A DNA stretch of 43,055 nucleotides from Oscillospiraceae bacterium. GTDB lineage: Bacteria > Bacillota > Clostridia > Oscillospirales > Oscillospiraceae. Below the pieces are notes generated by a model. That model had not been told where the DNA came from. It saw only the letters and a list, made by a program, of their open reading frames with translations, and searched no databases. Both the position numbers and the translations under genes were made by a program. Numbering within the stretch: position 1 is the first letter of the stretch; each line of letters begins with the position of its first letter. The stretch covers positions 1-43,055 of the forward strand of contig JAFSHY010000157.1 of assembly GCA_017440065.1 (NCBI GenBank), read 5' to 3'. Below, piece by piece: positions 1 through 43,055 of the stretch.

Positions 1-21
1 CCAGGGTTAGTCCGGTTACGC

Positions 22-53
22 TAAAACGAAACCTGGCATTGATCAACGCCAGG
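22..53 (-). terminator. Probable intrinsic terminator after the pilus operon
   Basis: On the minus strand a near-perfect palindrome (CCTGGC and GCCAGG arms around TTGATCAA, 32-53) is followed by the T-rich run TTTCGTTTT. It lies about 95 nt past the pilT stop codon, so it could end that transcript. A longer-range pairing (AAACGAAA at 71-78 read on the minus strand with TTTCGTTT at 24-31) encloses the hairpin. The 54-147 stretch shows no gene. Confidence 0.55.
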
Positions 54-147
54 CCTCGTAAGGTTTTAAATTTCGTTTCAGCACAATACCTTTGGGATCT
101 TGAACTTCATAAAGTGTTGCACTTAGTTTGACAAATCACTCTTTTAT

Positions 148-1203
148 TCAGTTCAGCTGGCGTCTTAGCTGTTCGGGATTGTCCGCCCGTTCCAGCGCAA
201 TGTCCTTTGTAATATGACCTTTGCGGTAAAGCTCCAGCAGCGCCTGATCCATGGTGTTCATACCTTCCGCACCGCCTGCGGCAATGGCATTGTTGATCTG
301 ATGGTTTTTGTTATCTCGGATCATGCTGCGGATGGCGCTGTTGACATGCATGATCTCAAAGGCGGGGATCATATCACCGTTGACACCGGGCAGCATCTGC
401 TGGGAAACCACGGTCTTCAGCACCATGGAGAGCATCATGCGGATCTGCGCCTGATGGGAAGCGGGGAAGCTGTCAATGATGCGGTCGATGGCATTGACGG
501 CGCCGTTGGTATGCAGCGTGGCAATGATCAGATGGCCTGTTTCAGCCGCGGTGATGGTGGTGCGGATCGTTTCGGGATCGCGCATTTCGCCCAGCAGAAT
601 GACGTCGGGAGCCTGACGCAGGCAGGCGCGAAGTGCAGATAAATAATCCGCCGTATCCACGGAGATCTCTCTCTGGCTGACGATGGAGCGGTGATTCCTG
701 TGCAGGAATTCAATGGGATCCTCCAGCGTGATGATATGGCAATCTCTTGTCTTGTTGATCTCATCGATGAGGCAGGCCTGCGTGGTGGACTTGCCGCTGC
801 CGGCCGTGCCGGTCATGAGGATCATGCCGTGACCCGTCTGCGCGAGATCCATGATCTTGCGGGGAATGTGAATGGCCTGCCAGTCCGGAATACTGAAGGA
901 AACAACACGCACGACCGCCGCCATGGAACCGCGCTGTCGATAGGCGTTGACGCGGAAACGGGCAAGACCGGGAATGGCAAAGGCGAAGTCATCGTCGCCA
1001 CGTTCCAGATAGGCATCCATGGGCCGTTCCGCCAGCGCGTAGATCTCCGTGATCAGCTCTTTGGTCTGGGGAGGAAGAAGGCGGTCTGCTCCGACGCTGC
1101 GGATGCGGCCTTCTTCCTTCTGGCTGACAGGGCCGCCTGCGATAATGAATACGTCCGAGGCTCTTCTGGCTACGGCTTGTTCTAAATATTCGAGAATTTT
1201 CAT
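148..1203 (-). CDS. pilT: Type IV pilus retraction ATPase PilT
   Basis: A hexameric cytoplasmic ATPase of the PilT/GspE superfamily that powers pilus retraction (twitching motility). The 351 residues match the usual PilT length. Visible motifs: Walker A GTAGSGKST (132-140), Asp box at ED 161-162, Walker B VILLGEMRD (from 201) and the His box ending ATLHTN (about 224-233). The start has an AGGAG Shine-Dalgarno. It is the last gene of a minus-strand operon with a PilC-like protein and prepilin-like proteins. No PilB assembly ATPase is present here, so a full pilus would need genes elsewhere; the ATPase could also serve another type IV filament system. The family call is firm; the retraction role is inferred from the family. 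Confidence 0.93.
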   Translation of the reverse strand: MKILEYLEQAVARRASDVFIIAGGPVSQKEEGRIRSVGADRLLPPQTKELITEIYALAERPMDAYLERGDDDFAFAIPGLARFRVNAYRQRGSMAAVVRVVSFSIPDWQAIHIPRKIMDLAQTGHGMILMTGTAGSGKSTTQACLIDEINKTRDCHIITLEDPIEFLHRNHRSIVSQREISVDTADYLSALRACLRQAPDVILLGEMRDPETIRTTITAAETGHLIIATLHTNGAVNAIDRIIDSFPASHQAQIRMMLSMVLKTVVSQQMLPGVNGDMIPAFEIMHVNSAIRSMIRDNKNHQINNAIAAGGAEGMNTMDQALLELYRKGHITKDIALERADNPEQLRRQLN

Positions 1204-1231
1204 AGTAAATGCTCCTGATTTACGGATTTCA

Positions 1232-1630
1232 TCAGCTGTTTCCGTCCCAAAGGTCGAGGCTTTCGTCTGCTTCCCACTGTCCCGTCGGCATTGCCTGCCA
1301 CCGCAGGATCTCCCAGTCTCCGCTCCGCACCTCTACAATCAAAGCCTGCGTGGAGGAAATGGGGCAGGTGTAAGATAGAATATCGCCGTTCTGCGTGACG
1401 CCTTCCGGCATTTCGCCTGTGCGAAGCTGCGCAAGGATCTCTTCCGCCTGCCTGTCAGCCGCGTAGTAGTCCGTCACGGCCTGCAGGCTGGTATCGGAAA
1501 GTCTGCGGTTCGCCTGCACGGTGCTGAGTCCCAAAAGGGCGAATACCGTCAGACACAGTACGGCAAAGATGATCAGCAGGGAACTGCCGCCGATGGCGGG
1601 AAAACGCATCTGCGCATGATCACGATTCAT
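1232..1630 (-). CDS. Small membrane-anchored protein of the pilus operon (prepilin-like)
   Basis: About 132 residues with one N-terminal hydrophobic helix (roughly residues 13-35, GGSSLLIIFAVLCLTVFALL) followed by an extracytoplasmic part, the layout of pilin-like or minor-pilin subunits. No family is recognised with certainty. The ATG at 1630 is preferred over one 33 nt upstream because AGGAGGAGATCC stands directly before it; the gene therefore begins just inside the end of its upstream neighbour (stop at 1620). It sits between pilT and another pilin-like gene, so a role as a minor filament subunit is likely by context. A classical G/E prepilin cleavage motif is not clear. Confidence 0.75.
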   Translation of the reverse strand: MNRDHAQMRFPAIGGSSLLIIFAVLCLTVFALLGLSTVQANRRLSDTSLQAVTDYYAADRQAEEILAQLRTGEMPEGVTQNGDILSYTCPISSTQALIVEVRSGDWEILRWQAMPTGQWEADESLDLWDGNS

Positions 1631-2042
1631 GGATCTCCTCCTGCCAGTAAACGGTGATTTCAAATATGGTTTCGGTTTCGTCGGCTGCCGTGATCCGCGC
1701 GCCGCCCAGGGCGGGGTGTTCCGTCGGCTGCGGCAGGATCAGAACGGTATAGGCTGCGTTTTCGGCTTCGATCGGCTGCCAGTTTGCATCATAGCGCAGC
1801 TGCCAGCCGTCTGCGGTCTCGCGGCCGCCCAAACGTTTGGAGATCTGCGCCGTATCACCGCGGTAAGCTTTCGCGATTTCCGCGGCATTCTGCACCGCTG
1901 CGGCAGCGTTGGCTTGCGTTTCGCATCGGCGGGAGACCTGAGCGGAATAAACGAACACCTGCAGGCAAAGGGCGGCAGCCAGCGCGAAGACCAGCAGCAT
2001 GATCAGCTGCTCCATCAGCGCAAGGGGTGCTTTGTTTTTCAT
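1620..2042 (-). CDS. Prepilin-like membrane protein of the pilus operon
   Basis: 140 residues starting MKNKAPLALMEQLIMLLVFA, with a Glu (residue 11) just before the hydrophobic segment, as in type IV prepilins where a Glu follows the peptidase site. The canonical Gly at -1 is replaced, so PilD-type processing is uncertain. The rest is a soluble domain rich in beta-forming residues. The start has a strong GAAGGAGG signal. It overlaps its upstream neighbour by 4 nt, so the two are probably translationally coupled. Function is inferred only from the hydrophobic N-terminus and position among pil genes. Confidence 0.75.
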   Translation of the reverse strand: MKNKAPLALMEQLIMLLVFALAAALCLQVFVYSAQVSRRCETQANAAAAVQNAAEIAKAYRGDTAQISKRLGGRETADGWQLRYDANWQPIEAENAAYTVLILPQPTEHPALGGARITAADETETIFEITVYWQEEIHES

Positions 2043-2518
2043 GCTTCCGAACCTCCTTCGCTGCGAAGATCCAGATAAACAGTTTTCGCTTCTTCCTCGG
2101 TCAGCTGAAGCTCCGCGCAGAGCAGAGAATCTTCCAGCGTCACCGAGAAGGATTCCGCCGGCAGGATCTTTTCACCGAACTCCAGCGGCAGGGAGATGCC
2201 CGCGGGACATAGCATTTCCCGCAGATAGCCGTCATAGCAATAGACCATCGTGCAGTATTCTGCGCCTTCGATCTCTTCCGTGAGGATGAGAACAGAGGTT
2301 CCCTCTGCTTCATCCGTGCGAACCGTACCGCGGCGATCTGCCTGTCTGACACGGGTCGCGAGATATTGTACGGCGGTTCTTTGGCTGTAGGTCTGCTGAT
2401 CACGGCTTGTCAGCTTCTGTACCGTATCCGCTCCGGAGAGCAGGATCAGAAGCACAGAGACCATGAACACGGCAAATACCAGCAGGACGAACACACCGGC
2501 TAAGTTATTTTTCTTCAT
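2039..2518 (-). CDS. DUF4860-like membrane-anchored protein of the pilus operon
   Basis: 159 residues with a single N-terminal transmembrane helix (about residues 7-28) and an extracytoplasmic domain with the segment TAVQYLATRVRQAD and a C-terminal strand-rich part. This resembles the clostridial DUF4860 family, found next to PilC/PilT genes; the match is from memory. GAGGGT precedes the ATG. The stop overlaps the next gene's start by 4 nt. A minor pilin or assembly accessory role is the best contextual guess. Confidence 0.72.
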   Translation of the reverse strand: MKKNNLAGVFVLLVFAVFMVSVLLILLSGADTVQKLTSRDQQTYSQRTAVQYLATRVRQADRRGTVRTDEAEGTSVLILTEEIEGAEYCTMVYCYDGYLREMLCPAGISLPLEFGEKILPAESFSVTLEDSLLCAELQLTEEEAKTVYLDLRSEGGSEA

Positions 2519-2528
2519 CAGCCGACCC

Positions 2529-2840
2529 TCATTTTTCGAGAACGGTTATATCTGGCATCAGATTTTCTGCAAAGATGGAATAGTTCACGATATAGTGATT
2601 TCTGTCGATCTGTACACCGTAATGCGATTCGAGATAGGCAAGATCGGGCGGGTACACGCCTTCCGCCGCATAGCAGGCCACGGCTGCCCGACGGAGGACA
2701 TCCTCCAAGCGCGCCTTGTCTTCTTCCGAATGACCCTGCGTCAGATTCGAAAGGCCGCCGAGGAAGCAGAGCATCAGCGCGATGGCCAACAGCGGCATCA
2801 GAATGCAGACGAGATAGTTTCGGATCTTATTCTTTTTCAT
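2529..2840 (-). CDS. Small single-pass membrane protein, pilin-like
   Basis: About 103 residues: a basic N-terminus (MKKNKIRN), one hydrophobic helix and a short extracytoplasmic part containing AVACYAAEGVYPPDLAYLES. That Tyr/Pro-rich arrangement resembles the helix-to-head junction of type II/IV pseudopilins. A GTG 9 nt upstream (2849) overlaps the pilC stop and is an alternative start; the ATG at 2840 has GGTGAG at a short spacing. The position directly after pilC suggests a filament subunit or assembly factor. No family assigned. Confidence 0.7.
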   Translation of the reverse strand: MKKNKIRNYLVCILMPLLAIALMLCFLGGLSNLTQGHSEEDKARLEDVLRRAAVACYAAEGVYPPDLAYLESHYGVQIDRNHYIVNYSIFAENLMPDITVLEK

Positions 2841-2845
2841 GGCGC

Positions 2846-3892
2846 TCACCCGATGGAACTCATGATGTTCATCAGCGGGAGCATCACAGAAAGCAGGATC
2901 ACGCCGACCATGCCGGAAGTGATCAGAACCAATGCGGGCTCCAGCTTGCTCACGAGGGCTTCCAGCGCATGGGAAGCTTCTTCCTGCATGCGGCGGGCAA
3001 TGTCATGCATCACGGTATCGCCGTTGCCGCTGCGCAGCGCAAGGGTCAGAAGACGGGCTGCGGCAGGGGAGAGGAGGCCGTTTTCCTCCAGTGCCTTGGA
3101 AAGATCTTCTCCTGCAAGCAGCTGCTCGCGGCAGCGGAGGCATCTCTGCTGCGCCTTGGGAATGTCCTGCAGTAGGGAAGCGGCCAGTTCGGCGGAATCC
3201 TCCACAGGCATACCGCTGCTGAAGCCCATGGCCAGCGCCTGCCCGAAGCGGGCGTTGTTCATCTTTTTGGCAATGCCGCGGTCACCCCAATGCTTTCGCC
3301 AAAGACCCGTGGCCCATTTGCGGAACCGGGTGTTCAGCGTAAAGAATGCGAAGAACAGCAGGAACGCAGCCAGAATGCCGCAAAGATACGGCATCGCGGC
3401 ATCGAGAAACCGGCCGATCATCAAAAGACCGCCGGCAATGCCGGTCAGACGTCCGCCGAGGGAAAGATAAATATCGTTGAATACGGGAAGCACCTTGCTG
3501 AGGAGAATGATGATCACGGAAAGCATCAGAACCAGCAGGATGACGGGATAGGTCAGAGAACTGATGACCTGCCGTTCGGTACGCTCCTTGTTTTCATAGT
3601 AAGCGGAAAGGGCGTTCAGCGTTTCTTCCAGCTTGCCGACTTCCTCGCCGACGCGCAGCAGACCCGTCAGATAGACGGGAAAACAGCCTGCCTCCTCAAA
3701 TGCGCGGAAGAGCATACTGCCCTGATCCACGGTTTTTGCCATGGAATCCAGCATTGCGTGAAGGGCAGGATCTTTTTCTTCTTCGGTCAGCAGGTAAAGT
3801 CCGTCGCCAATGCTGACGCCGGAATGCAGCAGCAGCGCCAGCTCACGGCATAAATCTGCCGTTTCCAGATTGGATAGAACCTTAGAACGCAT
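2846..3892 (-). CDS. pilC: PilC/GspF-type inner-membrane platform protein
   Basis: 348 residues of the T2SSF family. Such proteins form the inner-membrane platform on which the ATPase acts to build or retract a type IV filament. Two repeats of the F domain are visible, each with cytoplasmic helices and a hydrophobic segment (around VISSLTYPVILLVLMLSVII and near the C-terminus). The protein is somewhat shorter than typical PilC (about 400), with a reduced N-terminus. GGAG precedes the ATG. It lies 42 nt after the transglutaminase-like gene with no terminator between them, so they probably share a transcript. Confidence 0.88.
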   Translation of the reverse strand: MRSKVLSNLETADLCRELALLLHSGVSIGDGLYLLTEEEKDPALHAMLDSMAKTVDQGSMLFRAFEEAGCFPVYLTGLLRVGEEVGKLEETLNALSAYYENKERTERQVISSLTYPVILLVLMLSVIIILLSKVLPVFNDIYLSLGGRLTGIAGGLLMIGRFLDAAMPYLCGILAAFLLFFAFFTLNTRFRKWATGLWRKHWGDRGIAKKMNNARFGQALAMGFSSGMPVEDSAELAASLLQDIPKAQQRCLRCREQLLAGEDLSKALEENGLLSPAAARLLTLALRSGNGDTVMHDIARRMQEEASHALEALVSKLEPALVLITSGMVGVILLSVMLPLMNIMSSIG

Positions 3893-3934
3893 AAATCTGT
3901 CTCCAGTCTTTGGTACGTAATGAATGTGATTCGA

Positions 3935-5080
3935 TCAATAGAAATACTTTTCGGAGTAGTTGGTGCCGTTGCCGATGTACTGCATGATCTGATCGCTCTG
4001 ACCTGCGCTGGATGCAAAGGTGGGATCCAGACGCTGCCATGCAACGCCGTCAAAGAAGATCACGCCGTCGACCCAGCCGGTCTCTTCGGTCCATACGCTG
4101 ATCCAGGCGTGGTAGGCGCCGCTGGCATAACCGAATACCATTTTGCAGGGAATGCCCTGACTGCGCAGCATACCGGTCATCAGAGAGGCATAGTCAAAGC
4201 AGATGCCGGTCTTGGTTTCCATGATGGTATCCAAATCGGGAATGTAGCCGCTCTGTACAGTGGAAGCTTTGTAATTGTCATAGGTCAGTTCGGAAACCAC
4301 GTAGTTGTAGATCGCTTCCACCTTGCCCAAGGGGGCGCTGATGCCCTGAGTCAGCTCTCTTGCCTTTTCCACCGCAAGGCTGGACGCGGAATAGTTGACG
4401 TACTGGTTGGGACGAAGGAAGGGCGCGAACTCATCCGCCAGCGTAACGGTGTGGGAAGCGGCGGCAATGAGAGCATACTGATTGCCGGAGATATTTTCAA
4501 ACACCTTGAACTGGTAAGTGCCGTTGCCGATGGAAAGGGGGAAGACCGTCCATTCCTGCTTGGGCAGGTTGTAGGTATAGGTGGTGGAACCGGCAGTGAT
4601 CTGAACCTTCAGCTTTTTGGAGGTCTGACCGGGGTAGTAGATCATGATGTAACCGTCTTCGGTGTTGGAATAGTCGATGGTCACAATTCCGTTATCCGCC
4701 ACCAGTTCACCGGAAGCCACTGGCTCCAGAAGATCGGGAACGGCAGGCATCGGAGGCTCAGCCAGCAGCGCGACCTCCTGCTCGGGAACCGCAATCTGGA
4801 GCTTGACGACATCGACAAAGACCTCGGCCGGATCTTCGGGCAGCGATTCCTCCGGTGCGGGTTCTTCCTCCGCGGGATCATTCTCCGCGGGCTGAGGCGC
4901 AGGCTCCTGCGCGTCCTGATCCGTCACGGGAGCTTCCGCAGGCGCTTCGGGCGTGGTTGCCTCGGGAGAAGCTTCTGCCTGTGAGTCTTCGGTCGGCTCC
5001 AGCGGAACGACCTTGGCACCGCAGCCCGTAAGGGATAACAGTAATATGATAAAGCAGATCCATGCAGTAAATTTACGCAT
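3935..5080 (-). CDS. Transglutaminase-like domain lipoprotein
   Basis: 381 residues. The N-terminus is a lipoprotein signal with lipobox LTGC (Cys20), so it should be anchored on the outer face of the membrane. A long Glu/Pro/Ala-rich linker follows (about 25-95), then a beta-rich region and a C-terminal transglutaminase-like fold. The catalytic triad appears intact: Cys294 in TGICFDYA, His324 in AYHAWISV, Asp352 in RLDPTF. Bacterial members are mostly proteases or amidases of the papain-like superfamily rather than true cross-linkers, so activity is undecided. It has its own promoter and heads the pilus-type operon. It lies directly downstream of the thioester adhesin array. Confidence 0.88.
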   Translation of the reverse strand: MRKFTAWICFIILLLSLTGCGAKVVPLEPTEDSQAEASPEATTPEAPAEAPVTDQDAQEPAPQPAENDPAEEEPAPEESLPEDPAEVFVDVVKLQIAVPEQEVALLAEPPMPAVPDLLEPVASGELVADNGIVTIDYSNTEDGYIMIYYPGQTSKKLKVQITAGSTTYTYNLPKQEWTVFPLSIGNGTYQFKVFENISGNQYALIAAASHTVTLADEFAPFLRPNQYVNYSASSLAVEKARELTQGISAPLGKVEAIYNYVVSELTYDNYKASTVQSGYIPDLDTIMETKTGICFDYASLMTGMLRSQGIPCKMVFGYASGAYHAWISVWTEETGWVDGVIFFDGVAWQRLDPTFASSAGQSDQIMQYIGNGTNYSEKYFY

Positions 5081-5122
5081 TGAAAAAGCCTCCTGTTGCA
5101 GAAATATGCCGTTTCCGGCCTT

Positions 5123-5151
5123 ATTCTACAATATACCATTTTTTTGGGCAA
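5123..5151 (-). promoter_or_regulatory. Sigma-A-type promoter of the transglutaminase/pilus operon
   Basis: Read on the minus strand: TTGCCC (-35, 5146-5151), 17 nt, TAGAAT (-10, 5123-5128), about 35 nt ahead of the start codon at 5080. An AGGAGG Shine-Dalgarno follows. Confidence 0.65.
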
Positions 5152-5159
5152 AATAAAAG

Positions 5160-5190
5160 AGCAGAAGAATATTTCTGCTCTCTATTTTTT
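5160..5190. terminator. Bidirectional hairpin with U-tracts
   Basis: GAGCAGAA and TTCTGCTC arms around a 6-nt loop, with T-rich sequence on either side depending on the strand read (TCTATTTTTT on plus, TTTTATTTT on minus). On the minus strand it would be a second terminator after the first adhesin gene, upstream of the next promoter. Confidence 0.6.
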
Positions 5191-5211
5191 ACGCTTCGGT
5201 GATCAGCCCCA

Positions 5212-5247
5212 TAAAAAAGGAGCCGAAGCGATTTGCTTCAGCTCCTT
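5212..5247 (-). terminator. Intrinsic terminator of thioester adhesin gene 1
   Basis: Minus strand: AAGGAGCTGAAGC, loop AAATC, GCTTCGGCTCCTT, then a run of T residues. It begins 34 nt after the stop codon at 5281. Confidence 0.9.
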
Positions 5248-5280
5248 GGGTTTGAGGATCATATTTCTTTCTGAAGGATG

Positions 5281-7791
5281 TCAGAAAGTTTCATGCGCAT
5301 ACTTTTTGCTGCGGATCTTGACTGCGGTGAGAGCGAGACCTGCAACGAGAACGAGAGCGAACCAGATGAAGGTGTTGCTGCCGGTCTTGGGAGCATCGGC
5401 CAGAGGCACGGGCTCCTCTTCGATAACGATAGCATCATCCTCTTCCACGTTCACAACGAACACGGGAGGTTCGGGCTGATCTTCATCGGGAACAACGGGA
5501 GGATCTTCGGGATCTTCGGGTTCTTCTTCGATGTCAGCGGGGTCGTATTCGTCATGCCAATGGCGCTGAGCAACGACCTTGTTTTCTTCGTCCACAGAGA
5601 AGGAAACGGTAACGCCCATGGAAATATCCACTTCGCGTTCGCCCTGTGCGATACCGACCATGGTCTGAGAATCGTCGCGTCCGTCCACGGATTCATAGAC
5701 ATAAACGCCGTGTTCCAGATACTGGGTGCCTTCCAGACGGAGATCGAAGTTGAAATCCTTGTTCTCGCTGAGCTTCAGGCCGCTGATGGTGTAGCTGCCG
5801 TCCTCGTTGGGCGCAATGGTATCCCAGCTTTCGCCTTCTTCGTTGGTGCCGGCCAGACGTCTGACGACGGTCACTTCCTTGCCATCCATATCGGTGTACT
5901 TGAGCTGCATCAGCAGATCATCGTTGGGGCCGGGAATGAAGGCGAGGGTGAAGTTCATGGCGGTCTCATAGATGCCGTTGGTCACGGTATTGCCGTTTTC
6001 GTCGGTCACTTCCTCTTCATCGACCTTGTCACCCACGGTGAGGGACATATCTTCGATGAAGTTCTGCTCGTTGATGATGATGGTGGATTCCTCATCGGTA
6101 TCCAGATTGATCAGCCACAGATACAGGAAGTCAACTCTGGCGCTGCCGTAATCGTCCATGCATTCGCCGTTGGTGAACTTGCCGGTCTCATTGGCGTAAT
6201 GGTTCCACTTACGGCCATCGGGGTCGAGGATGATGGAGCCGTCCTTGCCGGTCTGTACGTTGTAGCTGCCGTTGGAGTAGCTCCAGATGGCGGCCTGTGT
6301 GGCAAGCAGGGCTTCACCTTCGGTCAGACCGTCGATGAGTTCCAACATGGACTTGGTTTCCATCACAGGATTGCCTTCCTCATCCAGAACAGGCTTGCCG
6401 TCTTCGCCGAGAACAGGGAACTCCATAGTGGTGTTTTCCATCTCGCCGTTGTTGATGGCGTCGCGCAGGTTCTGCTTCATCAGCTCGAGACTGCCCAGTT
6501 CGTATTCGCCGTTTTCATCGGGAATATCGCTGGTGCCCCAGTAGCCGTTCATCACGATGGAGCGGACATGATCCTGAGATTCCTCGCTGGCATAGTAGTC
6601 GCAGTCTTCCAGATTGGAGAAGGTGTACCACTTGCCCTTGTCTGCGCCGGTGAGCATGTCGCAGCAATAGCCGAAGACAGTGTTGCCGGCTTCGTCCATC
6701 AGCATGAAGGTGGTGGGGCGACTGCCGTTGTAATAGTCATAGGCAGGCATAAAGGTGATCTCCGCGGGAAGCTCGGTGGTGACATAGCCGTCAGCCACGG
6801 GCTTGCCGGTGGTCACGTCTTCGCCCTGTTTTCTTCTGATGCACTTGATGATGGGATCGCCGTTTTCATCCTTGGCATAGATGGGCTCGCCGTTCTCATC
6901 CAGCTTGACATTGCCGTTTTCGTCGAGTTCCTTTTCGTATTCGACATAGACGGCGGCAGTCCAGTAAATGCTGTGTTCGCCGGTACCGACATAGCGGAAA
7001 TCAGCGTCTTCGGGCATAATGCTGTTGCCGTTCTCGTCGACCCACTTGGAGGGGTCGCCGTTGCTCATGGAGAGCCAGTTGCGGTCGAACACACCGATCT
7101 TGCCGTAATTGTCATCCAGCTTGCCGTCGGACTTGTATACCGCATTGTCGGTCTCGTCGTAAACGGGGGCGACACCGATCAGACCGGAGGCTTCATCGGA
7201 GGAATTGCCGGTGGAGGAGTCGTGGATGGTGATTACGGCATCACTGGTGGTGACGGTAACTTCCTTTTCGACGGTCACGGTGGTTTCCGTGTAGTCGTAG
7301 ACCAGATCATCGTCGCCTTCCTTGACGTCGCCGGTCACAGTCGTGACGGTCTGCATATCACCGGAGGTGGTCTCTTCGCCGGGAATGATGCCCACAGTAA
7401 CATCCTTTACTTCGGGAGCTTCGATGCCTTCGGGGATCTCATCCCAGGTCAGAGTCTCGCCGCCGTCCTTTTCCCACTTTTCGGTGGTTTCGGTGGTGGC
7501 TCCGGAGGTGGTGGAAACGGTGGTCTCGGAGGACGTTTCGTGGTACTCGACGTTCGCACCGGTTTCATCGGTACCGGACTTCACGGTGTCGATGGTGACG
7601 GTCACTGTGGTGGTGTCTTCATCGACGGTGGTGGTCGTGGTAGTGGTGACGACGGTGGTAACGCCGCCCTCGGTGGTGGTTTCGGTGGAGGTGGTTTCTG
7701 TTACATCTGCTGCCAGAATCTGCATGGGTAATGCAGAAGCAAACATACACAGAACCAAACAAATGCTGATAATTCTTCTAAACTTTGCCAT
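5281..7791 (-). CDS. Cys-Gln thioester bond-forming surface protein, copy 1
   Basis: An 836-residue secreted surface protein. Order: signal peptide (1-28), Thr-rich stretch (about 30-110), thioester domain (TED/TQXA family) with Cys376 in GYCCD and Gln499 in ATQAAIW, a beta-rich domain, a Pro/Glu-rich stalk, APKTG (800-804), a hydrophobic helix and basic RSKK. TED proteins form an internal Cys-Gln thioester that can bind host or matrix amines covalently. The residue after the thioester Cys is also Cys, unlike the two paralogues. DENG-type repeats punctuate the pre-thioester region. The ATG at 7791 is chosen over an in-frame one 84 nt upstream because AAAGGAG precedes it and the signal peptide begins there; the upstream one lies in the riboswitch. 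Predicted to be controlled by c-di-GMP. Confidence 0.9.
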   Translation of the reverse strand: MAKFRRIISICLVLCMFASALPMQILAADVTETTSTETTTEGGVTTVVTTTTTTTVDEDTTTVTVTIDTVKSGTDETGANVEYHETSSETTVSTTSGATTETTEKWEKDGGETLTWDEIPEGIEAPEVKDVTVGIIPGEETTSGDMQTVTTVTGDVKEGDDDLVYDYTETTVTVEKEVTVTTSDAVITIHDSSTGNSSDEASGLIGVAPVYDETDNAVYKSDGKLDDNYGKIGVFDRNWLSMSNGDPSKWVDENGNSIMPEDADFRYVGTGEHSIYWTAAVYVEYEKELDENGNVKLDENGEPIYAKDENGDPIIKCIRRKQGEDVTTGKPVADGYVTTELPAEITFMPAYDYYNGSRPTTFMLMDEAGNTVFGYCCDMLTGADKGKWYTFSNLEDCDYYASEESQDHVRSIVMNGYWGTSDIPDENGEYELGSLELMKQNLRDAINNGEMENTTMEFPVLGEDGKPVLDEEGNPVMETKSMLELIDGLTEGEALLATQAAIWSYSNGSYNVQTGKDGSIILDPDGRKWNHYANETGKFTNGECMDDYGSARVDFLYLWLINLDTDEESTIIINEQNFIEDMSLTVGDKVDEEEVTDENGNTVTNGIYETAMNFTLAFIPGPNDDLLMQLKYTDMDGKEVTVVRRLAGTNEEGESWDTIAPNEDGSYTISGLKLSENKDFNFDLRLEGTQYLEHGVYVYESVDGRDDSQTMVGIAQGEREVDISMGVTVSFSVDEENKVVAQRHWHDEYDPADIEEEPEDPEDPPVVPDEDQPEPPVFVVNVEEDDAIVIEEEPVPLADAPKTGSNTFIWFALVLVAGLALTAVKIRSKKYAHETF

Positions 7792-7833
7792 TATTTCGTA
7801 CTCCTTTACTGTAATATTAAAAGGATCGAAATA
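7792..7833 (-). promoter_or_regulatory. Candidate translational expression platform, copy 1
   Basis: The 3' strand of riboswitch helix P1 (TATTTCG, plus 7827-7833) is complementary over 7 bp to CGAAATA (plus 7792-7798), which lies between the Shine-Dalgarno and the ATG. The two pairings cannot coexist. Ligand-stabilised P1 would leave the start site free, which predicts an ON switch. CCTTT/AAAGG in the linker could additionally mask the Shine-Dalgarno in this copy. Inferred by eye. Confidence 0.5.
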
Positions 7834-7923
7834 CTGGCGGCCGGGCTGCCGTGGCATTGCTGCGTTAGGCCCCATGGCTTTGCGTCCCGTCCTTTCGGAC
7901 GGTTTGCCCTTTTCAGGTATTTC
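7828..7923 (-). promoter_or_regulatory. c-di-GMP-I (GEMM-I) riboswitch, copy 1
   Basis: A 96-nt aptamer closed by P1 GAAATAC/GTATTTC. On the minus strand it shows the class hallmarks: AGGGCAAACC, a GAAA tetraloop hairpin (CCGTCC/GGACGG), GGGACGCAAAGC, then GGCCTAA, and a second arm with GGCAGCCCGG. These match the c-di-GMP-I class, which binds cyclic di-GMP at the three-way junction. It lies 36 nt before the adhesin start codon. Confidence 0.93.
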
Positions 7924-8031
7924 TGATTAAGTAACTGAATTTAGGATCTTTGGTTCTTAATCAAAAAGTGATCGCGCGTCTTTCGGGATCCTTGCAGCTC
8001 CGGCTGCAGCTCGAATCCGGAAAGAAGAACC
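7924..8031 (-). promoter_or_regulatory. Conserved leader structure upstream of riboswitch, copy 1
   Basis: Three helices can be drawn. H1: GGTTCTT (8025-8031) with AAGAACC (7952-7958). H2, nested: an arm at 8013-8024 with one at 7980-7991 (one mismatch). H3: TGATTAAG (7956-7963) with CTTAATCA (7924-7931). H1 and H3 share AAG and exclude each other; H3 abuts riboswitch P1. An AGGAGG precedes H1 but no start codon follows it. I recognise no known RNA class. Confidence 0.55.
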
Positions 8032-8076
8032 TCCTCTCTGACAAATGAAGTAGAAGAAATAAAAATCCTCATTGAA

Positions 8077-8105
8077 ATATTAGCACAAGAGGAAGGATAT
8101 GTCTA
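8077..8105 (-). promoter_or_regulatory. Sigma-A-type promoter of adhesin gene 1
   Basis: Minus strand: TAGACA (-35, 8100-8105), exactly 17 nt, TAATAT (-10, 8077-8082) with an upstream TGTGC. It predicts a 5' leader of about 280 nt. Elements and spacing match those of copy 2. Confidence 0.75.
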
Positions 8106-8409
8106 GAACAAAATGAAAAAATAGTTTCAAAATAGTTACAATTTTAAAGGCGCGTTGTTGTTGAGATTTACCAATATACTCTGTGCGTCGAGTATAGAAG
8201 CAGGATCAGAAAGAAGGTTAAAATATGAAGCAATACTCAAAATATATATATTATTCAGAACTATTCGGTTCGGTATTCGGGATTTTAATTTTTGATAGCG
8301 ATAAGGTTCATTTTTTGAAGCAAGGACGGGAAGCAGGGGAATTTGAGGGAAAAGAAACAGAATTCAAAAGAAAGTTACAAATTGAAAATAAAAATGTGAG
8401 AGATTAAGA
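8106..8409. other. Intergenic region upstream of adhesin gene 1 promoter
   Basis: AT-rich spacer. It holds a 36-bp block (8107-8142) identical to one upstream of copy 2 and a 17-bp site (8158-8174) found 53-54 bp from the -35 box in all three copies. A 60-codon reading frame (8225-8407) with an AAGAAGG-like signal runs into the neighbouring terminator; its composition looks non-coding and I do not call it. Confidence 0.6.
8158..8174 (-). promoter_or_regulatory. Candidate regulator-binding site, copy 1
   Basis: TTGTTGAGATTTACCAA on the plus strand, an imperfect inverted repeat starting 53 bp beyond the -35 box. Related sequences occur at the same distance upstream of the other two adhesin promoters. 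The binding factor is unknown. Confidence 0.4.
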
Positions 8410-8439
8410 ACGGGACTGAAGCGTTTGCTTCAGCCCCGT
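8410..8439 (-). terminator. Intrinsic terminator of adhesin gene 2
   Basis: Minus strand: ACGGGGCTGAAGC, loop AAAC, GCTTCAGTCCCGT, followed by TCTTAAT. The stem is strong but the T-tract is short. Confidence 0.75.
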
Positions 8440-8473
8440 GATGATGAGGGTTTTATTCTTCGGTTTGGATTTG

Positions 8474-10645
8474 TCAGAAAGTATCGTGCTGACGCTTTTT
8501 GCCGCAGAACTTGACAGCTGCGAGGCCGAAGGCTGCAGCCAGAATGATCGCGAACCAAACGAAGGTGTTGCTGCCGGTCTTGGGAGCTTCGGCCAGAGGC
8601 ACGGGCTCTTCTTCGATGATGATAGCATCATCCTCTTCCACGTTCACAACGAACACGGGAGGTTCGGGCTGCTCTTCGGGATCAGCAGGATCCTGTTCGG
8701 GAACTTCGGGCTCCTCTTCTTCCACGATGGGATCGTAGTTGCTCTCCCAGGAGGCATCAACGATCACGTTGCGGGTTTCGTCCACTTCGAAGCGGATGGC
8801 GTAGCCCTTGGTGACATTGACTTCCTTTTCGCCTTCCAGAATGGAAACGAAGGTCTGGGAAGAAACATTGTTACGAACTTCAGAGGTGAAGATGTAAACG
8901 CCCTGTTCCAGATGCTGGGTACCGACCAGCTTCAGATCGAAGTTGAAATCGGAGTTTTCAGCAAGGGTCAGATTCTGCAGGGTGTAGATGCCGGTTTCGG
9001 CGTCAAAGACCACATTGTTGAAATTGTTCTGAGCGTCTTCTTCGGCATTGCCGCCGGCGATTCTGCCCTGAGCAACCACAACAGGGTTACCGTTTTCGTC
9101 GAGGCTGACGACCTGAACGACCAGATCATCGTTTGCGTTGTCGGGGGTAACGACCAGGGCAAAGTTCAGGGAAACGTCGTAAACGTCGTTGTCCTTGTCT
9201 TCGTCGGCGTTTTCCGCGGCGTCCGCAACCTGATCACCAACGGTGATGCTCATGCTGTCTTCCACGATGAAGGAATCGGCGTCGATGACTTCGTTGTAAT
9301 CAGGCTTTTCCATGGGGTCGAGACCCATCAGATAGTTGAACACGGCGAGTGCGTTTCTGCGGTCTTCTTCGGAGGGATCCACACGCAGGCTCTTGTTTGC
9401 TGCAAAGCCCTTGGTGATCAGACGTTCCGTATCGACATAAGTGCCGTTGGTGTTCTCGTTGGCATGCATCCAGATGGCACTCTGGGTAGCGTTCAGAGCC
9501 TGACCTTCGGTCAGAGAATCGATCTCTTCCACGGTGATACCGGTGAGAATGCCGGCTTCCACAGCGGCCTTCATATCTTCCTTCAGCTTCATAAGGCTGC
9601 CGGTCTGATAGGCGCCGTTTTCATCGGGGGTGTTGGTGGTGCCCCAATAGCCGTTCAGGGCAATGGCGCGGATGTAGGAAGCGGATTCTTCGTCATAGTA
9701 GCCTGCGTCTTCCAGCGCGTCGATGCGATACCAGTAGTTGTCAATGCCGCTGGTGTCGATGTCAGCGCAGTAGGCGAGGAACTTTTCTTCGTCGGTAACG
9801 ACCTTGTTATCGTCGCTGTTGGGGTCGAAGAAGGGATCGTATTCCAGAACAAACTGAAGAGCGCCGGTTCTGCCATTGTTTTCGGTGGCTGCACCCCATT
9901 TGCTCATCTGGCCGAAGCCGGTGAAGCGGTAATCGTAGCCGCCTTCGGGAGCTGCAACGGGAGTGGTGTCTTCAAAGCCGCCGGAATAGGTGTATTCGGG
10001 AAGAAGCTGCTCGTCCTTTACATCGCCGTCGCCATAAGCTTCTCTGTCGGGCATGAGGGGAGTCATCTCGCTGCTGCCGGTCACTTCGATCACGGTCTCG
10101 TTTTCCGTGGCGCTAGCGGTCACGGTACGGTCGGTGGTCGTGGTGGTGACGGTAGTGGTGGTGGACTTGCCGGTCTCATCCGTAACAGTCTCGACGTCGG
10201 TGTCGGTTTCGGTATCGGAGGCGGTGCCGGTGGATTCGGCGCCGGGAGTCAGAACGACGGTAACGGTGGGAAGACCGGTGTGCTCGGGAGTAACATCTTC
10301 TTCCTTGGACTGGGTCTCGGAACCGTTCACGATCTGGCTTTCCGCAACCACAACGCCGTCCTTGTTGGTGACGGTGGTGGTGGTGGAGTTCTCGGTGCCG
10401 CTGACGACGGTGCCGTCTTCGGCGGTGCCTTCGGTGGTCTTGTTGACTTCCACGATCACGGTGACCTTACCGGTCTCTTCATCGGTAGAGGTGGTGGTAG
10501 TGGTAGTCGTGGTGGTGGTGATACCGCCTTCGGTGGTGATATCGGTGGATTCGGTCACGTCTGCTGCCAGAGCCTGCATGGGTAATACAGTAACAAACAT
10601 GCACAGAACCAAACATAAACTGATAACTCTTCTAATATTTGCCAT
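8474..10645 (-). CDS. Cys-Gln thioester bond-forming surface protein, copy 2
   Basis: A 723-residue paralogue of the flanking adhesins. Signal peptide at 1-28, Thr-rich and Val-rich N-terminal stretch, TED domain with Cys293 in AYCAD and Gln388 in ATQSAIW, the conserved segment NGYWGT between them, a beta-rich domain, a Glu/Pro stalk, APKTG (687-691), a hydrophobic helix and a basic tail. It would be wall-anchored by a sortase and could form a covalent bond to a target amine through its thioester; partner unknown. The Cys-Gln distance is shorter than in copy 1 because the DENG-type insertions are absent. The start has AAAAGGAG. It has its own promoter, c-di-GMP-I riboswitch and terminator. 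Confidence 0.9.
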   Translation of the reverse strand: MANIRRVISLCLVLCMFVTVLPMQALAADVTESTDITTEGGITTTTTTTTTTSTDEETGKVTVIVEVNKTTEGTAEDGTVVSGTENSTTTTVTNKDGVVVAESQIVNGSETQSKEEDVTPEHTGLPTVTVVLTPGAESTGTASDTETDTDVETVTDETGKSTTTTVTTTTTDRTVTASATENETVIEVTGSSEMTPLMPDREAYGDGDVKDEQLLPEYTYSGGFEDTTPVAAPEGGYDYRFTGFGQMSKWGAATENNGRTGALQFVLEYDPFFDPNSDDNKVVTDEEKFLAYCADIDTSGIDNYWYRIDALEDAGYYDEESASYIRAIALNGYWGTTNTPDENGAYQTGSLMKLKEDMKAAVEAGILTGITVEEIDSLTEGQALNATQSAIWMHANENTNGTYVDTERLITKGFAANKSLRVDPSEEDRRNALAVFNYLMGLDPMEKPDYNEVIDADSFIVEDSMSITVGDQVADAAENADEDKDNDVYDVSLNFALVVTPDNANDDLVVQVVSLDENGNPVVVAQGRIAGGNAEEDAQNNFNNVVFDAETGIYTLQNLTLAENSDFNFDLKLVGTQHLEQGVYIFTSEVRNNVSSQTFVSILEGEKEVNVTKGYAIRFEVDETRNVIVDASWESNYDPIVEEEEPEVPEQDPADPEEQPEPPVFVVNVEEDDAIIIEEEPVPLAEAPKTGSNTFVWFAIILAAAFGLAAVKFCGKKRQHDTF

Positions 10646-10686
10646 TATTTCGCTCTCCTTTTATTGTTTCAAGAAAGATCGAAATA
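10646..10686 (-). promoter_or_regulatory. Candidate translational expression platform, copy 2
   Basis: As in copy 1, TATTTCG of the P1 3' strand (10680-10686) can pair with CGAAATA (10646-10652) directly before the ATG. The linker between them differs from copy 1 while both halves of the pairing are kept. Confidence 0.5.
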
Positions 10687-10776
10687 CTGGCAGCCGGGCT
10701 GCCATCGCGTATGAACATTAGGCCCCATGGCTTTGCGTCCCGCCCTTTCGGACGGTTTGCCCTTTTCATGTATTTC
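10681..10776 (-). promoter_or_regulatory. c-di-GMP-I (GEMM-I) riboswitch, copy 2
   Basis: A 96-nt aptamer with the same closing helix and conserved core as copy 1 (GGGCAAACC, GAAA tetraloop hairpin, GGGACGCAAAGC, GGCCTAA, GGCAGCCCGG). The tip of the second arm differs in sequence (GTTCATACGCGAT on the minus strand). It lies upstream of adhesin gene 2. Confidence 0.93.
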
Positions 10777-10890
10777 TGATTAAGTAACGATGGAAAGATT
10801 GCTGGATATCGGTTCTTAATCAAATGAATGATCGCACACTTTCCGGGTTGGGAATGCTCCGGCAAGTTCCTGAAATCGGAAAGAAGAACC
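10777..10890 (-). promoter_or_regulatory. Conserved leader structure upstream of riboswitch, copy 2
   Basis: The same architecture as copy 1: H1 GGTTCTT (10884-10890) with AAGAACC (10811-10817); H2 CTTTCCG (10877-10883) with CGGAAAG (10839-10845), a perfect 7 bp; H3 TGATTAAG (10815-10822) with CTTAATCA (10777-10784). Loops differ from copy 1 while helices persist. Confidence 0.55.
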
Positions 10891-10934
10891 TCCTCTCTGA
10901 CAAATGATTATGAAGAAACAAAATCCTCAAAGGT

Positions 10935-10963
10935 ATATTAGCACAAACGGAAATAATTGTCTA
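10935..10963 (-). promoter_or_regulatory. Sigma-A-type promoter of adhesin gene 2
   Basis: Minus strand: TAGACA (10958-10963), 17 nt, TAATAT (10935-10940), preceded by the 36-bp block at 10965-11000 that is identical to the one upstream of copy 1. Confidence 0.75.
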
Positions 10964-11283
10964 TAACAAAATGAAAAAATAGTTTCAAAATAGTTACAAT
11001 GTATTCTCGGGCTCTTTGTTGAGAATAACCAACCTTGCACCTGCAAAGCGGATCCTGTCCGTATGGCAATCTCTATCCGGAATTCGGCGATTCTGTATGG
11101 TTTGCTCACGAAGTTCGATGAATTAGGGATTTTGAGCGCGGTTTTAAATATTATGCGGGTTGCACTTTAAATATTGAACAGAATGCAAAAAGGAAAGGGG
11201 AGAGGCGGCGGATCGCTACAAAACTAGGCAAAAGGTTACAAAACGCAATGTTAAGATATGTTAATATGGAACGCAAAAAAGAA
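10964..11283. other. Intergenic region between adhesin genes 2 and 3
   Basis: No credible gene. It holds the upstream block shared with copy 1 (10965-11000), the conserved 17-bp site (11016-11032) and AT-rich spacer up to the terminator of adhesin gene 3. A 60-codon frame at 10927-11109 overlaps the promoter and is not called. Confidence 0.6.
11016..11032 (-). promoter_or_regulatory. Candidate regulator-binding site, copy 2
   Basis: TTGTTGAGAATAACCAA on the plus strand, starting 53 bp beyond the -35 box, the same distance as in copy 1. It differs from copy 1 at only three positions while flanking sequence is unrelated. Confidence 0.4.
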
Positions 11284-11313
11284 CGCGGGACTGAAGAGAT
11301 CTTCAGTCCCGCG
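11278..11313 (-). terminator. Intrinsic terminator of adhesin gene 3
   Basis: Minus strand: a 13-bp perfect stem CGCGGGACTGAAG / CTTCAGTCCCGCG followed by TTCTTTTTT. It starts about 35 nt after the stop codon. Confidence 0.92.
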
Positions 11314-11348
11314 ATTGAGGGATTTTTTATTCTTCGTGAATCGATTGA

Positions 11349-13688
11349 TCAGAAAGCTTTGTTGGAGTGCTTCTTGGTGAAGACTCTGACAACGGCGAGG
11401 CTCATGGCTGCGGCCAGAACGATCACGAACCAGATCACGGTGTTGCTGCCGGTCTTGGGAGCGTCTGCCAGAGGTACAGGTTCGTCTTCGATCACGACCT
11501 CGTCGTCTTCAATGTTCACTTCGAAGACAGGAGGGGGAGGAGGAAGCTCTTCCTCTTCCTGGGGAGGGAAGAAGTAGGTGATGGGATCGCCTTCATCCTG
11601 CCATACGCGCTCGGTGGCGATAACGGTGTCATCCACATTCAGCTCGAACTTGATCTCCATGGTAACGTCAACAGCGCGCTCACCGCTGGAAACACCGACC
11701 AGAGTCTGAGAGCTGACTTCTTCACCGCTGTCTTCCGTACGGATCTCGGAGGAATAGAGGTAAACGCCTTCCTTCAGGTTCTGAATACCGGAAAGGTTCA
11801 GACGGAAGTTCTGCTCGCCTTCGATCATGGTCAGACCTTCGAAGCAGTAGTTGCCTTCTGCATCGGGAACCAGAACGTTTTCGCCTTCGGCGGCAACGCC
11901 TGCGATGCGGCCGGTGGCCAGCACATTGCCCTTGGCGTCAACGACGGAAACAACGAGATCATCACCGTTTTCGGTGCTGGGAGTAACAACGAGAGCGAAG
12001 GTCAGGTTGGTGACATAGGCATCGTTGGTATCGTCAGCGTCTTCGTTGTTTTCGTGCTCTTCAGCCTTTTCGACGACGGTAACAGACATATCACGAATGA
12101 AGTTATCCGGATTGATGATGGTGTCGGCGGTGGTGCCTTCCAGCTCGGTGCCTTCCAGGTTCATCAGGTAGGTGTAGTACTTGAACATGACCTGTACTTC
12201 ATCTTCCTTGTCGGCGGGAACATTGCCGGGACCCCAGTTGGAATAGTGGGAGTTGATGAACTGAATGCTGCTCATCTTGTTGCTGCAGGACCAGATGGCC
12301 ATCTGCGTAGCGGTCAGAGCGGCGCCGTCGGTGAGAGAAGCCAGTTCTTCAGCGGTGAAGCCGGCTTCTGCCAGAGTTTCCTTCAGAGCTTCCAGGCTGC
12401 CGAAACCGCTCGCAGTGCCCCAGTAGCCGTTGTTGGCGATGGAGCGGATCTGCTTGGCTTCTTCCTCGGAGTAGTAGGTGGCATCTTCCAGGTTTTCCAC
12501 GTTGTAGCCGTAGCTGTCCTGTGTGGGAGTGCTGACGTCAGCGCAGTAGGTTGTCACAACGTTGCCGTTGTCATCGACCAGGATGAACTGCTGAGGGCCT
12601 GCCCAAACGCCGGTGAAGGACTTGTCGCCGTTGAGTTCATGGATCCATTCGCCGTCCTCGTACCAGCCTTCGACATCCAGACTGTTGTTGTAGTTGTCAA
12701 AGCGGTGCAGGTAAACGGTGTTGCCGTCGGGATCGACGGAGGTGCGCTCTTCCTTGAAGATGCGGTCGCCGTTGACGTCGAGGATGTAGCCTTCTTCGTC
12801 GGTGACGTACTTGCCGTTTTCATCGGTGGCGATGGTAGCCTTGGTCTCTTCGGTCAGCCACTTCACATAGTACCAGGTGATGTTGTTGTTCTTGATATAG
12901 GCGTTTTCGCCGTACATCTCGAGCTTGCCTGCTTCGTCCAGAGGCTCGGTGTAGACAACGGAGGGAACAAACTTACTGGTGTTGCCGGTGCCGACGAAGG
13001 TGTAGCCGTAGCTGTCATCCTTGCTGCCTTCGGGAGCGGTGACGGTGCCTTCGTAACCGGGCAGATACATCTCATCAGCCTGACCGACATAGGTGAGATC
13101 ATTGTCATCGGTGGGGGTGGTGTCGCTGGAGACATGATCCATGCTGGTGTTTTCGGTATCGATGTTCTCGGTGTAGATGACATCCGTGGTGCCGACGGTC
13201 ACGCTGCCCTGCTGGATCACGGTGGAGGTGGTGCCATCGGGATTGGTGGTCTCGGTACCTGCTTTATCACCGACGGTAACGGTGTTTTCCTGACCCTTCT
13301 GATCGGGGACAGTCACAGTCACGTTTTCGGGGGAAGTGGTTTCCTCGGAGAACTCGCTGCCGTTTTCGGTCCAGTTTTCCGTGATAAGGAAGCCGTCGTC
13401 CTTCTTCACGAAGGAAGAGGTCTCGGTGCGGGTCACTTCACTGCCGGCAACAACTTCGCCGTTCTTGTCGGTAGTGGTGGAATTCTGGATCTCCACGACG
13501 ACTTTGGTGGTGCCGTCTTCGCTCTTGGAGGTGGTGGTGGTGGTTTCTACGGTGGTGGTGAGATCACCGTTCACGGTGGTCTCGGTGGTGGTAACGGTCT
13601 CGTCTGCCGCCAGAGCCTGCAGGGGAATTACAGTAACAAACAGACAGAGGACCATACACAATGCGAAAATTCTTCTAATATTTGCCAT
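11349..13688 (-). CDS. Cys-Gln thioester bond-forming surface protein, copy 3
   Basis: A 779-residue member of the same trio and the first of the three in genomic order of transcription. Signal peptide at 1-28, Thr-rich N-terminal stretch, TED domain with Cys382 in TYCAD and Gln462 in ATQMAIW, NGYWGT between them, a beta-rich domain, a short poly-Pro stalk (EELPPPPPVFEVN), APKTG (743-747), a hydrophobic helix and a basic tail. DENG/DEEG loops occur before the thioester Cys. AAAAGGAG precedes the ATG. The domain order is identical to the other two but the pre-thioester part is divergent, so ligand specificity may differ. Riboswitch, leader and promoter are as for its paralogues. Confidence 0.9.
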   Translation of the reverse strand: MANIRRIFALCMVLCLFVTVIPLQALAADETVTTTETTVNGDLTTTVETTTTTSKSEDGTTKVVVEIQNSTTTDKNGEVVAGSEVTRTETSSFVKKDDGFLITENWTENGSEFSEETTSPENVTVTVPDQKGQENTVTVGDKAGTETTNPDGTTSTVIQQGSVTVGTTDVIYTENIDTENTSMDHVSSDTTPTDDNDLTYVGQADEMYLPGYEGTVTAPEGSKDDSYGYTFVGTGNTSKFVPSVVYTEPLDEAGKLEMYGENAYIKNNNITWYYVKWLTEETKATIATDENGKYVTDEEGYILDVNGDRIFKEERTSVDPDGNTVYLHRFDNYNNSLDVEGWYEDGEWIHELNGDKSFTGVWAGPQQFILVDDNGNVVTTYCADVSTPTQDSYGYNVENLEDATYYSEEEAKQIRSIANNGYWGTASGFGSLEALKETLAEAGFTAEELASLTDGAALTATQMAIWSCSNKMSSIQFINSHYSNWGPGNVPADKEDEVQVMFKYYTYLMNLEGTELEGTTADTIINPDNFIRDMSVTVVEKAEEHENNEDADDTNDAYVTNLTFALVVTPSTENGDDLVVSVVDAKGNVLATGRIAGVAAEGENVLVPDAEGNYCFEGLTMIEGEQNFRLNLSGIQNLKEGVYLYSSEIRTEDSGEEVSSQTLVGVSSGERAVDVTMEIKFELNVDDTVIATERVWQDEGDPITYFFPPQEEEELPPPPPVFEVNIEDDEVVIEDEPVPLADAPKTGSNTVIWFVIVLAAAMSLAVVRVFTKKHSNKAF

Positions 13689-13736
13689 TATTTCGTTCTC
13701 CTTTTCTCAATAGAAAGTATAAGAAAGATCGAAATA
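13689..13736 (-). promoter_or_regulatory. Candidate translational expression platform, copy 3
   Basis: TATTTCG (13730-13736) of the P1 3' strand is complementary to CGAAATA (13689-13695) next to the ATG. The linker is longer and unrelated in sequence to the other two copies, yet both halves are kept. Confidence 0.5.
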
Positions 13737-13826
13737 CTGGCGGCCGGGCTGCCATTGCGGGTATGCGTTAGGCCCCTTAGCTTTGCGTCCCGTCCTTTCG
13801 GACGGTTTGCCCTTTTCAGGTATTTC
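13731..13826 (-). promoter_or_regulatory. c-di-GMP-I (GEMM-I) riboswitch, copy 3
   Basis: The 96-nt aptamer closes with GAAATAC/GTATTTC and carries GGGCAAACC, the GAAA tetraloop hairpin, GGGACGCAAAGC, GGCCTAA and GGCAGCCCGG on the minus strand. A few arm positions differ from the other copies (AAGCTAAGG rather than AAGCCATGG). Confidence 0.93.
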
Positions 13827-13943
13827 TGATTAAGTAACGTGATAAAAGTGAGATATCCGGTTCTTAATCAATTTGGTAACTGATTATCTCTTTCCGAACT
13901 CCCGAAACGCTCTGGTTTTCCGAAGAGACGGAAAGCAAGAACC
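13827..13943 (-). promoter_or_regulatory. Conserved leader structure upstream of riboswitch, copy 3
   Basis: H1 GGTTCTT (13937-13943) with AAGAACC (13859-13865); H2 CTTTCCG (13929-13935) with CGGAAAG (13890-13896); H3 TGATTAAG (13863-13870) with CTTAATCA (13827-13834). The interior sequence is unlike the other copies, so the helices are the conserved part. Confidence 0.55.
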
Positions 13944-13989
13944 TCCTTTCTGACAAACGGTTTAGAAGAAATAAAAATCCTCGTAAAGC

Positions 13990-14018
13990 ATTCTAACATA
14001 TTAAATAAAGATTGTCCA
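13990..14018 (-). promoter_or_regulatory. Sigma-A-type promoter of adhesin gene 3
   Basis: Minus strand: TGGACA (14013-14018), 17 nt, TAGAAT (13990-13995). It is divergent from the lipoprotein promoter at 14125-14153. Confidence 0.72.
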
Positions 14019-14070
14019 TACCCTTGATGTTAAAAAGTTGCAAAATAATTACAAAATATGGAAAGAAAAT

Positions 14071-14091
14071 CTTGTTGAATTTAACAACAAG
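14071..14091. promoter_or_regulatory. Palindrome between divergent promoters; third copy of the adhesin upstream site
   Basis: CTTGTTG and CAACAAG arms around a 7-bp centre. Its core (TTGTTGAATTTAACAA) aligns with the sites upstream of adhesins 1 and 2 and starts 54 bp from the -35 box. It also sits about 34 bp from the -35 of the divergent lipoprotein gene, so one regulator could act on both. Confidence 0.45.
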
Positions 14092-14124
14092 AAAACAGGG
14101 CGGAATATTTTTTATAAATCAATG

Positions 14125-14153
14125 TTTACAAAAGCACCGAAATATTGTATATT
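14125..14153 (+). promoter_or_regulatory. Sigma-A-type promoter of the Cys-repeat lipoprotein gene
   Basis: TTTACA (14125-14130), 17 nt, TATATT (14148-14153), about 48 nt ahead of the ATG, with AAAAGGAA as the ribosome binding site. Confidence 0.7.
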
Positions 14154-14200
14154 AGAGATACAAAATCCGATTAAAATCATTTAAAAGGAACTGAAAAGCT

Positions 14201-15217
14201 ATGCACAATCCGATCAAACGAATCCTTGTTATGTTTATTTTATTACATATTGTTACTGTTCTTTCGGGATGCGGAGATCAGCGGTTTCTGCCCTCTGTGT
14301 TTGAGCAGAATATTTTTTGTCAGCATGAATGGACGCGTTCGACTTGTCTGGCGCCGAAAACCTGTACACGATGCGGCGCTACGGAAGGCAAGATCCGCTC
14401 CCATGAGTGGGGAAGCACGGCCTGCAACGCGCCGGAAGGCTGTATCGTCTGCGGAACGACTGAAGGCATGGAGCTGACCCATACATGGCGGGAAGATGCC
14501 CGCGTCTGTATCTATTGCGGGCTGGATGAACGCCCCGCGGATGACCGCTTCCTCGACCGCCTTGCGGAGGGCCTCGAAGCCAAATGGAAGGTTGCCGCTC
14601 CGCTGGAGCTGGACAAAAAGGCGGAACCCACTGCCGAACAGATGGAGCAGATCGTCCGTGCGGAATATGATCTGCTGGCGGAATTTGAGCAGGAAACATT
14701 CACGGATGAAGCGCTGGGCGAGCTGGCGCATAAATATGTCCGCAGCATCGCCGATACGCTGGAAGCCATCGAGGTCTACGGGACGGAGGAGTGGGTGGAT
14801 CGCTATGAAAACGGCGCGTACCACCGCTACACCATGGCGCTGTTCGGCATCCATTCCATGCACCCCATCACTGTTTCGGAAGAAAATCAGCCGAAGCTGG
14901 AGGAACTGCTGCAGCACGGCGAGGTCATCGATATGGCCTATATGCTGATCGATCAGGTGTTCTTCCTCGATGTCAGCACGTCCGACGCGCTGAAAAAATA
15001 CGAAACGACCATTGAAAACACCACCTCGCTGACCTTTACGTGGTTCCTGTTCAAGATCGAACTGACCGATGAAGAGGGAAATCTGGTGGAGGTCAAGGAG
15101 TCCAAGGTTTATAATTGGACGCCGGGACAGAAGGTGCGCTTTAATTTTACGACCACGAAGGAATTCCACAGTATGGACGTTACGGTGGCCAACTGGGAGC
15201 TTCCGCTTGAAAACTAA
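14201..15217 (+). CDS. Putative lipoprotein with repeated Cys motifs
   Basis: 338 residues. The signal peptide ends in lipobox LSGC (Cys24), so the protein is probably membrane-anchored outside the cell. Residues about 40-105 contain two and a half repeats of the pattern HEW-Cys-Cys-x-x-Cys-Gly-x-TEG (CTRCGATEG, CIVCGTTEG, CIYCG), resembling small zinc-ribbon modules common in secreted Firmicutes proteins. The C-terminal two thirds is Glu-rich and then strand-forming, with no family recognised. It is monocistronic, with its own promoter and terminator, and divergent from adhesin gene 3 across a shared 180-bp control region. Function unknown. Confidence 0.82.
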   Translation: MHNPIKRILVMFILLHIVTVLSGCGDQRFLPSVFEQNIFCQHEWTRSTCLAPKTCTRCGATEGKIRSHEWGSTACNAPEGCIVCGTTEGMELTHTWREDARVCIYCGLDERPADDRFLDRLAEGLEAKWKVAAPLELDKKAEPTAEQMEQIVRAEYDLLAEFEQETFTDEALGELAHKYVRSIADTLEAIEVYGTEEWVDRYENGAYHRYTMALFGIHSMHPITVSEENQPKLEELLQHGEVIDMAYMLIDQVFFLDVSTSDALKKYETTIENTTSLTFTWFLFKIELTDEEGNLVEVKESKVYNWTPGQKVRFNFTTTKEFHSMDVTVANWELPLEN

Positions 15218-15225
15218 CGATGATA

Positions 15226-15263
15226 AACACCGGTTCGGCAGCGTGTCCGAACCGGTGTTTTTT
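15226..15263 (+). terminator. Intrinsic terminator of the lipoprotein gene
   Basis: AACACCGGTTCGG and CCGAACCGGTGTT form a 13-bp stem with an 8-nt loop, followed by TTTT. Confidence 0.92.
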
Positions 15264-15335
15264 ATGGCTTTCAGCGAAAACAAACGGAAACAACATTATT
15301 TTCCAAGGGAAATCAAATAAAAACAAGGGAACTCG

Positions 15336-15364
15336 TTGCAATCAAAGGCGGTTCGTGTTAAACT
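15336..15364 (+). promoter_or_regulatory. Sigma-A-type promoter of the phosphohexomutase gene
   Basis: TTGCAA (15336-15341), 17 nt, TAAACT (15359-15364), about 46 nt ahead of the ATG at 15411. Confidence 0.65.
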
Positions 15365-15410
15365 GGGTAAAAATGCCGCCATGCGGCACAGCATAAAGGA
15401 GGAACCCCAA

Positions 15411-16916
15411 ATGGACTACAGCAAACTGCAGAACGGCAGCGATATCCGCGGTATCGCGCTGGAGGGCATTGAAGGTCAGCATATCAATCTCACCGAGCAG
15501 GCCTGCCGCGACATCGGCAGAGGCTTCGCTCTTTGGCTTATGGAAAAGACCGGTAAGAAGGAAGGTCTTCGCGTCGCCGTCGGCCGTGATTCCCGTCTTT
15601 CCGGCCCGCAGCTGGGCAGCTGGATCTGCGCCGCTATGGTGGAGCAGGGCCTCTGCGTCACCGATTTCGGCATGGCCAGTACCCCTGCCATGTTCATGGC
15701 CACAGTCACGGAAGGCTATCGGTTTGACGGCTCCGTGATGATCACCGCCAGCCATCTGCCCTTTAACCGCAACGGCTTTAAGTTCTTCACCGCGGAAGGC
15801 GGTCTGGAAAAGGGCGATATCAAGCAGATCCTGGCCTTCGCGGGCAGCGATGCCGTGACGGGCGCTGCCGCCGGTACGCTGCAGGACGGCGCGTTTATGG
15901 ATACCTATGCTGCCATCCTTGCCGATAAGATCCGCGCAGCCACCGGGGAAGAGAAGCCTCTCGAAGGCTTCCGCATCGTCGTCGATGCCGGCAACGGCGC
16001 AGGCGGCTTCTATGTGGATAAGGTGCTGAAGCCTTTGGGCGCCATCACCGAAGGCAGCCGGTTCCTTGATCCCGACGGCAGCTTCCCCAACCACATTCCC
16101 AACCCCGAAAACAAGGAAGCCATGGAAAGCATCACGGAAGCCGTCCGCGAGACCAAGGCAGACCTGGGCATCATCTTCGATACGGACGTGGACCGCGCAG
16201 GCGCCGTGCTGGCTGACGGCAGCGAGCTGAACCGCAACCGCATCATTGCCATGCTGGCAGCCATTCTGCTGCGGGAGCATCCCGGCACCACCATCGTGAC
16301 GGACTCCATCACCTCCACAGGCCTTGCCAAGTTCATCGCCGCCAAGGGCGGTGTGCATCTGCGCTTCAAGAGAGGCTACCGCAACGTCATCAACGAATCC
16401 ATCCGCCTCAACAATCTGGGACAGGACAGCCAGCTGGCCATCGAGACCTCCGGTCACGGCGCGCTGAAGGAAAACTACTTCCTCGATGACGGCGCTTACC
16501 TTGTCACCAAGCTGCTGATCGAGCTGGCCCGCGGCAAGAAGGAAGGCTATACGCTGGAATCCCTCATTGCCGATCTGGAAGAGCCCGCCGAGAGCATCGA
16601 GTTCCGCATGAACATCCTGCTGGAGGACTTTAAGCCCTACGGCATGCAGATCATCGAAGAACTGGAGCGGTATGCCGCAGGTCAGGCGGGCTGGTCGCTG
16701 GCTCCCGATAACCACGAAGGCGTCCGCGTCAATCTGGACGAAGCCCACGGCAACGGCTGGTTCCTGCTGCGTCTTTCCCTCCATGATCCGCTGCTGCCTC
16801 TGAACATCGAGAGCAACGATGCCGGCGGCGCCAAGGTCATCGCGAAGGAGCTGGCAGGCTTTGCCGCCCGCTATGACAAGCTGGATGCGGCTAAGCTGAT
16901 CGCGTTCGCGGAATAA
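15411..16916 (+). CDS. Phosphomannomutase/phosphoglucomutase family enzyme
   Basis: 501 residues of the alpha-D-phosphohexomutase family, which interconverts hexose 1- and 6-phosphates and so feeds cell-wall and surface sugar precursors. Motifs: phosphoserine loop TASHLP with Ser114, metal-binding DTDVDR (257-262), sugar-binding ETSGHGALKENYFLDD. The family's four-domain layout and length fit. The ATG at 15411 is chosen because AAAGGAGG stands before it; an in-frame TTG at 15336 is the -35 box. It is a single-gene unit with its own promoter and terminator. Substrate preference (mannose, glucose or glucosamine) cannot be settled from sequence alone. Confidence 0.92.
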   Translation: MDYSKLQNGSDIRGIALEGIEGQHINLTEQACRDIGRGFALWLMEKTGKKEGLRVAVGRDSRLSGPQLGSWICAAMVEQGLCVTDFGMASTPAMFMATVTEGYRFDGSVMITASHLPFNRNGFKFFTAEGGLEKGDIKQILAFAGSDAVTGAAAGTLQDGAFMDTYAAILADKIRAATGEEKPLEGFRIVVDAGNGAGGFYVDKVLKPLGAITEGSRFLDPDGSFPNHIPNPENKEAMESITEAVRETKADLGIIFDTDVDRAGAVLADGSELNRNRIIAMLAAILLREHPGTTIVTDSITSTGLAKFIAAKGGVHLRFKRGYRNVINESIRLNNLGQDSQLAIETSGHGALKENYFLDDGAYLVTKLLIELARGKKEGYTLESLIADLEEPAESIEFRMNILLEDFKPYGMQIIEELERYAAGQAGWSLAPDNHEGVRVNLDEAHGNGWFLLRLSLHDPLLPLNIESNDAGGAKVIAKELAGFAARYDKLDAAKLIAFAE

Positions 16917-16930
16917 CGGAATCAACATAC

Positions 16931-16965
16931 AGGGTCGGAACTGATTCGGTTCCGACCCTCTTTTT
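16931..16965 (+). terminator. Intrinsic terminator of the phosphohexomutase gene
   Basis: AGGGTCGGAAC and GTTCCGACCCT form an 11-bp stem with a 7-nt loop, followed by CTTTTT. Confidence 0.92.
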
Positions 16966-16989
16966 GCGCGAAAATATGCACGATGTGAT

Positions 16990-17018
16990 TTGACAATTCA
17001 TTTTATGAATGCTACTGT
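16990..17018 (+). promoter_or_regulatory. Promoter with internal palindromic operator, sugar-acid operon
   Basis: TTGACA (16990-16995), 17 nt, TACTGT (17013-17018). The spacer begins with the perfect inverted repeat ATTCAT-TTT-ATGAAT (16996-17010). A repressor bound there would block RNA polymerase. The IclR-type regulator encoded third in the operon is the obvious candidate, by context only. Confidence 0.65.
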
Positions 17019-17050
17019 GAAATTATCAGATGACAGGGGAGTGACAGCAT

Positions 17051-18229
17051 ATGACGATCACAAAGATCGAAGTATTTCCCGTAAAGATCAAAAAGGAGCA
17101 TGTGTACCTCGGCGATACGGCGGCGCTTTCGGGAGATTACGATTATTATCTCCGTCCGGAATACCGCTGCCCGTACTCCAAAAATATGGAAACGATGCTG
17201 GTAAAGCTGACAACGGAGCGCGGTCTGACAGGCTGGGGCGAGGCGCTGGCGCCTGTGCTGCCGGAGGTGGCGGGAACGGTGATCTCCAATCTGTTCGCCC
17301 CCGTGCTGCTGGGAAAAAGCATTCTTGACCGCGGCGTTCTTTGGAATCTGCTCTATGATCTCATGCGGGATCGCGGCTATTATACGGGCTTTATGGTGGA
17401 TGCCATTGCCGCCGTGGACTGCGCCCTGTGGGATCTTTGCGGGAAGGCAATGAAGCAGCCTGTTTGCCGTCTTCTGGGCGGCGCTTACCGCAAAACAATT
17501 CCAGCCTATGTATCCGGGCTTCCCGTTCAGAAGCTGGAGGATAAGATCGCGCTGGCGAAGGAGTGGCAGCAGAAGGGCTTTACCGCCATCAAGCTGCAGA
17601 TCGGCTACGGCGTGGAGGAAGACCTTAAGATCATGGCTGCCCTTCGCGATGCGCTGGGCGATGACTTCCGCCTGATGATCGATGCGCATTGGAATTACAC
17701 CGTGGCGCAGGCGATCCGTCTGGCCAGAGGGCTGGAGCGGTTGAACGTGGAATTCCTCGAATGTCCGCTGAATCCCGAACTGGCGGAGGGGTATGCCGAA
17801 CTGGCGGCTGCCGTGGATATTCCCGTGGCCATGGGCGAGGCCGACCGCACCCATTGGCAATATAAGCAGCTTTTGGACAGAAAGAGCTGCGATATCCTGC
17901 AGCCGGATGTGGGCCGCTGCGGTATTACGGAGCTGATGCGTATCGCGGAGCTGGCGGAGCTGTACGGTAAGCCTGTGGCGCCGCATCTGAGCGTCGGGCA
18001 GGGTGCCTGCATTGCCGCCACGCTGCAATGCGATGCCGCGCTGTATAATTTCTACGGCATGCAGGAACTCCAGCCCAGTATCCTGCCTGTTGCCAACGAA
18101 TTTCTGATAAATCCGATCCGCTGCGAAAAGGGCGAATTCATTCTCCCCGAAGGGAACGGTCTCGGCATTGCGATCGAGGAAGATAAGGTGCGGTATTATT
18201 CTTCGGACAGTAAGAGGAGCGAGGTATGA
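17051..18229 (+). CDS. Enolase-superfamily (mandelate racemase/muconate lactonizing type) enzyme
   Basis: 392 residues. Members abstract a proton alpha to a carboxylate, most often to dehydrate or epimerise sugar acids. Visible active site: Lys181 in AIKLQIG, metal ligands Asp211 (MIDAHWNY), Glu237 (LECPL) and Glu263 (MGEADR), and the His312/Asp286 acid-base pair (PHLSVG, QPDVGR). The second Lys of the usual KxK motif is Gln183, and His213 follows the first metal ligand, pointing to an acid-sugar dehydratase-like subgroup rather than muconate cycloisomerase. GGGGAG precedes the ATG. It overlaps the aldolase-family gene by 4 nt. The true substrate is unknown. Confidence 0.88.
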   Translation: MTITKIEVFPVKIKKEHVYLGDTAALSGDYDYYLRPEYRCPYSKNMETMLVKLTTERGLTGWGEALAPVLPEVAGTVISNLFAPVLLGKSILDRGVLWNLLYDLMRDRGYYTGFMVDAIAAVDCALWDLCGKAMKQPVCRLLGGAYRKTIPAYVSGLPVQKLEDKIALAKEWQQKGFTAIKLQIGYGVEEDLKIMAALRDALGDDFRLMIDAHWNYTVAQAIRLARGLERLNVEFLECPLNPELAEGYAELAAAVDIPVAMGEADRTHWQYKQLLDRKSCDILQPDVGRCGITELMRIAELAELYGKPVAPHLSVGQGACIAATLQCDAALYNFYGMQELQPSILPVANEFLINPIRCEKGEFILPEGNGLGIAIEEDKVRYYSSDSKRSEV

Positions 18230-19161
18230 TGATGAAAAACAGGCTCAAGGGTGTATGTCCCATTCTGCCCACGCCGTTTCTGGAGGACGGCTCGATTGAT
18301 GTGCAGGGCATTCGCAATGAAGTGAACTTTATGATCAAGGCAGGGGTTTCCGGCATTGCCCTGTTCGGCAATGCCAGCGAGGCCTTCGCGCTGACCGGCA
18401 GGGAAAAGCAGCTCATTGCCGATACGGTGCGCGAGGAAAACCGCGGCCGTGTCCCGCTGGTGTTCGGGGCGGGCGGAACAGGCATCGCGCCTGCCGTGGA
18501 AAGCTGCCTTTGGGCGGAGGAAAACGGTGCGGATATTCTGATGATCATGCCGCCGCATATGATCAAGCCCGATGCCAAACGGATCTATGAATTCTATGCA
18601 GCCATCGCGCAGACGGTCAAAACGCCCATTATGATCCAGGACGCGCCCAATGCCTGCGGCGTTGCCGTTCCTGTGGATATCATGGTGCAGCTGGCGAAGG
18701 AATATGAAACGGTGCAGTATATCAAGGCGGAAGCGCCTCCCACCTTCCGCAAAGCCAAGCAGATCGTGGATGCGGCAGGAGATCTGCTGACCGTGTTCGG
18801 CGGTCTCAATGCCACCTTCTTCTATGAAGAGCTTTGCGTCGGTGTGGTCGGCACGATGCCCGCGGGAGAGTTCCCCGATGTGGCCGTGCGGGTCTATGAC
18901 CTTTTCGAGGCAGGGAAGAAGGCGGAAGCCAAGGCGGAATTTTACCGCTATCTGCCCTTTATCCGCTTAGGCTCCATTCCCGGCGGCATGGCCATGGCGG
19001 TGCATAAGGAGGTTTTGAAGCGCGGCGGCATCATTCGGACGTCTATGGTGCGCAATCCCTTTATCCCCGCGGATGATGCGCTGATCGGACTTGTGACGGA
19101 TGCACTGGAGGGCCTTGAGCTGCTGGCGCTTTCCGGAAAATGGAATGAAGATGGAGAGTAA
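18226..19161 (+). CDS. Dihydrodipicolinate synthase/N-acetylneuraminate lyase family protein
   Basis: 311 residues of the class I aldolase-type family that uses a Schiff-base Lys; Lys167 in QYIKAEAPP fits. Relatives cleave or dehydrate 2-keto-3-deoxy sugar acids, make dihydrodipicolinate, or split sialic acid. The position after an enolase-superfamily enzyme suggests it processes the 2-keto-3-deoxy acid produced by that enzyme. Two positions are unusual: the catalytic Tyr normally in a YNxP-type motif is replaced (IMIQDAP, 136-141), and the GTTGE loop reads GNASEA. It is therefore unlikely to be the lysine-pathway DapA. Three in-frame ATGs open the gene; the first follows AGAGGAG. Confidence 0.86.
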   Translation: MMMKNRLKGVCPILPTPFLEDGSIDVQGIRNEVNFMIKAGVSGIALFGNASEAFALTGREKQLIADTVREENRGRVPLVFGAGGTGIAPAVESCLWAEENGADILMIMPPHMIKPDAKRIYEFYAAIAQTVKTPIMIQDAPNACGVAVPVDIMVQLAKEYETVQYIKAEAPPTFRKAKQIVDAAGDLLTVFGGLNATFFYEELCVGVVGTMPAGEFPDVAVRVYDLFEAGKKAEAKAEFYRYLPFIRLGSIPGGMAMAVHKEVLKRGGIIRTSMVRNPFIPADDALIGLVTDALEGLELLALSGKWNEDGE

Positions 19162-19918
19162 AGGTCTGACCCAAAGCCTGTGCAAGGCATTTGAGATCCT
19201 TGCCTGCTTTACGCCGGAATCTCCGGTACTTCGCGTGGTGGACATTACGCGGAAGGTAGATCTGACGCAGAGCAATGTGTCCCGTCTGGTCAATACGATG
19301 GTGGCCTGCGGCTATCTGGAACGGCTGGAGGATTCGGGATATTTTCAACTGGGAAAGCAGATCATCAGCCTCTCCTCCGTAGCGCTGAACCACAGCGAGC
19401 TGCGCAAGCAGGCGCTTCCCGAACTGTTCCGCCTGGAGCAGCGGTATGAGGTCGGCGCCAATCTTGCAGTGCTGCATGAGGATCGGATGTACTATCTCGC
19501 CCATGTGGACAGCCGTTCATCGCCGAGGATGTACACCATGGTGGGCTATACCAATCCGCTGCACTGTACCGCCATCGGAAAGGTGCTGCTCTCCGCTATG
19601 AAGGACGCGGACATCCTCGCGCTGCTGGAACGTACCGGTATGCCGGCTTTTACCCCGCACACGGTCACCTCCGCGGATGTTCTGATGGATCAGATCCGCG
19701 CGGTGAGAAAGCGTGGCTATGCTACGGAATACGCCGAACACGCGGCGGGGAGCGCCTGCGTGGCGGCGCCGATCCGGGGCGTATCGGGTAAGGTCATTGC
19801 GGGTGTCAGTATTTCCGGCCGATTCTGCGGCGGAGCCATGCGGGAGCGGGAAGAGGAGGCTGCCGCGATCGTGACCGAAGCTGCGGCGCTGATCTCCCAT
19901 AAGCTTGGAAGAATATAA
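19151..19918 (+). CDS. IclR-family transcriptional regulator
   Basis: About 255 residues: an N-terminal winged helix-turn-helix (roughly 5-65, with VDITRKVDLTQSNVSRLVNTM) and a C-terminal effector-binding domain (about 80-250, with HCTAIGKVLLS and RGYATEYAEHAAGSACVAAPI). IclR proteins usually control a neighbouring catabolic operon in response to its substrate, here most likely the enolase/aldolase pair. The gene overlaps the preceding one by 11 nt; ATG at 19145 is an alternative start, and neither has a strong Shine-Dalgarno, suggesting translational coupling. Confidence 0.92.
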   Translation: MESKGLTQSLCKAFEILACFTPESPVLRVVDITRKVDLTQSNVSRLVNTMVACGYLERLEDSGYFQLGKQIISLSSVALNHSELRKQALPELFRLEQRYEVGANLAVLHEDRMYYLAHVDSRSSPRMYTMVGYTNPLHCTAIGKVLLSAMKDADILALLERTGMPAFTPHTVTSADVLMDQIRAVRKRGYATEYAEHAAGSACVAAPIRGVSGKVIAGVSISGRFCGGAMREREEEAAAIVTEAAALISHKLGRI

Positions 19919-19959
19919 AAAACCTTCCGGAAACCGAGGCGTTTCCGGAAGGTTTTTCT
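19916..19959. terminator. Bidirectional terminator between convergent operons
   Basis: AACCTTCCGGAAAC and GTTTCCGGAAGGTT form a 14-bp perfect stem with a 6-nt loop, flanked by an A-run and a T-run, so it can end both the IclR operon (plus) and the DeoR gene (minus). Confidence 0.93.
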
Positions 19960-19965
19960 TTAAAA

Positions 19966-20736
19966 TTAGTCGTCTGAGGCGGCAATGCAGGGAAGCTTCA
20001 TCTCGCGGAAGAAGCTTTTCCATGCAGGATCGGGTTCCTCGTTGGTGACCACAGCGGTCAGGGCAGGGAAGGCAGTGATCTTCACGAAAGAGGTCTTGTC
20101 AAATTTGGAACTGTCCACGCAGAGATAGGTCTGACGGGAGGAGCGGATCATGGCCTGCTTGGTGAGGGCATGGTGTTCGCTGGAGTCGGTCACACCGTTT
20201 TCACGGTCTACGCCCTTGCAGGAAATGAAAGCCTTGTCTACATGGTAATGCAGCAGCATCTGCTGCGCCTGATTGCCGATCAGCGCCAGAGAATCCTGCT
20301 TCAGCGTTCCGCCGGTGGACATGATCGTCCAGCCCTCAATGGACGCCAGCTCCACTACGATCTCGATGGAGTTGGTGATCACGGTCAGATTCTTTTTGTC
20401 CTTCAGCTGGCGGGCAATATAGAGGGAAGTGGAACTGTCATCCAGCATGATATGGTCGCCGTCTTCCACGATGGCTGCGACCTCCATGGCAATGGCGCGC
20501 TTGGCATCCACATTGGTTTTTTTGCGGATGGTGCTGGAAAGGTCTGCCTTGGTACTGTTGCCCCAAATGGCGCCGCCGTAGGTCTTGGTGCAGTAGCCTT
20601 CCTTTTCCAGCTTGTCAAGGTCACGGCGGATGGTCTCCTCCGTAACACCGTAGTGGGCGCTCAGTTCGCTGACCAGTACCCGCTGCTCGGCCCGAAGCTT
20701 GGCAAGAATCTCGTTTTTTCGCTCGATCGCCAGCAT
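19966..20736 (-). CDS. DeoR/GlpR-family transcriptional regulator
   Basis: 256 residues: N-terminal DeoR helix-turn-helix (about 1-57, with LSAHYGVTEETIRRDLDKLE and GYCTKTYGGA) and a C-terminal sugar-phosphate-sensing domain containing DDSSTSLYIA and the D-S-S-K-F motif (VDSSKF). DeoR proteins mostly repress sugar catabolism genes and are released by phosphorylated sugars. No target is obvious, since neighbouring genes have other controls; it may act elsewhere or on itself. It is a single-gene unit with a good promoter and a shared convergent terminator. Confidence 0.93.
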   Translation of the reverse strand: MLAIERKNEILAKLRAEQRVLVSELSAHYGVTEETIRRDLDKLEKEGYCTKTYGGAIWGNSTKADLSSTIRKKTNVDAKRAIAMEVAAIVEDGDHIMLDDSSTSLYIARQLKDKKNLTVITNSIEIVVELASIEGWTIMSTGGTLKQDSLALIGNQAQQMLLHYHVDKAFISCKGVDRENGVTDSSEHHALTKQAMIRSSRQTYLCVDSSKFDKTSFVKITAFPALTAVVTNEEPDPAWKSFFREMKLPCIAASDD

Positions 20737-20772
20737 GGAATTACTTCCCTTCGTTTTGTTTTATGTGGGATT

Positions 20773-20801
20773 ATTGTAGCACACCGGAAAGAGCAATGCA
20801 A
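20773..20801 (-). promoter_or_regulatory. Sigma-A-type promoter of the DeoR-family gene
   Basis: Minus strand: TTGCAT (20796-20801), 17 nt, TACAAT (20773-20778) preceded by TGTGC. GAAGGGAAG acts as the ribosome binding site. Confidence 0.8.
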
Positions 20802-20891
20802 TAAGTTTTCCAATCGTTGTTAATCAGAGAAAACGAAACCGCGCTCCCGCGGGGGTGCTGCGGGCAATGAAAATAAAAAAAGAAAAAAGTC

Positions 20892-20918
20892 TGTAACACA
20901 GTGCGATGCTGCTCCGTC
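20892..20918 (+). promoter_or_regulatory. ECF-type promoter, probably autoregulatory
   Basis: TGTAAC (20892-20897), 17 nt, CGTC (20915-20918). AAC in the -35 and CGTC in the -10 region are the hallmark of many group IV sigma promoters. It lies about 44 nt ahead of an ECF sigma gene. Confidence 0.65.
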
Positions 20919-20961
20919 TACTGATATGAGTACGGAAGAAACCGTGTGAAAGAGGATGACT

Positions 20962-21522
20962 ATGAACGAGAAAACGATACTGTCTCTGCTGCATGCCCGT
21001 TCGGAACGGGTGCTGGAGGAACTGAATCAGGCATACGGAAGATTGAGCGCAGCCGTTGCCGGAAGGATTCTGAAGGATAGCCGCGATGTGGAAGAATGCG
21101 TCAGCGATGCGATGCTGCGGGTGTGGAATCATATTCCGCCCGATTCGCCGGATTCTCTTGCGGCTTATATTTCGCGGATCACGCGAAATATCGCGCTGGA
21201 CCGGCTGGATTATAATTCCGCGGATAAGCGAAACAGCGCGCTTGAAAATGCGTATGAAGAACTGGAAACCTGTCTTCCCGCATCCTCCCGAGGGATGGAT
21301 GACATCTTGGAGCAGCAGGAGCTTTCACAGTTTATCAATGGCTTTTTGGAACGGCTTCCGCAGGAAACGCGAATCTTTTTTGTCCGGAGATACTGGTACG
21401 GCGAATCCATCCGGGAGATGGCTGCCTATTTCGGAATCCGGGAAGAGAAAATCAGAACGCAGTTGTTCCGGGCAAGAAATAAAATGCGTGAAGCAATGAG
21501 AAGGGAGAATTTCGCAATATGA
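20962..21522 (+). CDS. ECF-type RNA polymerase sigma factor
   Basis: About 186 residues with sigma region 2 (around SRDVEECVSDAMLRVWNHIP and AYISRITRNIALDRLD) and region 4 (LPQETRIFFVRRYWYG followed by IREMAAYFGIREEKIRTQLFRAR). There is no region 3, typical of group IV sigma factors that respond to envelope or surface stress. The ATG at 20962 is preferred to one at 20956 because AGAGG at 20951-20955 has a better spacing. The stop overlaps the next gene by 4 nt, which fits a sigma/anti-sigma pair. An ECF-like promoter stands upstream. Confidence 0.93.
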   Translation: MNEKTILSLLHARSERVLEELNQAYGRLSAAVAGRILKDSRDVEECVSDAMLRVWNHIPPDSPDSLAAYISRITRNIALDRLDYNSADKRNSALENAYEELETCLPASSRGMDDILEQQELSQFINGFLERLPQETRIFFVRRYWYGESIREMAAYFGIREEKIRTQLFRARNKMREAMRRENFAI

Positions 21523-22490
21523 AAAATCGCAGACAGTTTGAACATATGATGAACGCAATCGATGACCGGTATCTGGAGGAAGCCGCCGCAGCAAAGAAAA
21601 AGGCGCCGGTTATGAAATGGGTGCTGCCGATGGCGGCAGGTCTGTGCCTTGTGCTGGGACTTTCCATGCTGTTCCGCGACCGCGTCGCGCCCGAAGCGGG
21701 GCAGGATGAGGTGAGCTTGCAGGAGCAGATCGCTCTGCAGGAACAGATCGCGCCTCCGCAGGAGCTGCCTCCCGTCACAGAACCGGTTGCTTCTGTGGAA
21801 GAGGAGCCGGCTGAAACGGGACTGAACGAAGCCGCGGAGCTTCTCTATGAATCTGCGGGCAGAGGCGAAAGTGCATCCACGGAGTTTACCGCCAACGGCG
21901 CGGAATATGTCTGTGTTGCCGCTCCTGCAGCAGAAATGCAGGAAGGAATTTCCTGGCGGGTGGAATCCCTCTCGATGAATCTATCGGTTTCCGGCGCGGA
22001 AACTACGGTATCCTGGAGCGGCACGGAAGACGGCATGACCTGGAATCTGACCTCTACCGCGCCGCAGGAAGAGGTGCTGACCACGGCAAGAGAGATCCTT
22101 CTGTTCGGCGGTCTGGATGTAGCCGTCGCACCGGAGGGCGCGGAGCAGATCCGGTACAATGTTCTGGAAGTGGAAGGGCTTGTGGCGGCAGAGACTTCCT
22201 TTGTGCTGGACGGTCTGGAATATACCTTCCGCATGGCTCCTACCTATGCGGTCGGCGATGACTATGAAGACCTTTCCGGAATTGTGATTTCCGGGAAAGC
22301 GGCAGAGAGCAATGTAGGCTGGTGTCCCGCCAAGATCTATGTTTCTGAAGACGGCGCGGGCAAGATCCTTTGGCTTGATGTGGTTCCCGGTCTGGTTTAC
22401 AGCCTCTCGATGCCGGAGGGTTCCGATGCTGAACGGCTTCAGCAAATGGCTGAAACTGTATTCTCTCCCGCCCAGGGCGAGGTTGGATAA
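21519..22490 (+). CDS. Putative membrane-bound anti-sigma factor
   Basis: 323 residues: a short cytoplasmic N-terminus (1-32, where a sigma-binding part would lie), one transmembrane helix (about 33-52), a Gln/Glu/Pro-rich linker with the repeat LQEQIALQEQIA, and a large extracytoplasmic domain. The 4-nt overlap with the ECF sigma gene and this topology suggest it holds the sigma factor at the membrane and releases it on an external signal. No specific family (such as RsiV/DUF3298) is recognised in the extracytoplasmic part, so the call rests on context. Confidence 0.75.
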   Translation: MKNRRQFEHMMNAIDDRYLEEAAAAKKKAPVMKWVLPMAAGLCLVLGLSMLFRDRVAPEAGQDEVSLQEQIALQEQIAPPQELPPVTEPVASVEEEPAETGLNEAAELLYESAGRGESASTEFTANGAEYVCVAAPAAEMQEGISWRVESLSMNLSVSGAETTVSWSGTEDGMTWNLTSTAPQEEVLTTAREILLFGGLDVAVAPEGAEQIRYNVLEVEGLVAAETSFVLDGLEYTFRMAPTYAVGDDYEDLSGIVISGKAAESNVGWCPAKIYVSEDGAGKILWLDVVPGLVYSLSMPEGSDAERLQQMAETVFSPAQGEVG

Positions 22491-22491
22491 G

Positions 22492-22526
22492 AAAAAGCAG
22501 ACACAGGCTACTGTGTCTGCTTTTTT
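22492..22526. terminator. Bidirectional terminator between the sigma operon and rnpB
   Basis: GCAGACACAG and CTGTGTCTGC with a GCTA loop, preceded by AAAAA and followed by TTTTTT. It can end the sigma/anti-sigma operon on plus and rnpB on minus. Confidence 0.93.
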
Positions 22527-22530
22527 GTGT

Positions 22531-22873
22531 GCGATCGGGTCTGTAAGCCGGGTTCTGTAATCGACAGTCATCTATCTAGACGCACCGTTGCCGATGCGTT
22601 CCAGCCACCTTCTCGGGAACTGCCGGGCCGGCATTGTTCCCTCTGCGGTGTTGCTCCGGATAGAGTTTACAGCACCGGACTGTCTCCAGCCGGTGGGTGA
22701 GCTCTTACCTCGCCTTTCCACCCTTACCTCCGAAGAGGCGGTATATCTCTGTTGCACTTTTCCGCAAGTCGCCTTGGGCGGGCGTTACCCGTTATCCTTG
22801 CCCTGTGGAGCCCGGACTTTCCTCACAGAGGACCTTTCGGTACACTCCGCGCGACTGTCCGACCCGGTCGCGG
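22531..22873 (-). ncRNA. rnpB: RNase P RNA, bacterial type A
   Basis: The catalytic RNA of ribonuclease P, which trims tRNA 5' ends. On the minus strand the universally conserved elements are readable: GAGGAAAGTCCGGGCTCC near the 5' end, the ACAGAGATATACCGCC segment, and GATAGATGACTGTCGATTAC with AGAACCCGGCTTACAG near the 3' end. Helix P1 forms between GCGACCGGGTC and GACCCGATCGC with one mismatch, which sets the ends to within a few nt. Length is about 340 nt. Reading frames through this stretch are artefacts. Confidence 0.97.
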
Positions 22874-22878
22874 ACTAC

Positions 22879-22907
22879 AGTATACTTTATTTTCGCTGCT
22901 TTGTCAA
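22879..22907 (-). promoter_or_regulatory. Strong sigma-A promoter of rnpB
   Basis: Minus strand: perfect TTGACA (22902-22907), 17 nt, TATACT (22879-22884), about 6 nt ahead of the RNA 5' end. Confidence 0.9.
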
Positions 22908-22912
22908 ATCCG

Positions 22913-22941
22913 TTGCATTCTCATGGCAAACACGATATAAT
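22913..22941 (+). promoter_or_regulatory. Sigma-A promoter of murD-ispD-ispF
   Basis: TTGCAT (22913-22918), 17 nt, TATAAT (22936-22941). It is back-to-back with the rnpB promoter, only 5 bp between the two -35 boxes. Confidence 0.85.
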
Positions 22942-22975
22942 GCAGATAGTAAAATCCCGAAAAGAGGGTCTTGTT

Positions 22976-24343
22976 ATGAAGCTTCGTTCTTATCTGGAAC
23001 GTTATCAAGGAAAAAAGATCGCGGTGCTGGGTCTTGGTGTCAGCAACCGTCCGCTGGTTCGGCTGTTGCTGCAGCACGGGCTGGATGTGACGGGCTGCGA
23101 CAGAACTCCCAGAGAAAAGCTGGATGAGGAAGTGCTGGAACTGGAGCGCATGGGCGCTGCCCTTCGCGTGGGCGAGGGCTATGCGGACGGACTTTGTGCT
23201 GATGTTGTATTCCGTACACCCGGCATGCTTCCCACCCGTCCCGAGATTCGCGCACTGGCGGAAGCAGGTGCGGAGATCACTTCGGAAATGGAAGTGTTTT
23301 TTGAGGTCTGCCCCTGTATGACGGTTGCCGTTACCGGCTCGGACGGCAAGACCACCACCACCACGCTGATCGCGAAGATGCTGGAGGCGGAAGGCCGCCG
23401 CGTGTATCTGGGCGGCAATATCGGAACTCCGCTGCTGCCCATGGCGGACAGTATGACGGAGGATGATGTGGCGGTCGTGGAGCTCAGCTCTTTCCAGCTG
23501 ATGGATATGAAGCGCTCCTCCCATGTGGCGGTTGTGACCAATCTCGCGCCCAATCACCTCGATATGCATACGGATATGGCAGAATATGTGGATGCCAAGA
23601 AGAACATCTACTGCCATCAGTGTGAAAGTGATATCCTTGTGCTGAACCGTGACAATGAGATCACGAACGGTCTGCAGCCCGAAGCGAAGGGCGCGGTTCG
23701 TCTGTTTTCCCGCAAAGAGGTGCTGACCAAGGGCGTATGCCTGAAGGACGGCGTTATCCTGCGGGACGGCGAAGCGGTGCTGCGGCAGGATGAGATCCTT
23801 CTGCCCGGTATCCACAACGTGGAAAACTATATGGCGGCTATCTGTGCGGTGCAGGGCCTTGTCAGCGATGCGTCCATCCGTCAGGTGGCAACGACCTTCG
23901 GCGGTGTGGAGCACCGCATCGAACTGGTTCGCGTGAAGGACGGGGTATCCTTCTATAATGATTCCATTGCCTCCAGCCCTTCCCGCACCATTGCCGGTCT
24001 TCGCAGCTTCCCGCAGAAGATCATTCTGATCGCGGGCGGCTATGACAAGCATATTCCCTATGATGTGCTGGGGCCGGAGATCTGCGAGCATGTGAAAACG
24101 CTGGTGCTGACAGGCGCCACGGCGTCCACCATCCGTGAATCGGTGCTGCAGGCTGTCAAGGGCGGGATGGAAGCACCCGTGATCCTTGAAGAGGCGGATT
24201 TCCACGATGCCATCCGTACCGCTGCCGCGCAGGCAGAGACCGGCGATGTGGTGATGCTTTCACCTGCCAGCGCGTCCTTCGATCATTTTAAGAACTTTAT
24301 GGAACGCGGCGAGGCGTTCAAGCATACGGTCAGAGCGCTTTGA
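22976..24343 (+). CDS. murD: UDP-N-acetylmuramoyl-L-alanine--D-glutamate ligase
   Basis: 455 residues. It adds D-glutamate to UDP-MurNAc-L-Ala in cytoplasmic peptidoglycan precursor synthesis. Visible: Rossmann-like N-terminus KKIAVLGLGVSNRP, ATP-binding loop GSDGKTTTT (121-129), central NLAPNHLDMH motif, and C-terminal domain with GGVEHRIELV and NDSIASSPS. The ATG at 22976 follows AAAGAGGG; longer in-frame extensions read through rnpB and are rejected. It starts an operon with two isoprenoid genes, so wall precursor and undecaprenyl supply are transcriptionally linked. Confidence 0.95.
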   Translation: MKLRSYLERYQGKKIAVLGLGVSNRPLVRLLLQHGLDVTGCDRTPREKLDEEVLELERMGAALRVGEGYADGLCADVVFRTPGMLPTRPEIRALAEAGAEITSEMEVFFEVCPCMTVAVTGSDGKTTTTTLIAKMLEAEGRRVYLGGNIGTPLLPMADSMTEDDVAVVELSSFQLMDMKRSSHVAVVTNLAPNHLDMHTDMAEYVDAKKNIYCHQCESDILVLNRDNEITNGLQPEAKGAVRLFSRKEVLTKGVCLKDGVILRDGEAVLRQDEILLPGIHNVENYMAAICAVQGLVSDASIRQVATTFGGVEHRIELVRVKDGVSFYNDSIASSPSRTIAGLRSFPQKIILIAGGYDKHIPYDVLGPEICEHVKTLVLTGATASTIRESVLQAVKGGMEAPVILEEADFHDAIRTAAAQAETGDVVMLSPASASFDHFKNFMERGEAFKHTVRAL

Positions 24344-24363
24344 GCGCAGAAGGGAGTTTCAAT

Positions 24364-25101
24364 ATGGGTAAAACTCTGGATATTCTCGGCGCCATCACCG
24401 GCAAGGTGTTTTTGCCGAAGACCTCCGCGGTCATCGTGGCGGCAGGTACTGCCAGCCGCATGGGCGGTGTGGATAAGGTGGTAGCGGAGTTGGCGGGCAA
24501 GCCTGTCATCCTGCGCAGCGCGGAAGCCTTTCAGCAGAATGCTGCCGTGCAGGAGATCATCGTTGTAACAAGAAAAGACCTGCGGGAGCAGGTGGAGCAG
24601 ATCCTGAAGGACGGCGGTATTACCAAGCTGACGCAGGTGGTGGAAGGCGGCGCGACCCGTGCCGAATCCGTCAATAAGGGTCTCAACTGGTGCGATAAGA
24701 AGTGCAAGCTGATCGCCATCCATGATTGCGCCCGTCCGCTGGTCTCGCAGGAGATCATTACGGAAACCATCACGGTGGCGGCCAAAACAGGCGCTGCCGT
24801 TCCCGGTATTCCCGTGCGCGATACCATCCGTGTGGTGGAAGGCGGCCTCGGTGTTTCCACCCCCGCGAGAGAAAAGCTCTATGCCATGCAGACCCCGCAG
24901 GTTTTTGATGCCGATATGATCCGCGCTGCCATGATCCATGCCATTCAGAAGAAGGCCGCGATCACCGATGATGTTTCCGCGCTGGAACTGATGGGCGCCA
25001 AAGCCAATGTGGTACAGGGCTCGGAAGAGAATCTCAAGATCACCACACGGCTGGATCTTGCCGTTGCCAATGCCCTTGCCAGGAGGAATGATGCCAAATG
25101 A
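24364..25101 (+). CDS. ispD: 2-C-methyl-D-erythritol 4-phosphate cytidylyltransferase
   Basis: About 245 residues. It transfers CMP to MEP in the third step of the non-mevalonate isoprenoid pathway. Motifs: nucleotide-binding [17 protein letters not shown] (the last Lys being catalytic in the family), GGATRAESV and HDCARPLV. The ATG at 24364 has AAGGGAG before it; an upstream TTG at 24340 would overlap murD and is less likely. It precedes ispF with a 4-nt overlap, which is the usual pairing. Confidence 0.95.
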
Positions 25102-25571
25102 GGATCGGACAGGGTTATGATGTACACCGTCTGAAGGAAGGCAGAAAGCTGATCCTCGGCGGTGTGGAGATCCCCTGGGATAAGGGGTTGGATGGCCATT
25201 CCGATGCGGATGTGCTGGTGCATGCGGTGATGGACGCACTTCTTGGCGCGGCTGCGCTGGGCGATATCGGCAAACTGTTTCCTGATACGGACGAGCAGTA
25301 CCGCGGCGCGGACAGCATGAAGCTGCTGGATGCGGTGGGTTCTTTGCTGCGGGAAAAGGGCTGGCGCGTGGAAAACATCGATTCTACCATTGTGGCGCAG
25401 CGCCCGAAGCTGGCGGCGCATCTGCCGCAGATGGCGCGGAATATGGCCTCTGTGCTGGGGCTGCAGGCGGATCAGGTCAGTGTGAAAGCCACCACGGAAG
25501 AACGGCTGGGCTTTACCGGCAGCGGTGAAGGCATGGCCGCGCAGGCGGTTTGTCTGCTGGAACGAATTTAA
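25098..25571 (+). CDS. ispF: 2-C-methyl-D-erythritol 2,4-cyclodiphosphate synthase
   Basis: 157 residues, full length. It cyclises CDP-ME 2-phosphate with loss of CMP in the non-mevalonate pathway; it forms trimers. Metal ligands Asp8 and His10 (GYDVHRL) and His42 (DADVLVHAV) are present, as are [11 protein letters not shown] and the C-terminal [15 protein letters not shown]. The start overlaps the ispD stop (ATGA). A terminator follows directly. Confidence 0.96.
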
Positions 25572-25580
25572 CTGGTACGG

Positions 25581-25612
25581 TCGCGGCGGTATTCGGTACC
25601 ACCGCGATTTTT
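25581..25612 (+). terminator. Intrinsic terminator of murD-ispD-ispF
   Basis: TCGCGGcGGTA and TACCaCCGCGA pair with one mismatch around a 5-nt loop, followed by TTTTT. Confidence 0.87.
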
Positions 25613-25662
25613 AATGTCGAAGTGGGGCGGGAGAGCATATACTGCGTCAGGAGGGAAGGGAT

Positions 25663-25914
25663 ATGACGCAGTATTATTTTACCTTTTATTCACTGACGCA
25701 GGCGCAGACGGCACTGCATCAGATCCGAAGACGCGGGATCGACGCGCAGCTGAAACGGACACCGTCGGAGCTGGCGGTACGCGGCTGCGGTTATTCAGTC
25801 GCGGTGGAGGAGCGGGCGGCTCATTCGGCAGCAGCGGCTTTGACGGCCGCCGCTATTGCTTACCGCGGTCTGTATCGGGAAATGGGAGGATCCATGCAGG
25901 AGGTGATCCTTTGA
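25663..25914 (+). CDS. DUF3343 family small protein (putative Se/S carrier-like)
   Basis: 83 residues starting MTQYYFTFYSLTQAQTA, with the single CGYS Cys motif (RGCGYSVAV) near residues 41-49 that typifies DUF3343. The family is described as a putative selenium/sulfur carrier and is often found beside a cysteine desulfurase-like gene, as here. AGGAGGGAAGGG stands before the ATG. Its stop overlaps the start of the desulfurase. A possible -10 box (TATACT, 25638-25643) lies upstream without a clear -35. Biochemical function is not established. Confidence 0.85.
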   Translation: MTQYYFTFYSLTQAQTALHQIRRRGIDAQLKRTPSELAVRGCGYSVAVEERAAHSAAAALTAAAIAYRGLYREMGGSMQEVIL

Positions 25915-27011
25915 CCTATTTTGACCATGCGGCAACGAGCTTTCCAAAGCCGCCCGAGGTACGGAAGGCGGTGCTTCGCGCCATGGAGGAATGCGGCAAT
26001 CCCGGCAGGGGAGGACACCGGCAGGCGATGTTGGCTGCAGAAACGGTGTATGAGTGCCGTCTTCAGTGCGCCGCCATGTTTGATTGTAAGCCGCGGCAGA
26101 TCGTGTTTACCTCCGGCACGACACAGGGACTCAATATGGCGATCAAGGATCTGGTGTCGCGGGGTGATGCCGTGGTGGTATCGGGCTTTGAACACAATGC
26201 GGTCATGCGGCCGCTCCATGCCATCGGAGCAAAGGTCACCGTGGCAGGCAGAAAACTGTTTGATCCGCGGGATACCCTGCGGGAGTTTGAGCAGGCGATC
26301 GGGGCGGATACAAAGGCGGTGGTCTGCACCCATGTGTCCAATGTGTTCGGCTATATCCTGCCGCTGCAGAACATTGCGAATCTCTGCAGAAAACGGGGCG
26401 TTCCTCTCATCGTGGACGCGGCGCAGTCGGCAGGTATGCTGCCGCTCTCGCTTCGTCGGCTGGCTGCGGATTATGTCGCCCTTCCGGGACACAAAGGTCT
26501 TCTCGGTCCCATGGGTACCGGTGTTCTCCTCTGCGGCAGAGAACCGCAAAGAACGCTTTTGGAAGGCGGCACGGGCAGCCTTTCGCGGGAACTGGCCATG
26601 CCGGATTTTCTTCCCGACCGTCTGGAGGCGGGAACGCCCAATGTCCCCGGGATCGCGGGCTTGTCCGCAGGGATCAGATTGATCGAAAACATCGGAATAC
26701 GGGCAATAACGGATCGTGAAATTATGATATCCGATCATATTTTGAACAAACTGGAGGATAGCGGAAGATTTCGCTGCTTTTCGGGACCTTTACGCAGCGG
26801 TGTACTATCCGTGCAGCCGACGGAGGAAAGCTGCGAAGCCGCGGCCGAACGGCTGGCGGAAAAAGGGTTTGCCGTACGGGCAGGATTACACTGCGCTCCC
26901 CTGGCTCATGCCAGCGCGGGAACATTGGAGAAAGGAACACTTCGGATCAGCGCTTCGTTTCTCCATACGGCAGAGGATGCGGAGCGGCTGACCGATGCCA
27001 TGATTATGTAA
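25911..27011 (+). CDS. Cysteine desulfurase family protein (class V aminotransferase fold)
   Basis: 366 residues. A PLP enzyme expected to remove sulfur (or selenium) from cysteine (or selenocysteine). N-terminal YFDHAATSFPKP, Schiff-base Lys in PGHKGLLGPMGTG, and the catalytic-loop Cys in RAGLHCAPLAH are visible. The start is a TTG at 25911 directly after an excellent AGGAGGTGATCC, overlapping the DUF3343 stop as TTGA. Together with DUF3343 it probably forms a sulfur/selenium transfer pair. It is not accompanied by an IscU/SufU scaffold, so a role other than general Fe-S assembly is possible. Confidence 0.9.
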   Translation: MTYFDHAATSFPKPPEVRKAVLRAMEECGNPGRGGHRQAMLAAETVYECRLQCAAMFDCKPRQIVFTSGTTQGLNMAIKDLVSRGDAVVVSGFEHNAVMRPLHAIGAKVTVAGRKLFDPRDTLREFEQAIGADTKAVVCTHVSNVFGYILPLQNIANLCRKRGVPLIVDAAQSAGMLPLSLRRLAADYVALPGHKGLLGPMGTGVLLCGREPQRTLLEGGTGSLSRELAMPDFLPDRLEAGTPNVPGIAGLSAGIRLIENIGIRAITDREIMISDHILNKLEDSGRFRCFSGPLRSGVLSVQPTEESCEAAAERLAEKGFAVRAGLHCAPLAHASAGTLEKGTLRISASFLHTAEDAERLTDAMIM

Positions 27012-27052
27012 AAAAAGGCAGCTCGCCGGGGAAAGAAACCGCCTTCATGCCC

Positions 27053-27081
27053 TTGTAATCGGAAGGCAAATCCGTTATAAT
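27053..27081 (+). promoter_or_regulatory. Sigma-A promoter of the cdaA operon
   Basis: TTGTAA (27053-27058), 17 nt, consensus TATAAT (27076-27081), 38 nt before the GTG start of cdaA. An inverted repeat (27017-27027 and 27108-27118) brackets the promoter. Confidence 0.83.
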
Positions 27082-27119
27082 AACCGTAAATATGCCCGAA
27101 AGAAGTTGGTGAGCTGCCC

Positions 27120-28028
27120 GTGAGTACGATAGCAACCATTTTTAATAATATCCGATCCATCGTGGAGTCTGTTGGTCTGTTCGATATCCTGGATATCGTC
27201 ATCGTCGCCATGCTGATCTACGCGATCCTGTCCTCCATCCGCAGCTCCAGCGCCATGCGTATCGCATCGGCCATCGTGGTGCTTCTGCTGGTGACATGGT
27301 TTACCGGTCTCGTAAAAATGCGCGTGCTGAATTTTATTCTCAGCAACATTCTCGAGATCGGAATTATCGCGCTGGTCATTGTGTTCCAGCCGGAATTGCG
27401 CCGCGTTCTCGAACGTGTCGGTACGACGTCCCTGACGATGCTGACCAATCAGAAGAAGGATCTCAATGCTGCAGAAAAGACCATCGACAGTACGGTGTCA
27501 GCCTGCGGTATCCTGTCCCGTGAGCGTACCGGTGTTCTCCTTGTGTTTGAACGCAGACTTCCGCTGGAAGACTATTTTAAATCCGGCACCATCATCGATG
27601 CCGAGATCTCTTCGGAGCTGCTCCGCAATCTGTTCTTTACCAACGCATCCCTGCATGATGGCGCCGTCATCGTACGGCAGGACCGCATTGCTGCTGCCGG
27701 TTGTGTGCTTCCTCTGACGGAGAACACCAATATCAGCAGCGACCTCGGAACCCGCCACCGTGCCGGCATCGGCATGAGCGAGCACAGCGATGCCGTTGTG
27801 GTCATCGTATCGGAAGAAACCGGTATCATTTCCGTGGCTGTCGGCGGTATGCTGAAGCGCGGTCTGACTCCCGATACACTCCGCAAGGTGCTGGAGATGG
27901 AACTGATGGATCATGCCGAGGAGAAGGAAGACGACAGCATCCTGAACCGCCTGCGGAACTGGGCTGCCAAGAAGCTGGCTGCACGAGAGGAAGCAGATCA
28001 TGAAACAAAAGAATCTGAAAAAAAGTAA
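27120..28028 (+). CDS. cdaA: Diadenylate cyclase CdaA (c-di-AMP synthase)
   Basis: 302 residues. It condenses two ATP to cyclic di-AMP, a messenger controlling potassium and osmolyte transport and wall homeostasis. Three N-terminal transmembrane helices (about 25-90) precede the DAC domain with DGA (180-182) and RHR (212-214), both intact. The start is GTG with only a weak GGTGAG signal. It is followed by cdaR, as in most Firmicutes, here without glmM. The cdaR start lies 29 nt inside this gene. Confidence 0.95.
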   Translation: MSTIATIFNNIRSIVESVGLFDILDIVIVAMLIYAILSSIRSSSAMRIASAIVVLLLVTWFTGLVKMRVLNFILSNILEIGIIALVIVFQPELRRVLERVGTTSLTMLTNQKKDLNAAEKTIDSTVSACGILSRERTGVLLVFERRLPLEDYFKSGTIIDAEISSELLRNLFFTNASLHDGAVIVRQDRIAAAGCVLPLTENTNISSDLGTRHRAGIGMSEHSDAVVVIVSEETGIISVAVGGMLKRGLTPDTLRKVLEMELMDHAEEKEDDSILNRLRNWAAKKLAAREEADHETKESEKK

Positions 28029-29343
28029 ACCGATCTATATTCTGATCTCTGTGGTGGCGGCCATCATCCTTTGGGTCTATGTGGTCACCGTTGTCAGCAC
28101 AGAGCAAACGGAATCCTTTTATAATATTCCGGTCACGTTTACCGGCGTGGAATCCCTGCGGGAGCAGAATCTGACCATTTCCGAAGGCATGAACACAACC
28201 GTCAACCTTCGGCTGACGGGCAGACGTACGCTGATCCAGCAGCTTTCCCGTGATACCATTCTGATCACCGTGGACGTATCGAAGATCAACGCGGCGGGCG
28301 AGTACAGCCGCACCTATTCGATCTCCTATCCCACGCTGTCCCAATCCGGCGGTATTACGGTGGAGCAGCGTGTGCCGCAGAGCATCGATATCGTGGTGAA
28401 GGATCTGGCGACCCGTGAGATCCCGCTGCGTACGGTGTTCCAGGGCACGACCAAGGAAGGCTATGCCGTGGATTCCATCGTTGCGGCTTATGATACGATC
28501 ACCGTCACCGGCACGGACGAACAGGTGAATGAGATCAAATCCGCGCTGATCATCATCGATGATCAGGATCTGAGCCGCACCACCACCATGGATATGGAAT
28601 ATACCATGGTCACAAGAGAAGGTGAGCCCATTGATATATCCGATCTGCAGGTGGATGCCGAGCGGGTCAGTGTTACCATCAATGTGGTCAAGTTTAAGGA
28701 AGTGCCGCTGGTTATGGCGTTCAATCCCGGCGGCGGTGCTACGGATGCCAATGTGGATTGGACGGCAGAGCCGCCCACGATCACCGTTTCCGGTGAAGAG
28801 GAAGCATTGGATCAGCTCAATTACATCCTGCTGGGTACGCAGAATCTATCTGCTCTCGTGGCGGATACCGTTGCCACGTATCCCATCGTGGTGCCGGACG
28901 GCCTGACCAACGAGACCGGTACGGCGGAAGCCGTTGTCTCCATGAAGCTCAACGGCCTTGCGACTAAGCCTGTCCGTGTCAGCGCTGCCTCCAATTACAG
29001 CCTCATCAATACGCCGGACGGCTTCGTTGCCGGACTGGTCACGCAGGAGCTTTCCATCACAGTCCGCGGCCCTTCGGAGGATATCAGCACCGTGCAGGCC
29101 TCTGAGCTGCGTGTCGTTGCCGATCTTTCCGGTCTGGCATCTGCGGCAGGTACCTATAAGATCGAAAACGTTGCCGTTTATCTGGATGGCCATCCAAACA
29201 GCGGCATTCTCGGGTCTTATAATGTTATGGTTACCCTGATGACGGAAGAGGAATACCTCCGTCAGCTGGAGGAACAGGCGGCATCGGAAGACGGCGAAAC
29301 CGCGGAAGACGAAACGAACGCCACCGCGCCTGCCCAGCCGTAA
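28000..29343 (+). CDS. cdaR: YbbR-domain protein, CdaA regulator
   Basis: 447 residues: an N-terminal transmembrane anchor (about 11-32) and an extracytoplasmic series of YbbR repeats (about four, marked by the recurring pattern of IPV/VPL strands), then an acidic Ala/Glu tail. In Firmicutes this protein binds the membrane part of CdaA and modulates c-di-AMP synthesis. It overlaps cdaA by 29 nt. The Shine-Dalgarno (AGAGGAAG) lies within cdaA. Confidence 0.92.
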   Translation: MKQKNLKKSKPIYILISVVAAIILWVYVVTVVSTEQTESFYNIPVTFTGVESLREQNLTISEGMNTTVNLRLTGRRTLIQQLSRDTILITVDVSKINAAGEYSRTYSISYPTLSQSGGITVEQRVPQSIDIVVKDLATREIPLRTVFQGTTKEGYAVDSIVAAYDTITVTGTDEQVNEIKSALIIIDDQDLSRTTTMDMEYTMVTREGEPIDISDLQVDAERVSVTINVVKFKEVPLVMAFNPGGGATDANVDWTAEPPTITVSGEEEALDQLNYILLGTQNLSALVADTVATYPIVVPDGLTNETGTAEAVVSMKLNGLATKPVRVSAASNYSLINTPDGFVAGLVTQELSITVRGPSEDISTVQASELRVVADLSGLASAAGTYKIENVAVYLDGHPNSGILGSYNVMVTLMTEEEYLRQLEEQAASEDGETAEDETNATAPAQP

Positions 29344-29346
29344 CCG

Positions 29347-29757
29347 ATGAAGCAGACAGTTCGGGTCACGGCCGTCCGTTCGGACGGTACGGCAGAGGTT
29401 TTTCTGCAGCGGCAAAGCGCGTGCAGCGGTGACTGCCATCAATGCGGCGGCTGCGGCGCGGTTCGGGAAACGCTGTTTGTGACGGCGGAGAATCCCATCG
29501 GCGCGTCCGCCGGAGATTATGTGGTGGTGGAAACCGCGACGGCAACCGTGATGAAAGCTGCGGTTCTGGTCTATCTTGTACCTGTGATCCTGTTCCTTGC
29601 CGGTTATTTTGCGGGACAGGCGCTCGGTGTCCTTCCAGGACTTACGGGCGCGTTCGGCTTTGCGCTGGGATTGTTGCCTGCCATCCTGCTGAACCGCAGA
29701 ATGATGCACAGACATGAAAAGACCTTCCGGATCGTTTCGTTTGCACAGGAGAACTGA
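29347..29757 (+). CDS. RseC/MucC-like SoxR-reducing system protein
   Basis: 136 residues with a Cys cluster Cys26, 30, 33, 36 (SACSGDCHQCGGCG), a short beta part and two transmembrane helices (about 69-88 and 93-115). This is the RseC/MucC layout; in Clostridia such proteins are frequent and probably linked to membrane redox complexes, though the function here is unproven. It follows cdaR by 3 nt, and its stop overlaps the next start by 1 nt. Confidence 0.85.
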   Translation: MKQTVRVTAVRSDGTAEVFLQRQSACSGDCHQCGGCGAVRETLFVTAENPIGASAGDYVVVETATATVMKAAVLVYLVPVILFLAGYFAGQALGVLPGLTGAFGFALGLLPAILLNRRMMHRHEKTFRIVSFAQEN

Positions 29758-30635
29758 TGTTTGGATATGTACGTCCGCAAAAGGACGAGATGAAGGTTCG
29801 CGATTGGAACCTTTGGCAGAAGAACTACTGCGGACTCTGCCGCTGCCTCGGCAAACGGCACGGCTTTGCCGCAAGATTTCTGCTGAGCTATGATATGACC
29901 TTCCTTTACAGCCTCTTTACCATGGGCGAAAAGGAGATCACCGTTCAGAAATGCTGGTGTCCCGCCGGTGTGGTTTGCAGAAAACCGTGCCGCACCGAAG
30001 ACGAGGCCATGCAATATACCGCGGATCTCACCGTGCTGCTGATGTGGTGGAAGCTGCGGGATGATGAAAAAGACGGCAGCCTGCTTCGGAAAATCGGGGC
30101 AGGCTTGCTGAGATTTCTGTACCGTCGCGCTGCCCGAAGAGCCGCTGCTGCCAGGCCGGAAACGGACAGGCTGATCCGCGAGCAGCTGCTTCGCCTGTCT
30201 GCGCTGGAAAAAGAATGTTCTTCCTCTATCGATCAGACAGCCGATGCCTTCGCGCAGATCTTAAAAGGCTGCGCGGATTACTGGCAGGAAGCGGGGCAGA
30301 GAAGGGCAGCCGAGCAGCTGCTCTATCACATCGGCAGGTTTGTTTATCTGGCTGACGCGCTGGATGATCTGGCAGAGGACTGCAAAAAGGATCGGTATAA
30401 TCCGCTGCGATACCGGTTTTCTCCCGAGAACGGGAAGCTTTTGCCGGAGGATCAGCAAAGTCTGCTTCAGACCATGGATGCCTCGCTGGATCAGGCTTCC
30501 GCGGCATTTGAACTGCTGGAGCGTTCCCGTGCCGGTGCGGTGCCGGAGAACGTGATCTATTACGGTCTGCCCTCGGTAATGAAAGCCGTGGCGGCGGGCA
30601 GATTCCACGCAAGAAAGAAAAAGGTGACAGTATGA
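29757..30635 (+). CDS. DUF5685 family protein
   Basis: 292 residues starting [19 protein letters not shown], with [13 protein letters not shown] near residues 29-42 and a second Cys cluster ([13 protein letters not shown]). I recognise this as the DUF5685 pattern from memory; no function is known. The protein is mostly helical with Asp-rich stretches such as [18 protein letters not shown]. The Cys clusters could bind a metal. It overlaps the following J-domain gene by 4 nt. Confidence 0.82.
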
Positions 30636-31243
30636 AAGACCCCTACGAGGTGCTGGGCGTTTCTCCTTCCGCATCGGATGATGAGATCAAGCGAGCCTAT
30701 CGGGATCTGGCACGGAAATACCATCCCGATAACTACGCGGATAATCCTCTGGCTGATCTGGCGCAGGAGAAAATGAAGGATATCAATGAGGCGTATGATA
30801 CCATTACCCGTTCCCGTGCAGGCGGCGGCAGCGGATATCAGCAGCCCAATCAGAACCGCCAGACCTATCAGAATGCCAGCTATTACTCTGCCGGCAATCA
30901 AGCGTATGCGCAGATCCGTCAGCTGATCTCTCAGAACAATCTGGATGCGGCGGACAGTATGCTTCGTGCTTCCTCTGCCCGTGACGCGGAATGGTATTAT
31001 CTCTGCGGCATGGTAGCTTACCGCCGCGGCTGGCTGGATGATGCCCGCCGCAATTTCCAGACGGCCTATTCCATGGAACCGGGCAATCCCGAATATCAGC
31101 AGGCGCTGCGTGCGGTGCAGGGCGGTGGCAATCTTTATCGGCAGACCAATTATTCTTCCGGCAGCGATTGCGATGATATCTGCACATCCATGCTGTGTGC
31201 CCACTGTCTGTGTAATTGTTTGGGAGGCGGTTGCTACGGCTGA
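30632..31243 (+). CDS. J-domain protein with Cys-rich tail
   Basis: 203 residues. An N-terminal J domain (1-65) with intact HPD (31-33), which stimulates Hsp70 ATPase. Then a Gln/Asn-rich linker and a helical, TPR-like part (about 90-165, with [24 protein letters not shown] split over two helices). The tail is Cys-rich ([20 protein letters not shown]). It lacks the Gly/Phe and zinc-finger regions of DnaJ, so it is a specialised co-chaperone, not DnaJ itself. Neighbouring DUF5685 may be its partner by conserved context. Confidence 0.88.
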
Positions 31244-31757
31244 TCAGCGCAAACGGATCCGTTCGGTCGCTCTGTGCGGTGTGCTTTCCGCCATGAGCGT
31301 TGTGATCCTCCTTTTGGGCAGTCTGCTGCCAGGATATGCCATTCCCACGGCGGCGGTAGCGGGATTGGTCACGGCAGCTGCGGTGCTGCATTCCGGCTGC
31401 GCCGCGGGATTTGCCGTTTATGCCGTAACGTCGTTGCTGTCCTTGCTTTTGCTGCCGCAGAAAACGGCCTCGCTCTGGTATCTTCTGGTGTTCGGCCATT
31501 ACGGCGCGGTAAAAAGTCTTTTGGAGCGGCTGCCGAACCGTGCTGCGGAATGGGCGATGAAATGCCTTGTTTATACGGCTGCGTTTTTCCTGCTGAAGGG
31601 CTTGTTTCACGGAGCCTTTGCCGCGCTGACCTCGCTTCTTCCGCTGCCGCTCATGCCGCTTTATGCGGTGGGACTCGGTGTGTTCCTTCTTTATGACATC
31701 GGTTTTTCCAGGCTGATCAGCCTGTATATCCGGCGGTTTCGCCGAAATATCCAATAA
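31236..31757 (+). CDS. Multi-pass membrane protein; start codon uncertain
   Basis: About 170 residues with five or so hydrophobic segments (for example [15 protein letters not shown] and [18 protein letters not shown]). No family is assigned; it resembles small clostridial membrane proteins with a short basic N-terminus. The frame is clearly coding from about 31240, but no ATG, GTG or TTG lies near the GGGAGG signal at 31222-31227. The best-spaced in-frame codon is ACG at 31236; the next candidates are GTG at 31281 and ATG at 31293, which would trim the N-terminus. It overlaps the J-domain gene's end. Confidence 0.68.
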
Positions 31758-31769
31758 GGAGTGTCAATC

Positions 31770-32648
31770 GTGATCAAGAGTATGACCGGTTACGGCAGAG
31801 CCGTACAGACCTTTGAAAATAAGGAAATTACCGTTGAGATCCGCTCTGTTAATAACCGCTATCTGGATTGCAGCGTCAAGCTGCCCCGTCTTTTCAGCTA
31901 TGTGGAAGACGCAATTAAGAAAAAGGTAAAGGAAGCCATCAGCCGCGGTAAGGTGGATGTGTTCGTCACCGTGAATATCGCGGCAGGTACGGACACGCAG
32001 ATCACGCTGAACCGTCCCGTGCTGGAAAGCTATCTTGCCGCCATGAAATCCATTGCTGCAGATTATGAGGTGCAGGATGATATCTCTGTGACCGCGCTGA
32101 CCCGTTTTTCCGATATCTTCGTGGTGGAAAAGCAGGAAGAGGATGAAGAGCAGAGCATGAAGGAACTGCTTTCCGTGGCGGATGCCGCCCTGCAGAAGCA
32201 TACGGAAATGCGGATCCGCGAGGGTGAGGCGCTGGAAGCCGACCTGCGAAACCGTTCCGTCACCATCCTCGATCTGGTTTCCCGCGTGGAAGAACGCAGC
32301 CCCATCACCGTGAAGGAATACCGCGAGCGCCTTTCCGCGAAGATGCGCGAGGTGCTGGAAAGCACCACCATCGATGAAAGCCGTATTCTCACGGAAGCGG
32401 CCATCTTCTCCGATAAGGTGGCCGTGGATGAGGAGACCGTTCGCCTGCGCAGCCATTTCGATCAGCTGGATTCCATGCTGAAGAGCGGCGGCCCCATCGG
32501 CAGAAAGCTGGATTTCCTGCTGCAGGAAATGAACCGCGAAGCCAATACCATCGGTTCCAAGGGTAATGACCTGGAACAGGCCAGAACCGTTGTGGATATC
32601 AAGGCAGAGCTGGAAAAGATCCGCGAACAGGTGCAGAACATCGAATAA
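31770..32648 (+). CDS. yicC: YicC family endoribonuclease-like protein
   Basis: 292 residues with the family start MIKSMTGYGRA and C-terminal GRKLDFLLQEMNREANTIGSK. YicC-family proteins have been reported to cleave or promote decay of RNA; the role in Clostridia is less clear. The GTG at 31770 is chosen over the in-frame GTG at 31761 because AAGGAG (31756-31761) overlaps the latter and is well spaced for the former. It opens the conserved yicC-remA-gmk-rpoZ order. Confidence 0.92.
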   Translation: MIKSMTGYGRAVQTFENKEITVEIRSVNNRYLDCSVKLPRLFSYVEDAIKKKVKEAISRGKVDVFVTVNIAAGTDTQITLNRPVLESYLAAMKSIAADYEVQDDISVTALTRFSDIFVVEKQEEDEEQSMKELLSVADAALQKHTEMRIREGEALEADLRNRSVTILDLVSRVEERSPITVKEYRERLSAKMREVLESTTIDESRILTEAAIFSDKVAVDEETVRLRSHFDQLDSMLKSGGPIGRKLDFLLQEMNREANTIGSKGNDLEQARTVVDIKAELEKIREQVQNIE

Positions 32649-32657
32649 GGAGCGGCT

Positions 32658-32921
32658 ATGAAACTGATCAATATTGGCTTTGGAAATATGGTGTCGTCCG
32701 GCCGTCTGCTGGCTATCGTAAGTCCCGATTCCGCTCCCATCAAACGTCTGATCCAGGAAGCCAAGGACCGCAGCATGTGCATCGATGCCACTTACGGCAG
32801 AAAAACGAAGGCGGTGATCCTGATGGATACCGACCATGTTGTGCTCTCCGCCATCCCTCCGGAATCCATTGCCGGCCGGATGCCCGAAGACACGGAAGAG
32901 GAGGAAGCCGAATATGAGTAG
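32658..32921 (+). CDS. remA: RemA/DUF370 family protein
   Basis: 87 residues starting [20 protein letters not shown], with [14 protein letters not shown] and the C-terminal acidic tail. In Bacillus RemA is a DNA-binding activator of biofilm matrix and osmoprotection genes that forms ring-like oligomers. Position between yicC and gmk is conserved. A good AAGGAG signal is present. Its relevance to matrix control here is by analogy. Confidence 0.93.
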
Positions 32922-33519
32922 AGGACAGCTGATCATTCTTTCCGGTCCGTCCGGAGTGGGAAAAAGCTCCATTGTCAAGAAAGTCATGGAGCAGCATCCG
33001 AAGCTGCGTTTCTCTGTTTCCGCCACTACGCGGGAGATCCGTCCCGGTGAGGTGGACGGCGTCAGCTATTATTTCGTTACCCGTGAGCGCTTTATGGAAA
33101 TGGTTCAGCGGAACGAACTGCTGGAATATGCGGAATATGTGGGAAATTGCTACGGAACTCCCGCAAAACCCATTGACGAAGCGCTGGATTTAGGGTATGA
33201 TATTTTATTGGACATCGAGGTTCAGGGCGCCATGCAGGTGAAGGAAAAACGGCCCGATGCTGTATCCGTTTTCATCATGGCCCCGTCCTTTGAGGAGCTG
33301 GAGCGCAGACTGACAGGCCGCGGTGATACCGCGCCGGAGAAGATCAAAAAGCGTCTGGAGACCGCACGGAAGGAATATACCGTTGCGCCCAGATATGACT
33401 ATCTTGTGGTATCCGAAACCGGTAAGGTTGAGGAAGCTGCGGATGAGATCCTCTCCATCATCAAGGCTGCCCATTGCAGGCTCCATAACAGAATTCACTT
33501 ACTCAAGGAGGAAAACTAA
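32914..33519 (+). CDS. gmk: Guanylate kinase
   Basis: 201 residues. It phosphorylates GMP to GDP using ATP. P-loop GPSGVGKSS (11-19), GMP-binding [14 protein letters not shown] and YYF, and the [11 protein letters not shown] Walker B region are visible. The ATG at 32914 lies within the end of remA (8-nt overlap) after GAGGAGGAAG; an in-frame start 78 nt upstream is rejected as it extends far beyond the family N-terminus. Confidence 0.96.
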
Positions 33520-33520
33520 T

Positions 33521-33727
33521 ATGCTCTATCCCCCCATCTCCGAACTGCTCAAGCACGTTGACAGCCGTTATCTGCTGGTCAATGCCGTAGCAAAGCGTGC
33601 AAGACAGATCTCTCAGGAAGCGGAAGATAATCACGTTTCTCTCACCGAGAAGCCCGTTACCCTTGCCATCCGTGAAGTGGCTGACGGCAAGCTGAGCGCT
33701 TCCATGAAGGAAATCTACAAAAAGTAA
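33521..33727 (+). CDS. rpoZ: RNA polymerase omega subunit
   Basis: 68 residues, close to the usual size for Firmicutes omega. The motif YLLVNAVAKRARQIS and VTLAIREVADGKL are typical. It helps assembly of the beta-prime subunit. AAGGAGGAAAAC precedes the ATG, which follows the gmk stop by 1 nt. Confidence 0.95.
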   Translation: MLYPPISELLKHVDSRYLLVNAVAKRARQISQEAEDNHVSLTEKPVTLAIREVADGKLSASMKEIYKK

Positions 33728-33743
33728 AGCGATAGTAACTGCG

Positions 33744-33773
33744 TAAGGCACAGGCTGAACGGTCTGCGCCTTA
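33744..33773 (+). other. RNA hairpin between rpoZ and priA
   Basis: TAAGGC-a-CAG and CTG-c-GCCTTA pair with one internal mismatch around an 11-nt loop. No T-run follows, so this is not a classical terminator; it may be an attenuator, a processing site or nothing. It lies where coaBC is found in Bacillus. Confidence 0.4.
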
Positions 33774-33796
33774 TCGGCGTTTGAAGGGGTGATTTC

Positions 33797-36202
33797 ATGC
33801 TGGCCAAGGTTTCCGTGGAAGCGGCAGTTTATGCTATCGATAAGCCTTATACCTATTTGCTTCCCGCCGATCTTACGGTACTTCCCGGCATGCGAGTCGT
33901 CGTTCCTTTCGGACGCGGAAACCGCCGCAGTGAGGGAATTGTCCTTTCCGTGGAGGAAGGGGAAGATCCTTCTCTCAAGTTTATCGAATCCGTTTTGGAT
34001 CACGAGCCTCTGCTGGATGCGGAGATGCTTCGGCTTGCAGCCTTTCTGAGGGAGCGGTTTTTCTGCACCTTTTATGACGCGGTGAAGGCCATCCTGCCTG
34101 CAGGTGTGTTTGTCCGCGCTGAAACGGTTTATGTTCGTACGGAGCGCCCCGTGGATGTTGCTGACGAGGACGAAAAAGCCCTGCTTGCCTTTGTGGAGGA
34201 ACTGGGCGGTTCTGCTTCGGAAGCGGTTTTAAAGAAGAATTTCCCGGAAGAGATCCTGCAGAAGCTGGTAAAACGGGGCTTTCTTCACACAGAACGGGAA
34301 CTTTCCGGAAAAACTGCCGACAAGGCGGAAACAGTGCTGGAACTGGCGGTAGATCCCGAAGAGGCCGCTGCCTATGCCTCTGCCCACAGAAGAAAAGCGC
34401 CCATGCAGGCCGCGGTGCTGGAACTGCTGGCGGTCACGGGCGCGGTATCGCAGAAAGAGCTTTGCTATTTTACGGGCGCGTCCCGTGAAACGGTCAAACG
34501 TTTGCGGGATCTCGGTTTTCTGACCGAGGGCGAACAGGAGGTGCTCCGTTCTTCCGTTCAGATCCCCGCGGTGCTGCGGGAGGTTCCCGCGCTGAACACG
34601 GAGCAGCGTTATGTGTTTGATGGCCTGCGGAAACAGGCAGTTTCGGATGTCCCCGGTGCCGCACTGCTTTACGGCGTGACGGGCAGCGGTAAAACGGCCG
34701 TTTATCTGTCCCTCATTCGTGATTGTCTGCAGCGGGGCAAAAGCGCCATGCTGCTGGTGCCGGAGATCGCACTGACGCCGCAGTTGGTCAATACGTTGAC
34801 CGGCCATTTCGGTGAAAAGGTTGCCGTCCTGCACAGCCGTCTTCGGATCGGCGAGCGCTATGACGAATGGAAGCGGATCCGCAGGGGAGAGGCTTCCGTT
34901 GTGGTCGGCACGAGGTCTGCCGTGTTTGCGCCCTTGAAGGATCCCGGCATCTTTATTCTGGACGAAGAGCATGAGCATAGCTATAAGTCCGAACAGTCGC
35001 CCCGTTATCACGCGCGGGATGTGGCTGCCTTCCGTGCGATCCGCAGCGGCGCCTTGCTGCTGCTCGGTTCGGCAACGCCTTCGGTGGAGAGTATGTATCG
35101 CGCCAGAAGCGGCCAATATACGTTATATACCCTGAAAAACCGCTATAACGGCAAACCGCTGCCGATGGCGGAGCTGGTCGATATGAAGCAGGAACTGCGG
35201 GAAGGCAACGGCTCGTGCCTCAGCCGCAGGCTGCAGAACGCGCTGCGCGACAATGAAGGGAAGCAGGCAATTTTGTTTCTCAACCGTCGCGGCAGCAGCA
35301 GAATGCTCATCTGTGTGGATTGCGGTCATGTGCCGCAATGCCCCAACTGCAGCGTCAATCTGACCTATCACCGCGCCAACAGCCGTCTGATGTGCCATTA
35401 CTGCGGCTATTCCCAGACGGTATTTGAAACCTGTCCCGCCTGCGGCGGTCATCTCAAAATGGTCGGCTTCGGTACGCAGCGGGTACAGACGGAACTGGAA
35501 GACGTCCTGCCCGGAAAACAGGTGCTTCGCATGGATGCGGATACCGTTTCCGCCACCAATACCCATGAAATGATCCTTCGCCGCTTTGAAGAGGAAGAGA
35601 TCCCTGTACTTGTGGGAACGCAGATGGTGACGAAGGGGCTTAATTTCCCAAAGGTCACGCTGGTAGGCGTCCTTGATGCCGATTCTGCCCTGTATGTGGA
35701 AAACTACCGCGCCTCCGAGACCGCGTTTTCCATGATCACACAGGTTGCGGGCCGTTCCGGCCGCGGTGAAGAGGAAGGTCTGGCTCTGATCCAGACCATG
35801 ACACCGGAAAATGCCGTGATCTCCATGGCTGCCCGTCAGGACTATGACGGCTTCTACGCGCTGGAACTGCCGCTGCGGCAGCTGCGCGGATGCCCTCCGT
35901 TTGCGGATCTGATCATGATCACCTTTTCGGGACTACAGGAGCAGAACGTGCTGGACGGCGCGGTATATTTCCGTGAAATGCTGACGGCGGCGCTGCCGCA
36001 GACGCAGCTTTCCGTCCGCGTAATGGGCCCTGCACCTGCACCGATCGCAAAAGTCAGCAACCGCTACAGATTCAGACTCACGCTGAGCCTGCAAAACTGC
36101 AAAGAGGCCCGCCGTCTGATCGCGTGGGCGCTCAAAACCTATTTGAAAGACAACCGATTCCGGGACGTATCCGCCTTTGCGGACGTCAATCCTTACGAAT
36201 GA
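33797..36202 (+). CDS. priA: Primosomal protein N' (PriA helicase)
   Basis: 801 residues. A 3'-to-5' helicase that reloads the replisome at stalled forks. Order: N-terminal DNA-binding domain (1-100), a winged-helix part, Walker A GVTGSGKT (293-300), DEEH box in ILDEEHEHSYKSE, and a zinc-binding insertion with eight Cys (CVDCGHVPQCPNC, CHYCGY, CPACGG), then helicase motifs VGTQMVTKG and QVAGRSGRG. The length is normal. AAGGGGTG is the ribosome binding site. It lies between rpoZ and def, without the coaBC often found there. Confidence 0.95.
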   Translation: MLAKVSVEAAVYAIDKPYTYLLPADLTVLPGMRVVVPFGRGNRRSEGIVLSVEEGEDPSLKFIESVLDHEPLLDAEMLRLAAFLRERFFCTFYDAVKAILPAGVFVRAETVYVRTERPVDVADEDEKALLAFVEELGGSASEAVLKKNFPEEILQKLVKRGFLHTERELSGKTADKAETVLELAVDPEEAAAYASAHRRKAPMQAAVLELLAVTGAVSQKELCYFTGASRETVKRLRDLGFLTEGEQEVLRSSVQIPAVLREVPALNTEQRYVFDGLRKQAVSDVPGAALLYGVTGSGKTAVYLSLIRDCLQRGKSAMLLVPEIALTPQLVNTLTGHFGEKVAVLHSRLRIGERYDEWKRIRRGEASVVVGTRSAVFAPLKDPGIFILDEEHEHSYKSEQSPRYHARDVAAFRAIRSGALLLLGSATPSVESMYRARSGQYTLYTLKNRYNGKPLPMAELVDMKQELREGNGSCLSRRLQNALRDNEGKQAILFLNRRGSSRMLICVDCGHVPQCPNCSVNLTYHRANSRLMCHYCGYSQTVFETCPACGGHLKMVGFGTQRVQTELEDVLPGKQVLRMDADTVSATNTHEMILRRFEEEEIPVLVGTQMVTKGLNFPKVTLVGVLDADSALYVENYRASETAFSMITQVAGRSGRGEEEGLALIQTMTPENAVISMAARQDYDGFYALELPLRQLRGCPPFADLIMITFSGLQEQNVLDGAVYFREMLTAALPQTQLSVRVMGPAPAPIAKVSNRYRFRLTLSLQNCKEARRLIAWALKTYLKDNRFRDVSAFADVNPYE

Positions 36203-36214
36203 GAGGTAACTACG

Positions 36215-36709
36215 ATGGCACTGCGGAATATTTTGACAGAAGAGAATGCAACGCTCTATAAGACCTCCCGACCGGTCGAAAAATTTGATGCCCGTCTTCA
36301 TATGCTGCTGGATGATATGAACGAAACACTGGTGGATTCCGGCGGCGTCGGTCTTGCCGCTCCTCAGGTGGGCGTTCTGCGCCGTATTTTCCTTGTGGAC
36401 ACCGGCGATGAGATCATTGAATGCATCAATCCCGAGATCATCGAAACCTCCGGTGAACAGGACGGCGCCGAGGGCTGCCTCAGCGTTCCCGGCAAGTACG
36501 GCATGGTCAAGCGCCCCATGGTCGTAAGGATCCGCGCGCAGGACCGCTACGGCGACTGGTTTGAAGCGGAAGGCGAAGAACTGATCGCCCGTTGTTTTTG
36601 CCATGAATATGCCCATCTGGACGGTCAGCTTTATACCTCTGTGGCATATCACATGCTGACTCCGGAGGAACTGGAGCAGCTTCGCGCACAGGCGGAGGAT
36701 GAGGATTAA
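36215..36709 (+). CDS. def: Peptide deformylase
   Basis: 164 residues. It removes the formyl group from nascent proteins. The three class motifs are intact: GVGLAAPQ (44-51), EGCLSVPG with metal ligand Cys88, and HEYAHLDG with His130, Glu131, His134. Paired with fmt, which installs the formyl group, 3 nt downstream. Confidence 0.96.
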   Translation: MALRNILTEENATLYKTSRPVEKFDARLHMLLDDMNETLVDSGGVGLAAPQVGVLRRIFLVDTGDEIIECINPEIIETSGEQDGAEGCLSVPGKYGMVKRPMVVRIRAQDRYGDWFEAEGEELIARCFCHEYAHLDGQLYTSVAYHMLTPEELEQLRAQAEDED

Positions 36710-36712
36710 ACT

Positions 36713-37630
36713 ATGAGAATCGTATTTATGGGTACCCCCGAGATCGCGGCGACCTGTCTTCGCAGGATCGTGGAGGACGGTCACGAGATCGCGGCGGTCT
36801 ATACCAAGCCCGATACCCCCAAGGGCCGCGGACACAAAATGATGATGTCGCCCGTGAAGTTGCTGGCGCTGGAAAAGGAAATTCCCGTGGAGCAGCCTGT
36901 CACGTTTAAGGACGAAGCGGTCATTTCCGCGCTGCAGGCTTACCGCCCCGAGCTGATCGTGGCCGTGGCTTACGGCAAGATCCTGCCGAAAACGGCGCTG
37001 GATGTGCCTTCCAAGGGTTGTATCAATGTCCATGGCAGCATCCTTCCCGCGCTGCGCGGATCCGGCCCTGTGCAGTGGTCGATCCTGAACCACTTTGACG
37101 AGACCGGTGTGACCGCCATGTATCTGGCAGAAGAAATGGATGCCGGAGATATCATCGCCATTAAAAAGACCCCCATCGATCCCATGGAGACCTCCGGGGA
37201 ACTGATGGATCGCATTGCCGTTCTCGGTGCGGATCTGCTGAGCGAGACCGTGGCTGCCATTGAAAACGGCACCGCCGAACGGACGCCGCAGGATCCTGCC
37301 CTTGTGACCTATGCGCCCATGCTTTCCAAGGAGATGAGCCCCATCGACTGGAGCAAGACCCGCCGTGAGATCATCGATCAGGTACGCGGCCTGATCCCTT
37401 GGCCTGTGGCAACGGCAGAACTGGGCGGAACGAAGTTTAAAATCTTCCGTGTGGAACCCACCGGAAAGACCACAGACAAAGCCCCCGGCACTCTGATCGC
37501 GCTGACGAAGCAGGGACTTGAGATCGCCTGCGGAGGCGGCGAGATCCTGCAGATCACCCAGCTGCAGGCCGAAGGCGGCAAACGGATGGCGGCACCGGAT
37601 TATTTCCGCGGCCATCCCATTGAGATCTGA
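36713..37630 (+). CDS. fmt: Methionyl-tRNA formyltransferase
   Basis: 305 residues. It transfers formyl from 10-formyl-tetrahydrofolate to initiator Met-tRNA. N-terminal GTPE, catalytic-site segment NVHGSILPALRG with Asn105 and His107, and Asp143 in MDAGDI fit the family, which usually reads NVHASLLP; Ala to Gly is a mild change. The C-terminal OB-like domain is present (about 205-305). Confidence 0.95.
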   Translation: MRIVFMGTPEIAATCLRRIVEDGHEIAAVYTKPDTPKGRGHKMMMSPVKLLALEKEIPVEQPVTFKDEAVISALQAYRPELIVAVAYGKILPKTALDVPSKGCINVHGSILPALRGSGPVQWSILNHFDETGVTAMYLAEEMDAGDIIAIKKTPIDPMETSGELMDRIAVLGADLLSETVAAIENGTAERTPQDPALVTYAPMLSKEMSPIDWSKTRREIIDQVRGLIPWPVATAELGGTKFKIFRVEPTGKTTDKAPGTLIALTKQGLEIACGGGEILQITQLQAEGGKRMAAPDYFRGHPIEI

Positions 37631-37650
37631 AAGAAGAAAGGAATTGCGGC

Positions 37651-38952
37651 ATGGGAGCCAGAGATACCGCGCTTTCCGCACTGATCGCCTGCAGAACGCA
37701 GAACGCATGGGCGGACGGAGCCATAAAAGAATACACGGCGCGGGATCGGCTGGATGCAAGGGAAGCCGCGCTGGCAGCAAGACTGCTTTACAGCGTGGTG
37801 CAGAACCGCATGCTGCTGGATTTCTATATTGCTTCTTTTTTAAAAGGAAAACTGAAGGATCTGCAGCCTGTGGTGCTGGATATCCTGCGCCTAGGCGCTG
37901 CCCAGATCCTGCTCTTTGACAAGGTGCCCGATTCTGCGGCGGTCAATGAAGCGGTCAATCAGAGCAAACGGCTGGCAAATCCCCGCGCCGCTTCGCTTGT
38001 GAACGGTGTGCTGCGAAATCTTTCCCGTCAGAAGGAGAGTCTGCCGCAGCCGCCAGAACTTTCCATAAAGTATAGCAGCCCCGCTCCGGTGACGGAGCTT
38101 CTACGTCATTGCGTGGGTGATGAACTGCTGGAACCGCTGCTTCGCAGCCACAATGAAGCGCCTGCCATGACGGTTCAGGTGAATACGCTGAAAATTTCTG
38201 CGGATGCGCTGCTCGAAGAACTGACGGCGCGGAATATCGGAGCGGAAGTACATCCGTGGTGTCCCGACTGTCTTGTCATTCGCGGCAGCGGCAGCCTGGA
38301 GCAGCTGCAGGCCTTCCGTGACGGCCTGTTTTATGTGCAGGATCCCGCCGCGAGAATGGCTGCCATGGCAGCGGATCTGAAGCCCGGCATGCGGGTGCTG
38401 GACTGCTGCTCCGCACCGGGCGGCAAAAGCTTTGCGGCGGCCATCGCCATGGAAAATACAGGATCGATCACGTCCTGTGATCTGCATGCCCACAAGATCC
38501 GTCTGATCGAAAAGGGCGCGGAGCGCCTTGGGATCTCCGTGATCACCGCCATGCAGCAGGACGGCTCCAAGCCTGTGGAGGAATGGATCGGCGCGTTTGA
38601 CTGCGTCATCTGTGATGTGCCTTGTTCCGGCTTGGGCGTCATCCGCAAGAAGCCCGATATCCGCTACAAGGATCTCGGTCAGATCGCGGGTCTGCCCGCG
38701 GTGCAGCTGCGGATCTTAAATAATCAGGCGAACTATGTCAAAGCAGGCGGCGCTCTGCTTTACAGTACCTGCACCATCGTTCCGGAAGAGAACGGCGGCG
38801 TTGTGCAGGCATTCCTGCGGGATCATCCGGAATTCCGCATGGAACCCATGAACCTTCCGATCCTGAAGGAAAATCACGGCGAGGCGACCTTGCTGCCCTG
38901 TGTCCACGGCACGGACGGCTTCTACCTCTGCCTTTTGAGGAAAGATGTATGA
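37651..38952 (+). CDS. rsmB: 16S rRNA (cytosine-967 C5)-methyltransferase
   Basis: 433 residues: an N-terminal NusB-like RNA-binding domain (about 1-135) and a SAM methyltransferase domain with VLDCCSAPGGKSF, the DVPCSGLGVIRKKPDIR motif and the catalytic-loop YSTCTI. Two Cys, one in PCSG and one in STCT, are the catalytic pair of RNA m5C methyltransferases. AAAGGAA precedes the ATG. Its stop overlaps the rlmN start by 4 nt. Confidence 0.94.
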   Translation: MGARDTALSALIACRTQNAWADGAIKEYTARDRLDAREAALAARLLYSVVQNRMLLDFYIASFLKGKLKDLQPVVLDILRLGAAQILLFDKVPDSAAVNEAVNQSKRLANPRAASLVNGVLRNLSRQKESLPQPPELSIKYSSPAPVTELLRHCVGDELLEPLLRSHNEAPAMTVQVNTLKISADALLEELTARNIGAEVHPWCPDCLVIRGSGSLEQLQAFRDGLFYVQDPAARMAAMAADLKPGMRVLDCCSAPGGKSFAAAIAMENTGSITSCDLHAHKIRLIEKGAERLGISVITAMQQDGSKPVEEWIGAFDCVICDVPCSGLGVIRKKPDIRYKDLGQIAGLPAVQLRILNNQANYVKAGGALLYSTCTIVPEENGGVVQAFLRDHPEFRMEPMNLPILKENHGEATLLPCVHGTDGFYLCLLRKDV

Positions 38953-39977
38953 AACAGGACATTAAATCCATGAATTTAGCCGAAATGCAGGCGCTCATGA
39001 AAGAAATGGGAGAACCTGCGTTTCGCGCGAAGCAGATCTTCGTCTGGCTGCATAAGGGCATTACCACCTTTGACGGGATGACCAATCTCTCCAAGGCGCT
39101 GCGCGAAAAGCTGGAAGAGCACTGCTACATCACCGCGCCCATCGTGGTGCGGAAACAGACATCCCAAAAGGATGGCACGATCAAGTACTTATGGCAGCTG
39201 CGTGACGGCAACTGCGTTGAGACCGTTGTCATGCGCTATCACCATGGCAACAGCGTCTGTATCTCCTCGGAAGTGGGCTGCGCCATGGGCTGCGCCTTCT
39301 GCGCTTCCACCATCGGCGGTCTGGTGCGCCGTCTGACTCCTTCGGAAATGGTGGATCAGGTTTTGTTTTCTTCTCTCGATTCCGGGCTTCCCATTTCCAA
39401 TATCGTTCTGATGGGCATCGGCGAACCGCTGGATAACTTTGATACCGTCATGCGCTTTCTTGAGCTGATCAACAGTCCCGACGGCATGAATATCGGCATG
39501 CGCCACATCAGCCTTTCCACCTGTGGTCTTGTGAAGAAGATCGATCTGCTGGCAGAGCGGGATCTGCAGCTGACGCTGTCCGTTTCGCTGCACGCACCGG
39601 ATAATGAGACCCGCTCCGGGATCATGCCGGTCAACCGCGCCTTCCCGCTGGAGCAGTTAATTCCTGCCTGCCGCAAATATTATGAAAAAACAGGTAGACG
39701 AATTTCGTTCGAATATGCTATGATAAAGGGAGTTAACGACACAAAAGAACATTGTTCGAGGCTGATACGCCTCCTGCATGGTCTGCCGTGTCATGTCAAT
39801 CTGATCCCGCTGAACCGTGTGGAGGAAAGTCCCTTGCAGCCCAGTACCAGACAGGCTGTCATGGAGTTCCAAAAACAGCTGGAAGACGCGGGTATTACCG
39901 CTACCGTCCGTCGGACGCTGGGAAGCGATATCGATGCTTCCTGCGGTCAGCTGCGGCGGAAGCATGAAAAGAAGTAA
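38949..39977 (+). CDS. rlmN: Dual-specificity RNA methyltransferase RlmN
   Basis: 342 residues. A radical SAM enzyme methylating C2 of A2503 in 23S rRNA and A37 in some tRNAs. The radical SAM cluster motif is Cys111, Cys115, Cys118 (CAMGCAFC). The GEPLDN motif and the C-terminal GSDIDASCGQL with a methyl-carrier Cys are visible. Start overlaps rsmB. Confidence 0.96.
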   Translation: MKQDIKSMNLAEMQALMKEMGEPAFRAKQIFVWLHKGITTFDGMTNLSKALREKLEEHCYITAPIVVRKQTSQKDGTIKYLWQLRDGNCVETVVMRYHHGNSVCISSEVGCAMGCAFCASTIGGLVRRLTPSEMVDQVLFSSLDSGLPISNIVLMGIGEPLDNFDTVMRFLELINSPDGMNIGMRHISLSTCGLVKKIDLLAERDLQLTLSVSLHAPDNETRSGIMPVNRAFPLEQLIPACRKYYEKTGRRISFEYAMIKGVNDTKEHCSRLIRLLHGLPCHVNLIPLNRVEESPLQPSTRQAVMEFQKQLEDAGITATVRRTLGSDIDASCGQLRRKHEKK

Positions 39978-39999
39978 CGAAAGAGCAGGAGGGATCGCC

Positions 40000-40731
40000 A
40001 TGGAAGCCTGGGGACTGACAGATCCTGGCAAAGTCAGAAGCCAGAATCAGGACTTTTATGAACTGCGCGAACTGGATGACGGTTCGGTGCTGGCGGTAGT
40101 ATGCGACGGTATGGGCGGTGCCCGTGCCGGCAATGTCGCAAGCCGTCTGGCTGTTGAGGTCTTCTATCAGGAGATCGAACGCGTCATGGATCCCCGCTTT
40201 TCGGAAAAAGAACTGCTGCGTATGCTGAAGGAAGCGACGGAACTGGCGAATTCCGCGGTTTACGAGCAATCCCTTCTCAGCGACGAGTATGTGGGCATGG
40301 GTACCACGCTGGTCGCGGCGCTGATCCGCAGCGATAAGGCATATGTTGTCAACGTGGGCGATAGCCGCGCTTATCATTTGAACAGGGAAGAGATCCGGAT
40401 GATCACAGAGGATCATTCCGTTGTGGAGATGATGGTCAAGCGTGGTGAGATCACCAGAGAACAGGCGAAGAATCATCCTGTCAAGAATCTGATCACCCGT
40501 GCGGTCGGTACAGAGGAAACGGTGGAATCCGATACCTTTGTTCAGAAGCTGAAACCCGGCGACAGTATTTTGCTCTGTTCAGACGGGCTCAGCAATATGA
40601 TGGCGGATCAGGAGATCCTGTTCGAAGTCGTCCATGGAGCCAGCCGCAGCAGCTGCTGCAAGCGGCTTTTGGATATCGCAGAAAACCGGGGCGCACCCGA
40701 TAATGTTACGGTCGTGATCGTAACGGTGTGA
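40000..40731 (+). CDS. prpC: PP2C-family Ser/Thr protein phosphatase
   Basis: 243 residues. It dephosphorylates targets of the adjacent kinase. Metal-binding motifs: SQNQDFYE near residue 16, CDGMGGARAG, GDSRAY, and LCSDGLSNM followed by APDNVTV near the end. The ATG at 40000 follows AGGAGGG; a longer frame that overlaps rlmN is rejected. It stands directly ahead of prkC, the usual pair in Firmicutes. Confidence 0.95.
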   Translation: MEAWGLTDPGKVRSQNQDFYELRELDDGSVLAVVCDGMGGARAGNVASRLAVEVFYQEIERVMDPRFSEKELLRMLKEATELANSAVYEQSLLSDEYVGMGTTLVAALIRSDKAYVVNVGDSRAYHLNREEIRMITEDHSVVEMMVKRGEITREQAKNHPVKNLITRAVGTEETVESDTFVQKLKPGDSILLCSDGLSNMMADQEILFEVVHGASRSSCCKRLLDIAENRGAPDNVTVVIVTV

Positions 40732-40789
40732 TCCTTTTCAAACAGATGGCGCTGCACGGTGGGGAAGTGTATGCGCAGAAGGAGTTTTT

Positions 40790-42961
40790 ATGGACAATTA
40801 TATCGGCAGATTGCTGGATAATCGATACGAGATATTGGAAGTCATCGGCAGCGGCGGCATGGCCGTTGTCTATAAGGCGAGAGATCACCGCCTGAAGCGC
40901 TTGATCGCGGTCAAGATCCTGAAGGATGAGTATTCTCAGGATGATGAATTCCGTCGCCGTTTTACCGCGGAAAGCCAGGCCGTTGCCATGCTTTCCCATC
41001 CCAATATCGTCAGCGTTTACGATGTCAACAGCTGCGACGGCATCAATTATATCGTCATGGAACTGATTGACGGTATTACGCTTAAGCAGTATATGGCCCG
41101 CCGCGGCCAGCTGAACTGGCGCGAAACCCTTCATTTCAGCCTTCAGATCGATAAGGCGCTTGAGCATGCCCACGGAAGAGGCATTATCCACCGCGATATC
41201 AAGCCCCATAATATCATGATCCTGAAGGACGGCAGCGTGAAGGTAGCAGACTTCGGTATTGCCCGCATGACCTCTGCGCAGAGCACGCTGACCCGTGAAG
41301 CGCTGGGTTCCGTTCATTACATCTCTCCCGAGCAGGCGAAGGGCGGCAAAGTGGATTGCCGCAGTGACCTCTATTCTCTCGGTGTTGTGATGTATGAGAT
41401 GATGACGGCCAAAACTCCGTTTGACGGTGATACCCCTGTTGCCGTCGCCATTCAGCACATCAACGGCAAGGCACAGGCGCCCAGCGAACTGAACGCTGAG
41501 ATCCCTGCGGGTCTGGAGCAGATCACCATGCATGCCATGACCGCGGATCTGGAAGACCGCTATGCCAGCGCCACCGATATGCTCAATGATCTGGAAGAAT
41601 TCCGCAAGGATCCCTCCATCGTTTTTGCCTTCGCTCCCGTGGTGGCAGCAGCAGCCGTTGCCGCATCCGCTGCGGAACCTGCCTCTGCTGCTCCTGCCGC
41701 GCCCATTCTTGTCACACCTGCGGGCAGAAACGGCAATGCCGCTCACGCGGAAGAAGCCCCTGCCCGCCGTGTTAAGGCCGCAGCCGCTCCCGTCCGAAAT
41801 GAAAAGGAAGCGCTGGAAAACGAGAAGAAGGAAGACAAACGTACCATTCTGATCGTGGCGATCATTTCTCTGATCGCAGTGCTCGGTGTGGCGTATCTTC
41901 TGTTTGGCGTTCTGCTGAAGGGCCTTCTCAATAAAGACGAGCCGCTTTATGTCCCGAACTTTGTGGGCGCCTTCTGGGAGGAGATTTATCCCTCCGATTA
42001 TCCCGAATTTGAATTTGATACCAATGTGGAATGGGTCTATGACGAGGAAGTTCCCTATGGTCATGTCATTTCTCAGCTGCCTCTTGCCAATACCGAGGCG
42101 GAAGAGGGTACCATGATCCATCTGGTGCTTAGTCGCGGCGAAGAGACCTCCATTCCGTTGATGCCGCCGCTGAACGGTTTTGAAACTGCCAAGGCACAGC
42201 AGATTCTGGTCGATCTTCAGCTTTCTCTGCAGATCGTCATGGATCATGCCTACAGCGATACGTATCCCGAAGGTACGGTCGCGTATACCGATCCCGTGGA
42301 AGGTGTTGCCCTGCAGAAGGGTCAGACTGTCACGGTCTATGTCAGCGTCGGTCCCGAAACCGTGGAGGAAGAACCCGAGACCGAGATGGTCAAGGTTCCC
42401 GATGTGGTGGGCGAGTCTCTGGAAGATGCCGTGGATGCTCTGCGGGAAGCCGGCCTTGAGGTCGGCGACGTGACCACCGTGGAAAGCGACGAACCTGCAG
42501 GTACAGTTCTGGAGCAGGCAGTTAAGAAGGACACCGAAGTAGAAGCAGGTACTAAGGTCGATCTGGAGGTTGCGGTAGAGCCCGAAGAAGAACCTGAGGA
42601 AGAGCCGGAACCCGAACCTGAGCCTGAACCCGAAAAGCCCAATACCGGCACGGGCAACGAGAGCGGCACGGGAGGTACTACGCAGCAGCCCGAGCAGCCG
42701 CAGGAGCCGGAAGAACCGGAAGAACCGGAAGAACCCGAAACGCCCACCATCGGCGGCGCCGTTGTGAATGTTTCGCTTCCTTCTCAGGCGGGTGAAGTTG
42801 CCGTAGACCTTTGGATCGGTGATACGCTGGTTGCCAGCGAAGACGGTCTGACGGCAGACGGTTCCTCTGTCCCTGTTTATATCAGCGGCAGCGGTACGCA
42901 GGTCGTTGACATCTGGATCGATGGTGTGTATACCGGTTCTGTCACGGTAACCTTCTCATGA
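40790..42961 (+). CDS. prkC: PASTA-domain Ser/Thr protein kinase
   Basis: 723 residues. A transmembrane kinase sensing peptidoglycan fragments and lipid II. Kinase domain at about 10-270 with Lys42, HRD 134-136 and DFG 154-156, all intact. An Ala-rich juxtamembrane part, a transmembrane helix (about 352-376), and about three PASTA repeats (for example VKVPDVVGESLEDAVDALR) follow. Beyond them lies an Glu/Pro-rich stretch and a C-terminal beta-rich segment of about 70 residues not typical of PrkC. AAGGAG precedes the ATG. It overlaps rsgA by 4 nt. Confidence 0.95.
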   Translation: MDNYIGRLLDNRYEILEVIGSGGMAVVYKARDHRLKRLIAVKILKDEYSQDDEFRRRFTAESQAVAMLSHPNIVSVYDVNSCDGINYIVMELIDGITLKQYMARRGQLNWRETLHFSLQIDKALEHAHGRGIIHRDIKPHNIMILKDGSVKVADFGIARMTSAQSTLTREALGSVHYISPEQAKGGKVDCRSDLYSLGVVMYEMMTAKTPFDGDTPVAVAIQHINGKAQAPSELNAEIPAGLEQITMHAMTADLEDRYASATDMLNDLEEFRKDPSIVFAFAPVVAAAAVAASAAEPASAAPAAPILVTPAGRNGNAAHAEEAPARRVKAAAAPVRNEKEALENEKKEDKRTILIVAIISLIAVLGVAYLLFGVLLKGLLNKDEPLYVPNFVGAFWEEIYPSDYPEFEFDTNVEWVYDEEVPYGHVISQLPLANTEAEEGTMIHLVLSRGEETSIPLMPPLNGFETAKAQQILVDLQLSLQIVMDHAYSDTYPEGTVAYTDPVEGVALQKGQTVTVYVSVGPETVEEEPETEMVKVPDVVGESLEDAVDALREAGLEVGDVTTVESDEPAGTVLEQAVKKDTEVEAGTKVDLEVAVEPEEEPEEEPEPEPEPEPEKPNTGTGNESGTGGTTQQPEQPQEPEEPEEPEEPETPTIGGAVVNVSLPSQAGEVAVDLWIGDTLVASEDGLTADGSSVPVYISGSGTQVVDIWIDGVYTGSVTVTFS

Positions 42962-43055
42962 TGGAAGGCAGAATTGTAAAAGCGCTCAGCGGTTTCTACT
43001 ATGTGGAAACCGCTGAGTCTGCTGTCATAGAATGTAAGGCCCGCGGCAAATTCCG
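42958..43055 (+). CDS. rsgA: Ribosome small-subunit-dependent GTPase A (N-terminal part, cut by window end)
   Basis: Only 32 codons are seen, beginning MMEGRIVKALSGFYYVE and then ECKARGKFR, the OB-fold N-terminus of RsgA, which assists 30S maturation. The position after prkC is the conserved one. Start at 42958 (ATGA overlap) or 42961. Confidence 0.85.
   Translation, partial: MMEGRIVKALSGFYYVETAESAVIECKARGKF

Follow-up and report, generated by a model that had tools for sequence, protein, structure and literature searches.

Three neighbouring genes on the minus strand of the genome of an uncultured, gut-type or commensal-type Oscillospirales bacterium each encode a thioester-domain protein and each carry one riboswitch in the leader, which raises the question of whether covalent attachment is here gated by a second messenger, and in which direction. 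All positions refer to the window, the whole 43,055-nt stretch of DNA that was analysed. With a probability of roughly 0.7, we read the locus as three separately transcribed, sortase-anchored thioester adhesins, each switched on at translation by a c-di-GMP-I riboswitch.

The genes are tedA (11349..13688), encoding a secreted thioester-domain protein of 779 aa with a signal peptide, a Thr-rich N-terminal third and a C-terminal APKTG anchor, and its paralogues tedB (8474..10645, 723 aa) and tedC (5281..7791, 836 aa), all on the minus strand, as are the features given below. Because the tedC start in the list of open reading frames (7875) falls within its aptamer, we placed the true ATG at 7791, homologous to the starts of tedA and tedB. 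Promoters predicted by consensus match were observed at 13990..14018 for tedA (TGGACA-17-TAGAAT, with TG preceding the second hexamer) and at 10935..10963 and 8077..8105 for tedB and tedC, respectively (both TAGACA-17-TAATAT with TG). Intrinsic terminators lie 3' of tedA (11284..11313) and tedC (5217..5247), and an inverted repeat with a T-rich tail, read by eye, lies 3' of tedB (8406..8440). Judged from the sequence, the three genes are probably transcribed separately, each from its own predicted promoter.

All three products begin with a signal peptide (MANIRR/MAKFRR...LAA) and end with PLA(D/E)APKTGSN followed by a hydrophobic stretch and a K/R-rich tail. These are the sorting motif, hydrophobic stretch and basic tail of a sortase substrate, and they bear out the sorting-type C terminus that an earlier note on this DNA had described. 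Anchor models scored below cut-off against the whole proteins (TIGR01167, 10.6-13.2 bits; NF033073, 33-42 bits), and in the genome scan TIGR01167 was above cut-off (17.7-18.1 versus 15.9).

A complete GEMM-I aptamer, as the earlier note had proposed, was observed in each leader. Including the outer P1 helix (GAAAUAC/GUAUUUC in tedA), the aptamers span 13731..13826 for tedA (model match 13735-13820), 10681..10776 for tedB (10685-10770) and 7828..7923 for tedC (7832-7917). Scoring with RF01051 under stricter filters gave 69.6, 75.3 and 74.0 bits, respectively, against a cut-off of 35. The cmscan output named RF03167 for all three, at 65-70 bits and E-values of about 1e-14 that leave no concern over chance, apparently because clan overlaps are ranked on E-value; the RF01051 bit scores are higher in every case. 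We take a G at the A47 position as defining RF03167 (c-di-GMP-I-GGC), based on the model consensus and the naming of the variant. The window aptamers instead carry the canonical A in 3/3 cases, so we read them as ordinary c-di-GMP-I and ruled out the ligand of the GGC variant. With Vc2 numbering assigned by hand, the ligand-contact bases G20, A47 and C92 (equivalence as in PMC11218506) were found in all three aptamers, within AGGGC, GACGCA and GCCAG contexts, and the aptamers presumably bind their ligand in vivo.

The direction of the switches is suggested by what follows each aptamer. Its 3' strand, GCCAGUAUUUCG, is complementary to CGAAAUAAUGGC, which spans the start codon of tedA (13684..13695), and elements of the same type cover the starts of tedB (10641..10652) and tedC (7787..7798). 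This pairing competes with helix P1, and a translational ON switch is therefore predicted. The 5' strand of P1, GAAAUAC, is a near-copy of the sequence before the start, so that both compete for one partner. In the absence of ligand, GCCAGUAUUUCG, including the ligand-contacting C92 position, would leave P1 and pair with CGAAAUAAUGGC, hiding the start codon together with some of the Shine-Dalgarno region; with c-di-GMP bound, P1 would be held and the start codon freed. Each riboswitch thus probably uncovers its start codon at high c-di-GMP.

We compared the native duplex between aptamer 3' end and start region with controls in 20 leaders, which had been chosen for ATGGC and whose common second codon therefore does not count as separate evidence. 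The native duplex was better than shuffles in 18 of the 20 and, set against 89 natural start regions, outdid 95% or more of them in 16, including all five leaders of the host genome; three (L049, L078, L087) were poor against natural start regions and L112 was marginal. Pairing was kept despite other P1 sequences, as in L010 (GCCUGAUUUCAAUC/GAUUGUAAUCAUGGC) and L112 (GCCUGGCUUCAAUC/GAUUGAAACCAUGGC), and related leaders of other genera likewise retain the pairing with differing sequences. Folded without ligand, the sequestered state lay 3-9 kcal/mol below the P1 state, and enforcing P1 raised the accessibility of the AUG from about 0.35 to 0.54-0.86 in the five host leaders. For tedB and tedC, most of the Shine-Dalgarno sequence was still paired when P1 was modelled as formed, so that the start may be only partly released.

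That residual pairing would also suit switches that are OFF, or that act mainly on transcription or mRNA decay, the proteins then being made at low c-di-GMP as with the class I switches of C. difficile motility genes, which are transcriptional OFF switches (PMC11477304). We consider this unlikely, given that the conserved alternative pairing opposes P1, the helix that the ligand stabilises, that the adhesins Bacillus Cap and C. difficile CD3246/CD2831 are ON-switched, and that the 34-44 nt separating P1 from the AUG contain no terminator in any of the host genome's five leaders. Such a terminator is apparently present at many related loci. From the pairing, we infer the ON direction for the array.

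Farther upstream, the leaders share a conserved element, TTTGTCAGARAGGAGGTTCT, at 13938..13957, 10885-10904 and 8026-8045, with four copies genome-wide, every one in leaders of these genes. We tried this element and its flanks as a second RNA element and rejected it, RNAalifold showing a double change in 1 of 21 pairs; the tedB leader also folded no better than shuffles (z -1.06).

Turning to the proteins, PF08341 scored 40.6 bits in tedA (12162..12554), 26.6 in tedB (9323..9775) and 29.5 in tedC (6247..6669), the profile matches all being above the gathering score of 22. Together with the signal peptides, these matches uphold the earlier description of three consecutive secreted thioester-family proteins on one strand. 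The Cys motif reads YCAD, YCAD and YCCD (Phi position A or C) and the helix motif ATQ(M/S/A)AIW, with Cys382 and Gln462 of the TQxAIW helix both inside the tedA match. The earlier note had taken these as the Cys and Gln of the thioester, and only its Cys stands: in thioester domains the bond-forming Cys sits in [YFL]C-Phi-zeta and the TQxxPhiW Gln is not bond-forming, the thioester-forming Gln being that of a PhiQ-zeta-Phi-Phi motif downstream, in the last strand (PMC4450167, PMC6194298). The likely thioester Gln by sequence is the invariant one in SQT(L/F/M)V, at the beginning of the last long predicted strand (Gln661 in tedA, codon 11706..11708); a second invariant Gln, Gln636, is a possible alternative.

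The Ted proteins might belong to PF08341 by sequence and yet have lost or not use the thioester, serving as ordinary non-covalent surface proteins or cell-wall stalks. A Foldseek search of the PDB with two AlphaFold models (pLDDT 71 and 83) returned unrelated top matches and no solved thioester domain, and a Thr-rich stretch of about 260-380 residues precedes the domain, placing it mid-protein, whereas it is N-terminal in most thioester adhesins. A profile search of the PDB gave weak matches only, to the 'surface anchored protein' chains 5a0g and 5a0d (E 0.27-0.32), the former being the C. perfringens CpTIE thioester domain (PMC6194298). Against such a loss, the Y-C-x-D Cys, the TQxxPhiW helix and the downstream Q-T-Phi-V strand are conserved across 15 diverse homologous domains, with the Cys and candidate Gln invariant, and the elements are predicted to follow one another as Cys strand, helices, beta-sandwich insert and long terminal hairpin, in agreement with the class II description (PMC6194298). 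We therefore regard a missing thioester as improbable. Since no solved thioester domain came back in the searches with the structure models, we infer the covalent chemistry of the Ted proteins, both thioester formation and target, from their sequences. A plasmid search with the tedA domain gave no match.

The pairing of switch and adhesin extends beyond the window. The assembled host genome, an incomplete MAG (86% complete), contains exactly five RF01051 loci, scored under the stricter filters, and five PF08341 loci, and in 5/5 the aptamer lies upstream of the thioester gene on the same strand. All four LPXTG-type anchors detected are on thioester proteins. The single sortase detected is divergent from a gene for a GGDEF-EAL-GGDEF protein, about 190 nt away, with an HD-GYP gene nearby, and no PilZ protein was found in this 86% complete genome. 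In other MAGs, too, aptamers lie upstream of homologous thioester genes; the closest thioester-domain relatives of tedA (L049, L050) lack a detected aptamer. A relative on contig C54, of about 1,800 residues with GBS104-like Ig domains, differs from the array in leader and domain lineage and has the same platform. The least probable account is that the array is a recently duplicated cassette whose shared leader merely came along with the copying, so that the one-to-one pairing would reflect ancestry and not selection for shared control. In its favour, four copies have a DNA identity of 71-90% in the aptamer-platform, signal peptide and C terminus, with middles that share 30-39% of protein residues over the alignment. 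Against it, the domains are deeply diverged, that of tedA clustering with those from other genomes and not with tedB/tedC (support 100/99), and the C54 platform is the same despite its different leader and lineage.

Gating of attachment by c-di-GMP, which the earlier note had proposed, is supported, but as a concept is not new. In C. difficile, a class II c-di-GMP riboswitch in the leader controls each of two sortase-type surface adhesins, CD3246, which has a thioester domain, and CD2831; both are made at high c-di-GMP (PMC11477304). These use a class II aptamer as a transcriptional ON switch, whereas the Ted array uses class I with predicted start-codon release, forms a tandem set and has every thioester gene found in its host genome switched. 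The Bc2 riboswitch of B. thuringiensis is a class I c-di-GMP ON switch before Cap, a wall-anchored adhesin (PMC4933901), but works by an anti-terminator and controls a single gene for a collagen-binding protein. The TIE proteins (thioester, isopeptide, ester domain adhesins: SfbI, CpTIE, BaTIE, SaTIE, EfmTIE86) share PF08341 with [YFL]C and TQxxPhiW, a secretion signal and a wall anchor; the Ted proteins differ in their mid-protein thioester domain, and no isopeptide or ester stalk was detected in the tedA-C products. New here are the 5:5 pairing of aptamers and thioester genes, the anchors all on these proteins, the sortase beside a GGDEF-EAL gene and the start-codon platform.

A rise in c-di-GMP would lead the cell to make several surface proteins whose thioester domains have diverged; the one detected sortase would anchor these, and they could then attach covalently to an amine-bearing target. 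Covalent attachment is difficult to reverse, so cells would be expected to gate it tightly. More tentatively, the locus may belong to a dedicated adhesion circuit, in which every recognisable c-di-GMP effector is a thioester-adhesin riboswitch, the sole sortase is tied to a gene for a c-di-GMP enzyme, and the aptamer's ligand-contacting strand buries the start codon through a platform found in surface-protein genes of several families of the order. This simple platform also occurs in related genera, at MucBP, VWA and other surface-protein genes, and would account for the Met-Ala beginning of these proteins. All thioester adhesins detected, and likewise all detected sortase-anchored proteins, appear to answer to a single messenger by way of separate RNA switches, which makes the array a small, testable model for c-di-GMP output without protein effectors.

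Three consecutive minus-strand genes, tedA (11349-13688), tedB (8474-10645) and tedC (5281-7791), encode proteins that each matched the thioester-domain profile PF08341 above its gathering score, in agreement with the earlier note, and that have a signal peptide and C terminus in common. A separate sigma-70-like promoter, in which a TG precedes the second hexamer, lies before each gene, and each also has a terminator (tedA, 11313-11284; tedB, 8440-8406, read by eye; tedC, 5247-5217; all minus strand), so they look like three transcription units rather than one operon. The listed tedC reading frame starts at 7875, within the aptamer, and the start homologous to those of tedA and tedB is at 7791; the first 28 residues of the listed frame are therefore translated riboswitch and leader. 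First-start ORF callers would lengthen tedC in this way (7792-7875, minus strand), and calls at several homologous loci were likewise extended. The gene directly after the array is predicted to encode a lipoprotein that contains a transglutaminase-like domain (3935-5080, minus strand), and type II secretion or type IV pilus-like genes (T2SSE, T2SSF, DUF4860; 148-3892) are found downstream on the same strand. The window also contains a class A RNase P RNA (22528-22870, minus strand).

The c-di-GMP-I aptamer proposed for each leader was recovered in all three, where RF01051 (cut-off 35 bits) scored 69.6-75.3 bits. The label given by cmscan was the GGC variant, RF03167, but each aptamer scored higher with RF01051, and the position of Vc2 A47, a G in the GGC model, was aligned to an A in all three. 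From sequence, we read these aptamers as canonical c-di-GMP-I. A 20-nt leader element, with no supported RNA structure, was confined within the genome to four leaders (window 13938-13957, 10885-10904 and 8026-8045; L057:4289-4308).

The window makes up one of the 177 contigs of a metagenome-assembled genome of 1.93 Mb (85.7% complete), in which two further thioester genes were observed on contigs C39 and C54. The five RF01051 loci and five PF08341 loci of this genome are paired one to one. All four LPXTG-type anchors detected are carried by thioester proteins; the genome anchor scan detected none on the C54 protein, which has about 1,800 residues and GBS104-like Ig domains. Only one sortase was detected (C14:7503-8399); its gene and a divergently oriented GGDEF-EAL-GGDEF gene, in which one GGDEF motif is intact, are neighbours, with a gene for a GGDEF/HD-GYP protein nearby. 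No PilZ domain was found in the genome by a search that detected its positive controls, and no c-di-GMP-II switch by a search run without one.

In all five leaders of this genome the aptamer 3' end, GCC(A/G)GU(A/G)UUUCG, shows complementarity to CGAAAUAAUGGC, a stretch that includes the start codon and an Ala second codon. Among 20 leaders with ATGGC starts, drawn from several families, the native duplex was better than shuffles in 18 (p < 0.05), and in 16 it outperformed 95% or more of 89 natural start regions. Since ATGGC was the basis for selecting these leaders, the common second codon adds no independent support for the putative platform, whereas the extended pairing and the changes in its sequence do. 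In folding models, enforcing helix P1 raised AUG accessibility at a predicted cost of 3-9 kcal/mol, a difference that could be overcome by ligand binding or by folding during transcription. In a second subgroup (L053, L055, L056), CUUUGC/GCAAAG was instead read by eye near the Shine-Dalgarno sequence. The start-codon platform also occurs at other genes for surface proteins, of which some contain MucBP, VWA or Big_2 domains, and it precedes secreted surface proteins at loci of related genera (L009, L010, L087, L089, L109, L111, L112, L113, L115).

In published domains the thioester bond joins the Cys of [YFL]C-Phi-zeta to the Gln of PhiQ-zeta-Phi-Phi, and neither the Gln nor the Trp of TQxxPhiW is essential (PMC4450167, PMC6194298). 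The proposed motif YC[A/C]D ... ATQxAIW was upheld in part: Cys382 and Gln462 of tedA were invariant across 15 homologous domains, but Gln462 is the non-essential Gln of TQxxPhiW. Gln636 and Gln661 were also invariant; Gln661 fits PhiQ-zeta-Phi-Phi and is placed where the final long strand begins in an 83-pLDDT model. Solved thioester domains were not among the Foldseek matches to this predicted structure. We infer the thioester fold and bond in these proteins.

Across 394 genomes of the order, the thioester domain was above cut-off in 88 and c-di-GMP-I was observed in 104, and reading the two lists together placed both close on one contig in at least three (G000, G215, G361). G215, probably the same genome as L054, has a two-gene thioester array with one aptamer per gene. 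An aptamer precedes a homologous thioester gene in the related assemblies L049, L051, L053, L054, L055 and L056, and L049 additionally holds the closest tedA relative, a gene that has no detected aptamer and whose protein begins MKN, not MA. Together, these observations make the link recurrent but not general. A tandem pair of c-di-GMP-I aptamers was observed upstream of a single thioester gene at L056:4631-4876. In two genomes thioester genes have the same two companions, a BTAD-type transcriptional activator (58% identical) and a small conserved protein that matches no Pfam family; in a third genome this small protein again lies next to a thioester gene (L058:11710-12951 and 13005-13418; L049:528-2393; L050:12509-12916).

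The system resembles the c-di-GMP-switched thioester adhesin already known in C. difficile (PMC11477304) and, in its class I switch, the Bacillus adhesin, where the switch is ON (PMC4933901). No tandem set of thioester genes, each with a switch of its own, was found in the literature searched, with most subscription papers outside its scope. Among the copies, the leader, signal peptide and anchor were far more similar than the protein middles, and the tedA domain clustered with domains from other genomes. Such comparisons suggest a conserved control-and-anchor cassette surrounding diversified domains.
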